Source of the DNA: Spirochaetia bacterium
GTDB lineage: Bacteria > Spirochaetota > Spirochaetia > CAKZLE01
Direction of reading: 5' to 3'
Assembly: GCA_021736385.1 (NCBI GenBank)
Contig: JAIPFY010000001.1
Span: 73,457-137,456, forward strand
Length of the DNA stretch: 64,000 bases
Shown here piece after piece: positions 1 to 64,000 of the stretch (positions within the stretch are counted from its first letter, which is position 1; every line of letters begins with the position of its first letter). The position numbers were made by a program, and so were the translations under genes. The notes beneath the pieces were generated by a model. That model had not been told where the DNA came from. It saw only the letters and a list, made by a program, of their open reading frames with translations, and did not search any database.

Positions 1-620
1 ACCCGCAATCGCACGCCCTGTACGATGAGATCCAGGATACCCCGGTACTCTGCCCCCGGGATGGCCGATCGGGCTGCAGCTGATACGACTGCCAGGCTCT
101 CTTTCCGCTCCAGTCCCCACTGAAGCAGGGCGGTATGGAGCATCGTACCGTGACGGTACCGCTCCCACCGATCCTCAGCCTCCTGCTCACTGAAGACCAG
201 CAGCAGTACGGTCAGTTCGTAGGAGGAGACTCCCTGCATGTGGAGTGTCGCAGTCCGTTCCAGAAGCGCAGGATGTGCTGAGAGGATGTTTTCGGCCTGC
301 GTTCCGAGTACCTGTCGTATGAGCTGTTCGCTTACCGTGAGAGCCTGTATCTCCCGATCGAGGACTTCGAGGATACGTGCAGCAGGGACCTGCTTGGCAA
401 GCCCCTCTTCAAGCCTCGGTAGCAGCTGATCGGCAGGGATGCCCTGTCTCTGTGCCTCTGTGAAAGCATCTCTGATACCGTTGGTATCAGCTTCTGTGTA
501 CGAAGAGCTCTTCTGCATCTGTTCAAGCGTATCCTCCCAGCCGGCGGCATGAAGCTGCCCGCCGACCGGCAGGCTGAGTGCGATCATGAGTGCTATCGTA
601 CAGAGGGTCCTGCTGTTCAC
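1..620 (-). CDS. Small exported helical protein, 3' end truncated by the window edge
   Basis: Reading the minus strand from a GTG at 620 (preceded by AGGAG) gives VNSRTLCTIALMIALSLPVGGQLHAAGWEDTLEQMQKSSSYTEADTNGIRDAFTEAQRQGIPADQLLPRLEEGLAKQ... open to position 1. It has a signal peptide. The ORF track missed it because of the GTG start. Confidence 0.7.
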   Translation of the reverse strand, partial: MNSRTLCTIALMIALSLPVGGQLHAAGWEDTLEQMQKSSSYTEADTNGIRDAFTEAQRQGIPADQLLPRLEEGLAKQVPAARILEVLDREIQALTVSEQLIRQVLGTQAENILSAHPALLERTATLHMQGVSSYELTVLLLVFSEQEAEDRWERYRHGTMLHTALLQWGLERKESLAVVSAAARSAIPGAEYRGILDLIVQGVRLR

Positions 621-713
621 TGCTGCTCCTTTCTACGGCAGAGGGGCCTGTTGCCCTCTGCCGGTCTTCAGAGTCCACCAGAAGCACTGGTGGACCGATC
701 TCAGTACCTCGGC

Positions 714-1310
714 CTAGAACGGCCGGCCGGGCCGGCTTCCCATCTGCCGGGGGCTCCTGCCGGGGTTGCTGTGCAGCTGTACCATCTGCTGCAGATCCCC
801 GGCACGTTCCCCTCTGGCGATCTGCTGCCTGATGGTGCTTCGTACCGCAGTACGGACGAATTCCCCGAGCGGCTCGCTATCGCTTCCCGGCTGATGCTGT
901 CTCAGTTGTTCCTGGATACTCTGTACGGCACCTGCCGCTGCTGCAGCTATATCCTGTCGTCCATACCCCAGGCGCTCCATCGCCAGGGTCTCTGCAGCCA
1001 GCTCATGGACCAGTCGTGCCTGTTCCCGGGCCTGTTCGCGACTGCTCTCTGCCTGATTCTCATGTGCATGGGAGAGGGCGTAGGCGATCAGTTCCGCATC
1101 AGCACCTTCCACATCCTTCCATGCCATCAGCCGCGTCTGCAGCAGCAGTGCATCGATCTGCTCATCACTCCAGTCCCGTTCACGCAGCTGCACGGTCAGC
1201 TGCTGGATGAAGGGTGAGAGAGACTCCCCCGTATTCTCCTGAGCACTCACTACCGCTCCGGTGATCACCATCACCAGTATGATCAGCCCTGTCAGAATCT
1301 TTCTGTTCAT
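714..1310 (-). CDS. Small exported helical protein of the sigma-factor operon
   Basis: 198 aa, signal peptide MNRKILTGLIILVMVITGAVVSAQ, downstream of the sigma/anti-sigma pair on the same strand. Confidence 0.75.
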   Translation of the reverse strand: MNRKILTGLIILVMVITGAVVSAQENTGESLSPFIQQLTVQLRERDWSDEQIDALLLQTRLMAWKDVEGADAELIAYALSHAHENQAESSREQAREQARLVHELAAETLAMERLGYGRQDIAAAAAGAVQSIQEQLRQHQPGSDSEPLGEFVRTAVRSTIRQQIARGERAGDLQQMVQLHSNPGRSPRQMGSRPGRPF

Positions 1311-1344
1311 ATCATGCTCCTTATGTCCTGCCCGATCGTGCGGG

Positions 1345-2085
1345 CTATATCACCAGGAGGGAGTTCACCCCTCCGAAACCATCATCGATCTGCTGTTTGA
1401 CCTGTGGATCACTGATCCACTGATCCCCATCGATGACGAACTGATACCGGTAATCCCTGCCCGGCTGCAGTTCCAGTTCTATCACCCAGAGGTCGCTGCC
1501 GGGAATCCGTTCAAGCGGCTGTGCCTCCGGATCCCAGTCGTTCCAATCCCCCGCTACGGCAACCTCCTGCGCAAGAGGTGCACGCACCTGCAGCCTGACG
1601 GTCTCATAGGTCTCTGCGGCCATCAACGCAGCCTGCTGCTCACGGGGGATCCCGCTGATCAGCGAAAGCATCGTGACGATGAGAAGAGCCGCGGCAGTCA
1701 GGACGATCTGAGATCTCCAGAAGCCCCGTGCAGACCCTTCATTCAGTCTCTTCTCTCCGGAGATCTGCCCGATCACCCGATCTCCTATCCTCCGGCCCAG
1801 ATCCGGGCTGCACTGCGTATAGTACTGCCCGCCTGCATATGATTGGTCTCCGATCAGCTGTCTGGCAGCTTCGAGCCGCACGGCACATGCAGGGCACTCT
1901 CTCACATGTCCCATCACCTCCTGAGGCAGTGCCGCAGGCGGGGCACTGCCCTCCCAGGCTTCTGCCATCCAACGGTCTAGTGCTTCTGTGCATGTTCTGC
2001 ATGCGCTTTCCATATGCTCCTCACCTTCTTCACACGATATATACGCATCGGGCGGCTGTTCGGTTTCATCAAAACGTGAGCTCAC
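1345..2085 (-). CDS. Transmembrane anti-sigma factor with zinc-finger-like N-terminus and C-terminal CBM48/isoamylase-N-like domain
   Basis: CxxC ... HVRECPAC (HxxxCxxC) motif, TM segment IVLTAAALLIVTMLSLISG, then VRLQVRAPLAQEVAVAGDWNDWDPEAQPLERIPGSDLWVIELELQPGRDYRYQFVIDG typical of the CBM48/AMPK-beta fold. GTG start overlaps the sigma stop (GTGA). Confidence 0.85.
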   Translation of the reverse strand: MSSRFDETEQPPDAYISCEEGEEHMESACRTCTEALDRWMAEAWEGSAPPAALPQEVMGHVRECPACAVRLEAARQLIGDQSYAGGQYYTQCSPDLGRRIGDRVIGQISGEKRLNEGSARGFWRSQIVLTAAALLIVTMLSLISGIPREQQAALMAAETYETVRLQVRAPLAQEVAVAGDWNDWDPEAQPLERIPGSDLWVIELELQPGRDYRYQFVIDGDQWISDPQVKQQIDDGFGGVNSLLVI

Positions 2086-2900
2086 AGGTCCCAGGACCTG
2101 CTGCGAAGATAGGCTCTGATCTTTCCTCGAGCCCTGAACAGGTTGGTCTTCACCGTCCCTTCGGGGATACCGAGCACTCTGGAGGTGTCGGCGACAGACA
2201 GTCCCTCCATGATGCGCAGCACGAACACCTCCCGGTACTCCTGTCTCAGCTGCTCGAGAGCTTCAAGCACCAGTCTCTCTGCTTCTGAACGGATGAGTTC
2301 CCCGAGCGGATCAGGATACTGTGGTGCATCTGGGGGGACTTTCACCTCATCGTTGTAGACTGCGACCTGCTGCCGCTCGTCCCGTCTCTTCCTTCTGCGC
2401 TCAGAACGCAAGAAGTTCACGGCGATGGTGTAGGCCCAGGGAAAGAACCGCCTGCTGCGGTCGAACCGCTCGAGTTCGCTGAACAGCTTCACGAAGATCT
2501 CCTGCAGGTACTCCTCCACCCGCTCACGATCATGCTCAGAGGTCATCTTGACGATCAGGGAATAGAAGAGCGGAGTGTACTTCTCTACGATCATCCTGAA
2601 GGCGTTCTTATCCTCATAGAGCGTACGGTATACCTGCAGGGTATCCTGCAGATCCTCCGCCCCGTTCGATGAGGTCCCTGATGATCCTGTGTTACCGGGT
2701 CCATCACTGAACCCCTTCGTATGTTTCAAGAAGGCCCCTTCCCGCCTGTATCGTCTCACCCAGAAGATACGCCCGGGGATACAGACGGTTTCAAAAAAAC
2801 GATCCATGCTGATGATCATCTCAGAAGGAAGGCCGGACACGGTCATAGCTGCCGGGTCGAACTGCGGCAGGCACTCCTCTGCCCTACCGGCGCCATACAT
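2082..2900 (-). CDS. RNA polymerase sigma factor, ECF/sigma-70 family (true start uncertain, probably internal)
   Basis: Region 2 YLQEIFVKLFSELERFDRSRRFFPWAYTIAVNFLRSERRRKRR; region 4 YREVFVLRIMEGLSVADTSRVLGIPEGTVKTNLFRARGKIR. Confidence 0.9.
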   Translation of the reverse strand: MYGAGRAEECLPQFDPAAMTVSGLPSEMIISMDRFFETVCIPGRIFWVRRYRREGAFLKHTKGFSDGPGNTGSSGTSSNGAEDLQDTLQVYRTLYEDKNAFRMIVEKYTPLFYSLIVKMTSEHDRERVEEYLQEIFVKLFSELERFDRSRRFFPWAYTIAVNFLRSERRRKRRDERQQVAVYNDEVKVPPDAPQYPDPLGELIRSEAERLVLEALEQLRQEYREVFVLRIMEGLSVADTSRVLGIPEGTVKTNLFRARGKIRAYLRSRSWDL

Positions 2901-3056
2901 AAGTATACCAGATACCGGCTTCAGACACAGGAGAAGACCCGGAAGTATATTGAGACCGGGCCCTTCTGAGATATCTGGTAATTCTCATTTTTTTTATTCA
3001 TTATTATGTTGATAACTTTTGTGAACATTAGTAGTATATGATCACGGAGGATACCC

Positions 3057-3590
3057 ATGAAACAGAGAAACATGTCAATCATAGTGCTGTCACTGCTGAT
3101 CGCCCTGGTGCTGATCGTCACAGGATGCAGCGGGAAAGCAGAAAACACAGTTGCTGTCTCGGAAGAACCTGATGCGCTGACCACGGCATCGATCGTTGAG
3201 AGCTCTGCTGCCTTCATTTCAGCAGCAGGCAGTAATGGTACCTGGATCATCGCAGTGCTTCAGGATATCACTTTCGATCAGGAGATCGTCGTCGAAGGAG
3301 AGTTCATACCCAAGGATGAACCCTACAGAAAACTGGCTCTCTACACACAGGATGAGAACCGTACGGTCACTGATCGGTTCACGCTCACTGCCCCGCGCAT
3401 GACCATCCGAAGCGAGAACACCAGGATCCAGAGCGGGACGTTCCGTGGTGATATCCTGGTTGAAGCGAACAGTTTCCACCTGGTGGACGCGACGGTAGAA
3501 GGGAATATCTCCTTCTCATCTCAGGAGTATCTCTCGAGTTTCTCAGCAGATGAGAACTCAACAGTGACCGGAGAGACTGCGGTACCGTGA
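3057..3590 (+). CDS. Putative lipoprotein of unknown function
   Basis: 177 aa; lipobox-like LIVTGCSG after a hydrophobic signal; GGAGG upstream; divergent from the sigma operon. Confidence 0.75.
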   Translation: MKQRNMSIIVLSLLIALVLIVTGCSGKAENTVAVSEEPDALTTASIVESSAAFISAAGSNGTWIIAVLQDITFDQEIVVEGEFIPKDEPYRKLALYTQDENRTVTDRFTLTAPRMTIRSENTRIQSGTFRGDILVEANSFHLVDATVEGNISFSSQEYLSSFSADENSTVTGETAVP

Positions 3591-3711
3591 CCATTCAGGA
3601 CAGGTCAGGCTGCTCTGTACTGCATCGTACGGTCAGCTCCTGAAGAAAGAGCGAGGTACGCGGTCGACTGATCGCGTACCTCTTCGAACCAGTCCCCCAC
3701 ACTACATGATT

Positions 3712-3733
3712 GATGCCCGGGTACCCGGGCATC
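3712..3733. repeat. 22-bp perfect palindrome GATGCCCGGGTACCCGGGCATC
   Basis: Direct reading; a second, shorter palindrome TACCCGGGTA lies about 36 bp further on. Confidence 0.85.
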
Positions 3734-4816
3734 TCCTATTCACAGCGACACCGTCGTGATACCCGGGTAGAAGGTGCATGAACAGCAGCCGGATCGCAGC
3801 ATGTCTGCTCATGATCACCACCTCATCGTCTCGAACAGGGTCTTCTGCGCCTCGATACCAGATAAAAGATCATCACTCATAAAAAAAATTTCAGCTGCCC
3901 CCTACTCCTGCTCTTACTGAGGGAACAAGGTTCTTCTCCTCCTGGCTGTCACCTCTGATTCCCGCCACCATCAGACCCGGTCGAGCTCAGGGGATGGAGG
4001 AGCAGCAGAGTCTCAGGTGCTCTGGGTTCCTTAACGTTTCACCGAGCTCTTCTGTTCATGCAGGCTGTCGGATCCTGATGTTTCTGTATTCCGCATCCAT
4101 CGGATCCCCGCGGTCTCACCCCCCTTCGTCCATCACCACTGATGTGCTGACAGCCCATCTTCCAGCGATCGCATCCTGCACTCCATGTTCTTTTACCAAT
4201 GGCAGTTAGACCCTTGCGATCACGATCCTTCCCGGGACCGGATCCTCCGTATGCCGCGCACTGCGCCGACCCTCTCTTCGCCAACTCCACAGGAAGGGAT
4301 GACGCTGAGGACACTCCCGGTCCATCCCAGCCCATTTCTGATCATATGCAGCCTGAAAGATGGACTCAACGGGGAAATCAATACCCGAGACGTACCTCTA
4401 CACCGTGATCCTCATCGTACTGGACCGCTGATACGTGACACTCTGTAATAGCCGATAGACTGCATACACCGCTGTCATCCCACAGAGACGATCAACGGTA
4501 CACCCCTGTTTTTTTTGATTGACAATACCACAGAACCTGTGCAAGCATTCATACGAGTATAAATATTCAAAGGGCAAGTACATGGAAACGTGTACACGCA
4601 AAGTCACAGAGCTTCTAAATCGTCTGATCACGGTCTAATGCTGGCTGGGCTGCAATATTTATTACCGGGAAGAAATCTATAGTTATCTCACATCTGACCA
4701 GCGGTCTGCTGCATGAAATGGTATGCACTGTGACCGTGGGAGACAGGTCTGAGAACATGCATAACAGCCTCTCTAACTATATGCTTTCCTGATAATAGTA
4801 TGCGTGTATACCTGTG

Positions 4817-4849
4817 AAAAGCCCTGAGATAGTCATCTCAGGGCTTTTT
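4817..4849 (+). terminator. Rho-independent terminator or attenuator hairpin immediately upstream of the first MreB-like gene
   Basis: AAAAGCCCTGAGAT-AGTC-ATCTCAGGGCTTTTTC: 14-bp perfect stem, 4-nt loop, T-tract. The GTG start is at 4881. Confidence 0.9.
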
Positions 4850-4880
4850 CATGCACTGAACCACATCAAAGGAGTGGAAC

Positions 4881-5912
4881 GTGAAAGAGAAAACAGGTAA
4901 GGATCTTTCGGTGGGAATCGACTTGGGCACATCGAATCTGCTGATCTATGTCGAAGGTCAGGGAACCGTCTTCAACGAACCGTCGATCATTGCGATCGAT
5001 CAGGCAACGAAGAACGTCGTCGCGGTTGGATATGAGGCATCCAGCCTGGTGGGCAAGACCCATGACAAAGTGAAGGTCATCAGACCGCTTCAGGGAGGGG
5101 TCATATCCGATATCGATATGATCCGGGAGATTCTCATCTATACCTTCGAGGATATCTTTCATTCCAAGATCGACAGGATCACCAAGCTGATCATCTGCAT
5201 CCCCTCTGAGATCACGGAGACCGAAAAGGATGCCATCATCGAACTCGGTCATGGTCTCGGGATCAGGAACATCACCATCGACGAGGAGATCAAAGCTGCG
5301 GCGATCGGCAGCGGGATCGACATCTATGCGCCCCAGGGGCATCTCGTGGTCGATATCGGGGGAGGCACTACCGATTTCGGGGTCCTCTCGCTCGGGGATG
5401 TGGTCCTTTCACGATCGATCAAGACGGCAGGAGACCACTTCGACCAGCAGATCATCAACTACGTCAAAGAGGCTCATAAACTGGAGATCGGGCTGCAGAC
5501 TGCAGAGAAGATCAAGATACATCTGGCATCCCTCACCGGGAAGCTGCCGACAGATGAAGACGGCAAGACCCTGTTGTTCGATGCGATGGGAAGAGACCTG
5601 GTAGCAGGGCTTCCCCGACAGGTCACGATATCGGCAAAAGAGATCAGGGAACTGATGCTCAGATGCTTTGAGAACATCAGGTCCACGATGATCGCCACCC
5701 TGGAATCGACCCCGCCCGAACTGGCAGGGGATCTCGTCGATAACGGGATCCTGCTCAGCGGAGGCGGAGCCCTGATCCCCGGCATCAAGGAGTTCTTCGA
5801 AGATATCACTCAGGTACCGGTCCATATCTCCGAATCACCATTGGCTGCTGTCATCGACGGCTGTAAAAAACTGCTGAAAGCAGACAAAAAGATCTATCTG
5901 GGGGTTATGTGA
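4881..5912 (+). CDS. MreB/Mbl-like actin homologue (paralogue A)
   Basis: VGIDLGTSNLLIYVEGQGTVFNEPSIIA, VVDIGGGTTDFGVLSLGDVV, GRDLVAGLPR, GILLSGGGALIPGI; SD AAGGAG before the GTG start. Confidence 0.93.
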   Translation: MKEKTGKDLSVGIDLGTSNLLIYVEGQGTVFNEPSIIAIDQATKNVVAVGYEASSLVGKTHDKVKVIRPLQGGVISDIDMIREILIYTFEDIFHSKIDRITKLIICIPSEITETEKDAIIELGHGLGIRNITIDEEIKAAAIGSGIDIYAPQGHLVVDIGGGTTDFGVLSLGDVVLSRSIKTAGDHFDQQIINYVKEAHKLEIGLQTAEKIKIHLASLTGKLPTDEDGKTLLFDAMGRDLVAGLPRQVTISAKEIRELMLRCFENIRSTMIATLESTPPELAGDLVDNGILLSGGGALIPGIKEFFEDITQVPVHISESPLAAVIDGCKKLLKADKKIYLGVM

Positions 5913-6958
5913 TGGGAAAACCTGTAAAGACGAACTTAAAGACACAGGACGATAAGATCAGTCTGGGAATCGATCTGGGGACAGCGAACCTGCTGGTCTA
6001 TCTGGAGAAGAAGGGGATCGTCTTCAACGAGCCGTCAGTGATCGCCTTTGACCGGGAATCGGGTAAGACCGTCGCTGCCGGCAGGGATGCCCATCGGATG
6101 CTCGGCAAGGTCCATAGCAAGATCTCGGTCATAAAGCCCCTGCGAAACGGAGTGATCTCGGACATGCGTGCAGCCAAGGCGCTGCTGTCCTACGTCCTCA
6201 ACCGGGTAGAGAACATGACCGAGAAGCAGCTCCATAAGACCACCACGGTCCTGTGCTGCCCCTCAGAGGTCACCAAGATCGAACGGGATGTCATGATCGA
6301 CCTTGCCCGGAACATGGGTATTCAGGATGTATTCATCGAAGAGGAGATCAAATCAGGAGCTCTGGGAGCCGGGGTCGACATCTTCAAATCCCGCGGGGTC
6401 ATGATCGTGGATGTCGGCGGGGGGACCACCGACATAGGGATCCTCTCCTATGGCGATATCGTCCTCTCACGCACCATCCGTATGGCCGGGACCTTCATGG
6501 ATGACCAGATAGCCAAGTATATCAAGAAATCCCGCAGTGTGGAGATCGGCGAACTGACTGCTGAACGCTGCAAGATAGAACTGGCCGATATCCATGAAGT
6601 GATCAAATCGAATTCCGCCATGTATGCCGGACGCGATATCGTAAAGGGAATACCGCAGTGGATCACCGTCACGACCGAAGAGATACGGGAGGTGCTGATC
6701 CCCACCTTCGAGGAGATCGTCAAACTGGTCTCTGCAGTACTCAAGGACACCCCGCCGGAACTCTCAGCCGATATCTATCAGAACGGGATCCTGCTCACAG
6801 GCGGGGGCGCTCTGGTGCACGGGATCGATGAGTTCATCGAGAGCCGGATCAACGTACCGGTCACGATCGTATCCAACCCCCTCACCTGTGTTGCGGAAGG
6901 CACCAAGTACCTGCTGAAGAACAGGGGTGATTATCTTGTGAACCCTCTGCAGCTGTAG
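5909..6958 (+). CDS. MreB/Mbl-like actin homologue (paralogue B)
   Basis: LGIDLGTANLLVYLEKKGIVFNEPSVIAF, VDVGGGTTDIGILSYGDIVLSRTI, GRDIVKGIPQ, GILLTGGGALVHGI; 4-nt GTGA overlap with paralogue A. Confidence 0.93.
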   Translation: MMGKPVKTNLKTQDDKISLGIDLGTANLLVYLEKKGIVFNEPSVIAFDRESGKTVAAGRDAHRMLGKVHSKISVIKPLRNGVISDMRAAKALLSYVLNRVENMTEKQLHKTTTVLCCPSEVTKIERDVMIDLARNMGIQDVFIEEEIKSGALGAGVDIFKSRGVMIVDVGGGTTDIGILSYGDIVLSRTIRMAGTFMDDQIAKYIKKSRSVEIGELTAERCKIELADIHEVIKSNSAMYAGRDIVKGIPQWITVTTEEIREVLIPTFEEIVKLVSAVLKDTPPELSADIYQNGILLTGGGALVHGIDEFIESRINVPVTIVSNPLTCVAEGTKYLLKNRGDYLVNPLQL

Positions 6959-6986
6959 CAGATGATCTCCCGTTGACTGAACGTCA

Positions 6987-7014
6987 TATGGCACCAACAG
7001 TCTATTGTGCCATA
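6987..7014 (+). other. Intercistronic stem-loop between MreB-like B and C
   Basis: TATGGCAC-N12-GTGCCATA, no T-tract. Confidence 0.6.
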
Positions 7015-7166
7015 GCGACCGGAGGTCGTGAGGATTCCGGAATCGGTATCAGAAGCAGGATGCGCTTCTGTCGCCATCCGGGATGAGCTCCTGTTGCGCC
7101 GGAGGATACAGACAGAACCATGCGGATCGACCCTCCGGCTGCTCACCATGAGAAAGGATAGAACGA

Positions 7167-8207
7167 ATGAATGTGAAAAAGCTTGCACGACAGCAGAAGA
7201 AACAGGCGACGAACATCGGGATAGATCTGGGGACAGCCAACCTTCTGGTCTATGTGGATGAAGAGGGTATCATCTTCAACGAACCCTCTGTCATAGCCAT
7301 GGAATATGCCACGAACAACGTCATCGCGATCGGGGCCAATGCCGCCAGAATGATCGGGCGGGGACACAGCGGGATCAAGATCATCAGTCCGCTCAATCAG
7401 GGGGTCATCTCCGACATGGATGCGGCAAGACAGCTGATCATGATCGCCCTGAAGAAAGTCGAGAACATCAACATCGATCTCTCCTCTTCTACCCTGCTGA
7501 TCTGCTGTCCGTCCGAGGTGACCCAGCTCGAGAAGAACTCACTGATGGAACTCGCGCTCAAACTCGGAGTGCATGATGTCTTCATCGAAGAGGAGGTGAA
7601 AGCCGGCGGGATCGGGGCCGGACTTGATATCTACAGCAGCAACGGGACGATGGTCATAGATATCGGGGGAGGCTCTACCGATGTCGGGGTCCTCTCACTC
7701 GGTGATATCGTCGTATCGGAGTCGATCAGGGTCGCAGGTAACTACTGTGACAACGAGATCATCAACCACCTGCAGTACCGGCACGGCCTGCTGATCGGTA
7801 AGAAGACGGCAGAACGGATCAAAGAAGAGATCGGTTCTCTCAGAGAAGAGATCGAACATGAGCGGACGACCACCGCAAGCGGACGTGACATCGTGACCGG
7901 GCTTCCCAAGAAGATCCTGGTCACCGAATCAGAGATCCGGGATGTCCTGATAGAACCGTTCGAGAGTATCGCAGCTACCATCCTCAAGGTCCTGCAGAGG
8001 ACACCGGCAGAGTTATCTGCCGATATCATCGTCAATGGGATCGTGATCAACGGGGGAGGTGCGCTGATCGACGGGATCGAAGAGTTCCTCAAAAAGCGGG
8101 TGACACTCGATTTCCATATCTCCCGTAAACCGATGACCGCGATCGTAGAGGGGACGAAACTGCTTTTGAAGAACCGCGGCAGCTATTTTGTCAAACCCAC
8201 GGAATAG
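7167..8207 (+). CDS. MreB/Mbl-like actin homologue (paralogue C)
   Basis: IGIDLGTANLLVYVDEEGIIFNEPSVIAM, VIDIGGGSTDVGVLSLGDIVVSESI, GRDIVTGLPK, GIVINGGGALIDGI; lysine/arginine-rich N-terminus MNVKKLARQQKKQ. Confidence 0.93.
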   Translation: MNVKKLARQQKKQATNIGIDLGTANLLVYVDEEGIIFNEPSVIAMEYATNNVIAIGANAARMIGRGHSGIKIISPLNQGVISDMDAARQLIMIALKKVENINIDLSSSTLLICCPSEVTQLEKNSLMELALKLGVHDVFIEEEVKAGGIGAGLDIYSSNGTMVIDIGGGSTDVGVLSLGDIVVSESIRVAGNYCDNEIINHLQYRHGLLIGKKTAERIKEEIGSLREEIEHERTTTASGRDIVTGLPKKILVTESEIRDVLIEPFESIAATILKVLQRTPAELSADIIVNGIVINGGGALIDGIEEFLKKRVTLDFHISRKPMTAIVEGTKLLLKNRGSYFVKPTE

Positions 8208-8605
8208 GACCAGCGAAGAGCTGCTGCCGGCATCTGCCTGCGGCAGGGATCCATCAGCACTAAGGACCGTTTACAGATTGTTTCCTTGAACGACCGGCCA
8301 TGCGCCTGAACCATGCATATGATCAATACGTAATGAGTAATGAGTGATCGATGAAGGAGAGAGACCATACCTGCGCAGCTGCTTTCGAACAGGTGCAGCT
8401 GCAGCGGTCATGCAAGCGCATGGGGATCTTCAAGCGGTACCGGAGGCAGAGGTCCTCTGTACCGCACGTCCGAAAAGAAAACCTGTTTTCCAGATACCAC
8501 GAGCTCTCCGGTGCAGGCTGCTGCAGTAGCTGCACTCCTGCTCCGGAGAGACTTCATCTATGAAAATATCTGTTCAGAGATCAGCCTGAACAAAAGAGGA
8601 TACCC

Positions 8606-10144
8606 ATGGAACATCCTGTGACACATAGAACACTCCTGCCTGCCTACCTGCTTACTGCGACGCTGTTCATACTGGCAGCTGCGACCCGCACGCCGCTGTT
8701 TGCCCGTCCCGGCCTCCAGTTGAGTCTGGCAGTGCTGCTGCTGCTGATCATATCACTTCTTATCTGGACCAGAGGTGATCAGCAGCGACCTCATCCGGAG
8801 AAGGTATATCAGTCGATCAGAGAACGGTATCGACATGAGAAGGCAGGCCGCTATTACTGTATAGCCTTCGAATACCATAACAGCGGTAAATATCATTCCA
8901 TGATCGACCTGAACTTCAACAGGAGCTATCAGGAGGAGTTCTTTACCAGACTCTGTACGCTGTTCGGATCAAGACACGTGTTCGCACTCGAACGTGATCA
9001 GACGATCATCGTAACGAGATTCACCGATCCTGAAGCTGTACCGGAGGTGCTCCTGCAGGAGATGGAGGAGACGACCCGCAGCATCTGCACCAGATTCCAT
9101 GATCTGCTGAAGATGATCCCGATCGAGAACCGTCACTACATCAAGATCTCCGTGGGGACGGCCTCTCAGGGGATCCGCCGTGAGTTCACGACAGTCTATG
9201 ATCTGGTGCAGCTGGCACAGTTCACCAAGCTGGCGGCAAAAGAACGCAAGGTGCCCTATCTCATAGCCGATGAACCCCTTCGGGCACTCAAGAGAGATAT
9301 CGATGACTTCACCCGATCCATGGATGAACGGTTCAAACTCGATGAGTTCAACCCCTTCTTCCAACCGGTCATCGATCTGAGAACAAACAGGATCATCGGA
9401 TGTGAGAGTTTCGTGCGCTGGCAGAAGGATACCTATCGGATCATAGAGGCGAAGAAGTTCACCGAGATCGCCAATGAGAAGAACACGCTCAAGGACATCG
9501 ATGTCCATGTGATCAACAAGACCTTCCACTTCATCTGGGATCTGCACAGGCAGCAGCTCATCGCTGATGATTTCATCATGATGGTGAATATCAGCGCCAA
9601 CACGCTCAAGGAACTGGATGTCGCAGAGCTCAGGAGCCTTGCCGATAGGTATGAACTCGATCCTGGCCTGATCGAGTTCGACATCAAGGATGAACCACTG
9701 AGTGATCCCTTCATGATCTCCTGTGTACGGCAGCTTCGCAGGGCTGGCTTCAAAGTGGCCGTCGACATCTTCACCTCCGACACCTTTGCCCTACGGTCGT
9801 TCCTCTATAACAGCTTCGACACCATCAAGATCGATAAATCCATCCTGACAGGCACCGACAGGCTTCCGGACGGACCAGCGTGCAAGCAGGTGCACTCAGC
9901 GGTAGAGCATGCAGAGAAGACGATCCGTGAAGAGCGGGAGTTCACCTTCTATAAGACCATCGTACAGGCTTCACGTTCCATGCAGATCAAGAGGATGCTC
10001 AAAGGTGTGGAGCACCGCCATCACCTCGATTTCGCCCGAAGACTCAAGATCGATTATGTCCAGGGGTACTACTTCACCCCTCCACTGGAACAGCATGCCT
10101 TCGTCGAATATATGCTCAAGTACCGGGAGGGGATCCTCGTCTGA
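8606..10144 (+). CDS. Membrane-anchored protein with degenerate GGDEF-like and degenerate EAL domains
   Basis: Two N-terminal TM segments; EAL-fold landmarks GCESFVRW, MVNISANTL, IEFDIKDE, VDIFTSDTFAL, IKIDKSIL, YVQGYYFTPPL. Confidence 0.82.
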   Translation: MEHPVTHRTLLPAYLLTATLFILAAATRTPLFARPGLQLSLAVLLLLIISLLIWTRGDQQRPHPEKVYQSIRERYRHEKAGRYYCIAFEYHNSGKYHSMIDLNFNRSYQEEFFTRLCTLFGSRHVFALERDQTIIVTRFTDPEAVPEVLLQEMEETTRSICTRFHDLLKMIPIENRHYIKISVGTASQGIRREFTTVYDLVQLAQFTKLAAKERKVPYLIADEPLRALKRDIDDFTRSMDERFKLDEFNPFFQPVIDLRTNRIIGCESFVRWQKDTYRIIEAKKFTEIANEKNTLKDIDVHVINKTFHFIWDLHRQQLIADDFIMMVNISANTLKELDVAELRSLADRYELDPGLIEFDIKDEPLSDPFMISCVRQLRRAGFKVAVDIFTSDTFALRSFLYNSFDTIKIDKSILTGTDRLPDGPACKQVHSAVEHAEKTIREEREFTFYKTIVQASRSMQIKRMLKGVEHRHHLDFARRLKIDYVQGYYFTPPLEQHAFVEYMLKYREGILV

Positions 10145-10281
10145 CCTGAACAGCCCAGATCCTGTGTGCGTTTTTGTTTCACTTTCTGCAGGATGACTGA
10201 TACAATCATGCATATGTTCACCGTACTGCCCAAGAGACTGGAATCGATGCCGATGAACCGGGAATCTGAAGAACAACTTCA

Positions 10282-10311
10282 TCTTCTCGATCGCATTGAC
10301 GATCGAGAAGA
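10282..10311. terminator. Hairpin between convergent genes, possible terminator
   Basis: TCTTCTCGATCG-CATTGA-CGATCGAGAAGA: 12-bp perfect stem; no clear T-tract. Confidence 0.45.
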
Positions 10312-10531
10312 CGCAGACACCCCTGACCGCATCACGCTCTGCAGTCAGTACACGGTCTCTCCAGCATATCGACGGGGAGCAGAACAATTTCTTCAGAAAT
10401 GCAACGGGCGCCGTGTATAGTGCCGGTTCCTCATGCCCCGATAGCCTGGAAGAACCCTGACGGGTCTATCGCTGCAGTGATCCATAATCCCGACAGCCTT
10501 CCCCATCAGCTCAATCTCTGGTGCGCCTCCC

Positions 10532-10580
10532 GGCGGGCACCGCTTGACTGCCCGCCTGAGAGCATCCTGAGTATCAGGAT
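10532..10580 (-). terminator. Two consecutive hairpins downstream of the permease-prefix gene
   Basis: GGCGGGCA-N9-TGCCCGCC followed by ATCCTGA-GTA-TCAGGAT, just past the stop codon at 10604. Confidence 0.45.
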
Positions 10581-10603
10581 ACACCCGCAGGGGAGGAAGA
10601 TAC

Positions 10604-12064
10604 CTATCGGAATGCGAAGAACGGGGGAAAGAGCATGATGACGATCAGGGCCCAGATGGGATAGATCGGAAGGATGCGCATCTGCATCACCAGTATGTCC
10701 CGGAACGGCTGCCCCTTCAGGATATACCGCAGATACCCGAGTGACAACAGGATGAGATTGATCAGCAGCAGGATGTTCTCACCCAGCGCTGCTGCCCTGT
10801 TGGGGGTGAACCCGTAGGCTGACAGCCGCATGATGATCCCTGAGAGTGCGATGATATCGACAAGGACCGCTGATAGGATCAGGGCGCAGGTAAGAAGATC
10901 CCACAGCCGGGGAGCATCCGCTCTCCTCCGGGACGGTCCGAGGGGATCAGGACTCTGATCTGCAGCAGGAGGGAAAGAGTCATCGATCTCTCTGGCGCTC
11001 ATCGAGTAGAGGGCAAGACCGAGAACGATCGCCAGGATGACATCGAACCAGATGAGCATGGAACGATTCTCGTATGCCTGATTCGGGGTCAGAGCAAAGG
11101 CTGTCAGAAGACTCAGCAGCACCAGCAGGAACAGGGGGGTGAAGATCCTTGCGAGTACCGGGGCGATACTCTCTATGAGACTCTGCTTCTGTCCCACGAG
11201 GTAGGCGGCCATGATGAACAGACCGAAGAACCCGAATGGGGCGATCCATGCGGTGATGAAGGGAAAGGCATCCAGACCGATGAGCTCGAAGGTACCGGCT
11301 GTGAGGAAGATGAGCACAAGCCCGCCGAGACCGATCAGGATCACATAGATGAAGGACTCTCCTGCGAAACGGACGAAGTTCAACCGGGTGTTGGTGCTGC
11401 GCCACCCGGCGGGGGTGCCGGCCCCTTGATGCCCTCTTCGGATCAGGGGTGAAGGACCCCCGTAGAAGTAGAGCAGCACAGACAGCAGCACGATCGGCAG
11501 GTGGACAGCAGTGAGTATCGCAGTGTGGTGCGGTTCATACGAGGGATAGAGATTGATCAGGATCGCCATGAAGGGAAAGATGCTCAGGACCGGGATGCTG
11601 CTGCGCAGCGGCAGCGCACGCTTGTACAGGAAGTAGACCGCTATCGGGGTGAACGCGAACAGCGCGGCGTTCTTCAGATACAGCAGGCTGTACTGCTCCA
11701 GGTCACCGAAACCCAGCACAGCGGGTATCTTGCTCAGCAGCCCTGCACAGACTGCCAGTCCCAGGACTATGAGCAGCTCGATCCTGTTCCTGCGTGCGGT
11801 CAGAGGGGAGTCTGCCGGAACGAACAGGCTACGCCAGAGGTCCTCGGTCGTCAGCTTCGCGAACTCCTCATGGATCACCGCAGTATCACCGAGACGGCGT
11901 ACTGCCAGAAGAAAGGCCTCCTCTTCTGATACCCCCTGCTCTGAGAGCTCATCGATACTGTCGCGCAGATGTGATTCCAGTTCCTCACTGTCGCTGTACC
12001 CTATGGATCCTGCCGCCTGTATATGTCTCTTCCAGGTGCTTATCTGTGATTCAAGTTCGAACAT
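10604..12064 (-). CDS. Polytopic membrane protein with an N-terminal permease-prefix/HAAS-like domain
   Basis: ELESHLRDSIDELSEQGVSEEEAFLLAVRRLGD, then multiple TM helices; downstream of a PadR gene. Confidence 0.8.
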   Translation of the reverse strand: MFELESQISTWKRHIQAAGSIGYSDSEELESHLRDSIDELSEQGVSEEEAFLLAVRRLGDTAVIHEEFAKLTTEDLWRSLFVPADSPLTARRNRIELLIVLGLAVCAGLLSKIPAVLGFGDLEQYSLLYLKNAALFAFTPIAVYFLYKRALPLRSSIPVLSIFPFMAILINLYPSYEPHHTAILTAVHLPIVLLSVLLYFYGGPSPLIRRGHQGAGTPAGWRSTNTRLNFVRFAGESFIYVILIGLGGLVLIFLTAGTFELIGLDAFPFITAWIAPFGFFGLFIMAAYLVGQKQSLIESIAPVLARIFTPLFLLVLLSLLTAFALTPNQAYENRSMLIWFDVILAIVLGLALYSMSAREIDDSFPPAADQSPDPLGPSRRRADAPRLWDLLTCALILSAVLVDIIALSGIIMRLSAYGFTPNRAAALGENILLLINLILLSLGYLRYILKGQPFRDILVMQMRILPIYPIWALIVIMLFPPFFAFR

Positions 12065-12097
12065 CGCAGTGCTCTCCCGCTCACCTGCTTCCGCAGG

Positions 12098-12430
12098 TCA
12101 TGGTGATTCCTCGGACAGGCTGCACAGAGCCCGGTACACTACAGACCACTGATCGATCAGTGCTCTGTACTCACTCCTGCCTGCAGCAGTGATATGATAG
12201 TATTTTCGTCTTCTTCCGTTCTCTGCTACCACCCAGTAGGATTCGACCAGACCCGCAGCTTCAAGCCGATGGAGGACCGGATAGAGCATACCCTCTTTCC
12301 AGTCGATCCGGTGATCAGAGATCTGCTGGACCTTTCTGATGATGGCATAGCCATAGGTATCCCTGCCCTGCAGGACTGCAAGGATGATAGGGGTAGCAGA
12401 AGCAGCCACAAGGTCCTTTGGAAAGGTCAT
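12098..12430 (-). CDS. PadR family transcriptional regulator
   Basis: ILAVLQGRDTYGYAIIRKVQQISDHRIDWKEGMLYPVLHRLEAAGLVESYW...NGRRRKYYHITAAG; likely start at MTFPKD. Confidence 0.9.
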   Translation of the reverse strand: MTFPKDLVAASATPIILAVLQGRDTYGYAIIRKVQQISDHRIDWKEGMLYPVLHRLEAAGLVESYWVVAENGRRRKYYHITAAGRSEYRALIDQWSVVYRALCSLSEESP

Positions 12431-12457
12431 GACAGAAAACCTCCAGAGAAGCATACC

Positions 12458-12481
12458 TAGTACTGCTATGTATAGTACTGC
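12458..12481. promoter_or_regulatory. Candidate PadR operator: two direct TAGTACTGC repeats 15 bp apart
   Basis: TAGTACTGC at 12458 and 12473, each with an AGTACT palindrome, directly upstream of padR. Confidence 0.45.
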
Positions 12482-12545
12482 AGGAATAGTGAGCCGTCAA
12501 GCATGAAACAGGGCGGACTTCAGGTATGTGATCGCATGTTCTTTT

Positions 12546-14573
12546 TCACCGCAGCTGTGTCAGAGGTGTCCTGCGTGCTGTATCTGCTGCATACAGAGCA
12601 AAGATCGCAAGCCCACGGGGATAGAAACAGAGGTTGTTCCCGGAAAAGGTCTCAAAGAAGAGATGGATCTCCCGGGTGTTCACCGTACAGATCCAGTCCC
12701 AGTAGTTCTGAAGCTGATGTGTCAGATCTATGCCTCGGAACAGGGCAGCAGCATCTCTGAGCATGTTCATCGACAGCCATCCGACCATCGATGACGAACC
12801 TGCAAGCCCTTTCTGCAGTGCACGTTCAGCTCTGCTTTCAAAGCTGGTATGACGGCATCCATACTCAGACAGGGTATGTCTGGTACTGGTGATCAGATCC
12901 TCACACAGATAGGCCTCAGGTATCTCTGTCGATACGCCGATCATATCGAGCAGTACCAGTGCGTTGGTTGCGAAGATATGATAGGCATCCCAGCCTTCAA
13001 GTTCACCTGAAAGCCTCTGTCCGGTCCAGGGATCTGTCAGATCGTCTGCGCTCTGACTGCAATTGACGATGAAGTGATCCTGCTTCCAGCCCGCTGTGGT
13101 GATAGTCCTCAATCCCCTTGAACAGAATGAATCATATTCAGCGTTCCGGTTACTCACCATCTGGATTCCCGCCCAGATGGCACAGTAGGCTTTTATCCCG
13201 AGATAGACCTGCTGGTCACCATACTGGATCGCAGGGGATGCATCATCGATGGTGTTGCTGCATCCGGTTGCCGGTATCCCGGTCTGTTTCAGGTCCGTCG
13301 ATATGATGTAATCCATCATCCCGGTGATCGCAGCTTCCAGCTGAGAACAGATCAGAAGGTCTCCGGTCTGCTTCCAGTAGGCGAACGCCATAAGGATGAA
13401 GTTGCAGTTCTCCTCGATCTCCATGTGATGGGGATAATACTGGTGGCTGCACGTCAGGAACTGCCCTGTATCGTGACTGAGAAAGCACCCTTTCAGAGGA
13501 CCGGAGGCATCAGGAACGAGAAGGAACTCCTTCCACTGGAGCAGTTGCAGCCGCAGCAGCTCCGGCCAGAACAGAAGATAGAAGGGGCTCTGGCTGTACT
13601 CTACATCTACCGTTGAAGTGAAGTAGCAGTTCCCCTCCCAGACCGTATACCAGGGGGACCGGTCTGCTCTGATCACGAACCAGGTATTGATCAGCCAGGA
13701 GTGAAACGCGCAGGAACTCAGATGGTCAAATGCCCTGCCGAGGGTATGATCTGCACAAGAAGCATCAAAGTCCTGCGAGACCTTCTGCAGGCTATCCCAT
13801 GAGCTTTTGAGGTGTGCGATGACCTGCTGTGCAGAACCATACTCGTGTGTATACCAGAATGGGCAGAGTTCGCCTGCAACAGTCATCATCGGTCGATCAT
13901 AGGCAGCATAGACCAGAGACATGGCAGTATCGGCTTCACCCCTGTGCAGATGGACCTCTCTGGTAAATCGGTCATCGGTATACGAGCAGCTGATACCGCA
14001 CAGCAGATCGTTGACCGGCTCTTCCCGAGTGTAGGACGGTCTGTTATCAGCCGCATAATCACCCGAATCAGAGGGATAGGGAACATCCACGGTATAGGCA
14101 AGCTGCACAGTATCAGAATCCGTTCGTGTGACAGTCCCCGATTCTGGTCTGATCGAGAAGTACAGCTTACCGGAGATGCAGGCCTCATCCGTCTGTTTCG
14201 TCCACCTGAAATCACCGCGCATACGCTCTGCTGACATGCTGATCATCAGAGCAGGTATGGTGGATCGGTCAGGATCTTCAGGAGCGAAGACGATTCGGAT
14301 ACTCAGCCCCACCTGAATGCCATATTCTGGGATCACCCCGGTGAAACCGATCGAAGTGAACGTCGAGGACTGCTCCATGAAAGGGAACAGCGTGAGATCC
14401 GGAGCCAGAGGGAAACTGTAGTCCACGGCACCGATGGTCATTCCGGCTTCTATCAGACAGGGGATCCCCGGGTGCTCTGAGAATCTGATCAGATAGGATC
14501 GCCCGTTCCCTGGATTAACGGCAATACCGACTCTTGAACCGAAGACCGCTATGGCATCACTGAGTAGCTGCAT
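12546..14573 (-). CDS. Putative six-hairpin glycosidase-like protein (DUF4965/GtaA-like architecture, tentative)
   Basis: WYTVWEGNCYFTSTVDVEYSQSPFYLLFWPELLRLQLLQW and YPHHMEIEENCNFILMAFAYWKQTGD resemble that fold class. Start placed at MQLLSDAIAVFG, giving a short overlap with the kinase gene. Confidence 0.55.
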   Translation of the reverse strand: MQLLSDAIAVFGSRVGIAVNPGNGRSYLIRFSEHPGIPCLIEAGMTIGAVDYSFPLAPDLTLFPFMEQSSTFTSIGFTGVIPEYGIQVGLSIRIVFAPEDPDRSTIPALMISMSAERMRGDFRWTKQTDEACISGKLYFSIRPESGTVTRTDSDTVQLAYTVDVPYPSDSGDYAADNRPSYTREEPVNDLLCGISCSYTDDRFTREVHLHRGEADTAMSLVYAAYDRPMMTVAGELCPFWYTHEYGSAQQVIAHLKSSWDSLQKVSQDFDASCADHTLGRAFDHLSSCAFHSWLINTWFVIRADRSPWYTVWEGNCYFTSTVDVEYSQSPFYLLFWPELLRLQLLQWKEFLLVPDASGPLKGCFLSHDTGQFLTCSHQYYPHHMEIEENCNFILMAFAYWKQTGDLLICSQLEAAITGMMDYIISTDLKQTGIPATGCSNTIDDASPAIQYGDQQVYLGIKAYCAIWAGIQMVSNRNAEYDSFCSRGLRTITTAGWKQDHFIVNCSQSADDLTDPWTGQRLSGELEGWDAYHIFATNALVLLDMIGVSTEIPEAYLCEDLITSTRHTLSEYGCRHTSFESRAERALQKGLAGSSSMVGWLSMNMLRDAAALFRGIDLTHQLQNYWDWICTVNTREIHLFFETFSGNNLCFYPRGLAIFALYAADTARRTPLTQLR

Positions 14574-16074
14574 GTACGTTTCCCCCTCTTTGTATGGCAA
14601 CTGGAGCTGAGAGTTCGAAGACAGCCCCCTCTCTGGCATGTGGATCTATCTGTATGTACCCTCTATGAGCACGCATGACCCGATAGCTGTAGTTCAGACC
14701 TATCCCCCAGTTAGTCATACTCACAGAGCCGCTTTTCAGTGGTCGAAACAGCACTCGCCTCTCAGCCCGGCTGAGTCCCTTTCCGGTATCGATCACGGTC
14801 ACCGCGACCCACTGCTGTTCGGTAGTCGTCCTGACAGTGACCTGGGGTCGCACGTGCGGATTCGCTGCCGCTGCCTCGGCGGCATTGATACAGCAGTTTC
14901 GTATCGCCTCAGTGAACAACTCCTGATCAACCAGCCAGTGAGCATCATGGGGGATCTGCAGTGTGCAGCTGACAGCCGGATAGCGTACTGCCAGCTGATC
15001 GATGATCGGGCTCAGTATCGCACTGATACTGCAGACAGTCGGTCTCAAAGCGATGCTCCTCGTCTGATCCAGGAATCGTGCAATGGTTCTCAGGGCATGT
15101 CCGGCAAGTTCATCATGCTCTGTGAGCAGGGGGGTAAGATCAGCCGAACCTGCCTGCCTGATATCCTTTGTGATCAGTGTCAGGGAGAACAGATCATTCT
15201 TCAGTGAATGGAACAGAAATCGAACAGCCTGGTTGATGGTCTGCATCTTTCGCTCCTGAAGATAGATGACCACAGCCTCTTTGAAGGCTACTCTGGAATA
15301 CTTCAGGAGCATGAACACGTTGACACTCATGATCAGCAATACGATCCATGGCAGGATCGTGATGTAGAACAGCGGCAGTTCGTACTGCAGAGAGATGTCT
15401 ATCAGGGCGTTCGCTGACCGGTCCCTCATCATATGCAGTCGCACCGGGTCGACTATGCAGAAGAGAAGGAACAGGGTCGAGGAAGTGCCTACGATCGCCA
15501 GATAGGAGAGTTTCTCATAGGATCTGGAGATGATGGTGCTCCGTCGTGCAGATCGGTACAGTCTGAGACAGAGACAGCAGATATACCCGAGGTACAATAC
15601 TTCGACAAGCTGGTATGATCCATAGTAGAGAGCGATGAGCCCAAAGGACTCAGTCTGCACGAACCTGATGTACAATGCATACCGCACACCGGGAAGGTGC
15701 AGAAGAAGATGTGCCAGTACCACTGCTGCACATATGCAGATCTCTGTGACAGAGAGTCTGATCTGCCGGTAGACTGCATAGAACGCAGTGAGTATGATCA
15801 GGAACACCGCTTCGAGCATATACCCGAGGCTCCCGATGTCATAGGGTCCATAGCGAAAATTGAATACCAGCAGAGAGACATTGTAATCGAACAGGAACAG
15901 CGGGTTATCCGTTCTCTGGTAATAGCCGTATTTAGCCACGAACAGGATGATCGCAGCGATCCTGACCGCAGTGAGTATGATCAGCAGGGACAGAAGCCAG
16001 TTATACCCTCTGTTCGGGTTCTTCAGCATGATGAACAGAGAGAAACACAGGAGAATGATCACCGTATAGAACAT
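14557..16074 (-). CDS. Membrane sensor histidine kinase
   Basis: Multiple N-terminal TM helices; H-box-like FHSLKNDLFSL; HATPase N-box NCCINAAEAA; G-boxes VIDTGKGL and NWGIGLNYSYRVMRAHRG. Confidence 0.87.
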   Translation of the reverse strand: MFYTVIILLCFSLFIMLKNPNRGYNWLLSLLIILTAVRIAAIILFVAKYGYYQRTDNPLFLFDYNVSLLVFNFRYGPYDIGSLGYMLEAVFLIILTAFYAVYRQIRLSVTEICICAAVVLAHLLLHLPGVRYALYIRFVQTESFGLIALYYGSYQLVEVLYLGYICCLCLRLYRSARRSTIISRSYEKLSYLAIVGTSSTLFLLFCIVDPVRLHMMRDRSANALIDISLQYELPLFYITILPWIVLLIMSVNVFMLLKYSRVAFKEAVVIYLQERKMQTINQAVRFLFHSLKNDLFSLTLITKDIRQAGSADLTPLLTEHDELAGHALRTIARFLDQTRSIALRPTVCSISAILSPIIDQLAVRYPAVSCTLQIPHDAHWLVDQELFTEAIRNCCINAAEAAAANPHVRPQVTVRTTTEQQWVAVTVIDTGKGLSRAERRVLFRPLKSGSVSMTNWGIGLNYSYRVMRAHRGYIQIDPHAREGAVFELSAPVAIQRGGNVHAATQ

Positions 16075-16079
16075 TTCAT

Positions 16080-17351
16080 CTACCCCGTCTGCATGTTCAG
16101 CATCGAAACCAGTGCATCAGTCACAGCTTCAAGACGATGTTCGTCAACATCTGTCCGACCGGGAGCCACTTCATACCCGCCCTCCTGGTAGGCCTGTGCC
16201 GTAGGGAGATAGCCGGCCCACCCATTGGTGTTGGTAGCGAACAGTGTATAGGGTGACGGTGCTGCAGCGAGCAGATCAAGACTTGCCTGAGTGAAGCACT
16301 CGGCTCCCGCACAGGCGATGGCAGCCTGCCCGATATGCAGGACACTCAAGGCAACCGGTACATCATCAGGGTGTTTTGCCGGCAGTATGCATGATGCACT
16401 GTGAATGCTTTCGGTCTCTACAGGAGTCCTTGCGGCATACGCGGCAAGCACGGCATAACCTGCAGCTGTACCGATGATCCGTACGGCTTCCGGATTCTGC
16501 TGGGTCGCAAGATAGGGCTCAGTATCGCCGCATGCTCCGAGGGTGAACATGGCCCGGGTACCCGCCCCGAGATTCTGTTCGATCGCAGCACAGGCCGCCC
16601 CGGGATAATCCGCACTGATGAGCGTGCTGTGCTTGCCCATGACTACCGGATGCAGAGCTACCGAGAAGAGGACGATCCGCTTCAGGTCACGAGGAACAAG
16701 ATAGGAGTCATAGCGCGGATCATCGATCACCTCGAAGATAAGGACAGGTATCCGGTCCTCTACCGGACCATCAAGTACCGCAGTTTCCCGCTCCCACAGG
16801 CTGAAACAGTTCACCGTCGCCCCGTCTTCACCCCTGCCCCTCCTGTTGAACCCGAGGGTAGCCCTGGCCGTCGTATAGAAGCATTCAGCCGGGACAGGAG
16901 CACTTCTTGCATACCCTATCGTGCGTATGATGGTCTCTTTCAGCATCTGAAGATACTGTTCAGACTCTTTTCCAAATCGGTCATATATCGAAGAGATTTC
17001 ATCACCGCTGCCGATCTCATCCCACGGGTTCGTGGTTATCGGACCTGAATGGGTATGAGACACACAGATGCATACGTTGTCCTCAGGGATGCCGAAGGTC
17101 TCCCGGATCAGCTGCCTGACCTGGAGGAGGTATTCATTCGTGAGGATACATAGGTCCACGGTGATCAGCAGCTGTTCACTGGAGGAATCAGTTATTGACA
17201 GTACCTTGAGGTACAGATCATCAAGTATTCCGGTTGGCCGCCCATCATAGATGAATCGGTGTTCGTATCCTTCAAGAGGAAGTCCGGGCAGCGCTGGCGT
17301 TATGAGGGCCTGATGGTATCCGATGTGTATCATATGTTCAACCTCGATCAT
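16080..17351 (-). CDS. Neutral/alkaline ceramidase-like N-terminal domain hydrolase, no signal peptide
   Basis: GYHQALITPALPGLPLEGY...DDLYLKVLSITDSSSEQLLITVDLCILTNEYLLQVRQLIRETFGIPEDNVCICVSHTHSGP. Confidence 0.7.
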   Translation of the reverse strand: MIEVEHMIHIGYHQALITPALPGLPLEGYEHRFIYDGRPTGILDDLYLKVLSITDSSSEQLLITVDLCILTNEYLLQVRQLIRETFGIPEDNVCICVSHTHSGPITTNPWDEIGSGDEISSIYDRFGKESEQYLQMLKETIIRTIGYARSAPVPAECFYTTARATLGFNRRGRGEDGATVNCFSLWERETAVLDGPVEDRIPVLIFEVIDDPRYDSYLVPRDLKRIVLFSVALHPVVMGKHSTLISADYPGAACAAIEQNLGAGTRAMFTLGACGDTEPYLATQQNPEAVRIIGTAAGYAVLAAYAARTPVETESIHSASCILPAKHPDDVPVALSVLHIGQAAIACAGAECFTQASLDLLAAAPSPYTLFATNTNGWAGYLPTAQAYQEGGYEVAPGRTDVDEHRLEAVTDALVSMLNMQTG

Positions 17352-18024
17352 GTAATTCTGTCACGATCCGCACTGCATCATGTCCGATGAGCAGCGCGGC
17401 TACCTCTTTCATACTGCGTTTCTTGAACTTCTTCAGGATGTTGCTCACATGCGCCCGCACCGTGGTGCGTTCGATGAACCGTATCTCTGCGATCGCATGG
17501 TAGCTCATCCCTTCAAGGTAGAGCGCAAGGATGTCAAGCTCACTGCGGGTCAGGGAGTTGATGATCTGGAACAGTGCACTCAACTGCCTCTGCTGGATCC
17601 GTATCCGGGCAAACTCATTACGCATCTTGTTCGCCACCACAGGCCTCATGGTTGCCTGTCCCCTGTAGGCATTGCGTATGGCTTCCATGATCACCTGAGG
17701 ATCCTCGGTCTTGAGAATATAGTCGGTGACCCCTGCTTCGAATGATGAGAAGATCAGGTCATCTTCCTTATGGATGGTCAGCATGATGATGCAGATCTCA
17801 GGATTCACCTGCTTGATCTGCCATGCTGCCTGGATACCGTCATCCTCATCATCCATCTGGATGTCCAGCAGTACGATATCAGGTTCATGCTCTCTGACAG
17901 CCTCTACTGCCTCGACACCATTCTTGCAGACAGCAAGCACCTCCATATCAGGCTCTTCACTGATCATGGTCTCGAAATAGGTCCTTATCCTCGGTAAGTC
18001 ATCAGCGATCACGATTCGTATCAT
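17338..18024 (-). CDS. Response regulator, NarL/LuxR type
   Basis: REC domain IRIVIADDLPRIR...DIVLLDIQMDD...TDYILK; HTH LTRSELDILALYLEGMSYHAIAEIRFIERTTVRAHVSNILKKF. Confidence 0.92.
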   Translation of the reverse strand: MIRIVIADDLPRIRTYFETMISEEPDMEVLAVCKNGVEAVEAVREHEPDIVLLDIQMDDEDDGIQAAWQIKQVNPEICIIMLTIHKEDDLIFSSFEAGVTDYILKTEDPQVIMEAIRNAYRGQATMRPVVANKMRNEFARIRIQQRQLSALFQIINSLTRSELDILALYLEGMSYHAIAEIRFIERTTVRAHVSNILKKFKKRSMKEVAALLIGHDAVRIVTELHDRG

Positions 18025-18038
18025 GCGTTATCCCGTTA

Positions 18039-19085
18039 TCATCCCTGTTCTGCTTCGATCATACAGCGTTGATGAGTCTCTGATGACCTGAAGATACCCT
18101 CGATGACAGCGACGATATGACAGGCCCATCGGCCGGTATTGGTATACGCGGCTCCAGTTTCCAGATGTGCACACATCAGTTCTATACCCAGCCCTCTATT
18201 GTTATCAGTATACCTGCCTTCTGCGGGAATGGAAGACCACACACCGGTCTCTTTCGTATAAAGCTGCAGCACTCCTCCGAAGAAGTTCGGATCAGGGAAC
18301 TTCAAGCTGCCCCCGGTGCCGTAGATCTCAATTGGGGGAAGATGGGTCTGATGGATGTCAAAACTCATGAGCAGTGTACCGATGACACCGTTGCAGAAGG
18401 TGAGTACCGCCTCGATGGTCGTAGGGACTTCTACTGCCAGCACCTCTCCCGCCCTTGGCCCGGTAGCGATCACCCGTCTGGCAGCACTGGTGATGGTAGT
18501 CGCTGTCACAGCTGCTACCGGTCCCAGACATGCTATCAGAGCGCTGAGATAGTACGGTCCCATATCCCAGAGCGGGCCGCCGCCGGACTGATAGTAGAAG
18601 TCAGGATTCGGATGCCATCGTTCGTGTCCGGGGGTGGTCATAGCGGCAGTGAAGGCAACAGGAGTACCGATGCCTCCACTGCCTATGATACGTTTTGCCT
18701 TCTGTATCGATGAGCCGAGAAAGGTATCCGGAGCACAGCCTACCGCGAGCGACGATGCGTCTGCAATATCGATGAGCTCTCTCGCGCTATCGGTATCCAG
18801 AGCCAGAGGTTTCTCACTGTAGAGATGTTTCCCTGCTTGAAGGATCCTCTTTGAAAGCACGGCGTGTACTGCCGGAGGGGTAAGGTTGATCACCAGCCCT
18901 ATCTCAGGATCATCAAGCAGGTCTTCTACAGAGACGGCAGTCCCCACACCGGTTCTCATGCATAGATCCTCTGCCGAGTGCATGTTCATATCTGCACACG
19001 CCACGATCTGAATATGATCGAAGTCTCTCGCATTCTCCGCATAGATGGTACTGATCGTTCCGCATCCTATGATCCCTGTCTTCAT
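18039..19085 (-). CDS. Gfo/Idh/MocA family oxidoreductase
   Basis: GIIGCGTISTIYAENA...GLVINLTPPAVHAVLSKRILQAGKHLYSEKPLA. Confidence 0.92.
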   Translation of the reverse strand: MKTGIIGCGTISTIYAENARDFDHIQIVACADMNMHSAEDLCMRTGVGTAVSVEDLLDDPEIGLVINLTPPAVHAVLSKRILQAGKHLYSEKPLALDTDSARELIDIADASSLAVGCAPDTFLGSSIQKAKRIIGSGGIGTPVAFTAAMTTPGHERWHPNPDFYYQSGGGPLWDMGPYYLSALIACLGPVAAVTATTITSAARRVIATGPRAGEVLAVEVPTTIEAVLTFCNGVIGTLLMSFDIHQTHLPPIEIYGTGGSLKFPDPNFFGGVLQLYTKETGVWSSIPAEGRYTDNNRGLGIELMCAHLETGAAYTNTGRWACHIVAVIEGIFRSSETHQRCMIEAEQG

Positions 19086-20242
19086 ATTGCCCTGCCTGCA
19101 GCTTCACACCTGCCGATGATTGCATCGAGCTCTTCTTCAGTCCAATCCGGATTGATGCTGATACAGGCAACACGGCTCATAAGATCCAGACTGGTACAGT
19201 AATCCTCAGTCTGGAATTCGAGTCTCAGATCCCTGTTTGCTTCCATTTTGTAGGGATTATAGAAGTCGTTCTGCCCCCCGAGTCTTTCGTAGAGGGGGCT
19301 CCAGTTCTTGAACACATGTTTATCACTGTTGATCGGCAGCCAGAACAGACCTTCTGCAGCACCACAGAAGGCATCGGCCTGTGCCGGGCTGTCAAAGATG
19401 AAACCTGCAGTGGTCCCGCAGTCTCCCTGGATGTCGTGCGAATCGATCGCAGTAAGATCGACTGATGCGATCAGCTGCTGTTTTCTGGCTCTCAGATCAC
19501 TGAGGATCCCTTCGAGACGGGACTGCTGGACCCGAAGGATCGCACCGGTGATCTCACTGATCCTGTGTTGATTACCAGTGAATACCGGTACACTCAACTC
19601 CGCTGCATAGGGTCTGAAAGCAGTCCCTCCATCATGATAGATCAATGCCCGTTCAAAGATGGTCCTGTCATCAGTCACGACAGCTCCTCCCTCCCCTGCC
19701 GAGAGGATCTTGAAGTGGTTGAAGCTGAATGCCCCGGCATCGCCGAGAGAACCCAGCCGCCTGTCGCGGTAACTGCCCCCGTCTGCCTGACAGGCGTCTT
19801 CAAGCACCTGAAGATGATACTCCTCGGCAATCTCAAGGATCTGCTGCATGTCGCAGGGGAATCCGTTGATATGGACCGGTATGATACATGCGGTGTGTTC
19901 AGTGATCTTCTTCCGTATATCACGACAGTCGATAGTAAGACTCTGATCGATATCAGCGATCACCGGGATCGCCCCGACAGCAAGGACCGCGATAGCCGTT
20001 GCCATGAAGGTATATGCAGGAATGATCACTTCATCCCCGGGACCGATCTGCATACCGACCAGTGCACTGATGAGCGCATTCGTTCCCCCGGAGACTGCCA
20101 GGCAGTAGCGACTGCCGATCAGCTCCGCCCATTCTTTCTCAAACTGATCAGCCTCTTTGAGCGGTGAGTTGATCCTGAACAGGTAGTTACTGTCAAAGAC
20201 GCGTTGTACCGCATCCAGTTCTTCTTTTCCGATTCTGTACAT
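19082..20242 (-). CDS. DegT/DnrJ/EryC1/StrS family PLP-dependent aminotransferase
   Basis: SGGTNALISALVGMQIGPGDEVIIPAYTFMATA...DACQADGG...FSFNHFKILSAGEGGAVVTDD. Confidence 0.93.
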   Translation of the reverse strand: MYRIGKEELDAVQRVFDSNYLFRINSPLKEADQFEKEWAELIGSRYCLAVSGGTNALISALVGMQIGPGDEVIIPAYTFMATAIAVLAVGAIPVIADIDQSLTIDCRDIRKKITEHTACIIPVHINGFPCDMQQILEIAEEYHLQVLEDACQADGGSYRDRRLGSLGDAGAFSFNHFKILSAGEGGAVVTDDRTIFERALIYHDGGTAFRPYAAELSVPVFTGNQHRISEITGAILRVQQSRLEGILSDLRARKQQLIASVDLTAIDSHDIQGDCGTTAGFIFDSPAQADAFCGAAEGLFWLPINSDKHVFKNWSPLYERLGGQNDFYNPYKMEANRDLRLEFQTEDYCTSLDLMSRVACISINPDWTEEELDAIIGRCEAAGRAI

Positions 20243-20258
20243 GAGAGTACCTCCGTCA

Positions 20259-21101
20259 TTATTCTTTGATCGCCCCTCGGGTCAATCCTGATATGAAATA
20301 GTTGCTCATAGAGAAATAGAGTATGATCATCGGGATGATGGACATCATCGACCCTGCCAGCATGAGGTTCCAGGATGAAGCAACCTGTCCGGAGGTCTTC
20401 AGGCCTACGACCGCCACGGTCAGGGTCTTGAGCACAGGCTTGGACATGGTGAAGACCAGCGGCAGAAGATAGTCGTTCCAGGTCTCACCGAACGTGAGCA
20501 GTGCGATGGTGGCTATGATCGGTTTGATCAGCGGCAGGATGATGTTCCAGTAGATACGAAAGAAACTGCAGCCGTCGATCCTCGCTGCTTCATCAAGGGA
20601 ACGGGGGACAGAGTCGATATAGGTCTTGGCCAGAAAGATCATGGTCATATTGACCGTGAAGACCCTCAGGATGATATATCCCCATAGAGATGCATGTATA
20701 TGCAGGAACTTGGCTACCTGAAGCTGCGGATAGATCATGATCGGACCCCAGCTGAGGAACATGGTAGCGATGAAGAGAGAGAACAGGAGGTTCTTTCCTC
20801 TGAAGGAACCTCTCGAGAATGCATAACCGGTCATCGTCGCTACGAGCAGGATACCGGCTATCGTCATGGATGTCACGAACAGACTGTTTACCGTATATCT
20901 CTTGAAGTTCGCCATATTCCATGCTTCAACGTAGTTCTCCCAGCGCGGCACTTCCGGGAACAGGTTCCCTCCTGCAGTGAGGATCTCCATGTTACTTTTC
21001 AGGGAGGCGAACAGGGTGATCAGCAGGGGAAAGAGGAATACTGCAGTGATAGCGCACAGGCCGACGAATATGATCCTTGAAGAAGTGGTCCTGCGTATCA
21101 T
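20259..21101 (-). CDS. Carbohydrate ABC transporter permease (MalG-like)
   Basis: EAARIDGCSFFRIYWNIILPLIKPIIATIA EAA loop; six TM helices. Confidence 0.93.
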   Translation of the reverse strand: MIRRTTSSRIIFVGLCAITAVFLFPLLITLFASLKSNMEILTAGGNLFPEVPRWENYVEAWNMANFKRYTVNSLFVTSMTIAGILLVATMTGYAFSRGSFRGKNLLFSLFIATMFLSWGPIMIYPQLQVAKFLHIHASLWGYIILRVFTVNMTMIFLAKTYIDSVPRSLDEAARIDGCSFFRIYWNIILPLIKPIIATIALLTFGETWNDYLLPLVFTMSKPVLKTLTVAVVGLKTSGQVASSWNLMLAGSMMSIIPMIILYFSMSNYFISGLTRGAIKE

Positions 21102-21997
21102 ACGGAATCCTCCTTACGGGTGAGCAGTAGATATGCGATGGTGATCAGCCCGATGATCAGCGCTGATACAGTACCTGCTGCGGCAGAATAGCCGATCTGC
21201 GGGGCTCGGGCCCCCTGTGAGAAGAAGTATTTGAATACGAAGGTCATCATATTCTCAGACCGGCCTCCCGGAGCTCCGTTGGTAAGGACCAGGGCAAGAT
21301 CAGCAGATTTCAGCGTACCGATGATAGCAAGCAGGGTTATGACTTTCGTCATTCGTTTGAGCATCGGCAGGGTGATATGGAAGAACTGCGTTCGAGTACC
21401 AGCTCCATCGATAGCCGCACTTTCATATAATTCAGGACTGATGCTCTGAAGAGCTGTCAGAAAGAACACCATATTGATCCCGACACACTGCCAGACAGAT
21501 GCAATTATGATCACCGCAAGTGCATGGGCTCGCGTTCCGAACCAGTTTATCGGAGTGGTGATCAGATGCATATCCATCAGCAGATTGTTTACGATCCCCT
21601 CGTATGAGGCAAATAGGAAGGAGAAGATCAATCCGATGATCACAGCACTGAGAATGTACGGCATGAAGATGATGACCCTGAACACATTAGCCGATCGCAT
21701 CTTCCGGTTCAGCAGGACTGCCAGGATGAGAGCAAGGGGGAGCTCGATGAGCAATTTACCGCTGATGATGAACGTGTTCGCCACTGCGGTCCAGTAGTTC
21801 GGATCTCTGGTGAACAATCGTACGTAATGGTCAAAGCCGATAAAGACAGTCTGTCCTCCGATCCTTCTGGTGAACGAAAGAGCCAGGACATACCCTATCG
21901 TATAGACGCTGAATATGATAAGACCGAGAAACGACGGGAGGATCATAAGGAGAGCCTCCCTGCTGTTTCGATTGACTTGTTGAAGTGATGGCATCAT
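21098..21997 (-). CDS. Sugar ABC transporter permease (MalF/UgpA-like)
   Basis: ESAAIDGAGTRTQFFHITLPMLKRM EAA loop; overlaps the next gene by 4 nt. Confidence 0.93.
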   Translation of the reverse strand: MMPSLQQVNRNSREALLMILPSFLGLIIFSVYTIGYVLALSFTRRIGGQTVFIGFDHYVRLFTRDPNYWTAVANTFIISGKLLIELPLALILAVLLNRKMRSANVFRVIIFMPYILSAVIIGLIFSFLFASYEGIVNNLLMDMHLITTPINWFGTRAHALAVIIIASVWQCVGINMVFFLTALQSISPELYESAAIDGAGTRTQFFHITLPMLKRMTKVITLLAIIGTLKSADLALVLTNGAPGGRSENMMTFVFKYFFSQGARAPQIGYSAAAGTVSALIIGLITIAYLLLTRKEDSV

Positions 21998-22020
21998 GGG
22001 TATCCTTTCTGACTGAGATC

Positions 22021-22051
22021 CTGCCGGCCTGTCATATCGTCAGGCCGGCAG
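22021..22051 (-). terminator. Intercistronic stem-loop 3' of the SBP gene (attenuation or mRNA stabilisation)
   Basis: CTGCCGGCCTG-TCATATCGT-CAGGCCGGCAG: 11-bp perfect GC-rich stem, no T-tract. Confidence 0.65.
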
Positions 22052-22066
22052 CGTTATGGATCGAGG

Positions 22067-23419
22067 TTACTGTGCCAAAGCCGGTGAGTAGTCGGGGATC
22101 TGGAAATCGGCGAGGTCGATCTCATTATCAGCAACAGCCCGCTGCAATGCGGCATTGTAGGCTGCATTGGCTTTTTCCACTGCTTCATCGATCGAGTACT
22201 GGCCAGCTACGGCATTGTAGAAGATGATGTCATAGGTATCGCCTTCTACACTGACACTGGGGACCACCGGATACACGGTATTGTTCGTGACATCAGAGAA
22301 CTCGGCAAACCCCATGACATCTGGAGCTGTCGCTTCAGCTGCGATGGTCGGGTTCACCGGGATGTTCTTGGCCGCTTCATATTTCATGGCTACGATCTCA
22401 TCGCTGTTGAGCCACTTGTAGACTTCCCATACCGCATCTTCCTTTGCTGACTCGATACCGCTTCCGAGCCACCACTCGCCTTCTGATACCAGTTCACTCT
22501 TATACTTGAAGCCGGTAGCTTCAGGGACCGGTACTTCGGTGATGCCCATATCGATCTTCACGGGGAACTGGTCATTGAATACAGCGACATCCCATGATAC
22601 GGCGAACATCATACCGACGTTCCCTTCTGCGAACTGTGCTCTTGCGGTATCATTGTCCAGACCTTCCGCTCCCGGGAACAGGCTGTTCTCATCTTTCAAC
22701 TGTTTTACCATAGCAGTATAGGGCTTGAGGGTACTGAAATCGAACTTGCCATTCCTGTAGTCGAACTCCTTTCGCCCGAAACCGCCGCCAATCGTATAGG
22801 TTCCAGCCCAGGCCCAGAATCCTTCACCCCATTTGAAGGGAAGAGCGACGCCGAACTTCTTTCCGTTTGACGCTTCAGTGATGGTCCGTGCATATGCTAC
22901 GACGTCCTCATAGGTCCTCGGTGGCTGTTCAGGGTCAAGCCCGCAGGCCGCAAAGAGGTCTTTGTTGTAGACCATGCGCATGGTGAACGCGAACTGAGGG
23001 ATCGAGTAGACTTCACCGCCATAGGAGGTGACATTGTTGATGTCAACATTGAAGGGAAAGGCTCCTACCCAGTCTTCAGTATCAAAGGATGTCAACGGCT
23101 GAATGACTCCCTTGTTCACCCCTTCAGCTATCGATTCATCCAGATTCATGATATCGGGACCGCTTCCTGACTGGAAAGCGATCGTATAGATGTCAATGAA
23201 ATCATCACCATAGATCTGATAGTTGATCTCAATACCCTTCTCTTTCCCGATCGTCTGGTTGAACTGCTCAACCTGATTGACCATCAGGTCCTTATCATGT
23301 CTGTTTCTTGTCCAGACATCGACGACTGTCGGGGCATCAACACGTTCCTGAGCTCCTCCGGCAAATAGTGCCACAGGAAACAGACAGAGAATCAACGCGA
23401 TACTTATTACTCTTTTCAT
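22067..23419 (-). CDS. Extracellular sugar-binding protein of ABC transporter
   Basis: Signal peptide MKRVISIALILCLFPVALFAGGAQE; SBP_bac_1-like YQIYGDDFIDIYTIAFQSGSGPDIMNLDES. Confidence 0.92.
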   Translation of the reverse strand: MKRVISIALILCLFPVALFAGGAQERVDAPTVVDVWTRNRHDKDLMVNQVEQFNQTIGKEKGIEINYQIYGDDFIDIYTIAFQSGSGPDIMNLDESIAEGVNKGVIQPLTSFDTEDWVGAFPFNVDINNVTSYGGEVYSIPQFAFTMRMVYNKDLFAACGLDPEQPPRTYEDVVAYARTITEASNGKKFGVALPFKWGEGFWAWAGTYTIGGGFGRKEFDYRNGKFDFSTLKPYTAMVKQLKDENSLFPGAEGLDNDTARAQFAEGNVGMMFAVSWDVAVFNDQFPVKIDMGITEVPVPEATGFKYKSELVSEGEWWLGSGIESAKEDAVWEVYKWLNSDEIVAMKYEAAKNIPVNPTIAAEATAPDVMGFAEFSDVTNNTVYPVVPSVSVEGDTYDIIFYNAVAGQYSIDEAVEKANAAYNAALQRAVADNEIDLADFQIPDYSPALAQ

Positions 23420-23643
23420 ATGATTCCTCCTTGAATTACTGCATATGATGCTAGCATGCACCTGGGCAGCCCGACAGTACCGATTTTTCTAAACATCTTA
23501 TCTCAAAAGAGATATCCAGATGATACCAAACTCACTCCAGCAGGGTCCAGATCGATCGCATACCGGAAGCAGCCCCGAACGATGCCCAAACGGTCAATCT
23601 GCACTGCCTCATACCCCCTGACAGCTTGTGTTCATATCCTGTT

Positions 23644-23667
23644 TTTGCTATGATACCAAATAGCAAA
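23644..23667. promoter_or_regulatory. Inverted repeat TTTGCTAT-N8-ATAGCAAA, candidate operator
   Basis: Perfect 8-bp arms in the divergent intergenic region. Confidence 0.45.
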
Positions 23668-23721
23668 TGAGTTCACTACTGTATCTGGTGAAACTGAGAT
23701 GGCATCTCAGGATCGCCATGA

Positions 23722-23776
23722 CAGTACTCGGTACTGCAGCAGGAGCTGTGAGGCAGGGGTTCCCTGCTTCACAGCT
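23722..23776. other. Two adjacent strong hairpins in the divergent intergenic region
   Basis: CAGTAC-TCG-GTACTG, then AGCTGTGAGGCAGGG-GTT-CCCTGCTTCACAGCT (15 pairs, one G-U). Confidence 0.55.
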
Positions 23777-23935
23777 GTCCAGATCATGCTGATCGGGAGG
23801 TTTTCGTTATGCAAGACGTGCATACCATGATACTATTTCAAGAGAAAGCAGTCGTATTTCCGTGAAGACCTCCCAGGATCTCAGGATGAGAGCATATGAT
23901 CACAGCCCGGAATCCCTCAGGGTCCCGGATAGAGG

Positions 23936-24448
23936 ATGTGGATGACTATGGAACAGCAGCTACTTGATACAGAGCAGGATCAACACAATCAGGAGAACCA
24001 AGGACCTGTGGAATACCGGATACAGGATGTAGAGCAGCTCATCGATCTCTGGACCAATATCTACCGGGATGACGGGAGACCAGACTGGACTCATATGCTG
24101 CCCTACTACGATGATGATATCTATTTCAGGGATACGATCCAGGAAATCCATGGAAAAGAGGATTTCATCCGTATGACCAGGCGTCTGTCAGAGCGTTCGG
24201 GGAATCTTGTGATGGAGATCGTCAACGCCGCACAGCGGGGACAGATATTCTTCCTTGAATGGGAGATGACCTTGAGTTTCAAGAAATACCCGAACTCCAC
24301 GTTATACGGATCCAGCAGGGTCACGGTCAACGATGAGGGTAAGATCATCGAGCAGAGAGATTACTATGATCTCTGGGGTGATATCTTCGATAACATCCCG
24401 AGATTCAATAAGGCATACCGTAAATTCGTGAAAAAGAAGTTTGGTTAG
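23936..24448 (+). CDS. NTF2/SnoaL-like domain protein
   Basis: HMLPYYDDDIYFRDTIQEIHGKEDFIRMTRRLSERSGNLVMEIVNAAQRGQIFFLEWEMTL...GSSRVTVNDEGKIIEQRDYYDLW. Confidence 0.75.
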   Translation: MWMTMEQQLLDTEQDQHNQENQGPVEYRIQDVEQLIDLWTNIYRDDGRPDWTHMLPYYDDDIYFRDTIQEIHGKEDFIRMTRRLSERSGNLVMEIVNAAQRGQIFFLEWEMTLSFKKYPNSTLYGSSRVTVNDEGKIIEQRDYYDLWGDIFDNIPRFNKAYRKFVKKKFG

Positions 24449-24452
24449 ACAC

Positions 24453-25391
24453 ATGAACACATACCTGAAAGAATACCAGTGGTCTCAGATCGGGGCGATG
24501 CTGAAGAACAACAAACGCATACCAAAGACATGTACCGATGATTGTACCGGCAAGCTGGTGCTCATAACCGGCACCACCTCCGGTATCGGGTACCATACGG
24601 CTCTGGCCTATGCATCCCGGGGTGCTGACCTGATCTGTGTGAACAGGAACAAAGAGAAGACCATAGAGCTGTGTGAGAAGATAGAACGTGAATACGGGGT
24701 CTCCTGCAGCTGGTATCTGGCTGATTACACCAGATTGGACGAGGTGCTTGCCGTCGGAAGACAGCTGGCAGCCCTGGATCGCGATATCGATATACTCATC
24801 CACAATGCCGGGGTGTTCATGACGAAGAAGTCCATCACCTCCGACGGCTATGAGCAGGTCTACCAGGTGAATTTTCTCAGCTCCTGCATCCTGACCCACA
24901 TGCTGAAAGACAAGCTCATCGCACAGAAGGAAGCACGGATCCTCTATGTGAACTCAGAGGGCCACCGCTTCGCATTATCGGGAGTGCCGCTTGATGACCC
25001 GCACTGGAAGCGGCACCGGTACACCGGACTGAAAAGCTACGGGGTAGCCAAGACGGCCCAACTGCTCTCGCTGATCCCGTTCACCTCCATGTTCGACGGC
25101 AGCGGCGTGACGATCAATGCCATGCATCCCGGAGATGTGAAGACGAACATGGGAGAGAACAACGGAAGGATCTACAGGTTCTTCAAACATCTGTTCATAA
25201 ACACCTCTGCCAGGTCCCCAGAACTCTCTGCTCAGGCGCTCTACTATCTCGGGGTATCGAACGATCTGGATTCGATCAGCGGCAGATTCTTCAACTTCAC
25301 CACAGAAGAGATCCCGGCTCCTCACGCCCTTGATGCAGAGGCTGCCTGGAGGCTGTGGGATACACTACATGATGCAGGAGTGCTGAGATGA
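24453..25391 (+). CDS. SDR family NAD(P)-dependent oxidoreductase
   Basis: LVLITGTTSGIGYHTALAYASRGADLICVNRN; DILIHNAGVF; a plain YxxxK position is less clear (YTGLKSYGVAKTAQ). Confidence 0.87.
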   Translation: MNTYLKEYQWSQIGAMLKNNKRIPKTCTDDCTGKLVLITGTTSGIGYHTALAYASRGADLICVNRNKEKTIELCEKIEREYGVSCSWYLADYTRLDEVLAVGRQLAALDRDIDILIHNAGVFMTKKSITSDGYEQVYQVNFLSSCILTHMLKDKLIAQKEARILYVNSEGHRFALSGVPLDDPHWKRHRYTGLKSYGVAKTAQLLSLIPFTSMFDGSGVTINAMHPGDVKTNMGENNGRIYRFFKHLFINTSARSPELSAQALYYLGVSNDLDSISGRFFNFTTEEIPAPHALDAEAAWRLWDTLHDAGVLR

Positions 25392-26992
25392 AGGGAACAC
25401 ACCAGAAGCTGGTGATCGTCGGGGCCGGGCTTGCCGGGCTCACCGCGGCGGCATACCTTTCACGTGAGGGGTATGCGGTACAGCTGATCGAGAAGAACCA
25501 GAAGTGCGGCGGGATGCTCAACTCCTTCACCCGCGATGGATACCTCTTCGATGCCGGCGCACGGTCTATCGAGAACTCGGGCATCATCAGGCCCATGCTG
25601 AAGGATCTTGGTATCGATCTGCCGCTGCTCAACAGCCCGGTATCGATCGGTGTCGGCTCTGAGGTCCTGTCGATCACCGATGAACAGGACATCAGCAGAT
25701 ACATGGATCTTCTCAAAGATCTCTATCCTGAAGACCGTACTGAGATCGACAGCCTCTACCGGGTCATCAGGAAGATCGTGAAGAGCATGCATACCATCTA
25801 CGGGTTCGATAATCCTGTGTTCACGAAGGATTTCACCCATGACTATCCCTACCTCTTCAAGCAGCTGCTGCCGTGGTTCGGGAAGTTCATCCTGGCGGTC
25901 ATGCACATGAACCGCATGGATGAACCGATCGAAGGGTTCCTGCGAAAGATCACGAACAACGAGTCCCTGGTATCGATCATCGATCAGCACTTCTTCAAGA
26001 GCACTCCGACCTTCTTCGCCCTGGGCTACTTCTATGTCTATCTGGATTATATCTACCCGGAAGGAGGGACGGGCATGCTCACCGCTAGCCTTGCCGACCT
26101 GATCAGAGAACAGGGCGGAGAGATCCTGACAGACACGACGATCACCTCGGTAGATGCCGCACAGAAGACGGTGACCGACAGCGAACAGCGGGTCTACAGC
26201 TACGACCAGCTGGTCTGGGCTGCCGACCTGAAGAGGCTGTATGCGATCACAGATACTGCGAAGCTCGATCAGCGGATCATTGAGCAGATCGAACACCACA
26301 GGAGTGCCATAGAGGCCAGTCGGGGCGGGGATTCGATATTCAGCCTCTATCTGGGTGTCGATCTTCCCAATGAGTACTTCTTTGAACGGTCCAACGGACA
26401 TCTGTTCTATACCCCGAGCAGCGAGGGACTCAGAACCACTCATACGAGTGAGCTCGATGAGCTGCTTGAGAACTTCGAGAGCACATCGAAAGAACAGGTC
26501 CTGCAGTGGCTCGACCGGTACTGCGAACTGAATACCTACGAGATCTCGATCCCGTCCCTGCGGGACCCTCACCTCTCTCCCGATGGCAAGACCGGAGTGA
26601 TCATCAGCCTGCTGTTCGAGTATGAACTGATACGGAAGATCGAGGAGGCCCGGTGGTATGATGAGTTCAAGACCGAGGTGGAGGATCGGATCATCAAGAT
26701 CCTGAGTGATTCCCTCTATGAGGGTCTCGACGATCATATACAGCTGCGGTTCTCATCGACCCCGCTGTCGATCGAACGGCATTTCGGCAGCTCCGAGGGC
26801 GGTATCACGGGATGGACCTATGAGAGGGCAGTCCCGGTGATCAGTGACCTGAAGAAGATCCCCAGGTCGGTCAAGACCCCGTTCCCCGATATCTTACAGA
26901 TCGGTCAGTGGGCCTACAGCCCCGCGGGGATACCGACTGCGATCCTCACAGGCTGGTATGCCGCTGATGCGATCATCGGTGATAAGCAGTAG
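25388..26992 (+). CDS. FAD-dependent oxidoreductase, phytoene desaturase-like
   Basis: KLVIVGAGLAGLTAAAYLSREGYAVQLIEKNQKCGGMLNSFTRDGYLFDAGARSIE; C-terminal LQIGQWAYSPAGIPTAILTGWYAADAI. Confidence 0.88.
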   Translation: MKGTHQKLVIVGAGLAGLTAAAYLSREGYAVQLIEKNQKCGGMLNSFTRDGYLFDAGARSIENSGIIRPMLKDLGIDLPLLNSPVSIGVGSEVLSITDEQDISRYMDLLKDLYPEDRTEIDSLYRVIRKIVKSMHTIYGFDNPVFTKDFTHDYPYLFKQLLPWFGKFILAVMHMNRMDEPIEGFLRKITNNESLVSIIDQHFFKSTPTFFALGYFYVYLDYIYPEGGTGMLTASLADLIREQGGEILTDTTITSVDAAQKTVTDSEQRVYSYDQLVWAADLKRLYAITDTAKLDQRIIEQIEHHRSAIEASRGGDSIFSLYLGVDLPNEYFFERSNGHLFYTPSSEGLRTTHTSELDELLENFESTSKEQVLQWLDRYCELNTYEISIPSLRDPHLSPDGKTGVIISLLFEYELIRKIEEARWYDEFKTEVEDRIIKILSDSLYEGLDDHIQLRFSSTPLSIERHFGSSEGGITGWTYERAVPVISDLKKIPRSVKTPFPDILQIGQWAYSPAGIPTAILTGWYAADAIIGDKQ

Positions 26993-27101
26993 AGGGGACT
27001 CATCCGGCAGGGCTGACTCTCATGCTCCATACAGTGCCAACCGGGACTGCTTCAGACTCTGGTCTCACTACAATTGTATTATCAGAACAGCATAATGTCT
27101 T

Positions 27102-30100
27102 TTGCACAGGACCCATTCCATGGTACAATTGGGAAAAAGTGTGAGGTTCCCTGTGTCAGTCAAAACAACAGAATCTTTTCCGATCGTAGGGGTAGGTGCA
27201 TCAGCTGGTGGATTGGAGGCCTTGAGTGAGTTCTTCGCAGCCATGCCCGAATCTCCCGGAGCTGCATTCGTGGTTGTCCAGCATCTCTCCCCGAACTTCA
27301 GATCCCTCATGGATGAGCTGCTCTCGAGGATCACCGATCTTCCGATTCAGATCGTCAGTGACGGCATGCAGATCGAGAAGGACCATATCTATCTTATCCC
27401 TCCCAAGATGAACATGACGATCTTCCACCGGAGACTGCTGCTGCAGGAACACCTGCGTTCGAAGCAGCTCAATCTTCCTATCGATATCTTCTTCCGTTCC
27501 CTGGCGAAGGATGTGGAGAAAGATGCAGTCGGGATCATCCTCTCGGGTACCGGCAGCGATGGGACCCTGGGGATCAGGGCGATCAAATCGAACGGCGGTA
27601 TCGCCATGGTCCAGGATGTACGGTCTTCCAAGTTCGATGGCATGCCCAAGAGTTCCATCGCGACCGGGATCGTCGATGTCATCCTTCCCCCCGCAGAACT
27701 GGCACAGCGTCTGGTTGAATACTTCCAGCACCCCCTCTCCCACTCATCTCTGAATGTGGTCGAAGTCATCGAACACGACGGGACCCATCTGAGTAAGATC
27801 ATCGAGATCCTGCGGAATCGGTATGATGTCGATTTCTCGCTGTACAAGGAGAGCACCATCATCAGGCGGATCGAGAAGAGGATCCATCTGACCCGCAACA
27901 CATCGGTAGAAGAGTATCTCAAGTATCTGTTCGAGCATGTGGAGGAGGTCTCAGCCCTCTATGATGATCTGCTGATCGGGGTGACCCGATTCTTTCGTGA
28001 TGAGAAGGCATTCGAAGCGCTCAAAAATGAGATCATCCCGAAGATCTGTGCAGAGAAGCGCAATGATGAGGTCATCCGTCTGTGGATCCCGGGCTGCTCT
28101 ACCGGAGAGGAGGTCTACTCCATAGCGATCCTGTTCCACGATCATCTGAGAGAGCACAAGCTGCACCGGGTCCTGAAGATCTTCGCGACCGATATCGACA
28201 GCAGATCTCTGGAGTATGCATCTACGGGGACCTACCCGGAGAATATCGTCTCAGATGTCCCTGAGGAGTATCTTGAGCAGTTCTTCACCCGAAAGGAGAA
28301 CCGATTCCAGATCATCGAACGCATACGCAGTTCGATCGTCTTCGCACGGCACAACCTGCTCAAGGACCCCCCGTTCTCCAAGCTCGATCTGATCAGCTGC
28401 AGGAACCTGCTGATCTATCTGAATACTGATATCCAGCAGAAGGTGATCACCACCTTCTATGCCTCCCTGCAGCCGAAAGGGGTACTGCTGCTTGGCAGCA
28501 GTGAAGCTGTCGGGGCCCTCTCTGAGTACTTCACCATCATCAGGCATAAAGAGAAGATCTTCAGCAAGAAGCCCGGGAAGGCCTCGGTCTATCATGAGAT
28601 GATCGTACCCTCCCCGTCACACGCCCCGCTTCATGACGCCCTGCAGGGCAGCAGGTACTCTTCCAGTGAATCGAAGCATGTCCCGAAGATAGCCGACTTG
28701 ATCGATGATCTGCTTCAGGGGTTCCTTCCCCCGTCAGTCATCATCGATGAGCAGATGACGATCATACACACCATCCATGACATGAGCCGCTATATCCAGC
28801 TGGCACCGGGGGCCGTGAGCCTCGACCTTCTCAAGAATGTCGACAGGGAGCTGTCGATCATCCTCAGCAGTATCATCAGGAACGTCAAGGACAATGATGA
28901 CGGGATCCCGGTAGAACTCAAGGCGATCTCGATCGGTGCATACCCGGAGGTACTGCTGAACATCAGAGCTTTTCGCATCAGGGGCACCTATATCCTCATG
29001 TCGTTCGAACAGGAGCCCGTCCATACCCGGACAGAGACCCCTGATACGCATGCGATCTCCACCGAACAGTTCGATACCACGTCCCGGTATCGGGAACACA
29101 TAGATGAACTGGAGAAGGAACTGCAGTATAAGAATGAGACGATACAGGCCACGGTCGAAGAACTTGAGACCTCCAATGAGGAGCTGCAGTCATCCAATGA
29201 AGAGCTCATTGCCTCGAACGAGGAGCTCCAGAGCACGAACGAGGAGCTGCAATCGGTCAATGAGGAGCTCTATACGGTAAACAGCGAGTTCCAGGACAAG
29301 ATCGAAGAACTCACTGAGCTCAACAGTGATATGAACAACCTGCTGAAGAACACCGAGATCGGGACCATGTTCCTGGACAGGAACCTGCTGATCAGGAAGG
29401 TGAACGAGAAGGCAAGCAAGCTTACCCGGGTCCTCCAGCTGGATGTGGGACGTTCTGTGCGGCACCTGAACTATGATCACTTCGATCCTGGTTTCGTCGG
29501 CAGGATCGAACAGGTGGTAACAGATCTGCAGAGACAGGAGTACGAGTTCACCGGTGATGATGGGATCAGCACACTTGCCCGGATACAGCCCTACCGCACT
29601 GCAGAGGGAGCTGTCGAGGGGATCCTTATCGTGTTCATCGATATCACATCTCTGAAGCAGTCCCAGCTGCGGAACAGGCAGCTGGTGAGCAGACTCGATA
29701 GGGCTATGAAGATCGGCGGGATCGGCTGGTGGGAGTTCGATGTGATCACCGGTGAGGTACGAACGAGTGCCTCGAAGCCTGCACTGCTCGGGTATGCACC
29801 CGATGAGCTCGGAAGCACCGTGAGCGACTGGACCGAACTGATCCATCCGGAAGATACCGAGCAGGCCCATGCAGCGATGCGGGAGCTGATCGACGGCACC
29901 TCACCGATCTATGAGGCTGAATACCGGCTTCGCTGCAAAGACGGCGGGTATCGCTGGTTCAGGGATTCAGGGACGGTGATCTCTCTGACCGGAAAGGGGG
30001 AGACACAGACGGTCGCCGGTGTCGTCATGGATATATCGGAAGAGAAGCAGAACAGCCTCCAGCGGCAGAAGAGTTCGGTACTGCTGTATGATATCCTGTC

Positions 30101-30446
30101 ACTGAACCCTGCTGCCTGTGTCGTGCTCGACGGAGAGGGAACGATCACCTATGCCAATGATCCGGCACAGAAGATGCTCAGGGTCACCGGCAAGCAGATC
30201 GCCCAGAGGAGCTTCGATGACAGCAGGTGGCAGATCACCGATACAGAGGGCAAGATGATACCTCCGGAGCAGCTGCCCTTCTCCGTGGTGATGAAGACCG
30301 GCACCCCGGTCGATAAGATGGTTCACCGTATCACCTATGCAGATGGGGAACATCTTGATATTCAGATAAGCGGTAGAGCATTGTTCTCCGATGCGGGAAG
30401 ACCGGACGGTGCAGTGTTCATGCTCAATGGACAGAAGAGGACGTAA
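27102..30446 (+). CDS. CheB methylesterase - CheR methyltransferase - coiled-coil - PAS fusion protein
   Basis: [72 protein letters not shown]-type motif ([14 protein letters not shown]), EELxSxNEELQS repeats, PAS domains. Confidence 0.94.
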
Positions 30447-30457
30447 CAGGTGTTGAT

Positions 30458-32203
30458 ATGACAGACAAGAGTGCAGACAGCCTGCGGCAGCGGGCCATAG
30501 AGACGTTGAAACATCAGGACAGGCAGATAACGGCTGATTCGATCGATCTGCAGACCGTGATCGAGGAGCTCAATATCTATCATATCGAGCTGGAGCACCA
30601 GAATGATAATCTGAGAACCAGTCAGTATGAGCTGGAGATGAGCCGAGAGCGGTTCTCGGCCTTGTTCAGGTATGCCCCTGTCGGGTACATCATCTTTGAT
30701 GATGAATCGGTGATCCATGAGATCAATGAGCTTGCGGGGGCTATGCTGCAGCTGCATGATCAGACGGTCTCAGAGCAGCGACTGTCCTTCACCCGGTATA
30801 TCGATCCTGCACATCAGGATACCTTCTATTTCCATACCAGAAAGGTATTCTCCACCCACTGTATCGACTACTGTGAGATCGAGCTGAAGATCGAGGGCAG
30901 GAGGATACCGGTCCGTCTGCAGAGCCAGCTGGACCCCTCCTGCAGCTCCGGGGAGTGCAGGAGGATCCTCTGTTCGATCATTGATATCTCTGAATCGAAG
31001 AAGATCCAGCTCGAACTCTTCGAGAACAACATCAGACTGCAGAAGACCCTCGAGGAACTGCAGAGCACACAGAGACAGCTCATCGTATCAGAACGGCTCT
31101 CAGCCGTGGGTCAGCTCACTGCAGGGATCGCCCATGATTTCAACAACATCCTCAGCGGTATGATGGGGTATGCAGAGCTGCTCAATATATCAGAACAGCA
31201 CCCGCAATGGATGCACAGCCATCTGGACGCCCTCCTGGAGGCAGGGGAACGAGCTTCCCGTCTGGTCAAGCAGCTGCTTGATTTCAGCAGCATCAGTATC
31301 AGTGACCTGCATGTCTTCAATATGAGAGAAGTACTGGAAGACTGGTTCGCATTCATACGGCATACGATCGCAGAGCAGATCCAGTTCTCCCTGCAGATCC
31401 CCGAATCCGGGGACTTCCTGATCTTCGGGGATCCCGAGCAGGTCCGTCAGGTGCTTACCAATCTGGCGATCAATGCCAAAGATGCCATACAGCAGAATGG
31501 AAGGATCGAGGTGCGGCTGAGCATGGGAGATGACAATCAGGTCATCATCGAGCTTTCCGATACCGGAAGCGGTATCAGTCCCGAGGTGCTCGAGCATATC
31601 TTCGAGCCGTTCTTCACCACCAAGGTGATAGGAAAGGGTACTGGTCTCGGTCTATCACAGGCCTACGGTATCATGAGACAGCATGACGGATCAGTCGAGG
31701 TGGAGAAGAACATCCCGACCGGTACGATCTTCCGTCTCAGGTTCCCGCTGGCTGCAGAGACAGAAGCAGATCACAGTACCGCTGCCACGGAGAAGAGGCC
31801 TCAGGCACTTACCCAGACGAGCGGTAATGAGACCCTGCTGCTCGTTGAGGATGATAAGCATATGAGGAATGCTGTCAGGCAGATGCTGGAGAACCTGGGA
31901 TACCATGTCATCACAGCCGGTGATGGTATCGACGGGATCCATGCGTACTGGGCCCACCGGGATTCGATCAGGCTGGTCATCACCGATCTGGTCATGCCCG
32001 ATATGGGGGGAGCGGAATTGATCCGAACGATCCATGAGGAGGCCCCGCAGCTTCCGGTGATCCTGATCACCGGGTACCCGCTGCATACCGAGGTCCTAGA
32101 TGAAATCAGAGAATCAGTTACGTTGCTGAAGAAGCCCTTCTCACTCTCCACGCTCTCACTCCTGCTGCAGGAGACCCTGCAGCACACAGATGCAGACAGC
32201 TGA
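30458..32203 (+). CDS. Hybrid PAS sensor histidine kinase with C-terminal receiver
   Basis: [23 protein letters not shown]-box; [28 protein letters not shown]...[13 protein letters not shown] receiver. Confidence 0.94.
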
Positions 32204-32500
32204 GTGAATACAGACAGCTTGGTGCAAGTATACAGCCGTCTTTCATATGCAGAGCACTCTATTCTTTGCTGCCTGCCTCCTCTCAGCTGATGGATCCTCT
32301 GCACAGCTTCGTGTATGATTGGTCAGAGAAGAGGACTTCACTCTAGCCTGCAGCAGATCACCGGCAACGGTGATCCGGGTACCAGTCTTGAAAGAGAGCT
32401 CTTCATATGGCCACGGGCTTCTTGAACTGACTTGCTAAATATGGTTATGTAGAGATTACTTGAGAACTACGATCAATCTGGTTATATATGGAGTTACGAT

Positions 32501-33667
32501 ATGAACGATTCACATACTGATGAGAATTTCGCCGAACTGTTTGCACAAAGCATGAACGAAGAGGTGAAACCCCTTGAGCCCGGCCAGCTGCTGGAGACTG
32601 AGATCGTCTCGATCTCAGGGGGCTGTGTCTTCCTGCAGCTCAGCGGGAAGAGCGAGGGTCAGATAGATGCAGAAGAACTGACTGATAAAGATGGGAACAT
32701 GACGGTGGAAGTCGGTGATACGATCAAGGCCTACTTCCATTCTGCCAAGAACGGAGACCTGCTCTTTACCACCCGAATACACGGCGAGAAAGCCGGGAGT
32801 GCCATACTGGAGACTGCGTTTCTGAATAAGATCCCCATCGAGGGGGTTGTTGAGAAGGAGATCAAGGGCGGCTACCAGATCACAGTAGGCGACACCCGTG
32901 CCTTCTGCCCCTATTCCCAGATCACCCTGAACAGGGCTGATTCTCCAGAGGATTTCATAGGTACCAAACAGACGTTCAGGATCACTGAGTATAAAGAGAA
33001 CGGTCGAAATCTTCTGGTATCTCGCAGAGTCATTCTGGAAGAGGAACGAAATGCGACGATAGAGGAACTGAAGAAGACCCTGAAGGAACACATGACCATA
33101 ACCGGTACGGTCAGGTCTCTTCAGGATTTTGGTGCTTTTGTCGATATCAGTGTCCTACGGGCATTGCTCCCGATCTCAGAGATCAGCAGAGAGCGCATCA
33201 CCGACCTGCACAAGGTCTTGAGCGTAGGTCAGGAGATCGAGGCTTCCATCATCAAGCTGGATTGGAAGAATGAACGGATCACGTTGAGTATGAAAGCCCT
33301 CCTTGCAGATCCCTGGGACAGTATCACGACAGACTATTCGGTGGGGTCCACCTATGAGGGGACTGTAGCACGACTTACCAATTTTGGAGCTTTTGTCACG
33401 CTGGAACCGGGTCTGGATGGTCTTATCCATATTTCTGATCTGCCAGGTGAGAGCCGTGATACCGATGGTGGCAAACCGGTAAAACAGGGTCAGACCATAC
33501 AGGTACAGATCACCAATATCGATGCAGAGAGGAGAAGGATGTCGTTGAAGCCTGTCTCCTCAGTCCAGGTGGATAAAGCGTTCACCCAGTATATGGAACC
33601 TGAATCTGATACCTATAACCCTTTCGCAGAGCTGCTGAAAGACCGAACAGATAAGAAGAAGAAATAG
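32501..33667 (+). CDS. Four S1-domain RNA-binding protein (S1-like)
   Basis: Four S1 repeats, e.g. ITGTVRSLQDFGAFVDISVLRALLPISEISRERI and YEGTVARLTNFGAFVTLEPGLDGLIHISDLPGE. Confidence 0.9.
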   Translation: MNDSHTDENFAELFAQSMNEEVKPLEPGQLLETEIVSISGGCVFLQLSGKSEGQIDAEELTDKDGNMTVEVGDTIKAYFHSAKNGDLLFTTRIHGEKAGSAILETAFLNKIPIEGVVEKEIKGGYQITVGDTRAFCPYSQITLNRADSPEDFIGTKQTFRITEYKENGRNLLVSRRVILEEERNATIEELKKTLKEHMTITGTVRSLQDFGAFVDISVLRALLPISEISRERITDLHKVLSVGQEIEASIIKLDWKNERITLSMKALLADPWDSITTDYSVGSTYEGTVARLTNFGAFVTLEPGLDGLIHISDLPGESRDTDGGKPVKQGQTIQVQITNIDAERRRMSLKPVSSVQVDKAFTQYMEPESDTYNPFAELLKDRTDKKKK

Positions 33668-33682
33668 TGTAGTAGTAGTAGT

Positions 33683-33710
33683 GATGACCGATACCCAGGT
33701 ATCGGTCATC
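33683..33710 (+). terminator. Hairpin after the S1-domain gene
   Basis: GATGACCGATACC-CA-GGTATCGGTCATC 13-bp perfect inverted repeat, preceded by a TAG/AGT trinucleotide run; no T-tract. Confidence 0.55.
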
Positions 33711-33808
33711 ATCGTAGATTATGAGGTGGAGAATAGAGAGTCCAGGATACTGTCTGCACCCCCATCCTCTCTGCACCTGTCGTGACTGTCCCGATCATCT
33801 CATAGTGT

Positions 33809-36118
33809 TCACAGGACCTGCAGGACTCTGCAGTTCATCCCGTCAACAGGGATCTTGCAGATCGATCTCTCCTTCTGCCGTCTATTGACAGAGATGCTGG
33901 AGGGGGCTCCCAGACAATAGAATTTCAGGCCTTCAGTATCTGCGGTTATCTGCAGTTCATGATCCTGTACCTGATACTCGATTCGTATCGTGCTCTCTCC
34001 CCCATCCCGGTATGCATAGGAGATACCGTCATCATAGGTATAGATATAGGATCTCCTATGAGGTGTCTTCTCATCAGGATCGACTATGATCAGAAAACTC
34101 ACCCGGGACAGATCGATATCATCTGTTGAGTCGCAGCTGTCGATATCGGCTTCAACAGGTATGACAGCCCCTGCCCTGGCAAACAGGTGGAGCGATTCAG
34201 CCTTCTCCACCAGTTCATACTCACAGGGTCCGTTCTGCCATATCCCATCATAGAGGTCGATCCATCGGCCTTCCGGTATACTCACCCCATGAGCCCCCTC
34301 GAAACTCTCTTCCCAGAGATTGGGAGCCTGCATCAGGTCTTCCCCGATCATGAACTGATGTGCTGTCTCGGTGAATCTCTGATCATCAGGATACTGATAG
34401 ATCATCGGTCTGATCATCGGGAATCCCGAGGCCTCCTCTCTGATGAACAGCTGGTAGAGATACGGGAGCAGAGCATAGCGTGCACGAATACAGGTCCCGG
34501 TTATCTGCAGGGTCTGCTCATCGAACTTCCAGGGCTCCTGTTCCCTTGTCCCGTCAGCACTGTGATTCCGCATGAGCGGAAGCAGGTAGGTCGTCTTGAA
34601 CCAGTCGATGTAGTTCTTCTTATAGGCATCTGCTCCGAAACCACCCACATCCGACCCTGCGAACGGCATCCCTGAGATCGAGAGGCTCAGGACCATCTCA
34701 AGGCCTTTCCGAAGATGGTGATAGTTCGAGTTGTTATCACCGGTCCACATGGCACCATACCGGCTGCTGCCTATGGTTCCACTGCGAGTCAGCACAAAGG
34801 GCCGCTTCCCCTCATCAGCATTCGCCAACCCCTTGAAGGTTGCTTCTGCCATACCAAGGCCGTAGGCATTATGATAGGCTTCATGCGCAAGACTGCCATC
34901 CCGAAAGAGCATATCATACAGTTCCACAGAACCAGTGCTCGGGTCATTCATATCGATCCAGAAGCCCTCGAATCCTTTTGAAGACAACTCCTTCGTATAC
35001 GCTGACCACCAGTACCTTCCCTCCTCCTTCGAGAAATCGGGGAAGTAGGAAGCTCCAGGCCAGACGAACCCGATAAACGGCTTCCCTTCCGAAGTCTTGC
35101 AGAAGATATTCTTATCCAGACCATCGGTACAGACGGCAAAATCATGATCGACCTTCACTCCCGGGTCCAGGATGGGTACGACTCTCCGTCCCTTATCTCT
35201 CAGGGCAAGAAGTTGATCCTCAAGGTCAGGGGCTACCTGTTCATTAAGGGAGAAGACCCTGTACCCCTCCATATAATCGATATCGATCCAGAGACCGTCA
35301 CAGGGGATCCTATATTCTCTGAACTTACGGTCCAGATCATGGAGATGCCTGCAGGTTGAGTAGCCCCACCTGGACTGATGATACCCCAATGCCCATAACG
35401 GGGGCCTCGGGGTCACCCCGGAGAGTCTCTGTATCTTCGAAGTGAGGACCAGTGGATCCCTGTCGACGATCAGATAGAGTTCAGGGGAAGAACCGGAAGC
35501 TCCAAGGTAGAAGAACTGATCATCTGCCCCTGCATCCGCTACGCCCTCGATCACCTGCCTCGCCCCGGTATCCATGAACACAGGGAAAGCTGTCGGAACG
35601 ATCATCGCAAGCCAGTGGTCCTGCTTGCGTATGATAAGTACCGGAAAGGAGGCATACATCGGGTCAGTGACACCATTGTTGATATCCTCATCCCCGAAGT
35701 CAGCCCATACATCAGTATTCCAGAACTTGGTCCGCAGACCTGATTTCTCAAACCCCACATTCTTCTCTCCCATCCCATAGAAGTGCATGGAATCCTCCAG
35801 AGAGAAGCACCAGACCCAGGAATCCTTCAGGACACCGAAGGGTAACGGGGCATAGGGAGAAAGAAGAGCCTCTGCTCCATCAGAGGCAGAGATAGCCCCG
35901 GAATCCTCGAACACGACCGTATACGATGAAGCAGCAGAGAAGGATACGGAGTCTTCCTGTATCAGGGATCCATATGACGGCTGATCCCATCGTGCGGGGT
36001 CGGTCATCGACAGATGGAAGACATCGTCTCCCATATCCTGCAGCCTGAGGGAAGAATCGGTCGTATGGGTTTTCAATGGAACGAAATTGTATGGGTGATG
36101 TATCTTATTGAAGTACAT
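33809..36118 (-). CDS. GH31 family alpha-glucosidase-like enzyme
   Basis: PPLWALGYHQSRWGYSTCRHLHDLDRKFREYRIPCDGLWIDIDYMEGYRVF; GFWIDMNDPS; GDNNSNYHHLRKGLEMVLSLSISGMPFAGSDVGGF. Confidence 0.93.
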   Translation of the reverse strand: MYFNKIHHPYNFVPLKTHTTDSSLRLQDMGDDVFHLSMTDPARWDQPSYGSLIQEDSVSFSAASSYTVVFEDSGAISASDGAEALLSPYAPLPFGVLKDSWVWCFSLEDSMHFYGMGEKNVGFEKSGLRTKFWNTDVWADFGDEDINNGVTDPMYASFPVLIIRKQDHWLAMIVPTAFPVFMDTGARQVIEGVADAGADDQFFYLGASGSSPELYLIVDRDPLVLTSKIQRLSGVTPRPPLWALGYHQSRWGYSTCRHLHDLDRKFREYRIPCDGLWIDIDYMEGYRVFSLNEQVAPDLEDQLLALRDKGRRVVPILDPGVKVDHDFAVCTDGLDKNIFCKTSEGKPFIGFVWPGASYFPDFSKEEGRYWWSAYTKELSSKGFEGFWIDMNDPSTGSVELYDMLFRDGSLAHEAYHNAYGLGMAEATFKGLANADEGKRPFVLTRSGTIGSSRYGAMWTGDNNSNYHHLRKGLEMVLSLSISGMPFAGSDVGGFGADAYKKNYIDWFKTTYLLPLMRNHSADGTREQEPWKFDEQTLQITGTCIRARYALLPYLYQLFIREEASGFPMIRPMIYQYPDDQRFTETAHQFMIGEDLMQAPNLWEESFEGAHGVSIPEGRWIDLYDGIWQNGPCEYELVEKAESLHLFARAGAVIPVEADIDSCDSTDDIDLSRVSFLIIVDPDEKTPHRRSYIYTYDDGISYAYRDGGESTIRIEYQVQDHELQITADTEGLKFYCLGAPSSISVNRRQKERSICKIPVDGMNCRVLQVL

Positions 36119-36124
36119 GGGATA

Positions 36125-38617
36125 TCATAGCTCCTTATGGATTCTCTTGAACAGATCTACAGGCAGCTGCCATGACTGCTTTAGGTCCCTGAATACCGGG
36201 ATGGTGTCCAGCGGCGCATCGCAGGTCACAGTTCGACTGCCGGCATAGGCCTTCCCGGTCCACACGTCTTCCCATTCACCCGTCGGGAGGTAGATCTCTC
36301 GCAGCCTGTCACCCTCGAACAGTACAGGAGCTACCAGAAGCGATCGACCGAAACGGTAGGTGGTCTCCACTTCCCATGATCTCTTGTCGTCGGGGGTGTC
36401 GACCCACAGCGGTCTCATCAGAGGTTCTCCTGTCTTCCTGATATGGTCGATCTCCCCGGAAATATAGGGTATCAGCTCCATTCTCAACTTGGCAAACATA
36501 CGATAGAGTGCAACTACTTCTGGAGCATCGCATCGTTTTGCTATGTTCCAGGGAGTCCTGTCGACATGGGGTTCTACATGGTCATAGAATTCTGAATGGT
36601 ACTGCATGACCGGTGAGAAGACCGCAGCTGCAGCTGATCTCAGATAGAGCTCAGCCGTGGGGATCTCTCCGCTGAAACCTCCGATGTCCCATCCGATGAC
36701 AGGGACCCCTGATATATTCGAGTTCAGTACGGCATACAGAGCTCCCCTATAGGCATCCCAGGTCGAATCCTGATCACCTGCCCAATGGCAGGGATAGCTT
36801 CCCGCACCACTGCAGCCTGATCGGCTGAAGGTCAATGCGATACCATCCGGCTCATGCCTCTTCATCGCCTCGTGATATGAGGAGATGTAGGAGACAGAGA
36901 ACGTGTTGATCATCTGGTCTCCGGTTCTACGACACCCCTGTTCCTGTTCATACGCTTTGGAGGCCTGTATGGTATATCCCCAGAGATGTTCCCCCCCATC
37001 AGTCTTGAAACCATCTACCCCGCACTCTTCCATGAGATATGCTCTCTTTGAGAACCACCAGTCCCGTCCTCTCTTTGATGCCAGGTCAGGGACCTTGCTG
37101 TGAGAGAACCAGCCGGGACGTACACGATAGGCTGACCCATCCTCTTCTCTCAGGCACAGCCCTGCAGCTTCCACATACTCCTGATCCATCAATTGCTGAA
37201 CCGGGGTCTCCTCCTTATCCGTGAACTCCTTGACTACAGGGATCTGCCAGAGGACCAGCTTCTTTCCCTCTGCATGGAGCTGATCTATCATTCCCTTCGG
37301 ATCAGGCCAGAGGCCATCTTCCGGAAAGGTGAAATCAGCGAGAGTCATCGGTTCATCAGAAGGTTTCGGAGTATATTCTGCATCGTTCCATATATAGAAG
37401 GTGGATTCATCACTCCAGGCCTCGATCACCACGACCGTTGCCGGAATATCGAGCTCATTGGTCGCTGCGACCTCTGAGAGCACCCGCCGCTGACTGTTCC
37501 ACTCATTACTGCTCATCCATGGGCCAAGCGCCCATTCAGGCACTTCCAGCTGAGAGAGAGCCGCCTGTGCATAGGATCCCTGTATCTCTTTCGGTGAGCC
37601 GAAGTACCAGTGACAGCTGAGACCCCGGTCTCTGCCCAGCTCAGCTTTGATGTGAACACAGCGGTCGTCCCTTGAGCAGATATCAAACAGGATATTCCTG
37701 TCAGTATCAAGCGACAGACCGTATCCATTGCTCGACTGAAAGAAGGGAATCGGCATATAGGTCTTGAGTCTCTGGTTCTTGTACTGCTCGAAGACACGAT
37801 GCTGCAGGATCTCCCCGCGTTGGTCGAGTTTGTTGTATCGTTCTCCGAAACCGAAGAACTTCTCTTCCGGTTCTGCTGCTATACTGAAAGAGAGCTCCTG
37901 AAAAGCGGTCGACCCGACTGCGTAGGAGGTGAGTTCGACACCATGGTACAAGGTGACCGGTCGCGCAGTAGAGCTGCTGCTCAGTCTGATAGTACCGCAG
38001 CGTGCGAGTTCGAGGTCATAGGTACTGTCCGGGATGTTCACTGTCAGCGGGTCATCAGACACATTCTGCCAGTGAGATCCCGTTCCATCCGGCTGCTCTC
38101 CATCGGTAAGGATAGTCGATACGATATGGCCTTGATCATGCTTCATCTCAAGATAGATCGTCTCTTCTGCAGATACCGATTGGAGCTGGAGACAGACAGA
38201 GGCTGCCGTTCTGCAGAAGCTCTCAAGGACCGTGAAACGTACTGCAGTCCCGACAGTGAGACGAAACCTCTCAGTCTCAGCCTTCAGAAGACCTGAACTT
38301 ACCCGCAGGTAGTACTCCAGCTCATCCCCGCCGCGTTGCGGTGGCAGAGCAGCCATCCAGGACCGGTCACAGCCGCTGTTCCCGACACTGTCGCTGGTCC
38401 CGATACAGACTGCCGAAACTGCTTGAAATGCATCCCGCTCATCGCTTCTCCAGAGAAGTTCTACATATTCACCTTCATCCATGGGGGTGATCACTGCACC
38501 GATCGTTATGGGCTGACCCGATAACGGATACCGCGGATATCGTTCGAATGGCTGCTGGAAATAGGGTTGTTCATTCCCTAAGGGGATATGAGTGATCTGC
38601 AGGTCCTTGTCTTTCAT
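36125..38617 (-). CDS. GH31 family glycosidase (alpha-xylosidase/alpha-glucosidase type)
   Basis: FFGFGERYNKLDQRGE; GVDGFKTDGGEHLWG; WAGDQDSTWDAYRGALYAVLNSNISGVPVIGWDIGGFSGE. Confidence 0.9.
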   Translation of the reverse strand: MKDKDLQITHIPLGNEQPYFQQPFERYPRYPLSGQPITIGAVITPMDEGEYVELLWRSDERDAFQAVSAVCIGTSDSVGNSGCDRSWMAALPPQRGGDELEYYLRVSSGLLKAETERFRLTVGTAVRFTVLESFCRTAASVCLQLQSVSAEETIYLEMKHDQGHIVSTILTDGEQPDGTGSHWQNVSDDPLTVNIPDSTYDLELARCGTIRLSSSSTARPVTLYHGVELTSYAVGSTAFQELSFSIAAEPEEKFFGFGERYNKLDQRGEILQHRVFEQYKNQRLKTYMPIPFFQSSNGYGLSLDTDRNILFDICSRDDRCVHIKAELGRDRGLSCHWYFGSPKEIQGSYAQAALSQLEVPEWALGPWMSSNEWNSQRRVLSEVAATNELDIPATVVVIEAWSDESTFYIWNDAEYTPKPSDEPMTLADFTFPEDGLWPDPKGMIDQLHAEGKKLVLWQIPVVKEFTDKEETPVQQLMDQEYVEAAGLCLREEDGSAYRVRPGWFSHSKVPDLASKRGRDWWFSKRAYLMEECGVDGFKTDGGEHLWGYTIQASKAYEQEQGCRRTGDQMINTFSVSYISSYHEAMKRHEPDGIALTFSRSGCSGAGSYPCHWAGDQDSTWDAYRGALYAVLNSNISGVPVIGWDIGGFSGEIPTAELYLRSAAAAVFSPVMQYHSEFYDHVEPHVDRTPWNIAKRCDAPEVVALYRMFAKLRMELIPYISGEIDHIRKTGEPLMRPLWVDTPDDKRSWEVETTYRFGRSLLVAPVLFEGDRLREIYLPTGEWEDVWTGKAYAGSRTVTCDAPLDTIPVFRDLKQSWQLPVDLFKRIHKEL

Positions 38618-38647
38618 GCAAACATTCCTTATCATGCTGATTGATAC

Positions 38648-38680
38648 GAGGCACCTGATGCTCAGAGGATCAGGTGCCTC
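38648..38680 (-). terminator. Intercistronic stem-loop between SBP and GH31 genes
   Basis: GAGGCACCTGAT-GCTCAGAGG-ATCAGGTGCCTC: 12-bp perfect stem. Confidence 0.65.
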
Positions 38681-38704
38681 AGGGTACATCTTCCCGCTAT
38701 AGGC

Positions 38705-39970
38705 TTAGAGGGTTATTTGTGCTTCGGCTTCTTTCTGTGCCTGATCTAATGCATCTTGTGCAGAAAGAAGTCCTTCTCTTGCCATCTCGATCTTGGTGTT
38801 CACGATATTCGTCAGTTCAGCGAACTGTTCGAGTGCCGGGGGTTTTACCGCATAATCGAGGGAGTTCACTACTGCGATCTTATTCTCAGGAGGAGTGTCT
38901 GCTATATAACGCTGCATGATAGCAGGATCACTGACCGTCGGGAGTTCCCACTGTGCATCAAGTCGAAGGTCTACGGCCTTGGGGTTGGATGCCAGGAAGT
39001 TCAGGAACTTGAAAGCTGCCTCCGGATGCTTGGTGGTCTTGCTGACACACCCGACGTTCCCGAAGAAATGGGTCGCTTTTGAAAGGTTGCCAGGTTCGAC
39101 TTCGACTCCCCATGGGAAATCAGCCCGCAGCTGCAGGTCATTGAAGGCCCAGACACCATTGAGCCACATACCAAGTTTCCCCTCTACGAAGAGGTCACTT
39201 TCCGGTCTGTCTGCAAGTTCTTCCATACTCGGCATGACATGATGGACATCGATCCTGTCCAGCATATATTGCAGGGTCTCTACATTGGCTTTGCTGTTGA
39301 TTGTCAGGGTCTTCCCGTCAGGAGTCATGAGTCCGCCGCCGTTCTGCTGTGAGACTTTGTAGAATTCCCAGAACTGGATCGGATTGAACATACCCCAGGT
39401 ATCGTCACCAAGAGCAGAGATCTTCTTTGCCGCAGCAAGTGAATCTTCCCAGGTCCAGTCTTTTGTAGGATATGCAACACCGGCCCGGTCAAACAGATCC
39501 ATATTATAGACAAGCACTACGGTCGAGAACATCAGAGGGATAGCCTGCAGTTCTCCATCAAAACTCACTGCCTCGAGCAGCCCTGAGCTATAGACGCTCT
39601 TATCGAGGTCTGTATCAGCGAAGAGGCTGTCGAGAGGTCTCAGGGAGCCACGAGTTGCATGAGCCAGGAAGTTCTCCATATTCAGCTCAAAGCAGTCAGG
39701 TGCATCGTTACCTGCGATCCTGGTCACCAGCTGTGTCCAGTAGTTATCGCCATACCCCATAGCTTCATTCTCGATCGTAATGTTCGGGTTCTCTGCCTCG
39801 AATAGCGCGATCATCTCCTGCAGGACTGCCGCATTGGTCTCGCCGGCAGAGAAATTGTTATACTTGATAGTGATCTTGCCATCATCTTCTGCAGCACCTG
39901 ATGCAAACACGGGTGTTACGAAACAGCACATGATGATCATGACTATCAGCACTCGATACCTGTTCTTCAT
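38705..39970 (-). CDS. Extracellular sugar-binding protein of ABC transporter
   Basis: Signal peptide MKNRYRVLIVMIIMCCFVTPVFASGAAED; SBP_bac_1-like sequence. Confidence 0.92.
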   Translation of the reverse strand: MKNRYRVLIVMIIMCCFVTPVFASGAAEDDGKITIKYNNFSAGETNAAVLQEMIALFEAENPNITIENEAMGYGDNYWTQLVTRIAGNDAPDCFELNMENFLAHATRGSLRPLDSLFADTDLDKSVYSSGLLEAVSFDGELQAIPLMFSTVVLVYNMDLFDRAGVAYPTKDWTWEDSLAAAKKISALGDDTWGMFNPIQFWEFYKVSQQNGGGLMTPDGKTLTINSKANVETLQYMLDRIDVHHVMPSMEELADRPESDLFVEGKLGMWLNGVWAFNDLQLRADFPWGVEVEPGNLSKATHFFGNVGCVSKTTKHPEAAFKFLNFLASNPKAVDLRLDAQWELPTVSDPAIMQRYIADTPPENKIAVVNSLDYAVKPPALEQFAELTNIVNTKIEMAREGLLSAQDALDQAQKEAEAQITL

Positions 39971-40035
39971 TGAAAACTCCTTTTTTTACCATATTCCATG
40001 GCCATACGATTCCGGAATGCTAGGTCCGGCTCCTA

Positions 40036-40869
40036 CTACCCTTTCAGACCACCTGTCGCAAGCCCCTCTTCCACATACTTCTGCGCGATGATATAGACGA
40101 TCACGATCGGTACGATGGAGATAAGAGATCCTGCCATCAGATAGTGCTGATAATTACCAAATTGGGTTCCCATGTTTCCCAAACCAAGCTGCAGCGTCCA
40201 TTTGTTCCTGTTTGAAAGTACGATCAACGGCCACAGAAAGCTGTTCCAGGCTCCCATGAAGTTGAACAGACCCATGGTGAACAGGACCGGTTTGGTCAGG
40301 GGGAGCATGAGGGTCCAGAAGATCCTGTAGAGAGAGGCCCCGTCGATCACCGCCGCTTCGATGTAGATATTACTGATGCGCATCATGTTCTGCCTGATGA
40401 AGAAGATCGCGAAAGCATTACACAGGGCCGGTAAGAGAAGTGCGGAGTAGCTGTTCAGCAGCCCCAGGGTCTTCAGCGTGATGAAGTTCGGGATCATCGT
40501 GATGGTACCGGGAAGCATCATCGTGAAGAGGAAGACACTGAACAAGGCATGTTTTCCCTTGAACTCCAGCTTCGCGAACGCAAAGGCCGCCATGGCTGAG
40601 GTCAGTAGAGGGATGATCGTCAGCATAATGGAGACATAGAAACTGTTGAAGATCGACCGTACGAAATTCACATTACTGAGCTTGAAGATCTGGGTATAGG
40701 CCTCAACACTCGGTTCTTTCGGTATCCACCTGATGGGGATCGTATGTATTGCCTCACGGGCCTTGAAAGAGGTGCTGAGCATCCAGAGGAACGGGATGAT
40801 AGCAGCCATAGCGATGATCGAGATAAGCACATAGAAGAGTATTCGTCGTACGACCCTGTCAGCCTTCAT
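40036..40869 (-). CDS. Carbohydrate ABC transporter permease (MalG-like)
   Basis: EAAVIDGASLYRIFWTLMLPLTKPVL EAA loop. Confidence 0.93.
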   Translation of the reverse strand: MKADRVVRRILFYVLISIIAMAAIIPFLWMLSTSFKAREAIHTIPIRWIPKEPSVEAYTQIFKLSNVNFVRSIFNSFYVSIMLTIIPLLTSAMAAFAFAKLEFKGKHALFSVFLFTMMLPGTITMIPNFITLKTLGLLNSYSALLLPALCNAFAIFFIRQNMMRISNIYIEAAVIDGASLYRIFWTLMLPLTKPVLFTMGLFNFMGAWNSFLWPLIVLSNRNKWTLQLGLGNMGTQFGNYQHYLMAGSLISIVPIVIVYIIAQKYVEEGLATGGLKG

Positions 40870-41752
40870 AGGTCACCCACTTCTTCTGAAAAGAGAATTG
40901 TACGACCGTCACTGAAAAGATCACGATCGCAAGAGCCCATGCCAATGCAGAGGCATACCCCATATTGTAATAGGTGAACGCATTACGGTATATCTGTTCG
41001 ACCGGTACACGTGTTGCCCCTGCAGGCCCTCCTTCGGTCATGATGTAGATCGACTCGAAGACCTGGAATCCATTGATCACATTGATGATGACCAGCAAAA
41101 ACAGCGTCGGGGAGATAAGCGGCATCGTGATGCTCTTGAACCGTTGCCAGGCACCTGCCCCATCGATCCTGGCCGCTTCATAGTAGTTCTTGTCGATGCC
41201 CTTCAGGGCTGCCAGCAGGATCAGGGCATAGTAGCCGGTATCCTTCCAGACAGCAGCCAGGACGACACCTGGCATGGCCCAGACCTGAGATCGTATCCAG
41301 CTCGGGCCCTGGATCCCTATGATCATCAGCCAGTTGTTGATAAGCCCGTACTTCCCGTTCAGCAGCCATTTCCAAATGAGTGCTACCGCAACCCATGACG
41401 AGATCACCGGCAGGTAGAACAGTATCTTATACAGTTTCTTACCAGCGAAATCCTTGTTCAGCATCAGAGCCTGGGACATGGAGGTCATGAGGACCAGCGG
41501 TATATAGAGTACCATGTAATAGAGGACATGACGGAACTGGATAGCCAGATCCTTTGTGGTGTACAGTCTTTTGAAATTCTCAAGACCTACGAACTTGATC
41601 GCTGAGAACCCCTTGAGCGGATCATAATCCAACAGGCTCATGATCACAGATTCTCCGATCGGCAGCAGGAAGAAGACGACAAGGGCTGCAACAGCAGGGA
41701 AGAGAAAGAAGATGACAGCCCTTCTATTCTGTTTGACAGTTCCTGTATACAT
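40859..41752 (-). CDS. Sugar ABC transporter permease (MalF-like)
   Basis: EAARIDGAGAWQRFKSITMPLISPT EAA loop; start placed at MYTGTVKQNRR. Confidence 0.92.
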   Translation of the reverse strand: MYTGTVKQNRRAVIFFLFPAVAALVVFFLLPIGESVIMSLLDYDPLKGFSAIKFVGLENFKRLYTTKDLAIQFRHVLYYMVLYIPLVLMTSMSQALMLNKDFAGKKLYKILFYLPVISSWVAVALIWKWLLNGKYGLINNWLMIIGIQGPSWIRSQVWAMPGVVLAAVWKDTGYYALILLAALKGIDKNYYEAARIDGAGAWQRFKSITMPLISPTLFLLVIINVINGFQVFESIYIMTEGGPAGATRVPVEQIYRNAFTYYNMGYASALAWALAIVIFSVTVVQFSFQKKWVTYEG

Positions 41753-42942
41753 CAGAGAGCCTCCCATGATTCGCTTCTGGAAAAGAACTCTCTGATGGCG
41801 AGAGCGGCTACTCCCCTGACCCACAGATCATTAGAGGGTTCCATGACGATCACTTCTACTTCCTGATCCAGATTGTAGACGGTGTTCTCAGTAAAGACTG
41901 TTTTCATCGTACCCTGAAAGTACGCAGCAGCATCCACCCGCTCACCACCGATGATCACAGCCTGAGGGTCGAACAGGTTGACTATCGTCGAGAGGGCAAG
42001 GCCAAGATAGGCACCTGCCGTGCTGAAGGCATCGACAGCGTGTGCATCCCGGGCATGTGCCCGGTTCACCAGTTCCTGAATGGTACAGGTGATCCCTGTA
42101 GCCTGTTCATAGCGTGCCAGAACGGCCCTGTCGGCAGCGTAGGCCTCAAGACACCCCTTTCTCCCGCAGGCACACTCCGGTGCATCAGGATCCATCGATA
42201 CTTTCATGTGTCCGATCTCACCCGCTGAGTTGTGGTTCCCCGATAACAGGTCCCCATCATAGATGATCCCCAGCCCGATACCATCTCCTATGGTCAGACA
42301 CAAGAAGTTCTCATAATCTCTTCCATTCCCGAAGTAGCGTTCACCGAACGCGAGTGAGTTGACATCATTCTCCAGAAAAATCGGAAGCTGCAGCTGCACT
42401 TCGAGCATCTCTTTGAGATGGAGGTCTTTCCACTCCAGGACAGAGCTCTCAATGAGGATCCCTCTCTTTGAGTCGATCCTGCCGCTTATGCCTACCCCGA
42501 TCCCGAGAATAGGGACACTGGGGTACTTCATATCGTGCGAGGCTTTCACAGCATCGAAGAATCCGGAGATCTGTGTCATATAGGATCCCGGATCAAGATG
42601 TCTGGGGATCTTCTTCACCTGATGTTCCAGAACGGTCCCGCCGAGGTCCACAACAGCACCGTCGATGACCCCGTCCATCAGCTTCATCCCCAGAACGACC
42701 CCTGCCCTGTTCTGTATCTCAAGAAGTGTGGGTCTCCTGCCGCCTGATGAACTGCTTTTTCCGGTCTCATGTATCAGCCCCTGTTTGAGCATCTTGTCAC
42801 AGATACCAGAACAGGTGGACCTGGAAAGACCTGTGATCCGAGATAGTTCTATCCTGGAAATCGAGCCTGCAGTCCGTATGGTGTCTAATATGATCTTATA
42901 GTTAAGATTCTTGATCAGTTCATTATCGCCGGTTCTTGACAT
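41752..42942 (-). CDS. ROK family transcriptional regulator (XylR/NagC type)
   Basis: N-terminal HTH SRIELSRITGLSRSTCSGICDKMLKQG; ROK domain ECACGRKGCLEAYA. Confidence 0.93.
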   Translation of the reverse strand: MSRTGDNELIKNLNYKIILDTIRTAGSISRIELSRITGLSRSTCSGICDKMLKQGLIHETGKSSSSGGRRPTLLEIQNRAGVVLGMKLMDGVIDGAVVDLGGTVLEHQVKKIPRHLDPGSYMTQISGFFDAVKASHDMKYPSVPILGIGVGISGRIDSKRGILIESSVLEWKDLHLKEMLEVQLQLPIFLENDVNSLAFGERYFGNGRDYENFLCLTIGDGIGLGIIYDGDLLSGNHNSAGEIGHMKVSMDPDAPECACGRKGCLEAYAADRAVLARYEQATGITCTIQELVNRAHARDAHAVDAFSTAGAYLGLALSTIVNLFDPQAVIIGGERVDAAAYFQGTMKTVFTENTVYNLDQEVEVIVMEPSNDLWVRGVAALAIREFFSRSESWEAL

Positions 42943-42958
42943 CTGACTTCTGTCTCCT

Positions 42959-42989
42959 CTACTTTGTTTATCCGTCGAACAAACTAAGT
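42959..42989. promoter_or_regulatory. XylR/ROK-like operator upstream of the ROK gene
   Basis: CTACTTTGTTTATCCGTCGAACAAACTAAGT: imperfect inverted repeat resembling TTAGTTTGTT-N-AACAAACTAA XylR boxes. Confidence 0.65.
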
Positions 42990-43566
42990 CTAGACCCTCA
43001 TATCTAATCCGTCAAGCTTTTTATTCCGCTGTTTCATATGGAGTTGTTCAGGTACTCCGTGGAGAGGAGTAAAAAGCATACTGCAGGATGTGACACGTTG
43101 AGGGATATCGTGAGAGGGCGTCCCGCACAGCTGATCGTCATTGCGTTCATGGGGTCTCTGGTGAACAGCAGCACCTGCTGCAGTAGTATCTTATGATGCT
43201 GAAACACATACAGAAGCCCTCCTCATTGAAGAACTCTATAGTCTTCGAAAGTACAGATTACTTCTCAAATACGAACCATTCTCCTATTTCCAGTGGCAGA
43301 ACATACCGATGCAGGTTCTTTTCGAGCTCTTTCAGATCATGAACATCCTACACATACTACTCACACCTCCTTTCTTTGTTTTGCCAAGTAACCATAGTAC
43401 ACCGTACGGTTTTCTATATATTGAGCTTTATGATCATTGAACCTATAGCTTCGCGTGTTATACATATTTTATTGAGTGTATCACTCGTTATAGTTTACAT
43501 CATTCAACATTTACCATATACTTCCTGCTATATAATGAGTAAATAGCAATATTAATTATAGGAGTT

Positions 43567-44031
43567 ATGCAAAACATGACAAAAAAAATCTCTTTAGTAT
43601 TTCTGTTACTTATTATTTCAATTTCTGTATTTGCTGATGACAATACGAACAATCAGAATGTTACCGTAAATATCAATGTTTCAGACCTGAAAGAAGAATT
43701 AGGGTTGAATACAGGAATTACAAACATGAGAAATGATCCAAACGTTGGATTTGGTATTTCTACTCCTATCATCGGTACGAATCATGATATCTTTCATGGT
43801 ACAGAAAAATTCACAACAAAGACAACAGGTATTAATGTCTGCTTAGGTTATACTTGGAGAACGTATATGGGTGAGGGACTCCCAACACATGGTGGAGCTT
43901 TTTACTATGAATTTTTCACAATGGCCCTGTTCGTCCCTATGGTTGGGGCTGGATACGATTATCGAATTGGCGAAAACTTCACATTGGGAATTGGATTCCC
44001 AGATATGATTCATGGAAGTATTTCTTTCTGA
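43567..44031 (+). CDS. Exported hypothetical protein in an AT-rich island
   Basis: Signal peptide KKISLVFLLLIISISVFADD; AT-rich codon usage unlike neighbours; GGAG upstream. Confidence 0.7.
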   Translation: MQNMTKKISLVFLLLIISISVFADDNTNNQNVTVNINVSDLKEELGLNTGITNMRNDPNVGFGISTPIIGTNHDIFHGTEKFTTKTTGINVCLGYTWRTYMGEGLPTHGGAFYYEFFTMALFVPMVGAGYDYRIGENFTLGIGFPDMIHGSISF

Positions 44032-44291
44032 TATACTTCCGTTTAACGGGAAAGGGAGCTGGTAGGAAAAACATATTGGCTCTCTTCCTGTATTATAGGA
44101 ACTTAAGAAAACAATCTTCACCAGTTATGGGAAGGGTTCAGAAGATTCAGCTGCTGTCAACAGAAGTTCGTAATTTCAGAAAGGTTCCAGGAGCTCGAAC
44201 TGTCATGAAATCCCTCATACAGTCCTGTCTCCGCTGGCACAGATCCCTGCGGGATCAGTCTTCACCTCTCAGTGATCCCTCATCACGGGCT

Positions 44292-45599
44292 TCAGACGGA
44301 CTCGTTGATCAACGCTGCAGGGTTATCCCCTCCCAGATCCAATCCATTCGTTTCAGGCAGGATCAGAGAGAAGCAAGTGACCCCTATGGTGAACAGCCCG
44401 GCATACAGCAGATACACGATATAGTCAGGCACTCGTGATACCATCAGACCGGCGAACAGGCTGCCGCCAGTCATACCCACTGCGAACATGATCGTTCTCA
44501 AGCCTGCCGCCGTACCTCGCACACGTGCAGGATAACATTCAGCATTATAGAGCTTCACCAGAGAGAACAGTCCCCAGTACCCCATCTGAGCGGTGAACAC
44601 GGTCACATAGAGCATGCTGATCCTTGATGTCTCAGCTGCGAGCACCAACGCGAACACGGAACAACCAAAGAGAGAACTGTACAGGAGCAGTACGGGTTTC
44701 CTTCCGAATCGATCCGCCAGCGATCCTGTGAAGATATATATGGAAAGAGCACCGACGTTCGCGACAGTGAGGATGAGTGCGATGGTATTCTTGCGAACTT
44801 CAGGGTCAGGGAAGCTTGTAGCGAGGGTATGCATCAGATAGTTCTCTATCGTCTGAAAGGATGCAGCATTCAATCCGATGAGCAGCCCGATCCCCATGAA
44901 CACGAACGAGGTCTTCCACCTGTTCTCGATGAAAAGTTCCCTGACCTGGTCCCTGATCATGGAAGGGTGGATACGTAGCGTACTCTTGCGATCCTGCACC
45001 CCTGCTGATCTGCGACTCCTCTCTGCCGGGCTCTCTTTGATCAGAAGGCCAAGCAGGCTGAGCGGCATCGCCAGCCAGCCGAACCAGGTCATTCTCTTCC
45101 ATGATGCAGGGTTGGCTGCCTGGGTCAGAAAGACCTTGAACAGAGGGATCAGGAAGATCCCCAGGACTCCGATCGCTGATATGATATACGAGAATCGCGC
45201 CCGTTTCAGGGGAGGAGCTTCCTCTGCAATGATGATCACCCACAGATCAGAAGAGAAGAAGACGAACATGGCAAACAAGGCATAGCCATACTGCTCGATG
45301 GTCTGAGTCAGACTCAGTAAGAACATGCTCAACCCCATGCCGAAGAACACGATGATGATCATCGTCTTCCTGCCGATCATGTCGGCAAGCAGCAGGGTTA
45401 TGACGACGAAGAACAGACCAAGTGACCCGAAAGCGACAGCCTGATAATAGGAAGAGAGGGTCGTCTGAAAATAATCCAGGACCAGCGTGACATGCATCGT
45501 ATAACCGACAGTCAGATAGCTATCGAAGATCTCATATAACCCCAGGTAGAGAAGCAGGAACCCGAAGTATCTGTTGCGTGCTTTCGGTATCATCCTCAT
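44292..45599 (-). CDS. MFS transporter, sugar-porter-like
   Basis: LADMIGRKTMIIIVFFGMG and LADRFGRKPVLLLYSSLFG; start placed at MRMIPKARNR. Confidence 0.9.
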   Translation of the reverse strand: MRMIPKARNRYFGFLLLYLGLYEIFDSYLTVGYTMHVTLVLDYFQTTLSSYYQAVAFGSLGLFFVVITLLLADMIGRKTMIIIVFFGMGLSMFLLSLTQTIEQYGYALFAMFVFFSSDLWVIIIAEEAPPLKRARFSYIISAIGVLGIFLIPLFKVFLTQAANPASWKRMTWFGWLAMPLSLLGLLIKESPAERSRRSAGVQDRKSTLRIHPSMIRDQVRELFIENRWKTSFVFMGIGLLIGLNAASFQTIENYLMHTLATSFPDPEVRKNTIALILTVANVGALSIYIFTGSLADRFGRKPVLLLYSSLFGCSVFALVLAAETSRISMLYVTVFTAQMGYWGLFSLVKLYNAECYPARVRGTAAGLRTIMFAVGMTGGSLFAGLMVSRVPDYIVYLLYAGLFTIGVTCFSLILPETNGLDLGGDNPAALINESV

Positions 45600-45649
45600 G
45601 ATTGTACTGTACCCTGTTCCCTGTGTAAATAAATATTCATACAAAGTGT

Positions 45650-45679
45650 TTGACTTATAGGATGATCGATACATACAAT
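45650..45679 (+). promoter_or_regulatory. Candidate sigma-70 promoter TTGACT-N18-TACAAT
   Basis: Hexamers at 45650 and 45674; the first in-frame ATG of the downstream ORF is at 45685. Confidence 0.5.
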
Positions 45680-45684
45680 TTCAT

Positions 45685-47325
45685 ATGGCATTAACAACAT
45701 CTCACATCGCAAAAAGACTCTTCTGTGTCTCACCGGAGCAGAGGATCGAAGACCACCGATCCCTGCTTACGACCATATCGACGCAAGCTGCTGAAGCAGA
45801 CCTGCTGTACGGGAGGCGGGTCCCGATGATCACCGATCCGGAAGAGATGAGCGGGTCACCGATCATGACCTCTGACCGGATCGCACGGACCCTTGGAGAA
45901 CACCCCATCGAATCTGTTCTGAACACCCCGCATGCCTACTGCTGGAAGACTTCAGGCTATTCAGGAGTCTCGAAGACCTTCTACTATTCACAGGAAGATG
46001 CCCAGTCGTTTGCCGACATCTGGGCAGCCTATGCATGGCTGACAGGAGTTCGATCGAATAGTTCCTTCTGGAACTTCGGTTCCAAGAGACCGATGGTCTC
46101 GGGAGAGCTTCTGGAATTGGTGAAAGACCGGTTCGTGACAAGCGGGGGGTTGTATACTCCCATAAAGAATGGATTGGACTTTGTCAAAGCACTGAAGAAA
46201 GCTTCACGAAGCACGGGAGCCGATGTCATCGCGGGTCCGACGATCGCGTATTACCTCATATGCAGAGCAGTCCGTGATGAACGGTATATGCAGGAGAGTG
46301 TGAAAAGAGTGCTGGAAAATGATATGCACCTGCCCTCCTTCCTCGCACGACACACTTCCAGGATGGTCCTGTCAGGTTTCGACAGTACAAGACTCAGCAG
46401 GACCATGGAACAGATGTATATCGGGTTCTCCTATGCAGAGCCCCTCTCCTCCTACATGGAGATGATCCAGGAGCATTTCCCGAACCTCAGGATGCACGAT
46501 GTCTACGGGAGTACAGAGGTGCCGATCATCGGGGCTACGCTGCATCATGAAGATGATGCTCTTGCTCTGCTGATGCCTGCACTCTATGCTGAGCTTGCTG
46601 ATCCCCTGGAGGTCTATAAGGCAAAGAAGAATCCGGATTATGGTGTTCCGACCATCCCCTGGTACAAGTGGGAACAGGGGATGACCGGAGAACTCATCAT
46701 CTCCCGTCCGGGTACCGCACTCCCTTTGCTGCGCTATGCCACCGGGGATCTCCTGGAGATCGTCGATCCTATCAGATCATTCATCCCCGGCACCGCATCA
46801 TCATACCCCGAAGAGGGTATTGAAGCGGTACCGGCCCCGGCGATCAGGGTCATCGCCCGATCCGCAGATGCCATCGATTTCGAGACCGATGAGGAGATGG
46901 GCTCCTTCATGGGAAAGAAGATATACACTCCACAGATACAGCAGGCGATCCTCTCCCTTCCCGGCATCGTCTGGTGGGAACTGTTCCGGGTGAGAAACGG
47001 GGACAAGGGACCCGGTCCCTTGATCTTCCTGATCTATCCCGAACGTATCCCGGAGGATGTGGAAGGCTTCACGGAAACCATACGGAAAGCCCTCATGTAC
47101 AAGACCCCTGATGAGACTGAGACGATCAAATCAGCAGAGAGCATGGGATTGCTTGAGATACGGATAACTCACCCCGAGGCCTTCGCTGAGATCCAGTCAG
47201 AGATCCTTGACAAGATAGATTCCTCTTCGTTGGGACAGCTGAAACCCCGTCATATCTTCACGGTGAAAGACAGGATCGATTTTTCCAGAAAGACCAGCAG
47301 GAAACTCGTCAGAGCCCTGAGATGA
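45685..47325 (+). CDS. Adenylate-forming enzyme, phenylacetate-CoA ligase/GH3-like (substrate unknown)
   Basis: TSGYSGVSKTFYYS, MHDVYGSTEVPIIGAT, TGELIISRPGTALPLLRYATGDLLE. Confidence 0.78.
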   Translation: MALTTSHIAKRLFCVSPEQRIEDHRSLLTTISTQAAEADLLYGRRVPMITDPEEMSGSPIMTSDRIARTLGEHPIESVLNTPHAYCWKTSGYSGVSKTFYYSQEDAQSFADIWAAYAWLTGVRSNSSFWNFGSKRPMVSGELLELVKDRFVTSGGLYTPIKNGLDFVKALKKASRSTGADVIAGPTIAYYLICRAVRDERYMQESVKRVLENDMHLPSFLARHTSRMVLSGFDSTRLSRTMEQMYIGFSYAEPLSSYMEMIQEHFPNLRMHDVYGSTEVPIIGATLHHEDDALALLMPALYAELADPLEVYKAKKNPDYGVPTIPWYKWEQGMTGELIISRPGTALPLLRYATGDLLEIVDPIRSFIPGTASSYPEEGIEAVPAPAIRVIARSADAIDFETDEEMGSFMGKKIYTPQIQQAILSLPGIVWWELFRVRNGDKGPGPLIFLIYPERIPEDVEGFTETIRKALMYKTPDETETIKSAESMGLLEIRITHPEAFAEIQSEILDKIDSSSLGQLKPRHIFTVKDRIDFSRKTSRKLVRALR

Positions 47326-47403
47326 CCCCACAGGGTGCAGTCTCAGGAACTGCACAGCACTACCACATGACTTCTGTCTGAGCAGGCTCTGTGCTTTGGA
47401 TCC

Positions 47404-49773
47404 TCACACACCGGTTTCAGGATCATGTATGAGACGCCGGTCCTTTGCTGATCCGAAGACAGCGAGGAGTGCCGGCAGGAAGATGAGGGTCCCCACCATC
47501 GTCGAAACAAGGGCTACCGAGACAAGCAGCCCAAAGACTGCGATCCCCTTGAACGCAGCTGCTGTGAGTACCATCATACCGGCAAAGATGGAGACTGTCG
47601 TGAGGAGGATAGGTCTTCCGGTCATCCGCAGGGTCGCCACCAGAGCCGATCGAATATCATGTTCCTGCATGCTCCTCTGTTTGATATATTGAAGCATGAA
47701 ATGGATCGCATCATCCACACCTACGCCTATTGCGACACTGGAGACCATGAGGGTTATCATATCCCGCGGGATCCCGAATGCGACCATCACGATGGTGTTC
47801 ATCATCAATCCGAAGGCCAGAGGAACAAGGATCAGGAGACTGTATCGAAAGACCCGGAAGATGCCGAAGGTGATAAGGAATATACAGAGCATGGAGATCA
47901 GTACCGACATGACCTGATCCTTATCCATGATGGTGCTGAGATTGAGATAGATCAGAGCATTACACCACACCTCATGTCCGATCTCAGCGGGAAGGTACTC
48001 TTCGATGGTGGCATGCATATAGGTGTATAGATCAAAAAAAGCCTGATCATTCACCAGGAGTCCAGTCTCTGGATTACGTACCTGGCAGTTGATGGTTATT
48101 TCTGAGTAATCCTGGTTGATGAGGGTCTTAGCCATGGCGTCTGTGGTCTGCTGATCGAACAACTTGAAGAACCGACTCACGACCATGGTCAGACCACGAC
48201 TCTCAGGCAGTCCCCGTTCACCTGTCATGATCTGATTGATGTCCTCAAGGTAGCTTGTATACGATCTGACTGCCTGAACAGAGGGATCAGAAAGGAGTTC
48301 CTGTTCGAACTGCGACACGTTCTGCACGATGTCTTCCCGCAGGAAGTAATCTTTCTGATCACCGGGGGCCTTCAAGGTGATATTCACCGGCTGGAAACTG
48401 CCAAGCCTCTCTGTAAGATATATGAGATCCTGAACCATCGGTTCTTTCTTGGGGAAATAGTTCAGATAATCTGATTGATGGGTCATGTTCGGGTTCACTA
48501 TGAGAAAGGTCACCAGGATGCAGACAAGGATCCCAAGAATAAGGTAGCGTGCTGAGAATATCCTCTCTGCCAGTCTGCCCATGAATTGCGTCAGCGGTCC
48601 GCTGCGGACTGCTGACGCATGTGCTGAAGCAGGTGCAGGGAGCAGCTGCAGCACCGCTGGAAGGAAGAAGAGGGAGAGCAGAGCACAGCTGATGATGCCG
48701 AAGGCTGAGGCAAGACCGAAATCCCGTGTCTGGCTCAGAGAAGTCGTCAGCAGACTCAGGAACCCTGCTGCAGTGGTCAGGCTTGCCAGGAGTATCGTCC
48801 CTGAGATCCTGCGGACCCCCAGTATGATCCAACGGCCATCTGTCACCTTCTCCGGCAGGCAGCGGTAATACTCATTGAGAAGATGAATACTGTAGGAAGT
48901 ACCAAGGGTTATCACCAGGGGCGGCATCATGATCCCGATGATCGTCAATTCAATACCAAAGATCACCATCAGTCCCAGACTCCAGATCATGCCGATCATG
49001 ACACTCAGAAACGGAAGGATCACGGCACGCAGGGACCTGAATCCCAGATAGAAGAACAGGAGGATGCATAGGCTGCTGAGGACCAGGAGGATGGAGAGAT
49101 CCTTGGACATATAGGTCTCTGTTCTGGCAGTGAATACATAGTCCCCGCTGGAATAGACCGTGTAATACTGCTTCAGAGGTTCGATCAGGGAGTTGAACCT
49201 CTGCATGAACAGCTGGGTATCATCGACCCCGCTGCAGTAAAAACAGGCTGAGATCATCAGGGAGTCCTCTGATCTCACACTCCCTGTCAGTGTCGGATCT
49301 CCGGTGAATGTCCGTATATAGGCTTCAAGCTCAGTGTGATCCCGGGGAGCTCTGCCCTCCGGTCCCGCAGTCGAGACGACCAGTCTTGATCCATCCTTTT
49401 TGAACGATATCGAGTTGAACGGATTGATGCTCTCATCTATCCCGTCAAGAGCTTCGATCTCATGTATGACTCGTTCGAACATCTGGAGGCCCTCAAGATC
49501 AAAGACATCTTTCTTGTCACCCTCGATGGCCAGGATGAGCATCCGATAGGTTCCATCTTCAAAGCCATGCTGCTCAAGGATCCGCTTCACCCCGTCATCT
49601 TCAGGGACGAGATTGTGAATGTTCGAATCCATCGTGATCCCTGCAGCAAAGAATCCCAAGACCAGAGTGAGTATAACTGTTATTCCTATGATAAGGATCG
49701 GATGAGCACCTGACCACTCGAACACAGTTCGCCGTGAACCCATACGCTTATTCAGTACGTGCACCTCTTTCAT
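47404..49773 (-). CDS. MMPL/RND family (HAE3-like) transporter
   Basis: Two repeats of large loop plus TM bundle; ITLGTSYSIHLLNEYYR and VAIGVGVDDAIHFMLQYI. Confidence 0.9.
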   Translation of the reverse strand: MKEVHVLNKRMGSRRTVFEWSGAHPILIIGITVILTLVLGFFAAGITMDSNIHNLVPEDDGVKRILEQHGFEDGTYRMLILAIEGDKKDVFDLEGLQMFERVIHEIEALDGIDESINPFNSISFKKDGSRLVVSTAGPEGRAPRDHTELEAYIRTFTGDPTLTGSVRSEDSLMISACFYCSGVDDTQLFMQRFNSLIEPLKQYYTVYSSGDYVFTARTETYMSKDLSILLVLSSLCILLFFYLGFRSLRAVILPFLSVMIGMIWSLGLMVIFGIELTIIGIMMPPLVITLGTSYSIHLLNEYYRCLPEKVTDGRWIILGVRRISGTILLASLTTAAGFLSLLTTSLSQTRDFGLASAFGIISCALLSLFFLPAVLQLLPAPASAHASAVRSGPLTQFMGRLAERIFSARYLILGILVCILVTFLIVNPNMTHQSDYLNYFPKKEPMVQDLIYLTERLGSFQPVNITLKAPGDQKDYFLREDIVQNVSQFEQELLSDPSVQAVRSYTSYLEDINQIMTGERGLPESRGLTMVVSRFFKLFDQQTTDAMAKTLINQDYSEITINCQVRNPETGLLVNDQAFFDLYTYMHATIEEYLPAEIGHEVWCNALIYLNLSTIMDKDQVMSVLISMLCIFLITFGIFRVFRYSLLILVPLAFGLMMNTIVMVAFGIPRDMITLMVSSVAIGVGVDDAIHFMLQYIKQRSMQEHDIRSALVATLRMTGRPILLTTVSIFAGMMVLTAAAFKGIAVFGLLVSVALVSTMVGTLIFLPALLAVFGSAKDRRLIHDPETGV

Positions 49774-49816
49774 ACATCCCACAACTATATACCAGAATGT
49801 AATCACCAGCAAGAAG

Positions 49817-50887
49817 TTATCGTTGCAGCATGCCCTCACGGGATCTGTGCGGCAGGTTGGAGCGGAAGGTCCTCACCGAATCGCGAAGGATGAGTTCCCC
49901 TTCGAAGAGCTGTGGCCCTCGTGCTGTCGGTGTACTCAACTGCCAGGAGAGCAGGAGTTCGATCGCTGCATCGACCATGGCAACGATGGGCTGTCCGATA
50001 GTGGTGAGCCTGAAGGCATCCATCCGCCCCTCATCGATGTCATCGAACCCGATGACTGAAAGTTCTTCCGGGATCTTCAGCCCGAGCCTGCAGCGGGCAG
50101 CATCCATAACTCCCAATGCGATGATATCGGTCACACAGCAGATGGCATCAGGAGGCTGCTCATCAGTCAGGAGTCTGATCGCTGCTGCATACCCCTCATC
50201 ATAGGAGAAACCAGCCTCCTCGACCACACACTCTGAGATCCCCTGTTCATGGAGAAATCCGGTATAGCCTGCCAGCCGGTCACGACTGGAGTGCTCATCC
50301 TCTTTCGCAGAGATGAAGGCATATCGTTCATGACCGGACTGATAGAGCAGACGGGCTACGGCACGGCCGCCGGCAGCATCGTTCAGACAGATCGTATGAG
50401 CCGTGACATCCGGTATGTTCCTGTCAAAGATGATGACCGGTATACCCTGTCCCGAACACCGATCAATAAACTCATGAGACACACTGACCCCTACGATGAT
50501 CAGGGAATCGACTCGGTACTCGATGAGCCGATCGAGGACACTCCCCAGCTCCTCATCCTCAGAGGCATTGAAGAGCAGCAGCTGCAGCCCTGCCTCATGC
50601 AGCTTCTTCGTGAAGAGCTTCAGGAGTTTATAGTAGTAGGAACTGACAGAGTCATTGATCGTGAGCCCGATGATATGGGTATTCCGAGATGCCATGCCGC
50701 GAGCCAGAGCATCGGGACGGTAATCGAGTTCTTTCACGGCAGCCAGGACTTTCTGCCGAAGACCTTCAGAGAGTCTCCCCGCCGGGTTCAGTGCCCGGGA
50801 GACCGTCGATTGTGAGACCCCTGCCCTTCTGGCTACATCGATCGAGGTGATTCGTCGGGCGGAGCCCTGCTCTTCTGTACTGCTCAT
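49817..50887 (-). CDS. LacI family transcriptional regulator
   Basis: HTH ITSIDVARRAGVSQSTVSRALNPAGRLSEGLRQKVLAAVKELDYRPDALARGM. Confidence 0.94.
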   Translation of the reverse strand: MSSTEEQGSARRITSIDVARRAGVSQSTVSRALNPAGRLSEGLRQKVLAAVKELDYRPDALARGMASRNTHIIGLTINDSVSSYYYKLLKLFTKKLHEAGLQLLLFNASEDEELGSVLDRLIEYRVDSLIIVGVSVSHEFIDRCSGQGIPVIIFDRNIPDVTAHTICLNDAAGGRAVARLLYQSGHERYAFISAKEDEHSSRDRLAGYTGFLHEQGISECVVEEAGFSYDEGYAAAIRLLTDEQPPDAICCVTDIIALGVMDAARCRLGLKIPEELSVIGFDDIDEGRMDAFRLTTIGQPIVAMVDAAIELLLSWQLSTPTARGPQLFEGELILRDSVRTFRSNLPHRSREGMLQR

Positions 50888-50941
50888 AGCATCCTATATC
50901 CCCACTTTGATCCCGGGGAGAGTCAGCCCCTCCCCGGCACC

Positions 50942-51457
50942 CTATGCCTCGTCCGAGGTACACACATCCCTGATAAACGAGTAGCTGATGGAGTTATGCT
51001 CTTCAGTGACTTTCCAGCTTCCATCCACCCTGTTGATGAACATCATGCTCAGACCAAGACAGCCATCCCCCAGCACCTTACCTGTCGGAGGTCCGAATTT
51101 GGAGTGGTTGGTGTTAGTCCCATGATACCGCATCCTTCTCCACACCTTGTACCCTGAGTCTGCATCACCTGCTACGATCAGACTCTCCAGGTCAACGTTC
51201 AGATCAGGGAAGGTCGCAAAGAACTCCAGCAGGTCAGATACGAGGTTCTCGACCCCAAGGATCTTGATCCTGTTCTCCTTTCGGTAGATGATATTCTTAT
51301 CATAGTAGTCATAGATCAGTCCCAGCATCTTGAAATCATAGACCAGTTTGGTATAGTCCCTGATGAAGGCTCTTACATCCTCTTTCGTGGAGAACGTATT
51401 AGCTTCTATGCCTCTTCGAAGGGCTTTGATCTCATCTGAATATCTATCACACATCAT
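50942..51457 (-). CDS. NTF2-like protein (second of a tandem pair)
   Basis: VDGSWKVTEEHNSISYSF and overall SnoaL/NTF2-like pattern; alignable by eye with the upstream gene. Confidence 0.72.
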   Translation of the reverse strand: MMCDRYSDEIKALRRGIEANTFSTKEDVRAFIRDYTKLVYDFKMLGLIYDYYDKNIIYRKENRIKILGVENLVSDLLEFFATFPDLNVDLESLIVAGDADSGYKVWRRMRYHGTNTNHSKFGPPTGKVLGDGCLGLSMMFINRVDGSWKVTEEHNSISYSFIRDVCTSDEA

Positions 51458-51464
51458 CACAGCG

Positions 51465-52034
51465 CTACTCCTCCCCTGCTGATTCTTCACAGGCACTTGC
51501 GACCATCTCAGTGGATCTATCTTTTGTCATGATCTCTTCGAGTGAATCCCCACTTCTCACAAGCCATTCCTCGACGATCTTCCATCTCCCATCAACCTTT
51601 TGGACCAGACATTCGCAGAGACCGAGACAGAGATTGTCGTCTGGAGACAGACTCTTTCCGCTCGGCTCTCCATACGAGCTGTATCCGGTATTCTCCCCCT
51701 TATAGTAGAGGGACTGTCCGAACCGGTATCCATCCTCAGGATTTCCCTCTGCGAATATATCGAGGAACTCGAACTGGAGATTCGGGAAAGCTGCCATGAA
51801 ACTCAGGGTAGCCGCGATAACCCCCTCATAGCCTGTAGCGGTCACTCCACCCTCCCGATGAATCACGATATCATCGGTATAGAAGTCATAACACAGACCT
51901 ACGAGTTTCTTGTTCCAGATCAGGTTCGTATATTCCTTGAACAGTCTGGCAACTGCTTCGGGGGTCTCGAACTCACAGGTATCACAGTAATCATTGAATC
52001 GCTTACGCTCTTCGAGCATCTGTCTGATATCCAT
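51465..52034 (-). CDS. NTF2-like protein (first of a tandem pair)
   Basis: LVGLCYDFYTDDIVIHREGGVTATGYEGVIAATLSFMAAFPNLQFEFLDIFAEG...VDGRWKIVEEWLVRSG. Confidence 0.72.
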   Translation of the reverse strand: MDIRQMLEERKRFNDYCDTCEFETPEAVARLFKEYTNLIWNKKLVGLCYDFYTDDIVIHREGGVTATGYEGVIAATLSFMAAFPNLQFEFLDIFAEGNPEDGYRFGQSLYYKGENTGYSSYGEPSGKSLSPDDNLCLGLCECLVQKVDGRWKIVEEWLVRSGDSLEEIMTKDRSTEMVASACEESAGEE

Positions 52035-52067
52035 CAACTCCTCCAATATCTTATAGATCGTCAGCCT

Positions 52068-52093
52068 ATGGTAAGAATACGTATTCTTACCAT
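52068..52093. promoter_or_regulatory. 26-bp perfect palindrome, candidate LacI-family operator
   Basis: ATGGTAAGAATAC|GTATTCTTACCAT just upstream of the NTF2-like gene start. Confidence 0.75.
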
Positions 52094-52128
52094 GATCACC
52101 AGTATAACACATATATCAAATAATTCAA

Positions 52129-52140
52129 GAATACGTATTC
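52129..52140. promoter_or_regulatory. Second copy of the operator core GAATACGTATTC
   Basis: Same 12-bp core as the palindrome at 52068-52093; dyad centres 54 bp apart. Confidence 0.7.
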
Positions 52141-52338
52141 CAACTATCTGGCTGAAACGATCATATCCACAGACAGCCGTCATATACCACAGTCGCAAAA
52201 TCCTCTCCTGGTGAAGCAGAAGCATTCGGCTGTATTTCTCCCAGCGTCAGATCTCCGTCATACGTTTCACATGAATAGTCTGATGATACGAGTATGATCT
52301 GCAGGAGCGCACCGGATCCTGCCAGAGGGAACCAGGAG

Positions 52339-52373
52339 GTTCAAGATCCTTGACGACATCAAGGATCTTGAAC
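52339..52373. other. Strong hairpin in an intergenic region
   Basis: GTTCAAGATCCTTGA-CGACA-TCAAGGATCTTGAAC: 15-bp perfect stem, no T-tract. Confidence 0.7.
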
Positions 52374-52776
52374 AAGTCCCCTGATGCTGATCGTGAATGA
52401 GTGAGCATGAGGGGGTTCTGCAGTCCTTCTTTCGGTCTTCCCCCTCTGGCTGTCGACTGAATTGCTGTCTGAGGTCCTGACTCAGAAGGGTGAAGGCCCT
52501 CTTCACTACCCGGGGACTCTTCTGTTCCGAGAAAAGAGACTGGTACAGTACGCATGCATTTCGAGCACCCCAACGGGCAAATCCGCAAAGGTATCAAGAC
52601 CCCGGTATCCCTGCCCTGCGATAGGATGTATGCATGATCACTGCTGCGCTACCCCCCCCATCTCGAAGCATATGAGACCGATACGATCATCTCCGATGTC
52701 ACGGTCATGAACGACGTATCTCGAGTTTCGGAGCATCGTGATGAAGAAGACCGCATCTATCCTACCGACAGACCGC

Positions 52777-54837
52777 TCACAGTCGATCTGTTCGCAGTGA
52801 GACCGAATCGGTACTGGCTGCAGCCCTGTTACGGCCTTGTGCCTTCGCATCATAGAGGGCGGCATCTGCCATACGATAGGCATGCAGGATATCCTTCATG
52901 TCAGTTATATCCTCACTGAAGTGCCATCCGATACTGCAGGTGACCGCAGATGATTCGGGCAATCCTTCTCCGGTCCGGCGATGCACAGCCAGACAGACTT
53001 CATCAAGAAGGCTTCTGACAGCTGAGAACTCCAGATCAACCAGGACCGCGAGGAACTCATCCCCGCCGTATCGGAACAGTCGGTGCCCCCGGCAGTCAAG
53101 ATAAGAGGCAAGTATATCGGTGACATATCTCAGGCAGACATCTCCCTGTTCATGCCCGAATCTGTCATTGTACTCTTTGAAATCATCGATATCTATCATG
53201 GCCACGATAACCGAAGCATGCTGTTCTCCTGCCAGGACACTGAATCTCCGCTCCATGGCGAACCGATTGCCGATACCGGTCAGGACATCCATCCGGGTCT
53301 TACGTTCCAGTTCCCGGTTCTCCATCAGCAGCTTGCTGGATCTGTTCCAATTCTGCATGGCAGCTGCGATGAACGATGCGACCGTGGTGATCATCTCGAT
53401 CTCATATCTGGTGAAGGTCTGCACGGAAAAGCTGTGTACACCGATCACCCCGAGAACAGTCCCGTTGATATGCAGTGGACAAATGAGGACGGAAGTGGTC
53501 TCATCATAGATGTCCTGATACGCTCCAGTCCTGTAGATCATGAGCAGCGTCTCATCCAGGTCAGCTGCCACGGGAACACACTGTCCGATCACCTGCTGCT
53601 CCAGATCTCCCGGGTTCAGGAGGATCGACACCAGCTCTGCTGACACGGATCCGCTGCTTTCCCACTGATAATCGAGCCGTCCGGTAATCCCGTCTATGAT
53701 CCCGATGGCTATTCGGTCTACCTGAAACAACTCAGACAATCGTCTGCGTAGTTCAATGAGCACCTCACCGGATGTTGCGGTCGAGAGGATCTCCCTCCCG
53801 ATCTCCGATATGAGCTTCGTGCTGGTGTAGAGCTGGGCATAGCGTTCTTCCCGTTCACGGCTCTCCTGCATACGTATCTGAGCCTGGATATTCTCCAGAT
53901 TCTGTCGCTTTCGTTCCTGTACATGCCCCTGCACGGAAGTTCGGTACTCCACATAGAGTTTCGGTACCTCCTCATCCCGGCCGAGAATCGTATAGAGGTC
54001 TATCAGACTCTCTATATCAGAGAGTACCCGCAGACCATTGGAGTACTTGATCCTCAACTCTTCGATCTTCAGATATTTCTCGACGGCAGCTTCATGATCA
54101 CCCACGTGCATATGACACTGTGCAGACCATCTGAGCACATCAAGGAAATACCGCAGCATCCCTTCCTGCTCTATCCTGGACTCTGCCTGTTCCAGGATGT
54201 TCAGTGCATTCGGGTACCGATCGTTCTTCATCTCGATCAGGGCCTGAATGTTATAGATGAAGGCGGGGGTCGTATCCCTGTACAGACTGTTATACTCTTC
54301 TGCTCTCTTCAGATGCTTTTGCGCATCATCGATCCTCCCTGCGCTGCATTCGCATTCTGCCATATTTGCATAGATGATCGAAGCGACCCGCGGATGCGCT
54401 TGTTCGATGATCGCTTCTGCCTGAAGGAAGTATCCATACGCCGTATCCCATCGATCGAGGAGCATATAGAGGTTACCGATATTATTTAGAGCTCTCGGGG
54501 AATTCGTGTACATGAGTACGGCACTGTAGTGCTCGAACGCACGGTCATGGATCTTTCTGTTATCGAATATGAACCCGAGGGCCATATGGGCATGTATGAT
54601 GATGAACATCGATTCATCTCTGTGGCCTTGTTCAAGCGCCTGATACGCGAGAGTGATCGCCGAATCATAGTCATGTTCGAACATGGCCAGAAGACATCTC
54701 CGATAGCTCTCATACGCAGGAGAGCATCGGGCAAGATCCTCGACGAGCTCATCAAGGACCCTTCGTGATCTCCCGGGGGATATGTACATATGATCTGTAA
54801 CGAACTCAAGACGTTTGTGCACATGGAGTTCTGTCAT
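52777..54837 (-). CDS. TPR - GAF - GGDEF diguanylate cyclase
   Basis: Helical TPR-like repeats; GAF region; GIGNRFAMERRF...RYGGDEFLAVLVDLE intact GGDEF. Confidence 0.92.
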   Translation of the reverse strand: MTELHVHKRLEFVTDHMYISPGRSRRVLDELVEDLARCSPAYESYRRCLLAMFEHDYDSAITLAYQALEQGHRDESMFIIIHAHMALGFIFDNRKIHDRAFEHYSAVLMYTNSPRALNNIGNLYMLLDRWDTAYGYFLQAEAIIEQAHPRVASIIYANMAECECSAGRIDDAQKHLKRAEEYNSLYRDTTPAFIYNIQALIEMKNDRYPNALNILEQAESRIEQEGMLRYFLDVLRWSAQCHMHVGDHEAAVEKYLKIEELRIKYSNGLRVLSDIESLIDLYTILGRDEEVPKLYVEYRTSVQGHVQERKRQNLENIQAQIRMQESREREERYAQLYTSTKLISEIGREILSTATSGEVLIELRRRLSELFQVDRIAIGIIDGITGRLDYQWESSGSVSAELVSILLNPGDLEQQVIGQCVPVAADLDETLLMIYRTGAYQDIYDETTSVLICPLHINGTVLGVIGVHSFSVQTFTRYEIEMITTVASFIAAAMQNWNRSSKLLMENRELERKTRMDVLTGIGNRFAMERRFSVLAGEQHASVIVAMIDIDDFKEYNDRFGHEQGDVCLRYVTDILASYLDCRGHRLFRYGGDEFLAVLVDLEFSAVRSLLDEVCLAVHRRTGEGLPESSAVTCSIGWHFSEDITDMKDILHAYRMADAALYDAKAQGRNRAAASTDSVSLRTDRL

Positions 54838-55100
54838 GATTGCTATCCTTCTCGAACTTTTTGTATTTCTGTCAGTATGCACCATCTGAGTCGGTTCTTT
54901 CAATAGATTTCTCCTGATACTCAGAAGTCCTCCGGAGAAAGCGTCTGATCTGGCAGATGGACCGCTGTGATGCTCTGGTGGGAAGCGAAGCGGGTGATCT
55001 CTGCTGCAGCCTCTGTGCAGGAGCCCTCAGATGTGTACTGCCCGGGACATCGTATGAGGGACTCGGCAGGGACTGAAGCAGACCCTGCACATGAACAGCT

Positions 55101-55862
55101 TCAGTGTATGCACAGTTCGATCGGGCAATGATCCGATCCGGTCACCTGATCATGGATCTCGGCACTCTGGAGCCGCGGTTCGAAACCTGAGTTGACACAG
55201 AAATAATCGATACGCCAGCCGATGTTCTTCTCCCGGGACTTGAAGCGATAGGACCACCAGCTGTATCGGCCGGGATCACTGCAGTACTTCCTGAAGGTGT
55301 CGATATACCCGTGTTCGGTGAATCTGTCCATCCATGCGCGTTCTTCCGGCAGATACCCGGGATTCTGCTCATTGCGCTTCGGATTGGCAAGGTCTATCGG
55401 TCTGTGTGCGACATTGTAATCACCGCACAGGATGATATGCTTCCCTGCCGCGACCGCCCTGTCGCAATAGTCCTTCACCGCTTCACAGAACCGCAGCTTG
55501 TAGTCAAGGCGCTTGCCCGCTTCCTGACTGTTCGGGAAATAACAGTTCAGCAGGATGAACTCGGGATATTCGAGGATGATACTCCGCCCTTCATCATCGA
55601 ACTCATCGATCGACAGCGTGGAGACGTTCAGAGGCTGTTCTTTCGCATAGGTGACTACTCCGCTGTACCCTTTCTTCTCTGCTGATGCGAACCAGGAGGA
55701 GTATCCTTCCGGGGCCGTGAACCGCTCATCGAGCTGCTCCGGCTGAGCCTTCGTCTCCTGCAGACACACGAAATCAGCATCTTTGGAGGTCATCCATTCG
55801 AACAGACCTTTCTTCTCCGCAGCCCTGATTCCGTTCACGTTCCATGAGATCAATGTCTTCAC
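55101..55862 (-). CDS. xth: Exodeoxyribonuclease III
   Basis: KTLISWNVNGIRAAEKKGLFEWM...DFVCLQETKAQPEQL...LCGDYNVAHRPIDL...GWRIDYFCVN...GSDHCPIEL. Confidence 0.94.
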   Translation of the reverse strand: MKTLISWNVNGIRAAEKKGLFEWMTSKDADFVCLQETKAQPEQLDERFTAPEGYSSWFASAEKKGYSGVVTYAKEQPLNVSTLSIDEFDDEGRSIILEYPEFILLNCYFPNSQEAGKRLDYKLRFCEAVKDYCDRAVAAGKHIILCGDYNVAHRPIDLANPKRNEQNPGYLPEERAWMDRFTEHGYIDTFRKYCSDPGRYSWWSYRFKSREKNIGWRIDYFCVNSGFEPRLQSAEIHDQVTGSDHCPIELCIH

Positions 55863-56270
55863 GCTATCCTCCTGATGATCATGCGGCATGGGGTCTCTGC
55901 CCCACAGCAGCGGTATGGACTGTACTATACCCTACTTCACCGATAATTCGAAGAGGGTCGTCTATCCTTCGTTTCGCACAGGTTCAGAAGCCAACATCAC
56001 CGCCGATTCATCCGGGTACCCTATCAACATCAGGGAGACAGGAGCAGCCTTGTCATAGGGCTTCTTTTCCATGGGGTATACGAGCAGGGGAATAGAGGAG
56101 AGGCTGGTCCACAGGGGGAACATCGCAAAGCATTCCGATCTGTGCAGGATCATGGGCAGCGATCGCGGATACTGCATCCCCGCATCTTGGTGCGGATCCA
56201 TCACTACCAGACACCGTGCCCGGATTATACTCTGGTCCTGCAGTGATAGAGACTCGTCTGTCTCGTCCTG

Positions 56271-57254
56271 TTATTTGTCCTGATCGTCCATCGTGATCAC
56301 TACCTTACCCCGGGCTTTACCGGTGGCGTAATACTGCAATGCTTCCTTCGCCTCATGCAGGGGATAGCTCCTGTCCAGTACCGACTTCACGATTCTGGAG
56401 TTCAGCAGCTCATTCATGTACCGCAGGTCTTTATTCGGTTTCACCAGAAAACTGGTAACACGTATCCCCCTCCTGCGGGAGTAGAGCGGCCCAAGAAGCA
56501 TGGCCTGGAAGATCTGCTTTATCTCACCTCCGGTGACCACACACCTTCCCCGGTGTTTCAATGCTGAGACATACTCGGAGAGGGGCCGATACCCTGCTGT
56601 TACGAGTATGAGATCATAGTGCCTGTTGTTCTTCAGAAAATCATCCTTACGGTAATCTAGTATATGATCAGCACCGATAGACCTGACGAACTCACTGTTC
56701 CTGGTGCTGCATACTGCAGTCACTTCAGCCCCCAGAGCTTTCGCTATCTGTACTGCGAAGGTGCCTATCCCCCCGGAAGCTCCGCAGATGAGGACCTTCT
56801 CTGTCTTTTGCAGATTCCCTGCATCTCTTAAGGCTTGGAGGGCTACCAATCCTGCTTCGGGAACAGCTGCTGCCTCCTCAAAGGTTATTCCTGCGGGTTT
56901 CTGTGTCAGGGCTGATTCGGGAGTACACACATACTGGGCGAATGCCCCCCATCCGTATTCTGAGACATCTGCGTACACCTCATCCCCCGGAGAGAATCGG
57001 GTAACATCCCTTCCAACAGCTACAACGGTACCGGCGACATCATTTCCCGGGATCGGGTGCTTCGGTCTCCTCATCCCAAGTCCCATCATCCTGGCGATGA
57101 GAGGCTTTCCCGTCACATGGGCGATCGTATTGAAATTCACCGATGATGCAGCGACTCTCACCAACACTTCATCATGTCCCGGTTTCGGGGTCTCTACGTC
57201 TGTGACTCTGAGGTCTTCCAACGATCCGTACGCGTTACAATAGATTGCTTTCAT
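56271..57254 (-). CDS. NAD(P)-dependent zinc-type alcohol dehydrogenase / quinone oxidoreductase family
   Basis: PIPGNDVAGTVVAVGRDVTRFSPGDEVYADV; VLICGASGGIGTFAVQIAKALGAEVTAV. Confidence 0.92.
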   Translation of the reverse strand: MKAIYCNAYGSLEDLRVTDVETPKPGHDEVLVRVAASSVNFNTIAHVTGKPLIARMMGLGMRRPKHPIPGNDVAGTVVAVGRDVTRFSPGDEVYADVSEYGWGAFAQYVCTPESALTQKPAGITFEEAAAVPEAGLVALQALRDAGNLQKTEKVLICGASGGIGTFAVQIAKALGAEVTAVCSTRNSEFVRSIGADHILDYRKDDFLKNNRHYDLILVTAGYRPLSEYVSALKHRGRCVVTGGEIKQIFQAMLLGPLYSRRRGIRVTSFLVKPNKDLRYMNELLNSRIVKSVLDRSYPLHEAKEALQYYATGKARGKVVITMDDQDK

Positions 57255-57694
57255 CCTATGATTACCACCTTTCCCCTTGTCTCCACATGTTCAGCTCGCT
57301 CATGTACCATAGTCACAGCATTCATGGACCAGCCACGATCTGCCAGTGTCCGGGATCGCCCCGCTCCATGCAGCTCATATGCCCCTTGAAGGGTTGCAGT
57401 CGATTGTCCATGATACATCTCATGGCAGATATCCACAGCAAACTGTATGATCTCATACAGATAAGAAGTCTCTCCGAAAGACTTCTTCATATCAGCGCAG
57501 GTAAGCGTTCCCCGCAGGCTGGCTTCTTCTTTGGACTTCTGAAGAGAGAGATCGCCCGAATAGCCCTTGCATCTCTCAACATGACCATCCCCGCTGTCAT
57601 CATCACTACTTGAATTCATATCTTCAAACGCTGCAGTGCAGCATGCATTCAGCCTGTGAAAGAGGGCCCCCTTCCCTCGAATCCAGTATAGCAC
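57251..57694 (-). CDS. Hypothetical protein (weak)
   Basis: 147-aa ORF whose stop overlaps the ADH start (ATGA), suggesting coupling; no recognised domain. Confidence 0.3.
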   Translation of the reverse strand: MLYWIRGKGALFHRLNACCTAAFEDMNSSSDDDSGDGHVERCKGYSGDLSLQKSKEEASLRGTLTCADMKKSFGETSYLYEIIQFAVDICHEMYHGQSTATLQGAYELHGAGRSRTLADRGWSMNAVTMVHERAEHVETRGKVVIIG

Positions 57695-57810
57695 AGCTTT
57701 TCTGGTTCCTCCTGTTCCACAGGAGATCTATGATGCAGCAGGTGTACCAGCTTCTCATCCCGAAGTCCCCTTCACATTGAGGTACAGTTCGATTCTTTCG
57801 ACTCAAGTCC

Positions 57811-57864
57811 ACCCCCCATAGACAGCGTCACCCTGCAAGGGGGTGACGATGGCTATGGGGGGGT
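57811..57864. other. Composite long hairpin with a symmetric internal loop
   Basis: CCCCCCATAG-ACAG-CGTCACCC-N7-GGGTGACG-ATGG-CTATGGGGGG followed by ATCTTTTTGG. Confidence 0.7.
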
Positions 57865-58043
57865 ATCTTTTTGGGGTTTAGATCAACACTCATACAGGAA
57901 CACCATACGGGGACTGAAGCCTCTTTTGGCATCAGGATCTGATCATCTATGTATCAGCTTTGAGGTACCCGGCCCTTCTCTACAGACTCATTAATTTCCG
58001 GTTATGATCAAAAACATTAAAATACGTACACTATTTGCATGCG

Positions 58044-58080
58044 AAACGACCATAAAGACTCGTCAAACGATCAGAAACGA
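58044..58080. promoter_or_regulatory. Three phased AAACGA direct repeats, candidate DeoR/GlpR-type operator
   Basis: AAACGA at 58044, 58065, 58075 (spacing 21 and 10 bp); candidate -10 TATAAT at 58094-58099. Confidence 0.6.
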
Positions 58081-58117
58081 TATATACTCTTTGTATAATC
58101 TTGGTAAGGGGTGTTCT

Positions 58118-59575
58118 ATGGATTGTTACGATGTAGCGATTATCGGTGGCGGTGTGAGCGGTGCGGCGGTTGCCCGCAGACTGAGTGCCTATAAGCTTAA
58201 GACGGTTCTTCTGGAGAAGGAAGCCGACGTGAGCTTCGGGGTATCCAAGGCGAATTCGGGGATTATACACGGAGGGTTCCATCACGGTAAAAAGGCTTTG
58301 AAGAGCCGTCTGGAGATCAAGGGAAATCTCATGTTCGATCAGCTTCAGAAGGAGCTGCACTTTCCGTTTCGAAGGAACGGCATCCTGGTGGCCGCCTTCA
58401 GTTCCGAAGAGATGAGGACCGTGGAGGAACTCTACCAGAACGGCTTGGATAACGGAGCTATCGGCATAGAACTCTGTTCACGCAGCCGTATCCTCTCCCT
58501 TGAACCCAAGCTGAATCCCGATGTCGTAGGAGGACTCCATGCCCCCGGTGGCGGTATGATCGAACCCTACCAGTTCGTGTTCAGCCTTATGGAGTCGGCT
58601 TTGAAGAACGGAGTACGACTGATGACAGATTTCAAAGTATCCAAGGCTGAAAAGCGGGGCGACTGCTATCATATGACTGATGCAACAGGAAGGACTGTTC
58701 AGGCAGGCTGGGTGGTCAATGCCGCAGGGCTGTACGCCGATGAGATCAGCCGCATCTTCGGAGCTGAAGAGTACGACATCATACCCCGTAAAGGGGAGGA
58801 GTTCCTTCTGGACCGGAACGCATCGGCGTTCACACAACGGGTCATCTTCCCGGTACCCAGCAAGGTGAGTAAGGGGATGCTCGTGATTCCCACGGTTGAA
58901 GGGACCACCATGGTGGGGCCTACGGCATTGATCGGAGATGACAAAGAGGATAAGTCCACTACCCGGGGCAACCTGGAACAGGTGTTCTCCTCCGCTCGCC
59001 GAATGATCCCTTCAGTGTCAGAGAAGGATATCATCACCAGTTTCGCCGGTTTGCGACCGGTGCTGGAGGGGAATGACTTCTACATCGCCTTGAGCAGTAT
59101 AGCTCCGCGGTTAGTTCATGTGGCGGGAATTCAGAGCCCCGGTCTTACTGCGGCCCCTGCCATCGGAGAATACGTCAAGGACCTGCTGCGTAAGGCAGGG
59201 CTGGTTCTGGAGGAGAATCCCGAATACGACCCTGAGATCCAGGCAGTCCCCCGATTCCGAGGGACTGAAAAAGAAGAGTTGGACAGGCTCATCGCCGATA
59301 ACCCCGCCTACGGGGAGGTTGTATGCCGCTGCGAGAGCATCTCGGAGGCGGAGATCGTGACGGCCATTCGACGGGGACACCGGACTCTGGACGGTATCAA
59401 GTTCTATACACGGGCCAGGATGGGCCGATGCCAGGGAGGTTTCTGTACATTCCGTATTTTGCAGATACTTCAACGGGAGACCGGCCAATCCATTGAGGAC
59501 CTCACCAAACGAGGTAACGGCAGCTATCTGGTGTCCGCCAAGGTCGGCGATATGCCGGTGGAGGAGATGGTATGA
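58118..59575 (+). CDS. FAD-dependent oxidoreductase, anaerobic glycerol-3-phosphate dehydrogenase GlpA-like with BFD-like [2Fe-2S]-binding C-terminus
   Basis: YDVAIIGGGVSGAAVARRLSAYKLKTVLLEKEADVSFGVSKANSGIIHGGFHH; C-terminal VVCRCESISEAEIVTAIRRG...GRCQGGFC cysteines; start MDCYDV after AAGGGGTG. Confidence 0.92.
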   Translation: MDCYDVAIIGGGVSGAAVARRLSAYKLKTVLLEKEADVSFGVSKANSGIIHGGFHHGKKALKSRLEIKGNLMFDQLQKELHFPFRRNGILVAAFSSEEMRTVEELYQNGLDNGAIGIELCSRSRILSLEPKLNPDVVGGLHAPGGGMIEPYQFVFSLMESALKNGVRLMTDFKVSKAEKRGDCYHMTDATGRTVQAGWVVNAAGLYADEISRIFGAEEYDIIPRKGEEFLLDRNASAFTQRVIFPVPSKVSKGMLVIPTVEGTTMVGPTALIGDDKEDKSTTRGNLEQVFSSARRMIPSVSEKDIITSFAGLRPVLEGNDFYIALSSIAPRLVHVAGIQSPGLTAAPAIGEYVKDLLRKAGLVLEENPEYDPEIQAVPRFRGTEKEELDRLIADNPAYGEVVCRCESISEAEIVTAIRRGHRTLDGIKFYTRARMGRCQGGFCTFRILQILQRETGQSIEDLTKRGNGSYLVSAKVGDMPVEEMV

Positions 59576-60840
59576 AGATTGAAAAGAGAGATGTCCTGGT
59601 CATCGGCGGAGGCGCCGCAGGCATGGCAGCGGCAACAGAACTGAAAAAACGGGGTCGGGATGTAGTCCTGGTAGAGCGCGATCATGTGCTGGGAGGGATC
59701 CTCAATCAATGTATCCACAACGGCTTCGGCCTGCACCACTTCAAAGAAGAACTCACCGGCCCGGAATATGCCGAGCGTTTTGCAGACCTGATACACGAGC
59801 AACATATTCCCACCCATCTCGGGATGACCATCACCGAGATCGATACCCGAGAGGCAGAGAACGATCAGAAAGCCCGTCACAGGGTGTATGGCTTCAGTTC
59901 TGCCCAGGGAATGGTCTGTTTTGATGTGCAGGCAGTGGTGCTGTCCATGGGTTGCCGTGAACGGAACCGGGGAAACATCGGCACCCCCGGCACCAGGCCG
60001 AGCGGGGTCTATACGGCGGGGCTCGCCCAGCGGCTGGTCAATGTTGAAGGCTATATTCCCGGGAAAGAGGTAGTCATCGTCGGAAGCGGGGACATCGGCC
60101 TCATCATGGCCCGACGGATGAGCTGGGTCGGGGCCAAGGTAAAGGCGGTGGTGGAGATCCAGCCCTACCCGGCGGGACTCACCCGTAACATCGTGCAGTG
60201 TCTGAATGATTTCGGTATTCCCCTCTATCTGAACCATGTAGTCAGCGAGATCCGCGGAAAGGACCGAGTGGAAGCGGTGGAGATCACCCCCAGGGATGGC
60301 TCAGAGCCATTTGTTGTGGATTGTGATACGGTTCTTCTATCGGTTGGACTGGTCCCCGATACGGAGGTAGCCAAGACAGGAGGTATTTCGTTGAACCCGG
60401 AGACGGGCGGCCCCCTGGTGGACTATCGGCATGAAACCTCTGTCCCCGGTATCTTTGCCTGCGGCAATGTGCTTCATGTGCATGACCTGGTAGATTATGT
60501 TACCGAGGAAAGTATCAGATGTGCTGTCTCCGTGGATGATTTCATCGGTGAAGAACCTGCAGGAATGCAGATAGACATTCATGCCGGAGCGAACCTCAAA
60601 TATGTTGTTCCCGGACGGATGATCCTTCAGGGGAAGAACCATCTGTACATGCGAAGTCTGATCGTCTCGAACCACAGTGAGATCCAGCTCACCGCCGGAG
60701 AACGGGTGCTGTTCTCGAAAAAACTACGGCACGTTCAACCGTCGGAAATGATCGGGATCGATGTTCCCGAAGAGATCCTCAAGGATATCGGGGATGGGGA
60801 TCATCTGGAAGTCCACTTAAAGGAGATGAATCATGAATAG
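59572..60840 (+). CDS. NAD(P)/FAD-dependent pyridine nucleotide-disulphide oxidoreductase-like protein
   Basis: RDVLVIGGGAAGMAAATELKKRGRDVVLVERDHVLGGILNQCIHNGFG; KEVVIVGSGDIGLIMARRM. Confidence 0.92.
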   Translation: MKIEKRDVLVIGGGAAGMAAATELKKRGRDVVLVERDHVLGGILNQCIHNGFGLHHFKEELTGPEYAERFADLIHEQHIPTHLGMTITEIDTREAENDQKARHRVYGFSSAQGMVCFDVQAVVLSMGCRERNRGNIGTPGTRPSGVYTAGLAQRLVNVEGYIPGKEVVIVGSGDIGLIMARRMSWVGAKVKAVVEIQPYPAGLTRNIVQCLNDFGIPLYLNHVVSEIRGKDRVEAVEITPRDGSEPFVVDCDTVLLSVGLVPDTEVAKTGGISLNPETGGPLVDYRHETSVPGIFACGNVLHVHDLVDYVTEESIRCAVSVDDFIGEEPAGMQIDIHAGANLKYVVPGRMILQGKNHLYMRSLIVSNHSEIQLTAGERVLFSKKLRHVQPSEMIGIDVPEEILKDIGDGDHLEVHLKEMNHE

Positions 60841-61186
60841 AGAGATCATCTGCATCAGCTGCCCCATGGGCTGTCATCTTCAGGTTTCTGGGGATAAGGA
60901 TACCCTTGAGGTCACCGGGAATAAGTGCCGGCGGGGGATCATCTATGCCCGGGAGGAGATCTCCTCCCCCAGGCGGGTAGTAACCGCCACGGTAGCGGTT
61001 ACCGGAGCCGAAGGAATCTCACGGATACCTGTGAAGACCACTGCGGCGTTACCCAAGGCTCATATTGCATCACTGCTCAACCATCTGTACACCCTGAGAT
61101 TGTCCTCACCGGTACCGATGGGGGAAGTCATCCTTTCGGATTATGAAAAGACTGGAATCTCGGTGGTAACCACCAGGAGTGTGTAG
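60833..61186 (+). CDS. DUF1667 family protein
   Basis: ICISCPMGCHLQV...VTGNKCRRGIIYAREEISSPRRVVTATV. Confidence 0.9.
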   Translation: MNREIICISCPMGCHLQVSGDKDTLEVTGNKCRRGIIYAREEISSPRRVVTATVAVTGAEGISRIPVKTTAALPKAHIASLLNHLYTLRLSSPVPMGEVILSDYEKTGISVVTTRSV

Positions 61187-61225
61187 GCTCTCGTATATAC
61201 TCACAGGATTCTCGCACTGAATGAT

Positions 61226-61271
61226 ATGAAACAGGGCTTTCAGCAGTTATTTGCTGAAAGCCCTGTTTCAT
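61226..61271 (+). terminator. Terminator-like hairpin after the DUF1667 gene (possibly bidirectional)
   Basis: ATGAAACAGGGCTTTCAGC-AGTTATTT-GCTGAAAGCCCTGTTTCAT: 19-bp perfect stem. Confidence 0.8.
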
Positions 61272-62131
61272 GATAGTACGATGATATTCGAGGCGTTGTG
61301 ACCATGAGGAGGCGGTGGTGGTGAGCAATCTCTGATACGGTTGTCCCTTCCCTCTGAGGGGCTCAAGATCCCTCACTATCTCAGGTCCCCTTATGAACAG
61401 GCTTTTGACAGGAGTATGTGAAGAGGATCCCAGGGGTACACTACCCAACTGAACATCCATAGAGAAACCACCCTGATGAGGGCGGTCAGGACCCATGTCA
61501 GAATAACTGGCAGCGAAGGTGAACAGGACCTGAATGGCATGGGTCTTAGCTCATATGATCACTTGGCACAGGGGTATCGCTGCGTTCCAGCACCCCCTAA
61601 AGCAGGGGGGCTCTTAAAACAGATTTCTGGTGATCATTGCTGCCGAATGTGGGCTTTCTGCAGGGGTAGGCTATTTTTCAGAATTCAATGAAATCCTTCC
61701 ATTTATTGGTATTGGTATTCTTAATGGTCTAATTCTAATGGATCAATGATTTAAGATACTGCTAATTGGGTAGTGTAGTATTTTACCCATTTATGAAATC
61801 GGAATCTCTAATACTATTACAGATTCCCAATTAGTTCCCCCCACCGTACCTAAAATGTTACCAACACTGCTTACATGGGTAATACTTGAATTTGTTAGGT
61901 ATGAATAAATTACTCTTGAATAGGGTTAGAATGCATATTCTCATAATAATTCTTTCCGACGTTAGCTGTCCCTGCTAAGCGATTCCATCAGGGTCCATGT
62001 TGTACATAAAAGTACACCATCCCATTTTCATATTCTCCATTTGAGCATACAAACCTTCATTCTAAGCACTTTAAACATAGATTAGGGGGTAATTCTAAAC
62101 AATTTTCTTTCATCAATACCGATCGCCGGTA

Positions 62132-63280
62132 TTAAGATCTTTTCTCAATCACTTCCCGGGCCGGCTGCAGCTGATTCAGGATATCTTCCGGTGTCCTGTG
62201 ATCATATTCCTTCCTGAAGCTGGTATGGGCCATGAGCTCCAGGAGAATCTTCTGGTCCACATTACCTGCCAGATGAGTCTCGAAGGAATGCCGCAGTGAA
62301 TACTGAGTCCTTCCGTTGAGCAATATTCCTGCTCGGGACATCGATAATCGTAAATGTTTGTTTGCCGTGTCCGGGATGATCGGCCTACCCTGTTTTACTT
62401 GGAACAGAAGGTCGTTCCCTGCTATAGGAGCATCATCTAGAAGCTTGTGAATCTGTTTCATAGCCTGATCTGACAATAACCCTACTTTATACTTGAAACC
62501 TTTATCTGACGTCTTAATGCGATCCTTCACGGCAGCAGTTCGATAATCAATGCTCCTTTCAGTATAGACACCCTGATATTTCTCACTGATGTTCGAAGGA
62601 CTGAGGGCCGCAACCTCTCCTGGTCGGAAGCCCGTATCCCGCATCACCAAGAAATAGGCAGCCCACATTCGGGATCCCCATATCCTCAGCAGATCCTGTT
62701 CGTTCCTTGGGAACATCTTGAACAGTTCGATATCCGTAAACGGGTCCCGTCTTACATGCTCTGCAGTGATTTCCTTTACGTTCAAAGCCGGGTTATCTTT
62801 GATATATCGTTGCCGCTTTGCTTCCTGCAGTACCATCCGAAAGCAGAACAATACCTTGTTCTTTGAATCGTCAGAAAGCTCTGTACCATTCGTATGACTG
62901 ACCAACTCAACAAACCAATCCTCTATCATTACATCTGAAATTGCAGACAGCAAAAACATCCCAAATCTCGGGATGATATAGTTATCAAGCCGACCCTGGT
63001 GAGCTTTGTAGTAATGGTCAGAGTAGAACTTTTTACGCTTTTCATTCCGCTTCCGGTAGCCTTGTGAGTCCTCTGAGAAAAAGCCTGTAGCAAATTCTTT
63101 AAGGGTAACATCCTTCTTTGTAACTGTTGAACCAAGATCCTCTTTCAGCTTCCTTTCAGCCCATAGAACTGCTTCCGTGTGATTGTGCGTTTGGGTTGAG
63201 AACCACCTGCCAGGTATGTGGGCAAAAGAGACTTGGATAGCTCTACCTTTGCGGCTTATGAATTTATATTTACTTTTCAT
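62132..63280 (-). CDS. Tyrosine recombinase / phage-type integrase
   Basis: RDTGFRPGEVAAL; YSLRHSFETHLAG; LMAHTSFRKEYDHRTPEDIL with catalytic-type R, H and Y. Confidence 0.9.
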   Translation of the reverse strand: MKSKYKFISRKGRAIQVSFAHIPGRWFSTQTHNHTEAVLWAERKLKEDLGSTVTKKDVTLKEFATGFFSEDSQGYRKRNEKRKKFYSDHYYKAHQGRLDNYIIPRFGMFLLSAISDVMIEDWFVELVSHTNGTELSDDSKNKVLFCFRMVLQEAKRQRYIKDNPALNVKEITAEHVRRDPFTDIELFKMFPRNEQDLLRIWGSRMWAAYFLVMRDTGFRPGEVAALSPSNISEKYQGVYTERSIDYRTAAVKDRIKTSDKGFKYKVGLLSDQAMKQIHKLLDDAPIAGNDLLFQVKQGRPIIPDTANKHLRLSMSRAGILLNGRTQYSLRHSFETHLAGNVDQKILLELMAHTSFRKEYDHRTPEDILNQLQPAREVIEKRS

Positions 63281-63358
63281 ATGTTAAGTATAATGCAGCT
63301 TAATATATGTTGTAAAGACAGATTTTACGTACACTTTTGCGTACAATTTAGGGTGTCT

Positions 63359-63389
63359 AAAAAAATAACTCCCTACATTGTAAGGAGTT
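63359..63389 (-). terminator. Rho-independent terminator of tRNA-Leu
   Basis: Minus strand AACTCCTTACA-A-TGTAGGGAGTT then A and seven T. Confidence 0.75.
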
Positions 63390-63404
63390 GAAAATAAATC
63401 TTGT

Positions 63405-63488
63405 TGCCCGAAAGAAGACTCGAACTTCCACGTCCTTGCGGACACTAGTCCCTGAAACTAGCGCGTCTACCAATTCCGCCATTCGGGC
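63405..63488 (-). tRNA. tRNA-Leu, anticodon CAG (CCA not encoded)
   Basis: Minus strand GCCCGAATGGCGGAATTGGTAGACGCGCTAGTTTCAGGGACTAGTGTCCGCAAGGACGTGGAAGTTCGAGTCTTCTTTCGGGCA; acceptor, D, anticodon, long variable and T arms all fold. Confidence 0.96.
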
Positions 63489-63557
63489 TTGTGAGAGGAA
63501 TAGTATACCAGGAGTCTTCATCGTGTCAATATGCTGGTGTGTTTTGTTGCCTGTTTT

Positions 63558-64000
63558 TCACTCTATGGTGAACGTCCCGGTATAGATGATATCTCTTGAA
63601 GAGGTCCCGAGCCGCAGCTCGAAGATACCAGGCTCTACGACCCAGCTGTGGGACACTGTATCGTAATACGAGAAAGCATCTTCATCGATGGTGATCTTCG
63701 AACCAATCTCCTCCCCCGGTTCCAGATGGACTTTGACAAACCCCTTCAACTCCTGTTCAGGCCTGAAGACTGAAGCCTCCTGATCATGGACATAGAGCTG
63801 TATGACCTCTGACCCTGCAGTATCGCCGGTATTCCGTACCTTGAACGTTATCTCCGCATGTCTGCCCGCTCCTGTCACTGCACCATCAGATATGACGAAC
63901 GTAGTATAGGAAAGACCGAACCCGAAGGGAAACAGCGGTTCGATACCATGGGTGTCAAGATGACGGTATCCGACCATCAACTGCTCGTTGTACGGCATGG
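63558..64000 (-). CDS. GH3 beta-glucosidase, C-terminal FnIII-like part; 5' end beyond the window
   Basis: MVGYRHLDTHGIEPLFPFGFGLSYTTF; TGDTAGSEVIQLYVHD...RPEQELKGFVKVHLEPGE. Confidence 0.92.
   Translation of the reverse strand, partial: MPYNEQLMVGYRHLDTHGIEPLFPFGFGLSYTTFVISDGAVTGAGRHAEITFKVRNTGDTAGSEVIQLYVHDQEASVFRPEQELKGFVKVHLEPGEEIGSKITIDEDAFSYYDTVSHSWVVEPGIFELRLGTSSRDIIYTGTFTIE

Follow-up and report, generated by a model that had tools for sequence, protein, structure and literature searches.

Multiple MreB paralogues drive movement in Spiroplasma, and the same has been suggested for Haloplasma; degenerate GGDEF-EAL proteins such as LapD and FimX are known to act as receptors. The action of Spiroplasma MreB5 does not depend on peptidoglycan synthesis (PMC9195046), and Sphaerochaeta has kept mreB while rodA, mreC and most PBPs are gone (PMC7738495). 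The window analysed here, a 64,000-nucleotide stretch of a Spirochaetia genome, contained three MreB paralogues in tandem on the forward strand: A (4881–5912; 343 aa), with a GTG start and the ribosome-binding site AGGAG; B (5909–6958; 349 aa), which overlapped A by 4 nt; and C (7167–8207; 346 aa). E-values against PF06723 were 2e-114, 4.5e-112 and 5.7e-112 respectively, and the Pfam MreB_Mbl model covered all three proteins end to end (E 1e-112 to 1e-114; 374–382 bits against a cut-off of 27). Pairwise identity among them was 44–45% which, together with the full-length matches, excluded chance resemblance. Coordinates and Pfam matches therefore agreed with the preliminary description, which had recorded three complete tandem ORFs of the MreB/Mbl family and the 4-nt overlap. 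The Asp, Glu, Asp and Thr/Ser of the nucleotide site were retained throughout, placing A, B and C in this family. The catalytic Asp, Glu and Thr were intact in A and B; in C, Thr was replaced by Ser, and the change from GGGTT to GGGST was present in 15 of 16 C proteins, drawn from both spirochaetes and Bacilli. Comparison with the PDB identified the Spiroplasma MreBs 7bvy and 7e1c as the nearest solved structures to B.

A PF06723 search showed that A, B and C were the sole MreBs of the source genome; two further matches, in frames of 654 aa and 421 aa, were far weaker and partial, and fit DnaK and FtsA. It had been noted previously that no mreC, pbp2 or rodA adjoined the array, and a search covering MreC, SEDS proteins (RodA) and PBP transpeptidases (PBP2) extended this to the genome. 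MreC (PF04085) had no match in the source genome (G000) or in G001, G003, G017 and G040, and was present in 46 of 60 relatives. The source genome encoded one SEDS protein of FtsW type, close to FtsA, and one PBP transpeptidase, and so no pair of RodA and PBP2 in addition; in relatives with a canonical mreB, SEDS matches usually numbered three and PBPs three or four. Searches with PF06723 and MreC for a separate housekeeping mreBCD locus found none, nor any canonical MreB beside mreC or mreD. FlhA, a component of flagellar export, had no match in the source genome or in the other array-bearing spirochaetes. The source assembly is a draft (94% complete, 113 contigs); the same pattern of gene content was seen in near-complete relatives, and the PBP count and flagellar pattern also in single-contig genomes. 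Since FtsW and FtsI are retained, the spirochaete hosts are not wall-less as Spiroplasma is. Several close genera have lost MreB entirely, which indicates that the system is dispensable in such a lifestyle.

The array was found to be part of a larger cassette, comprising a riboswitch, a terminator, A-B-C and a GGDEF-EAL gene, of which the riboswitch and the EAL partner had been overlooked in the preliminary description, together with the transfer between phyla. A covariance model identified a c-di-GMP-I riboswitch aptamer (RF01051) at 4563–4657 on the forward strand, scoring 51.0 bits against a gathering threshold of 35; this was the single match in the source genome. An intrinsic terminator hairpin on the same strand (4818–4847; -20.3 kcal/mol), consisting of AAAGCCCTGAGAT-AGTC-ATCTCAGGGCTTT then TT (T run), was located 33 nt before A, and is the candidate expression platform of the riboswitch. 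Three spirochaete genomes (the source and two others) had RF01051, one copy each, ahead of A, and the remaining 24 spirochaete genomes searched had no match; where any c-di-GMP-I riboswitch was present among these spirochaetes, it was a single copy at the A-B-C array. It also lay upstream of A in nine Bacilli genomes, and was multi-copy in most Bacilli cassette genomes. Orthologous leaders scored 56–77 bits against RF01051, and a clear terminator stood 38–45 nt before A in all eight Bacilli leaders examined. In 7 of 11 leaders, RNA folding showed that the 3' strand of the aptamer can pair alternatively; the folds did not discriminate between ON and OFF polarity. A scan for sigma-70 promoters produced no more matches than were obtained from shuffled sequence. 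RF01051 had no match in the Sphaerochaeta-like family, and c-di-GMP control at the level of the leader is therefore not essential to the cassette.

Downstream of C, on the forward strand, the gene at 8606–10144 encoded a membrane GGDEF-like/EAL protein with a degenerate EAL site (PF00563, E 6e-39), an orthologue of which was present in every A-B-C array whose contig extends far enough. Its AlphaFold model (pLDDT 80.8) comprised two N-terminal hydrophobic helices, followed by GGDEF-like and EAL domains, and the best PDB matches of the model were the GGDEF-EAL proteins PA0575, MorA and LapD (3pjw). The hydrophobic helices were missing from the EAL partner in two Bacilli (L163 and L164), which weakens the idea that the protein is a membrane anchor.

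A compact array of three actin genes had been regarded as unusual. The A-B-C-EAL order in fact recurred in a Sphaerochaeta-like family (about a dozen genomes) and in Bacilli, with 64–78% protein identity between spirochaete and Bacilli cassettes; identity to the counterparts in other cassettes was 64–77% for A, 69–78% for B and 65–83% for C. A SEDS protein was missing in 9 of the 10 Bacilli cassette genomes, which serves as a proxy for a wall-less state in these hosts. No description of the array or cassette was found in a limited literature search. Caro-Quintero 2012 is reportedly on Sphaerochaeta, and Ku 2014 and Takahashi 2020 are said to be on wall-less MreBs, and each of these could mention part of the array. 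In the literature searched, the arrangement was not a well-described one in this clade, the only record being of Sphaerochaeta mreB without mreC and rodA (PMC7738495). Plasmids and phages were considered as vehicles of transfer and discarded, the MreBs found there being all below 60% identical (best approximately 44%); the Mycoplasmatota plasmid CP074574.1 carried a lone MreB and no cassette. A general MreB-motif scan of genome contigs returned, among the matches listed, ordinary MreBs and no cassette carrier, and was uninformative on other phyla.

Phylogenetic analysis with IQ-TREE placed A, B and C in one clade each (100/100), with spirochaetes and Bacilli intermixed; within the cassette tree, the spirochaetes formed one clade (98/96). 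The Spiroplasma MreBs fell on the A-B-C side of a 100/100 branch, with canonical MreB, Mbl and MreBH, including those of the spirochaetes themselves, on the opposite side, such that the array, with at least three paralogues on the same side as Spiroplasma, grouped with the Spiroplasma/Haloplasma type and not with canonical MreBs of the Rod complex. Three-MreB arrays of putatively Haloplasma-like Bacilli nested between Spiroplasma and A-B-C, and an array of this presumed Haloplasma type has separately reached another spirochaete family. The comparison with Spiroplasma and Haloplasma drawn in the preliminary description is thus supported by tree position, as is the separation from MreB, Mbl and MreBH; the part that did not hold was the contrast with a housekeeping MreB, because this genome has no MreB outside the array, and so no such counterpart to it. 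An origin in which the spirochaete duplicated its own mreB after losing the Rod complex would account for the coincidence of mreC, rodA and flagellar loss with the array in the same families, but it is extremely improbable: the tree rejects it, as does the AU test, which rejected a single spirochaete clade of all MreBs (p-AU = 0.0009); the identity of A, B and C reaches 78% with Bacilli orthologues, as against only 35–43% with spirochaete canonical MreB; and the array riboswitch is otherwise missing from the spirochaetes searched. That the array is a binning or assembly artefact of a 113-contig draft was rejected with near certainty, since it lies within a 214-kb contig, has a G-C content of 54.3% against 52.3% in the rest of the window, and the cassette also occurs in single-contig genomes (e.g., G195, G237 and G257). 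On the evidence of sequence, therefore, the cassette has been transferred horizontally between phyla, most likely from Tenericutes-like Bacilli into non-flagellated spirochaetes without a Rod complex. The donors appear to have been wall-less relatives of the mycoplasmas, and the acquisition ancient; the three-actin set, which took the place of the normal shape-setting actin of a non-spiral spirochaete, apparently arrived with its c-di-GMP RNA switch, so that an entire actin system and its control seem to have passed between phyla.

The preferred reading, with a probability of roughly 60%, is that the cassette, acquired horizontally, encodes an actin cytoskeleton of the Spiroplasma/Haloplasma type that is under c-di-GMP control and works without the Rod complex. 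Binding of c-di-GMP to the leader RNA would decide whether transcription passes the terminator; the three ATP-binding actins would assemble, probably together, into membrane-associated filaments, and these, like the Spiroplasma MreBs, would set or alter the shape of the cell while taking no part in directing lateral wall synthesis. With its metal site broken, the EAL protein probably serves as a c-di-GMP receptor without catalytic activity, as an anchor for the filaments at the membrane, or as both. A broader proposition, advanced tentatively and at somewhat less than even odds, is that this is a transferable morphogenesis module under second-messenger control, in which a riboswitch, three dedicated MreBs sharing a mixed filament, and a c-di-GMP receptor in the membrane that couples assembly to the signal would have moved from wall-less Bacilli to spirochaetes, replacing shaping by flagella and by MreB with the Rod complex, while the related Haloplasma-like array would have moved independently.

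Other functions are conceivable for parts of the cassette or for the whole. Were the EAL protein an active c-di-GMP phosphodiesterase, it could exert negative feedback on the operon, and the whole EAL fold is present with the EAL Glu, the Asn, the first Asp, the catalytic Lys and the Gln retained; however, the set of metal-binding and catalytic residues for an active enzyme is incomplete, since the second metal Asp (of DDFGTG) is lost, the first Glu of LExTE has become Asp and the Glu of AEGVE an invariant Lys (KG(V/I)E), in all complete orthologues from both phyla, and this possibility was rejected as very improbable. MreB in coccoid Chlamydia has a role in septal wall synthesis, and the array could, in a roughly similar way, be a division helper that positions septal wall synthesis, FtsW/FtsI being the sole remaining wall synthase. 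One SEDS protein, close to FtsA, and one PBP were present in every spirochaete array genome tested, and Sphaerochaeta cells are reported to be spherical and to keep mur genes (PMC7738495). Such a role is nonetheless unlikely, given that nine Bacilli without any SEDS protein carry the orthologous cassette, which cannot serve FtsW there, that no divisome gene adjoins the array, and that family members without any MreB keep FtsW and, in all but one case, FtsI. Less likely again is that the array is an engine of motility, driving contraction, bending or surface movement of non-flagellated cells; c-di-GMP commonly governs motility, FlhA is missing from all array-bearing spirochaetes and the array shares its tree position with Spiroplasma. 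Haloplasma cells, moreover, carry seven MreBs and undergo shape switching (PMC8432965). Against this, Sphaerochaeta cells are described as spherical, not spiral, and no such movement was reported in the literature searched.

If the cassette is an acquired, c-di-GMP-controlled cytoskeleton, then it suggests why spirochaetes of the Sphaerochaeta type keep MreB after loss of the Rod partners: what they keep would be an imported set, rather than their own MreB. Two puzzles would meet here: the cytoskeletons built from several MreBs in wall-less Bacilli, and the spiral shape that some spirochaetes have lost. Hosts with a wall, and others apparently without one, would also provide a natural system for studying what MreB does when there is no Rod complex. 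With a c-di-GMP riboswitch before it and a degenerate c-di-GMP enzyme after it, an actin operon of this kind would directly link second-messenger signalling with a bacterial actin cytoskeleton. Experiments should be possible because cultured Sphaerochaeta carry mreB without Rod partners (PMC7738495).

Among known systems, the Sphaerochaeta array (family f8) very likely consists of the same genes as the mreB of PMC7738495; the accessible part of that paper records the presence of mreB, and does not mention three paralogues, a foreign origin, a riboswitch or an EAL partner. The cassette EAL protein resembles LapD and FimX in its GGDEF-EAL fold and broken catalytic residues, and differs in having no visible HAMP or periplasmic output domain and in being tied to MreB genes; its binding of c-di-GMP is putative. 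Bacillus also has three MreB paralogues per cell (MreB, Mbl and MreBH), and an E-E-E-x-K motif beside the catalytic Glu is common to the array, one Bacillus paralogue (L119) and other single-copy MreBs of Bacilli; however, the Bacillus genes are scattered, form a separate clade and work beside a full Rod complex with three SEDS proteins. The Bacilli that are presumably Haloplasma-like have three-MreB arrays too, but these are accompanied by different partner genes and have no riboswitch beside them. Spiroplasma MreB1-5 (MreB5 being 7bvy) are alike in comprising several paralogues with kept ATPase residues, in hosts without the Rod complex; yet they fall outside the array clade and are without the A-B-C order, the riboswitch and the EAL partner (a search for GGDEF in a Spiroplasma-like genome gave no match), whereas the cassette spirochaetes, unlike Spiroplasma, retain FtsW and FtsI.

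The window carries three complete MreB genes in a row on the forward strand, each matching PF06723 at 374-382 bits: A (4881-5912), B (5909-6958), which overlaps A by 4 nt, and C (7167-8207). Pairwise identity among their products was 44-45%. A PF06723 search of the genome showed these to be its sole MreBs; two further matches were far weaker and partial, and fitted DnaK (a 654-aa frame) and FtsA (a 421-aa frame near ftsW). The genome gave no match to MreC in a profile search and had no FlhA, a single SEDS protein (near the FtsA-like frame) and one PBP transpeptidase. The preliminary description had reported three complete MreB ORFs without the usual partners, and this was borne out more strongly than claimed: a separate canonical mreB locus (i.e., of the Rod-complex type) was sought across the genome and none was found, so that nothing canonical remains. 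Relatives with a canonical MreB possessed MreC and, apart from a few draft genomes, gave three SEDS matches; the three that were searched for PBPs and flagella had three or four PBPs each, plus FlhA.

Ahead of A lay a c-di-GMP-I riboswitch (4563-4657; Rfam match of 51.0 bits, gathering score 35) and, downstream of the aptamer, a terminator hairpin (4818-4847) 33 nt from the gene. Beyond C, on the same strand, 8606-10144 encodes a protein that combines two hydrophobic helices with GGDEF-like and EAL domains (the EAL protein), an orthologue of which was encoded beside the array in every A-B-C cassette (the ordered set plus EAL gene, with or without riboswitch) whose contig reached far enough. 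The B-C gap was 208 nt (6959-7166), where other cassettes examined usually had 3-12 nt, and the C-EAL gap of 398 nt (8208-8605) was also much longer than elsewhere.

Two other features of the window were observed. At 1345-2900, an ECF sigma factor precedes a protein with a C-terminal match to glycogen-binding CBM48/AMPK1_CBM domains, perhaps a polysaccharide-sensing anti-sigma factor. At 62132-63488, a phage-type integrase gene adjoins a tRNA-Leu(CAG) gene, as is usual where an integrated element ends.

The class was recognised as Spirochaetia from a 6-kb piece of genome G041 with 100% identity to a plasmid of Borrelia anserina. Among 398 sampled genomes of this class, arrays of this kind were confined to four families: f1 (the window genome and G001, from a sister genus), f3 (G003, where the array was split over two contigs and two genes were seen), f8 (12 genomes, several as single contigs) and f17 (G017, G073 and, in pieces, G040). 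Nine f8 members searched had one PBP or none and lacked FlhA, and some f8 genera had no MreB whatever. Family f8 is very probably Sphaerochaetaceae, since this pattern fits a published description (PMC7738495), in which Sphaerochaeta and Bullifex lack rodA, mreC and PBP1a, 2 and C, and mreB is missing only from B. porci and S. coccoides. Several genomes of f3, f8 and f17 were without any MreB (G008, G029, G033, G049, G052, G057 and others), and the PBP transpeptidase search of G033 gave no match at all. In G001 (L006:10269-13164), gene A contained an in-frame TAA and gene C was broken into two frames, reflecting either array decay or assembly errors; riboswitch and EAL gene were still present.

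The closest solved structures to B were Spiroplasma MreB5 and MreB3 (7bvy, 7e1c); MreB structures from Geobacillus, Caulobacter and Thermotoga ranked lower. A profile search was made of 397 genomes from the Bacilli class of an uncultured Tenericutes genome; some genomes of this class are Spiroplasma-like, encode several MreBs and read TGA as a sense codon. About 18 had MreBs scoring 450-550 bits, equal to the spirochaete arrays (Spiroplasma scored about 390 and canonical spirochaete MreB 320-340), and ten of these each contained one A-B-C set. Among nine cassettes examined in full, identity to the window proteins was 64-70% for A, 69-78% for B and 65-74% for C, as near as the f8 proteins. A SEDS protein was absent from nine of the ten genomes and single in the tenth; a Spiroplasma-like control had none. 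Six other genomes had double MreB arrays of a second type, and are probably Haloplasma (seven MreBs; PMC8432965) or relatives, given genome properties that include MreB copy number. Interspersed among the MreBs of their arrays were two conserved proteins, one of about 630 aa and the other of 475-525 aa (L154:6322-8214 and L154:10606-12033; likewise L155), which had no clear Pfam family and are possible new cytoskeletal partners. The Bacilli genome G419 showed a tandem duplication (L170:3241-12849) of a unit comprising two MreBs, an EAL-like gene and a 343-aa gene of no assigned identity; since this two-MreB unit also has an EAL-like gene, the MreB-EAL association may be older than A-B-C.

Phylogenetic analysis of 110 MreB proteins (IQ-TREE, LG+C20+F+G4) placed canonical MreB, Mbl and MreBH, the canonical MreBs of spirochaetes among them, on one side of a 100/100 branch and Spiroplasma MreBs with all arrays on the other. 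A, B and C formed three clades (each 100/100), each with seven spirochaete and nine Bacilli proteins. Constraining all spirochaete MreBs to one clade cost 1073 log units and was rejected (p-AU = 0.0009). In a concatenated A-B-C tree the spirochaete cassettes formed one clade (98/96) adjoining a single Bacilli lineage. Transfer was likely from Bacilli to spirochaetes, because the lineages surrounding A-B-C (two-gene arrays, Haloplasma-like arrays and Spiroplasma) are all from Bacilli. The f17 array (L007:7443-10622; L098:5097-8262) represents a second, independent acquisition, since its three genes nest singly and in order among Haloplasma-like array genes and not in A-B-C; it had no riboswitch, and no EAL neighbour within the short contigs. 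Array GC was 54.3% in the window vs 52.3% for its remainder, and about 32-35% vs 27-30% in several Bacilli. Because spirochaete array GC tracks that of the host genomes, the transfer is old and not a product of misbinning. We consider it very probable that the cassette is horizontal in origin and constitutes one unit.

The aptamer also preceded A in G001, G003 and nine of ten Bacilli cassettes; in the exception, G592, the EAL gene lay upstream of A instead. Whole-genome searches, run under stricter filters, located a c-di-GMP-I riboswitch exactly once in each of the window genome, G001 and G003, always at the array; 24 other spirochaete genomes had none, and most Bacilli cassette genomes had 2-6 copies. 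This distribution gives strong, independent support to a joint move of cassette and switch, from a donor in which switches of this class are in general use. No riboswitch accompanies the f8 and f17 arrays, which have either lost it or never had it.

Using ATP-site residues defined for Spiroplasma MreB5 (PMC9195046), window A and B keep Asp, Glu, Asp and Thr, while in C Ser replaces Thr161 in 15 of 16 orthologues, across both phyla. The loop that bears hydrophobic membrane-insertion residues in canonical MreBs (e.g., RRFVKPR) is polar in all three; hence their attachment may proceed via other surfaces or the EAL protein. The model of the latter (pLDDT 80.8) best matched PA0575, MorA, DosP and LapD in the PDB, and the hydrophobic helices were absent from the orthologues of L163 and L164. 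In the DDFGTG metal motif all orthologues carry another residue in place of the second Asp, and in LExTE they have Asp at the first Glu position; the first Glu position of AEGVE is an invariant Lys in all complete ones. The EAL Glu is retained, as are the Asn, first Asp, Lys and Gln. Metal-site loss common to both phyla points to a non-catalytic role, as receptor or scaffold. c-di-GMP is likely to be available in cassette hosts, because GGDEF domains were abundant in the cassette genomes searched; none was found in the Spiroplasma-like genome searched.

What the sequences establish is the gene content and orthology of the cassette, its phylogeny, the match to the riboswitch and the loss of active-site residues. 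In the mechanism that we infer as most likely, c-di-GMP would act as a transcriptional gate for the three actins, which co-evolve, and for the EAL protein as their membrane partner; the actins would copolymerise, be anchored, and shape the cell without a Rod complex. Two alternative pairings are available to the 3' strand of the aptamer, one with the 5' end of the aptamer and, in 7 of 11 leaders, another with a downstream segment; both on and off polarity are compatible with this. As a whole, we give this explanation a probability of about 0.62; less probably, the array may serve instead as a division helper or as a motility engine. The literature searched, from which subscription papers were largely absent, contained no description of these parts joined in one conserved cassette, of such a cassette as the only MreB in spirochaetes, or of its cross-phylum transfer. 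The components are each already known: MreB families, multi-MreB cytoskeletons, c-di-GMP-I riboswitches and degenerate EAL receptors.
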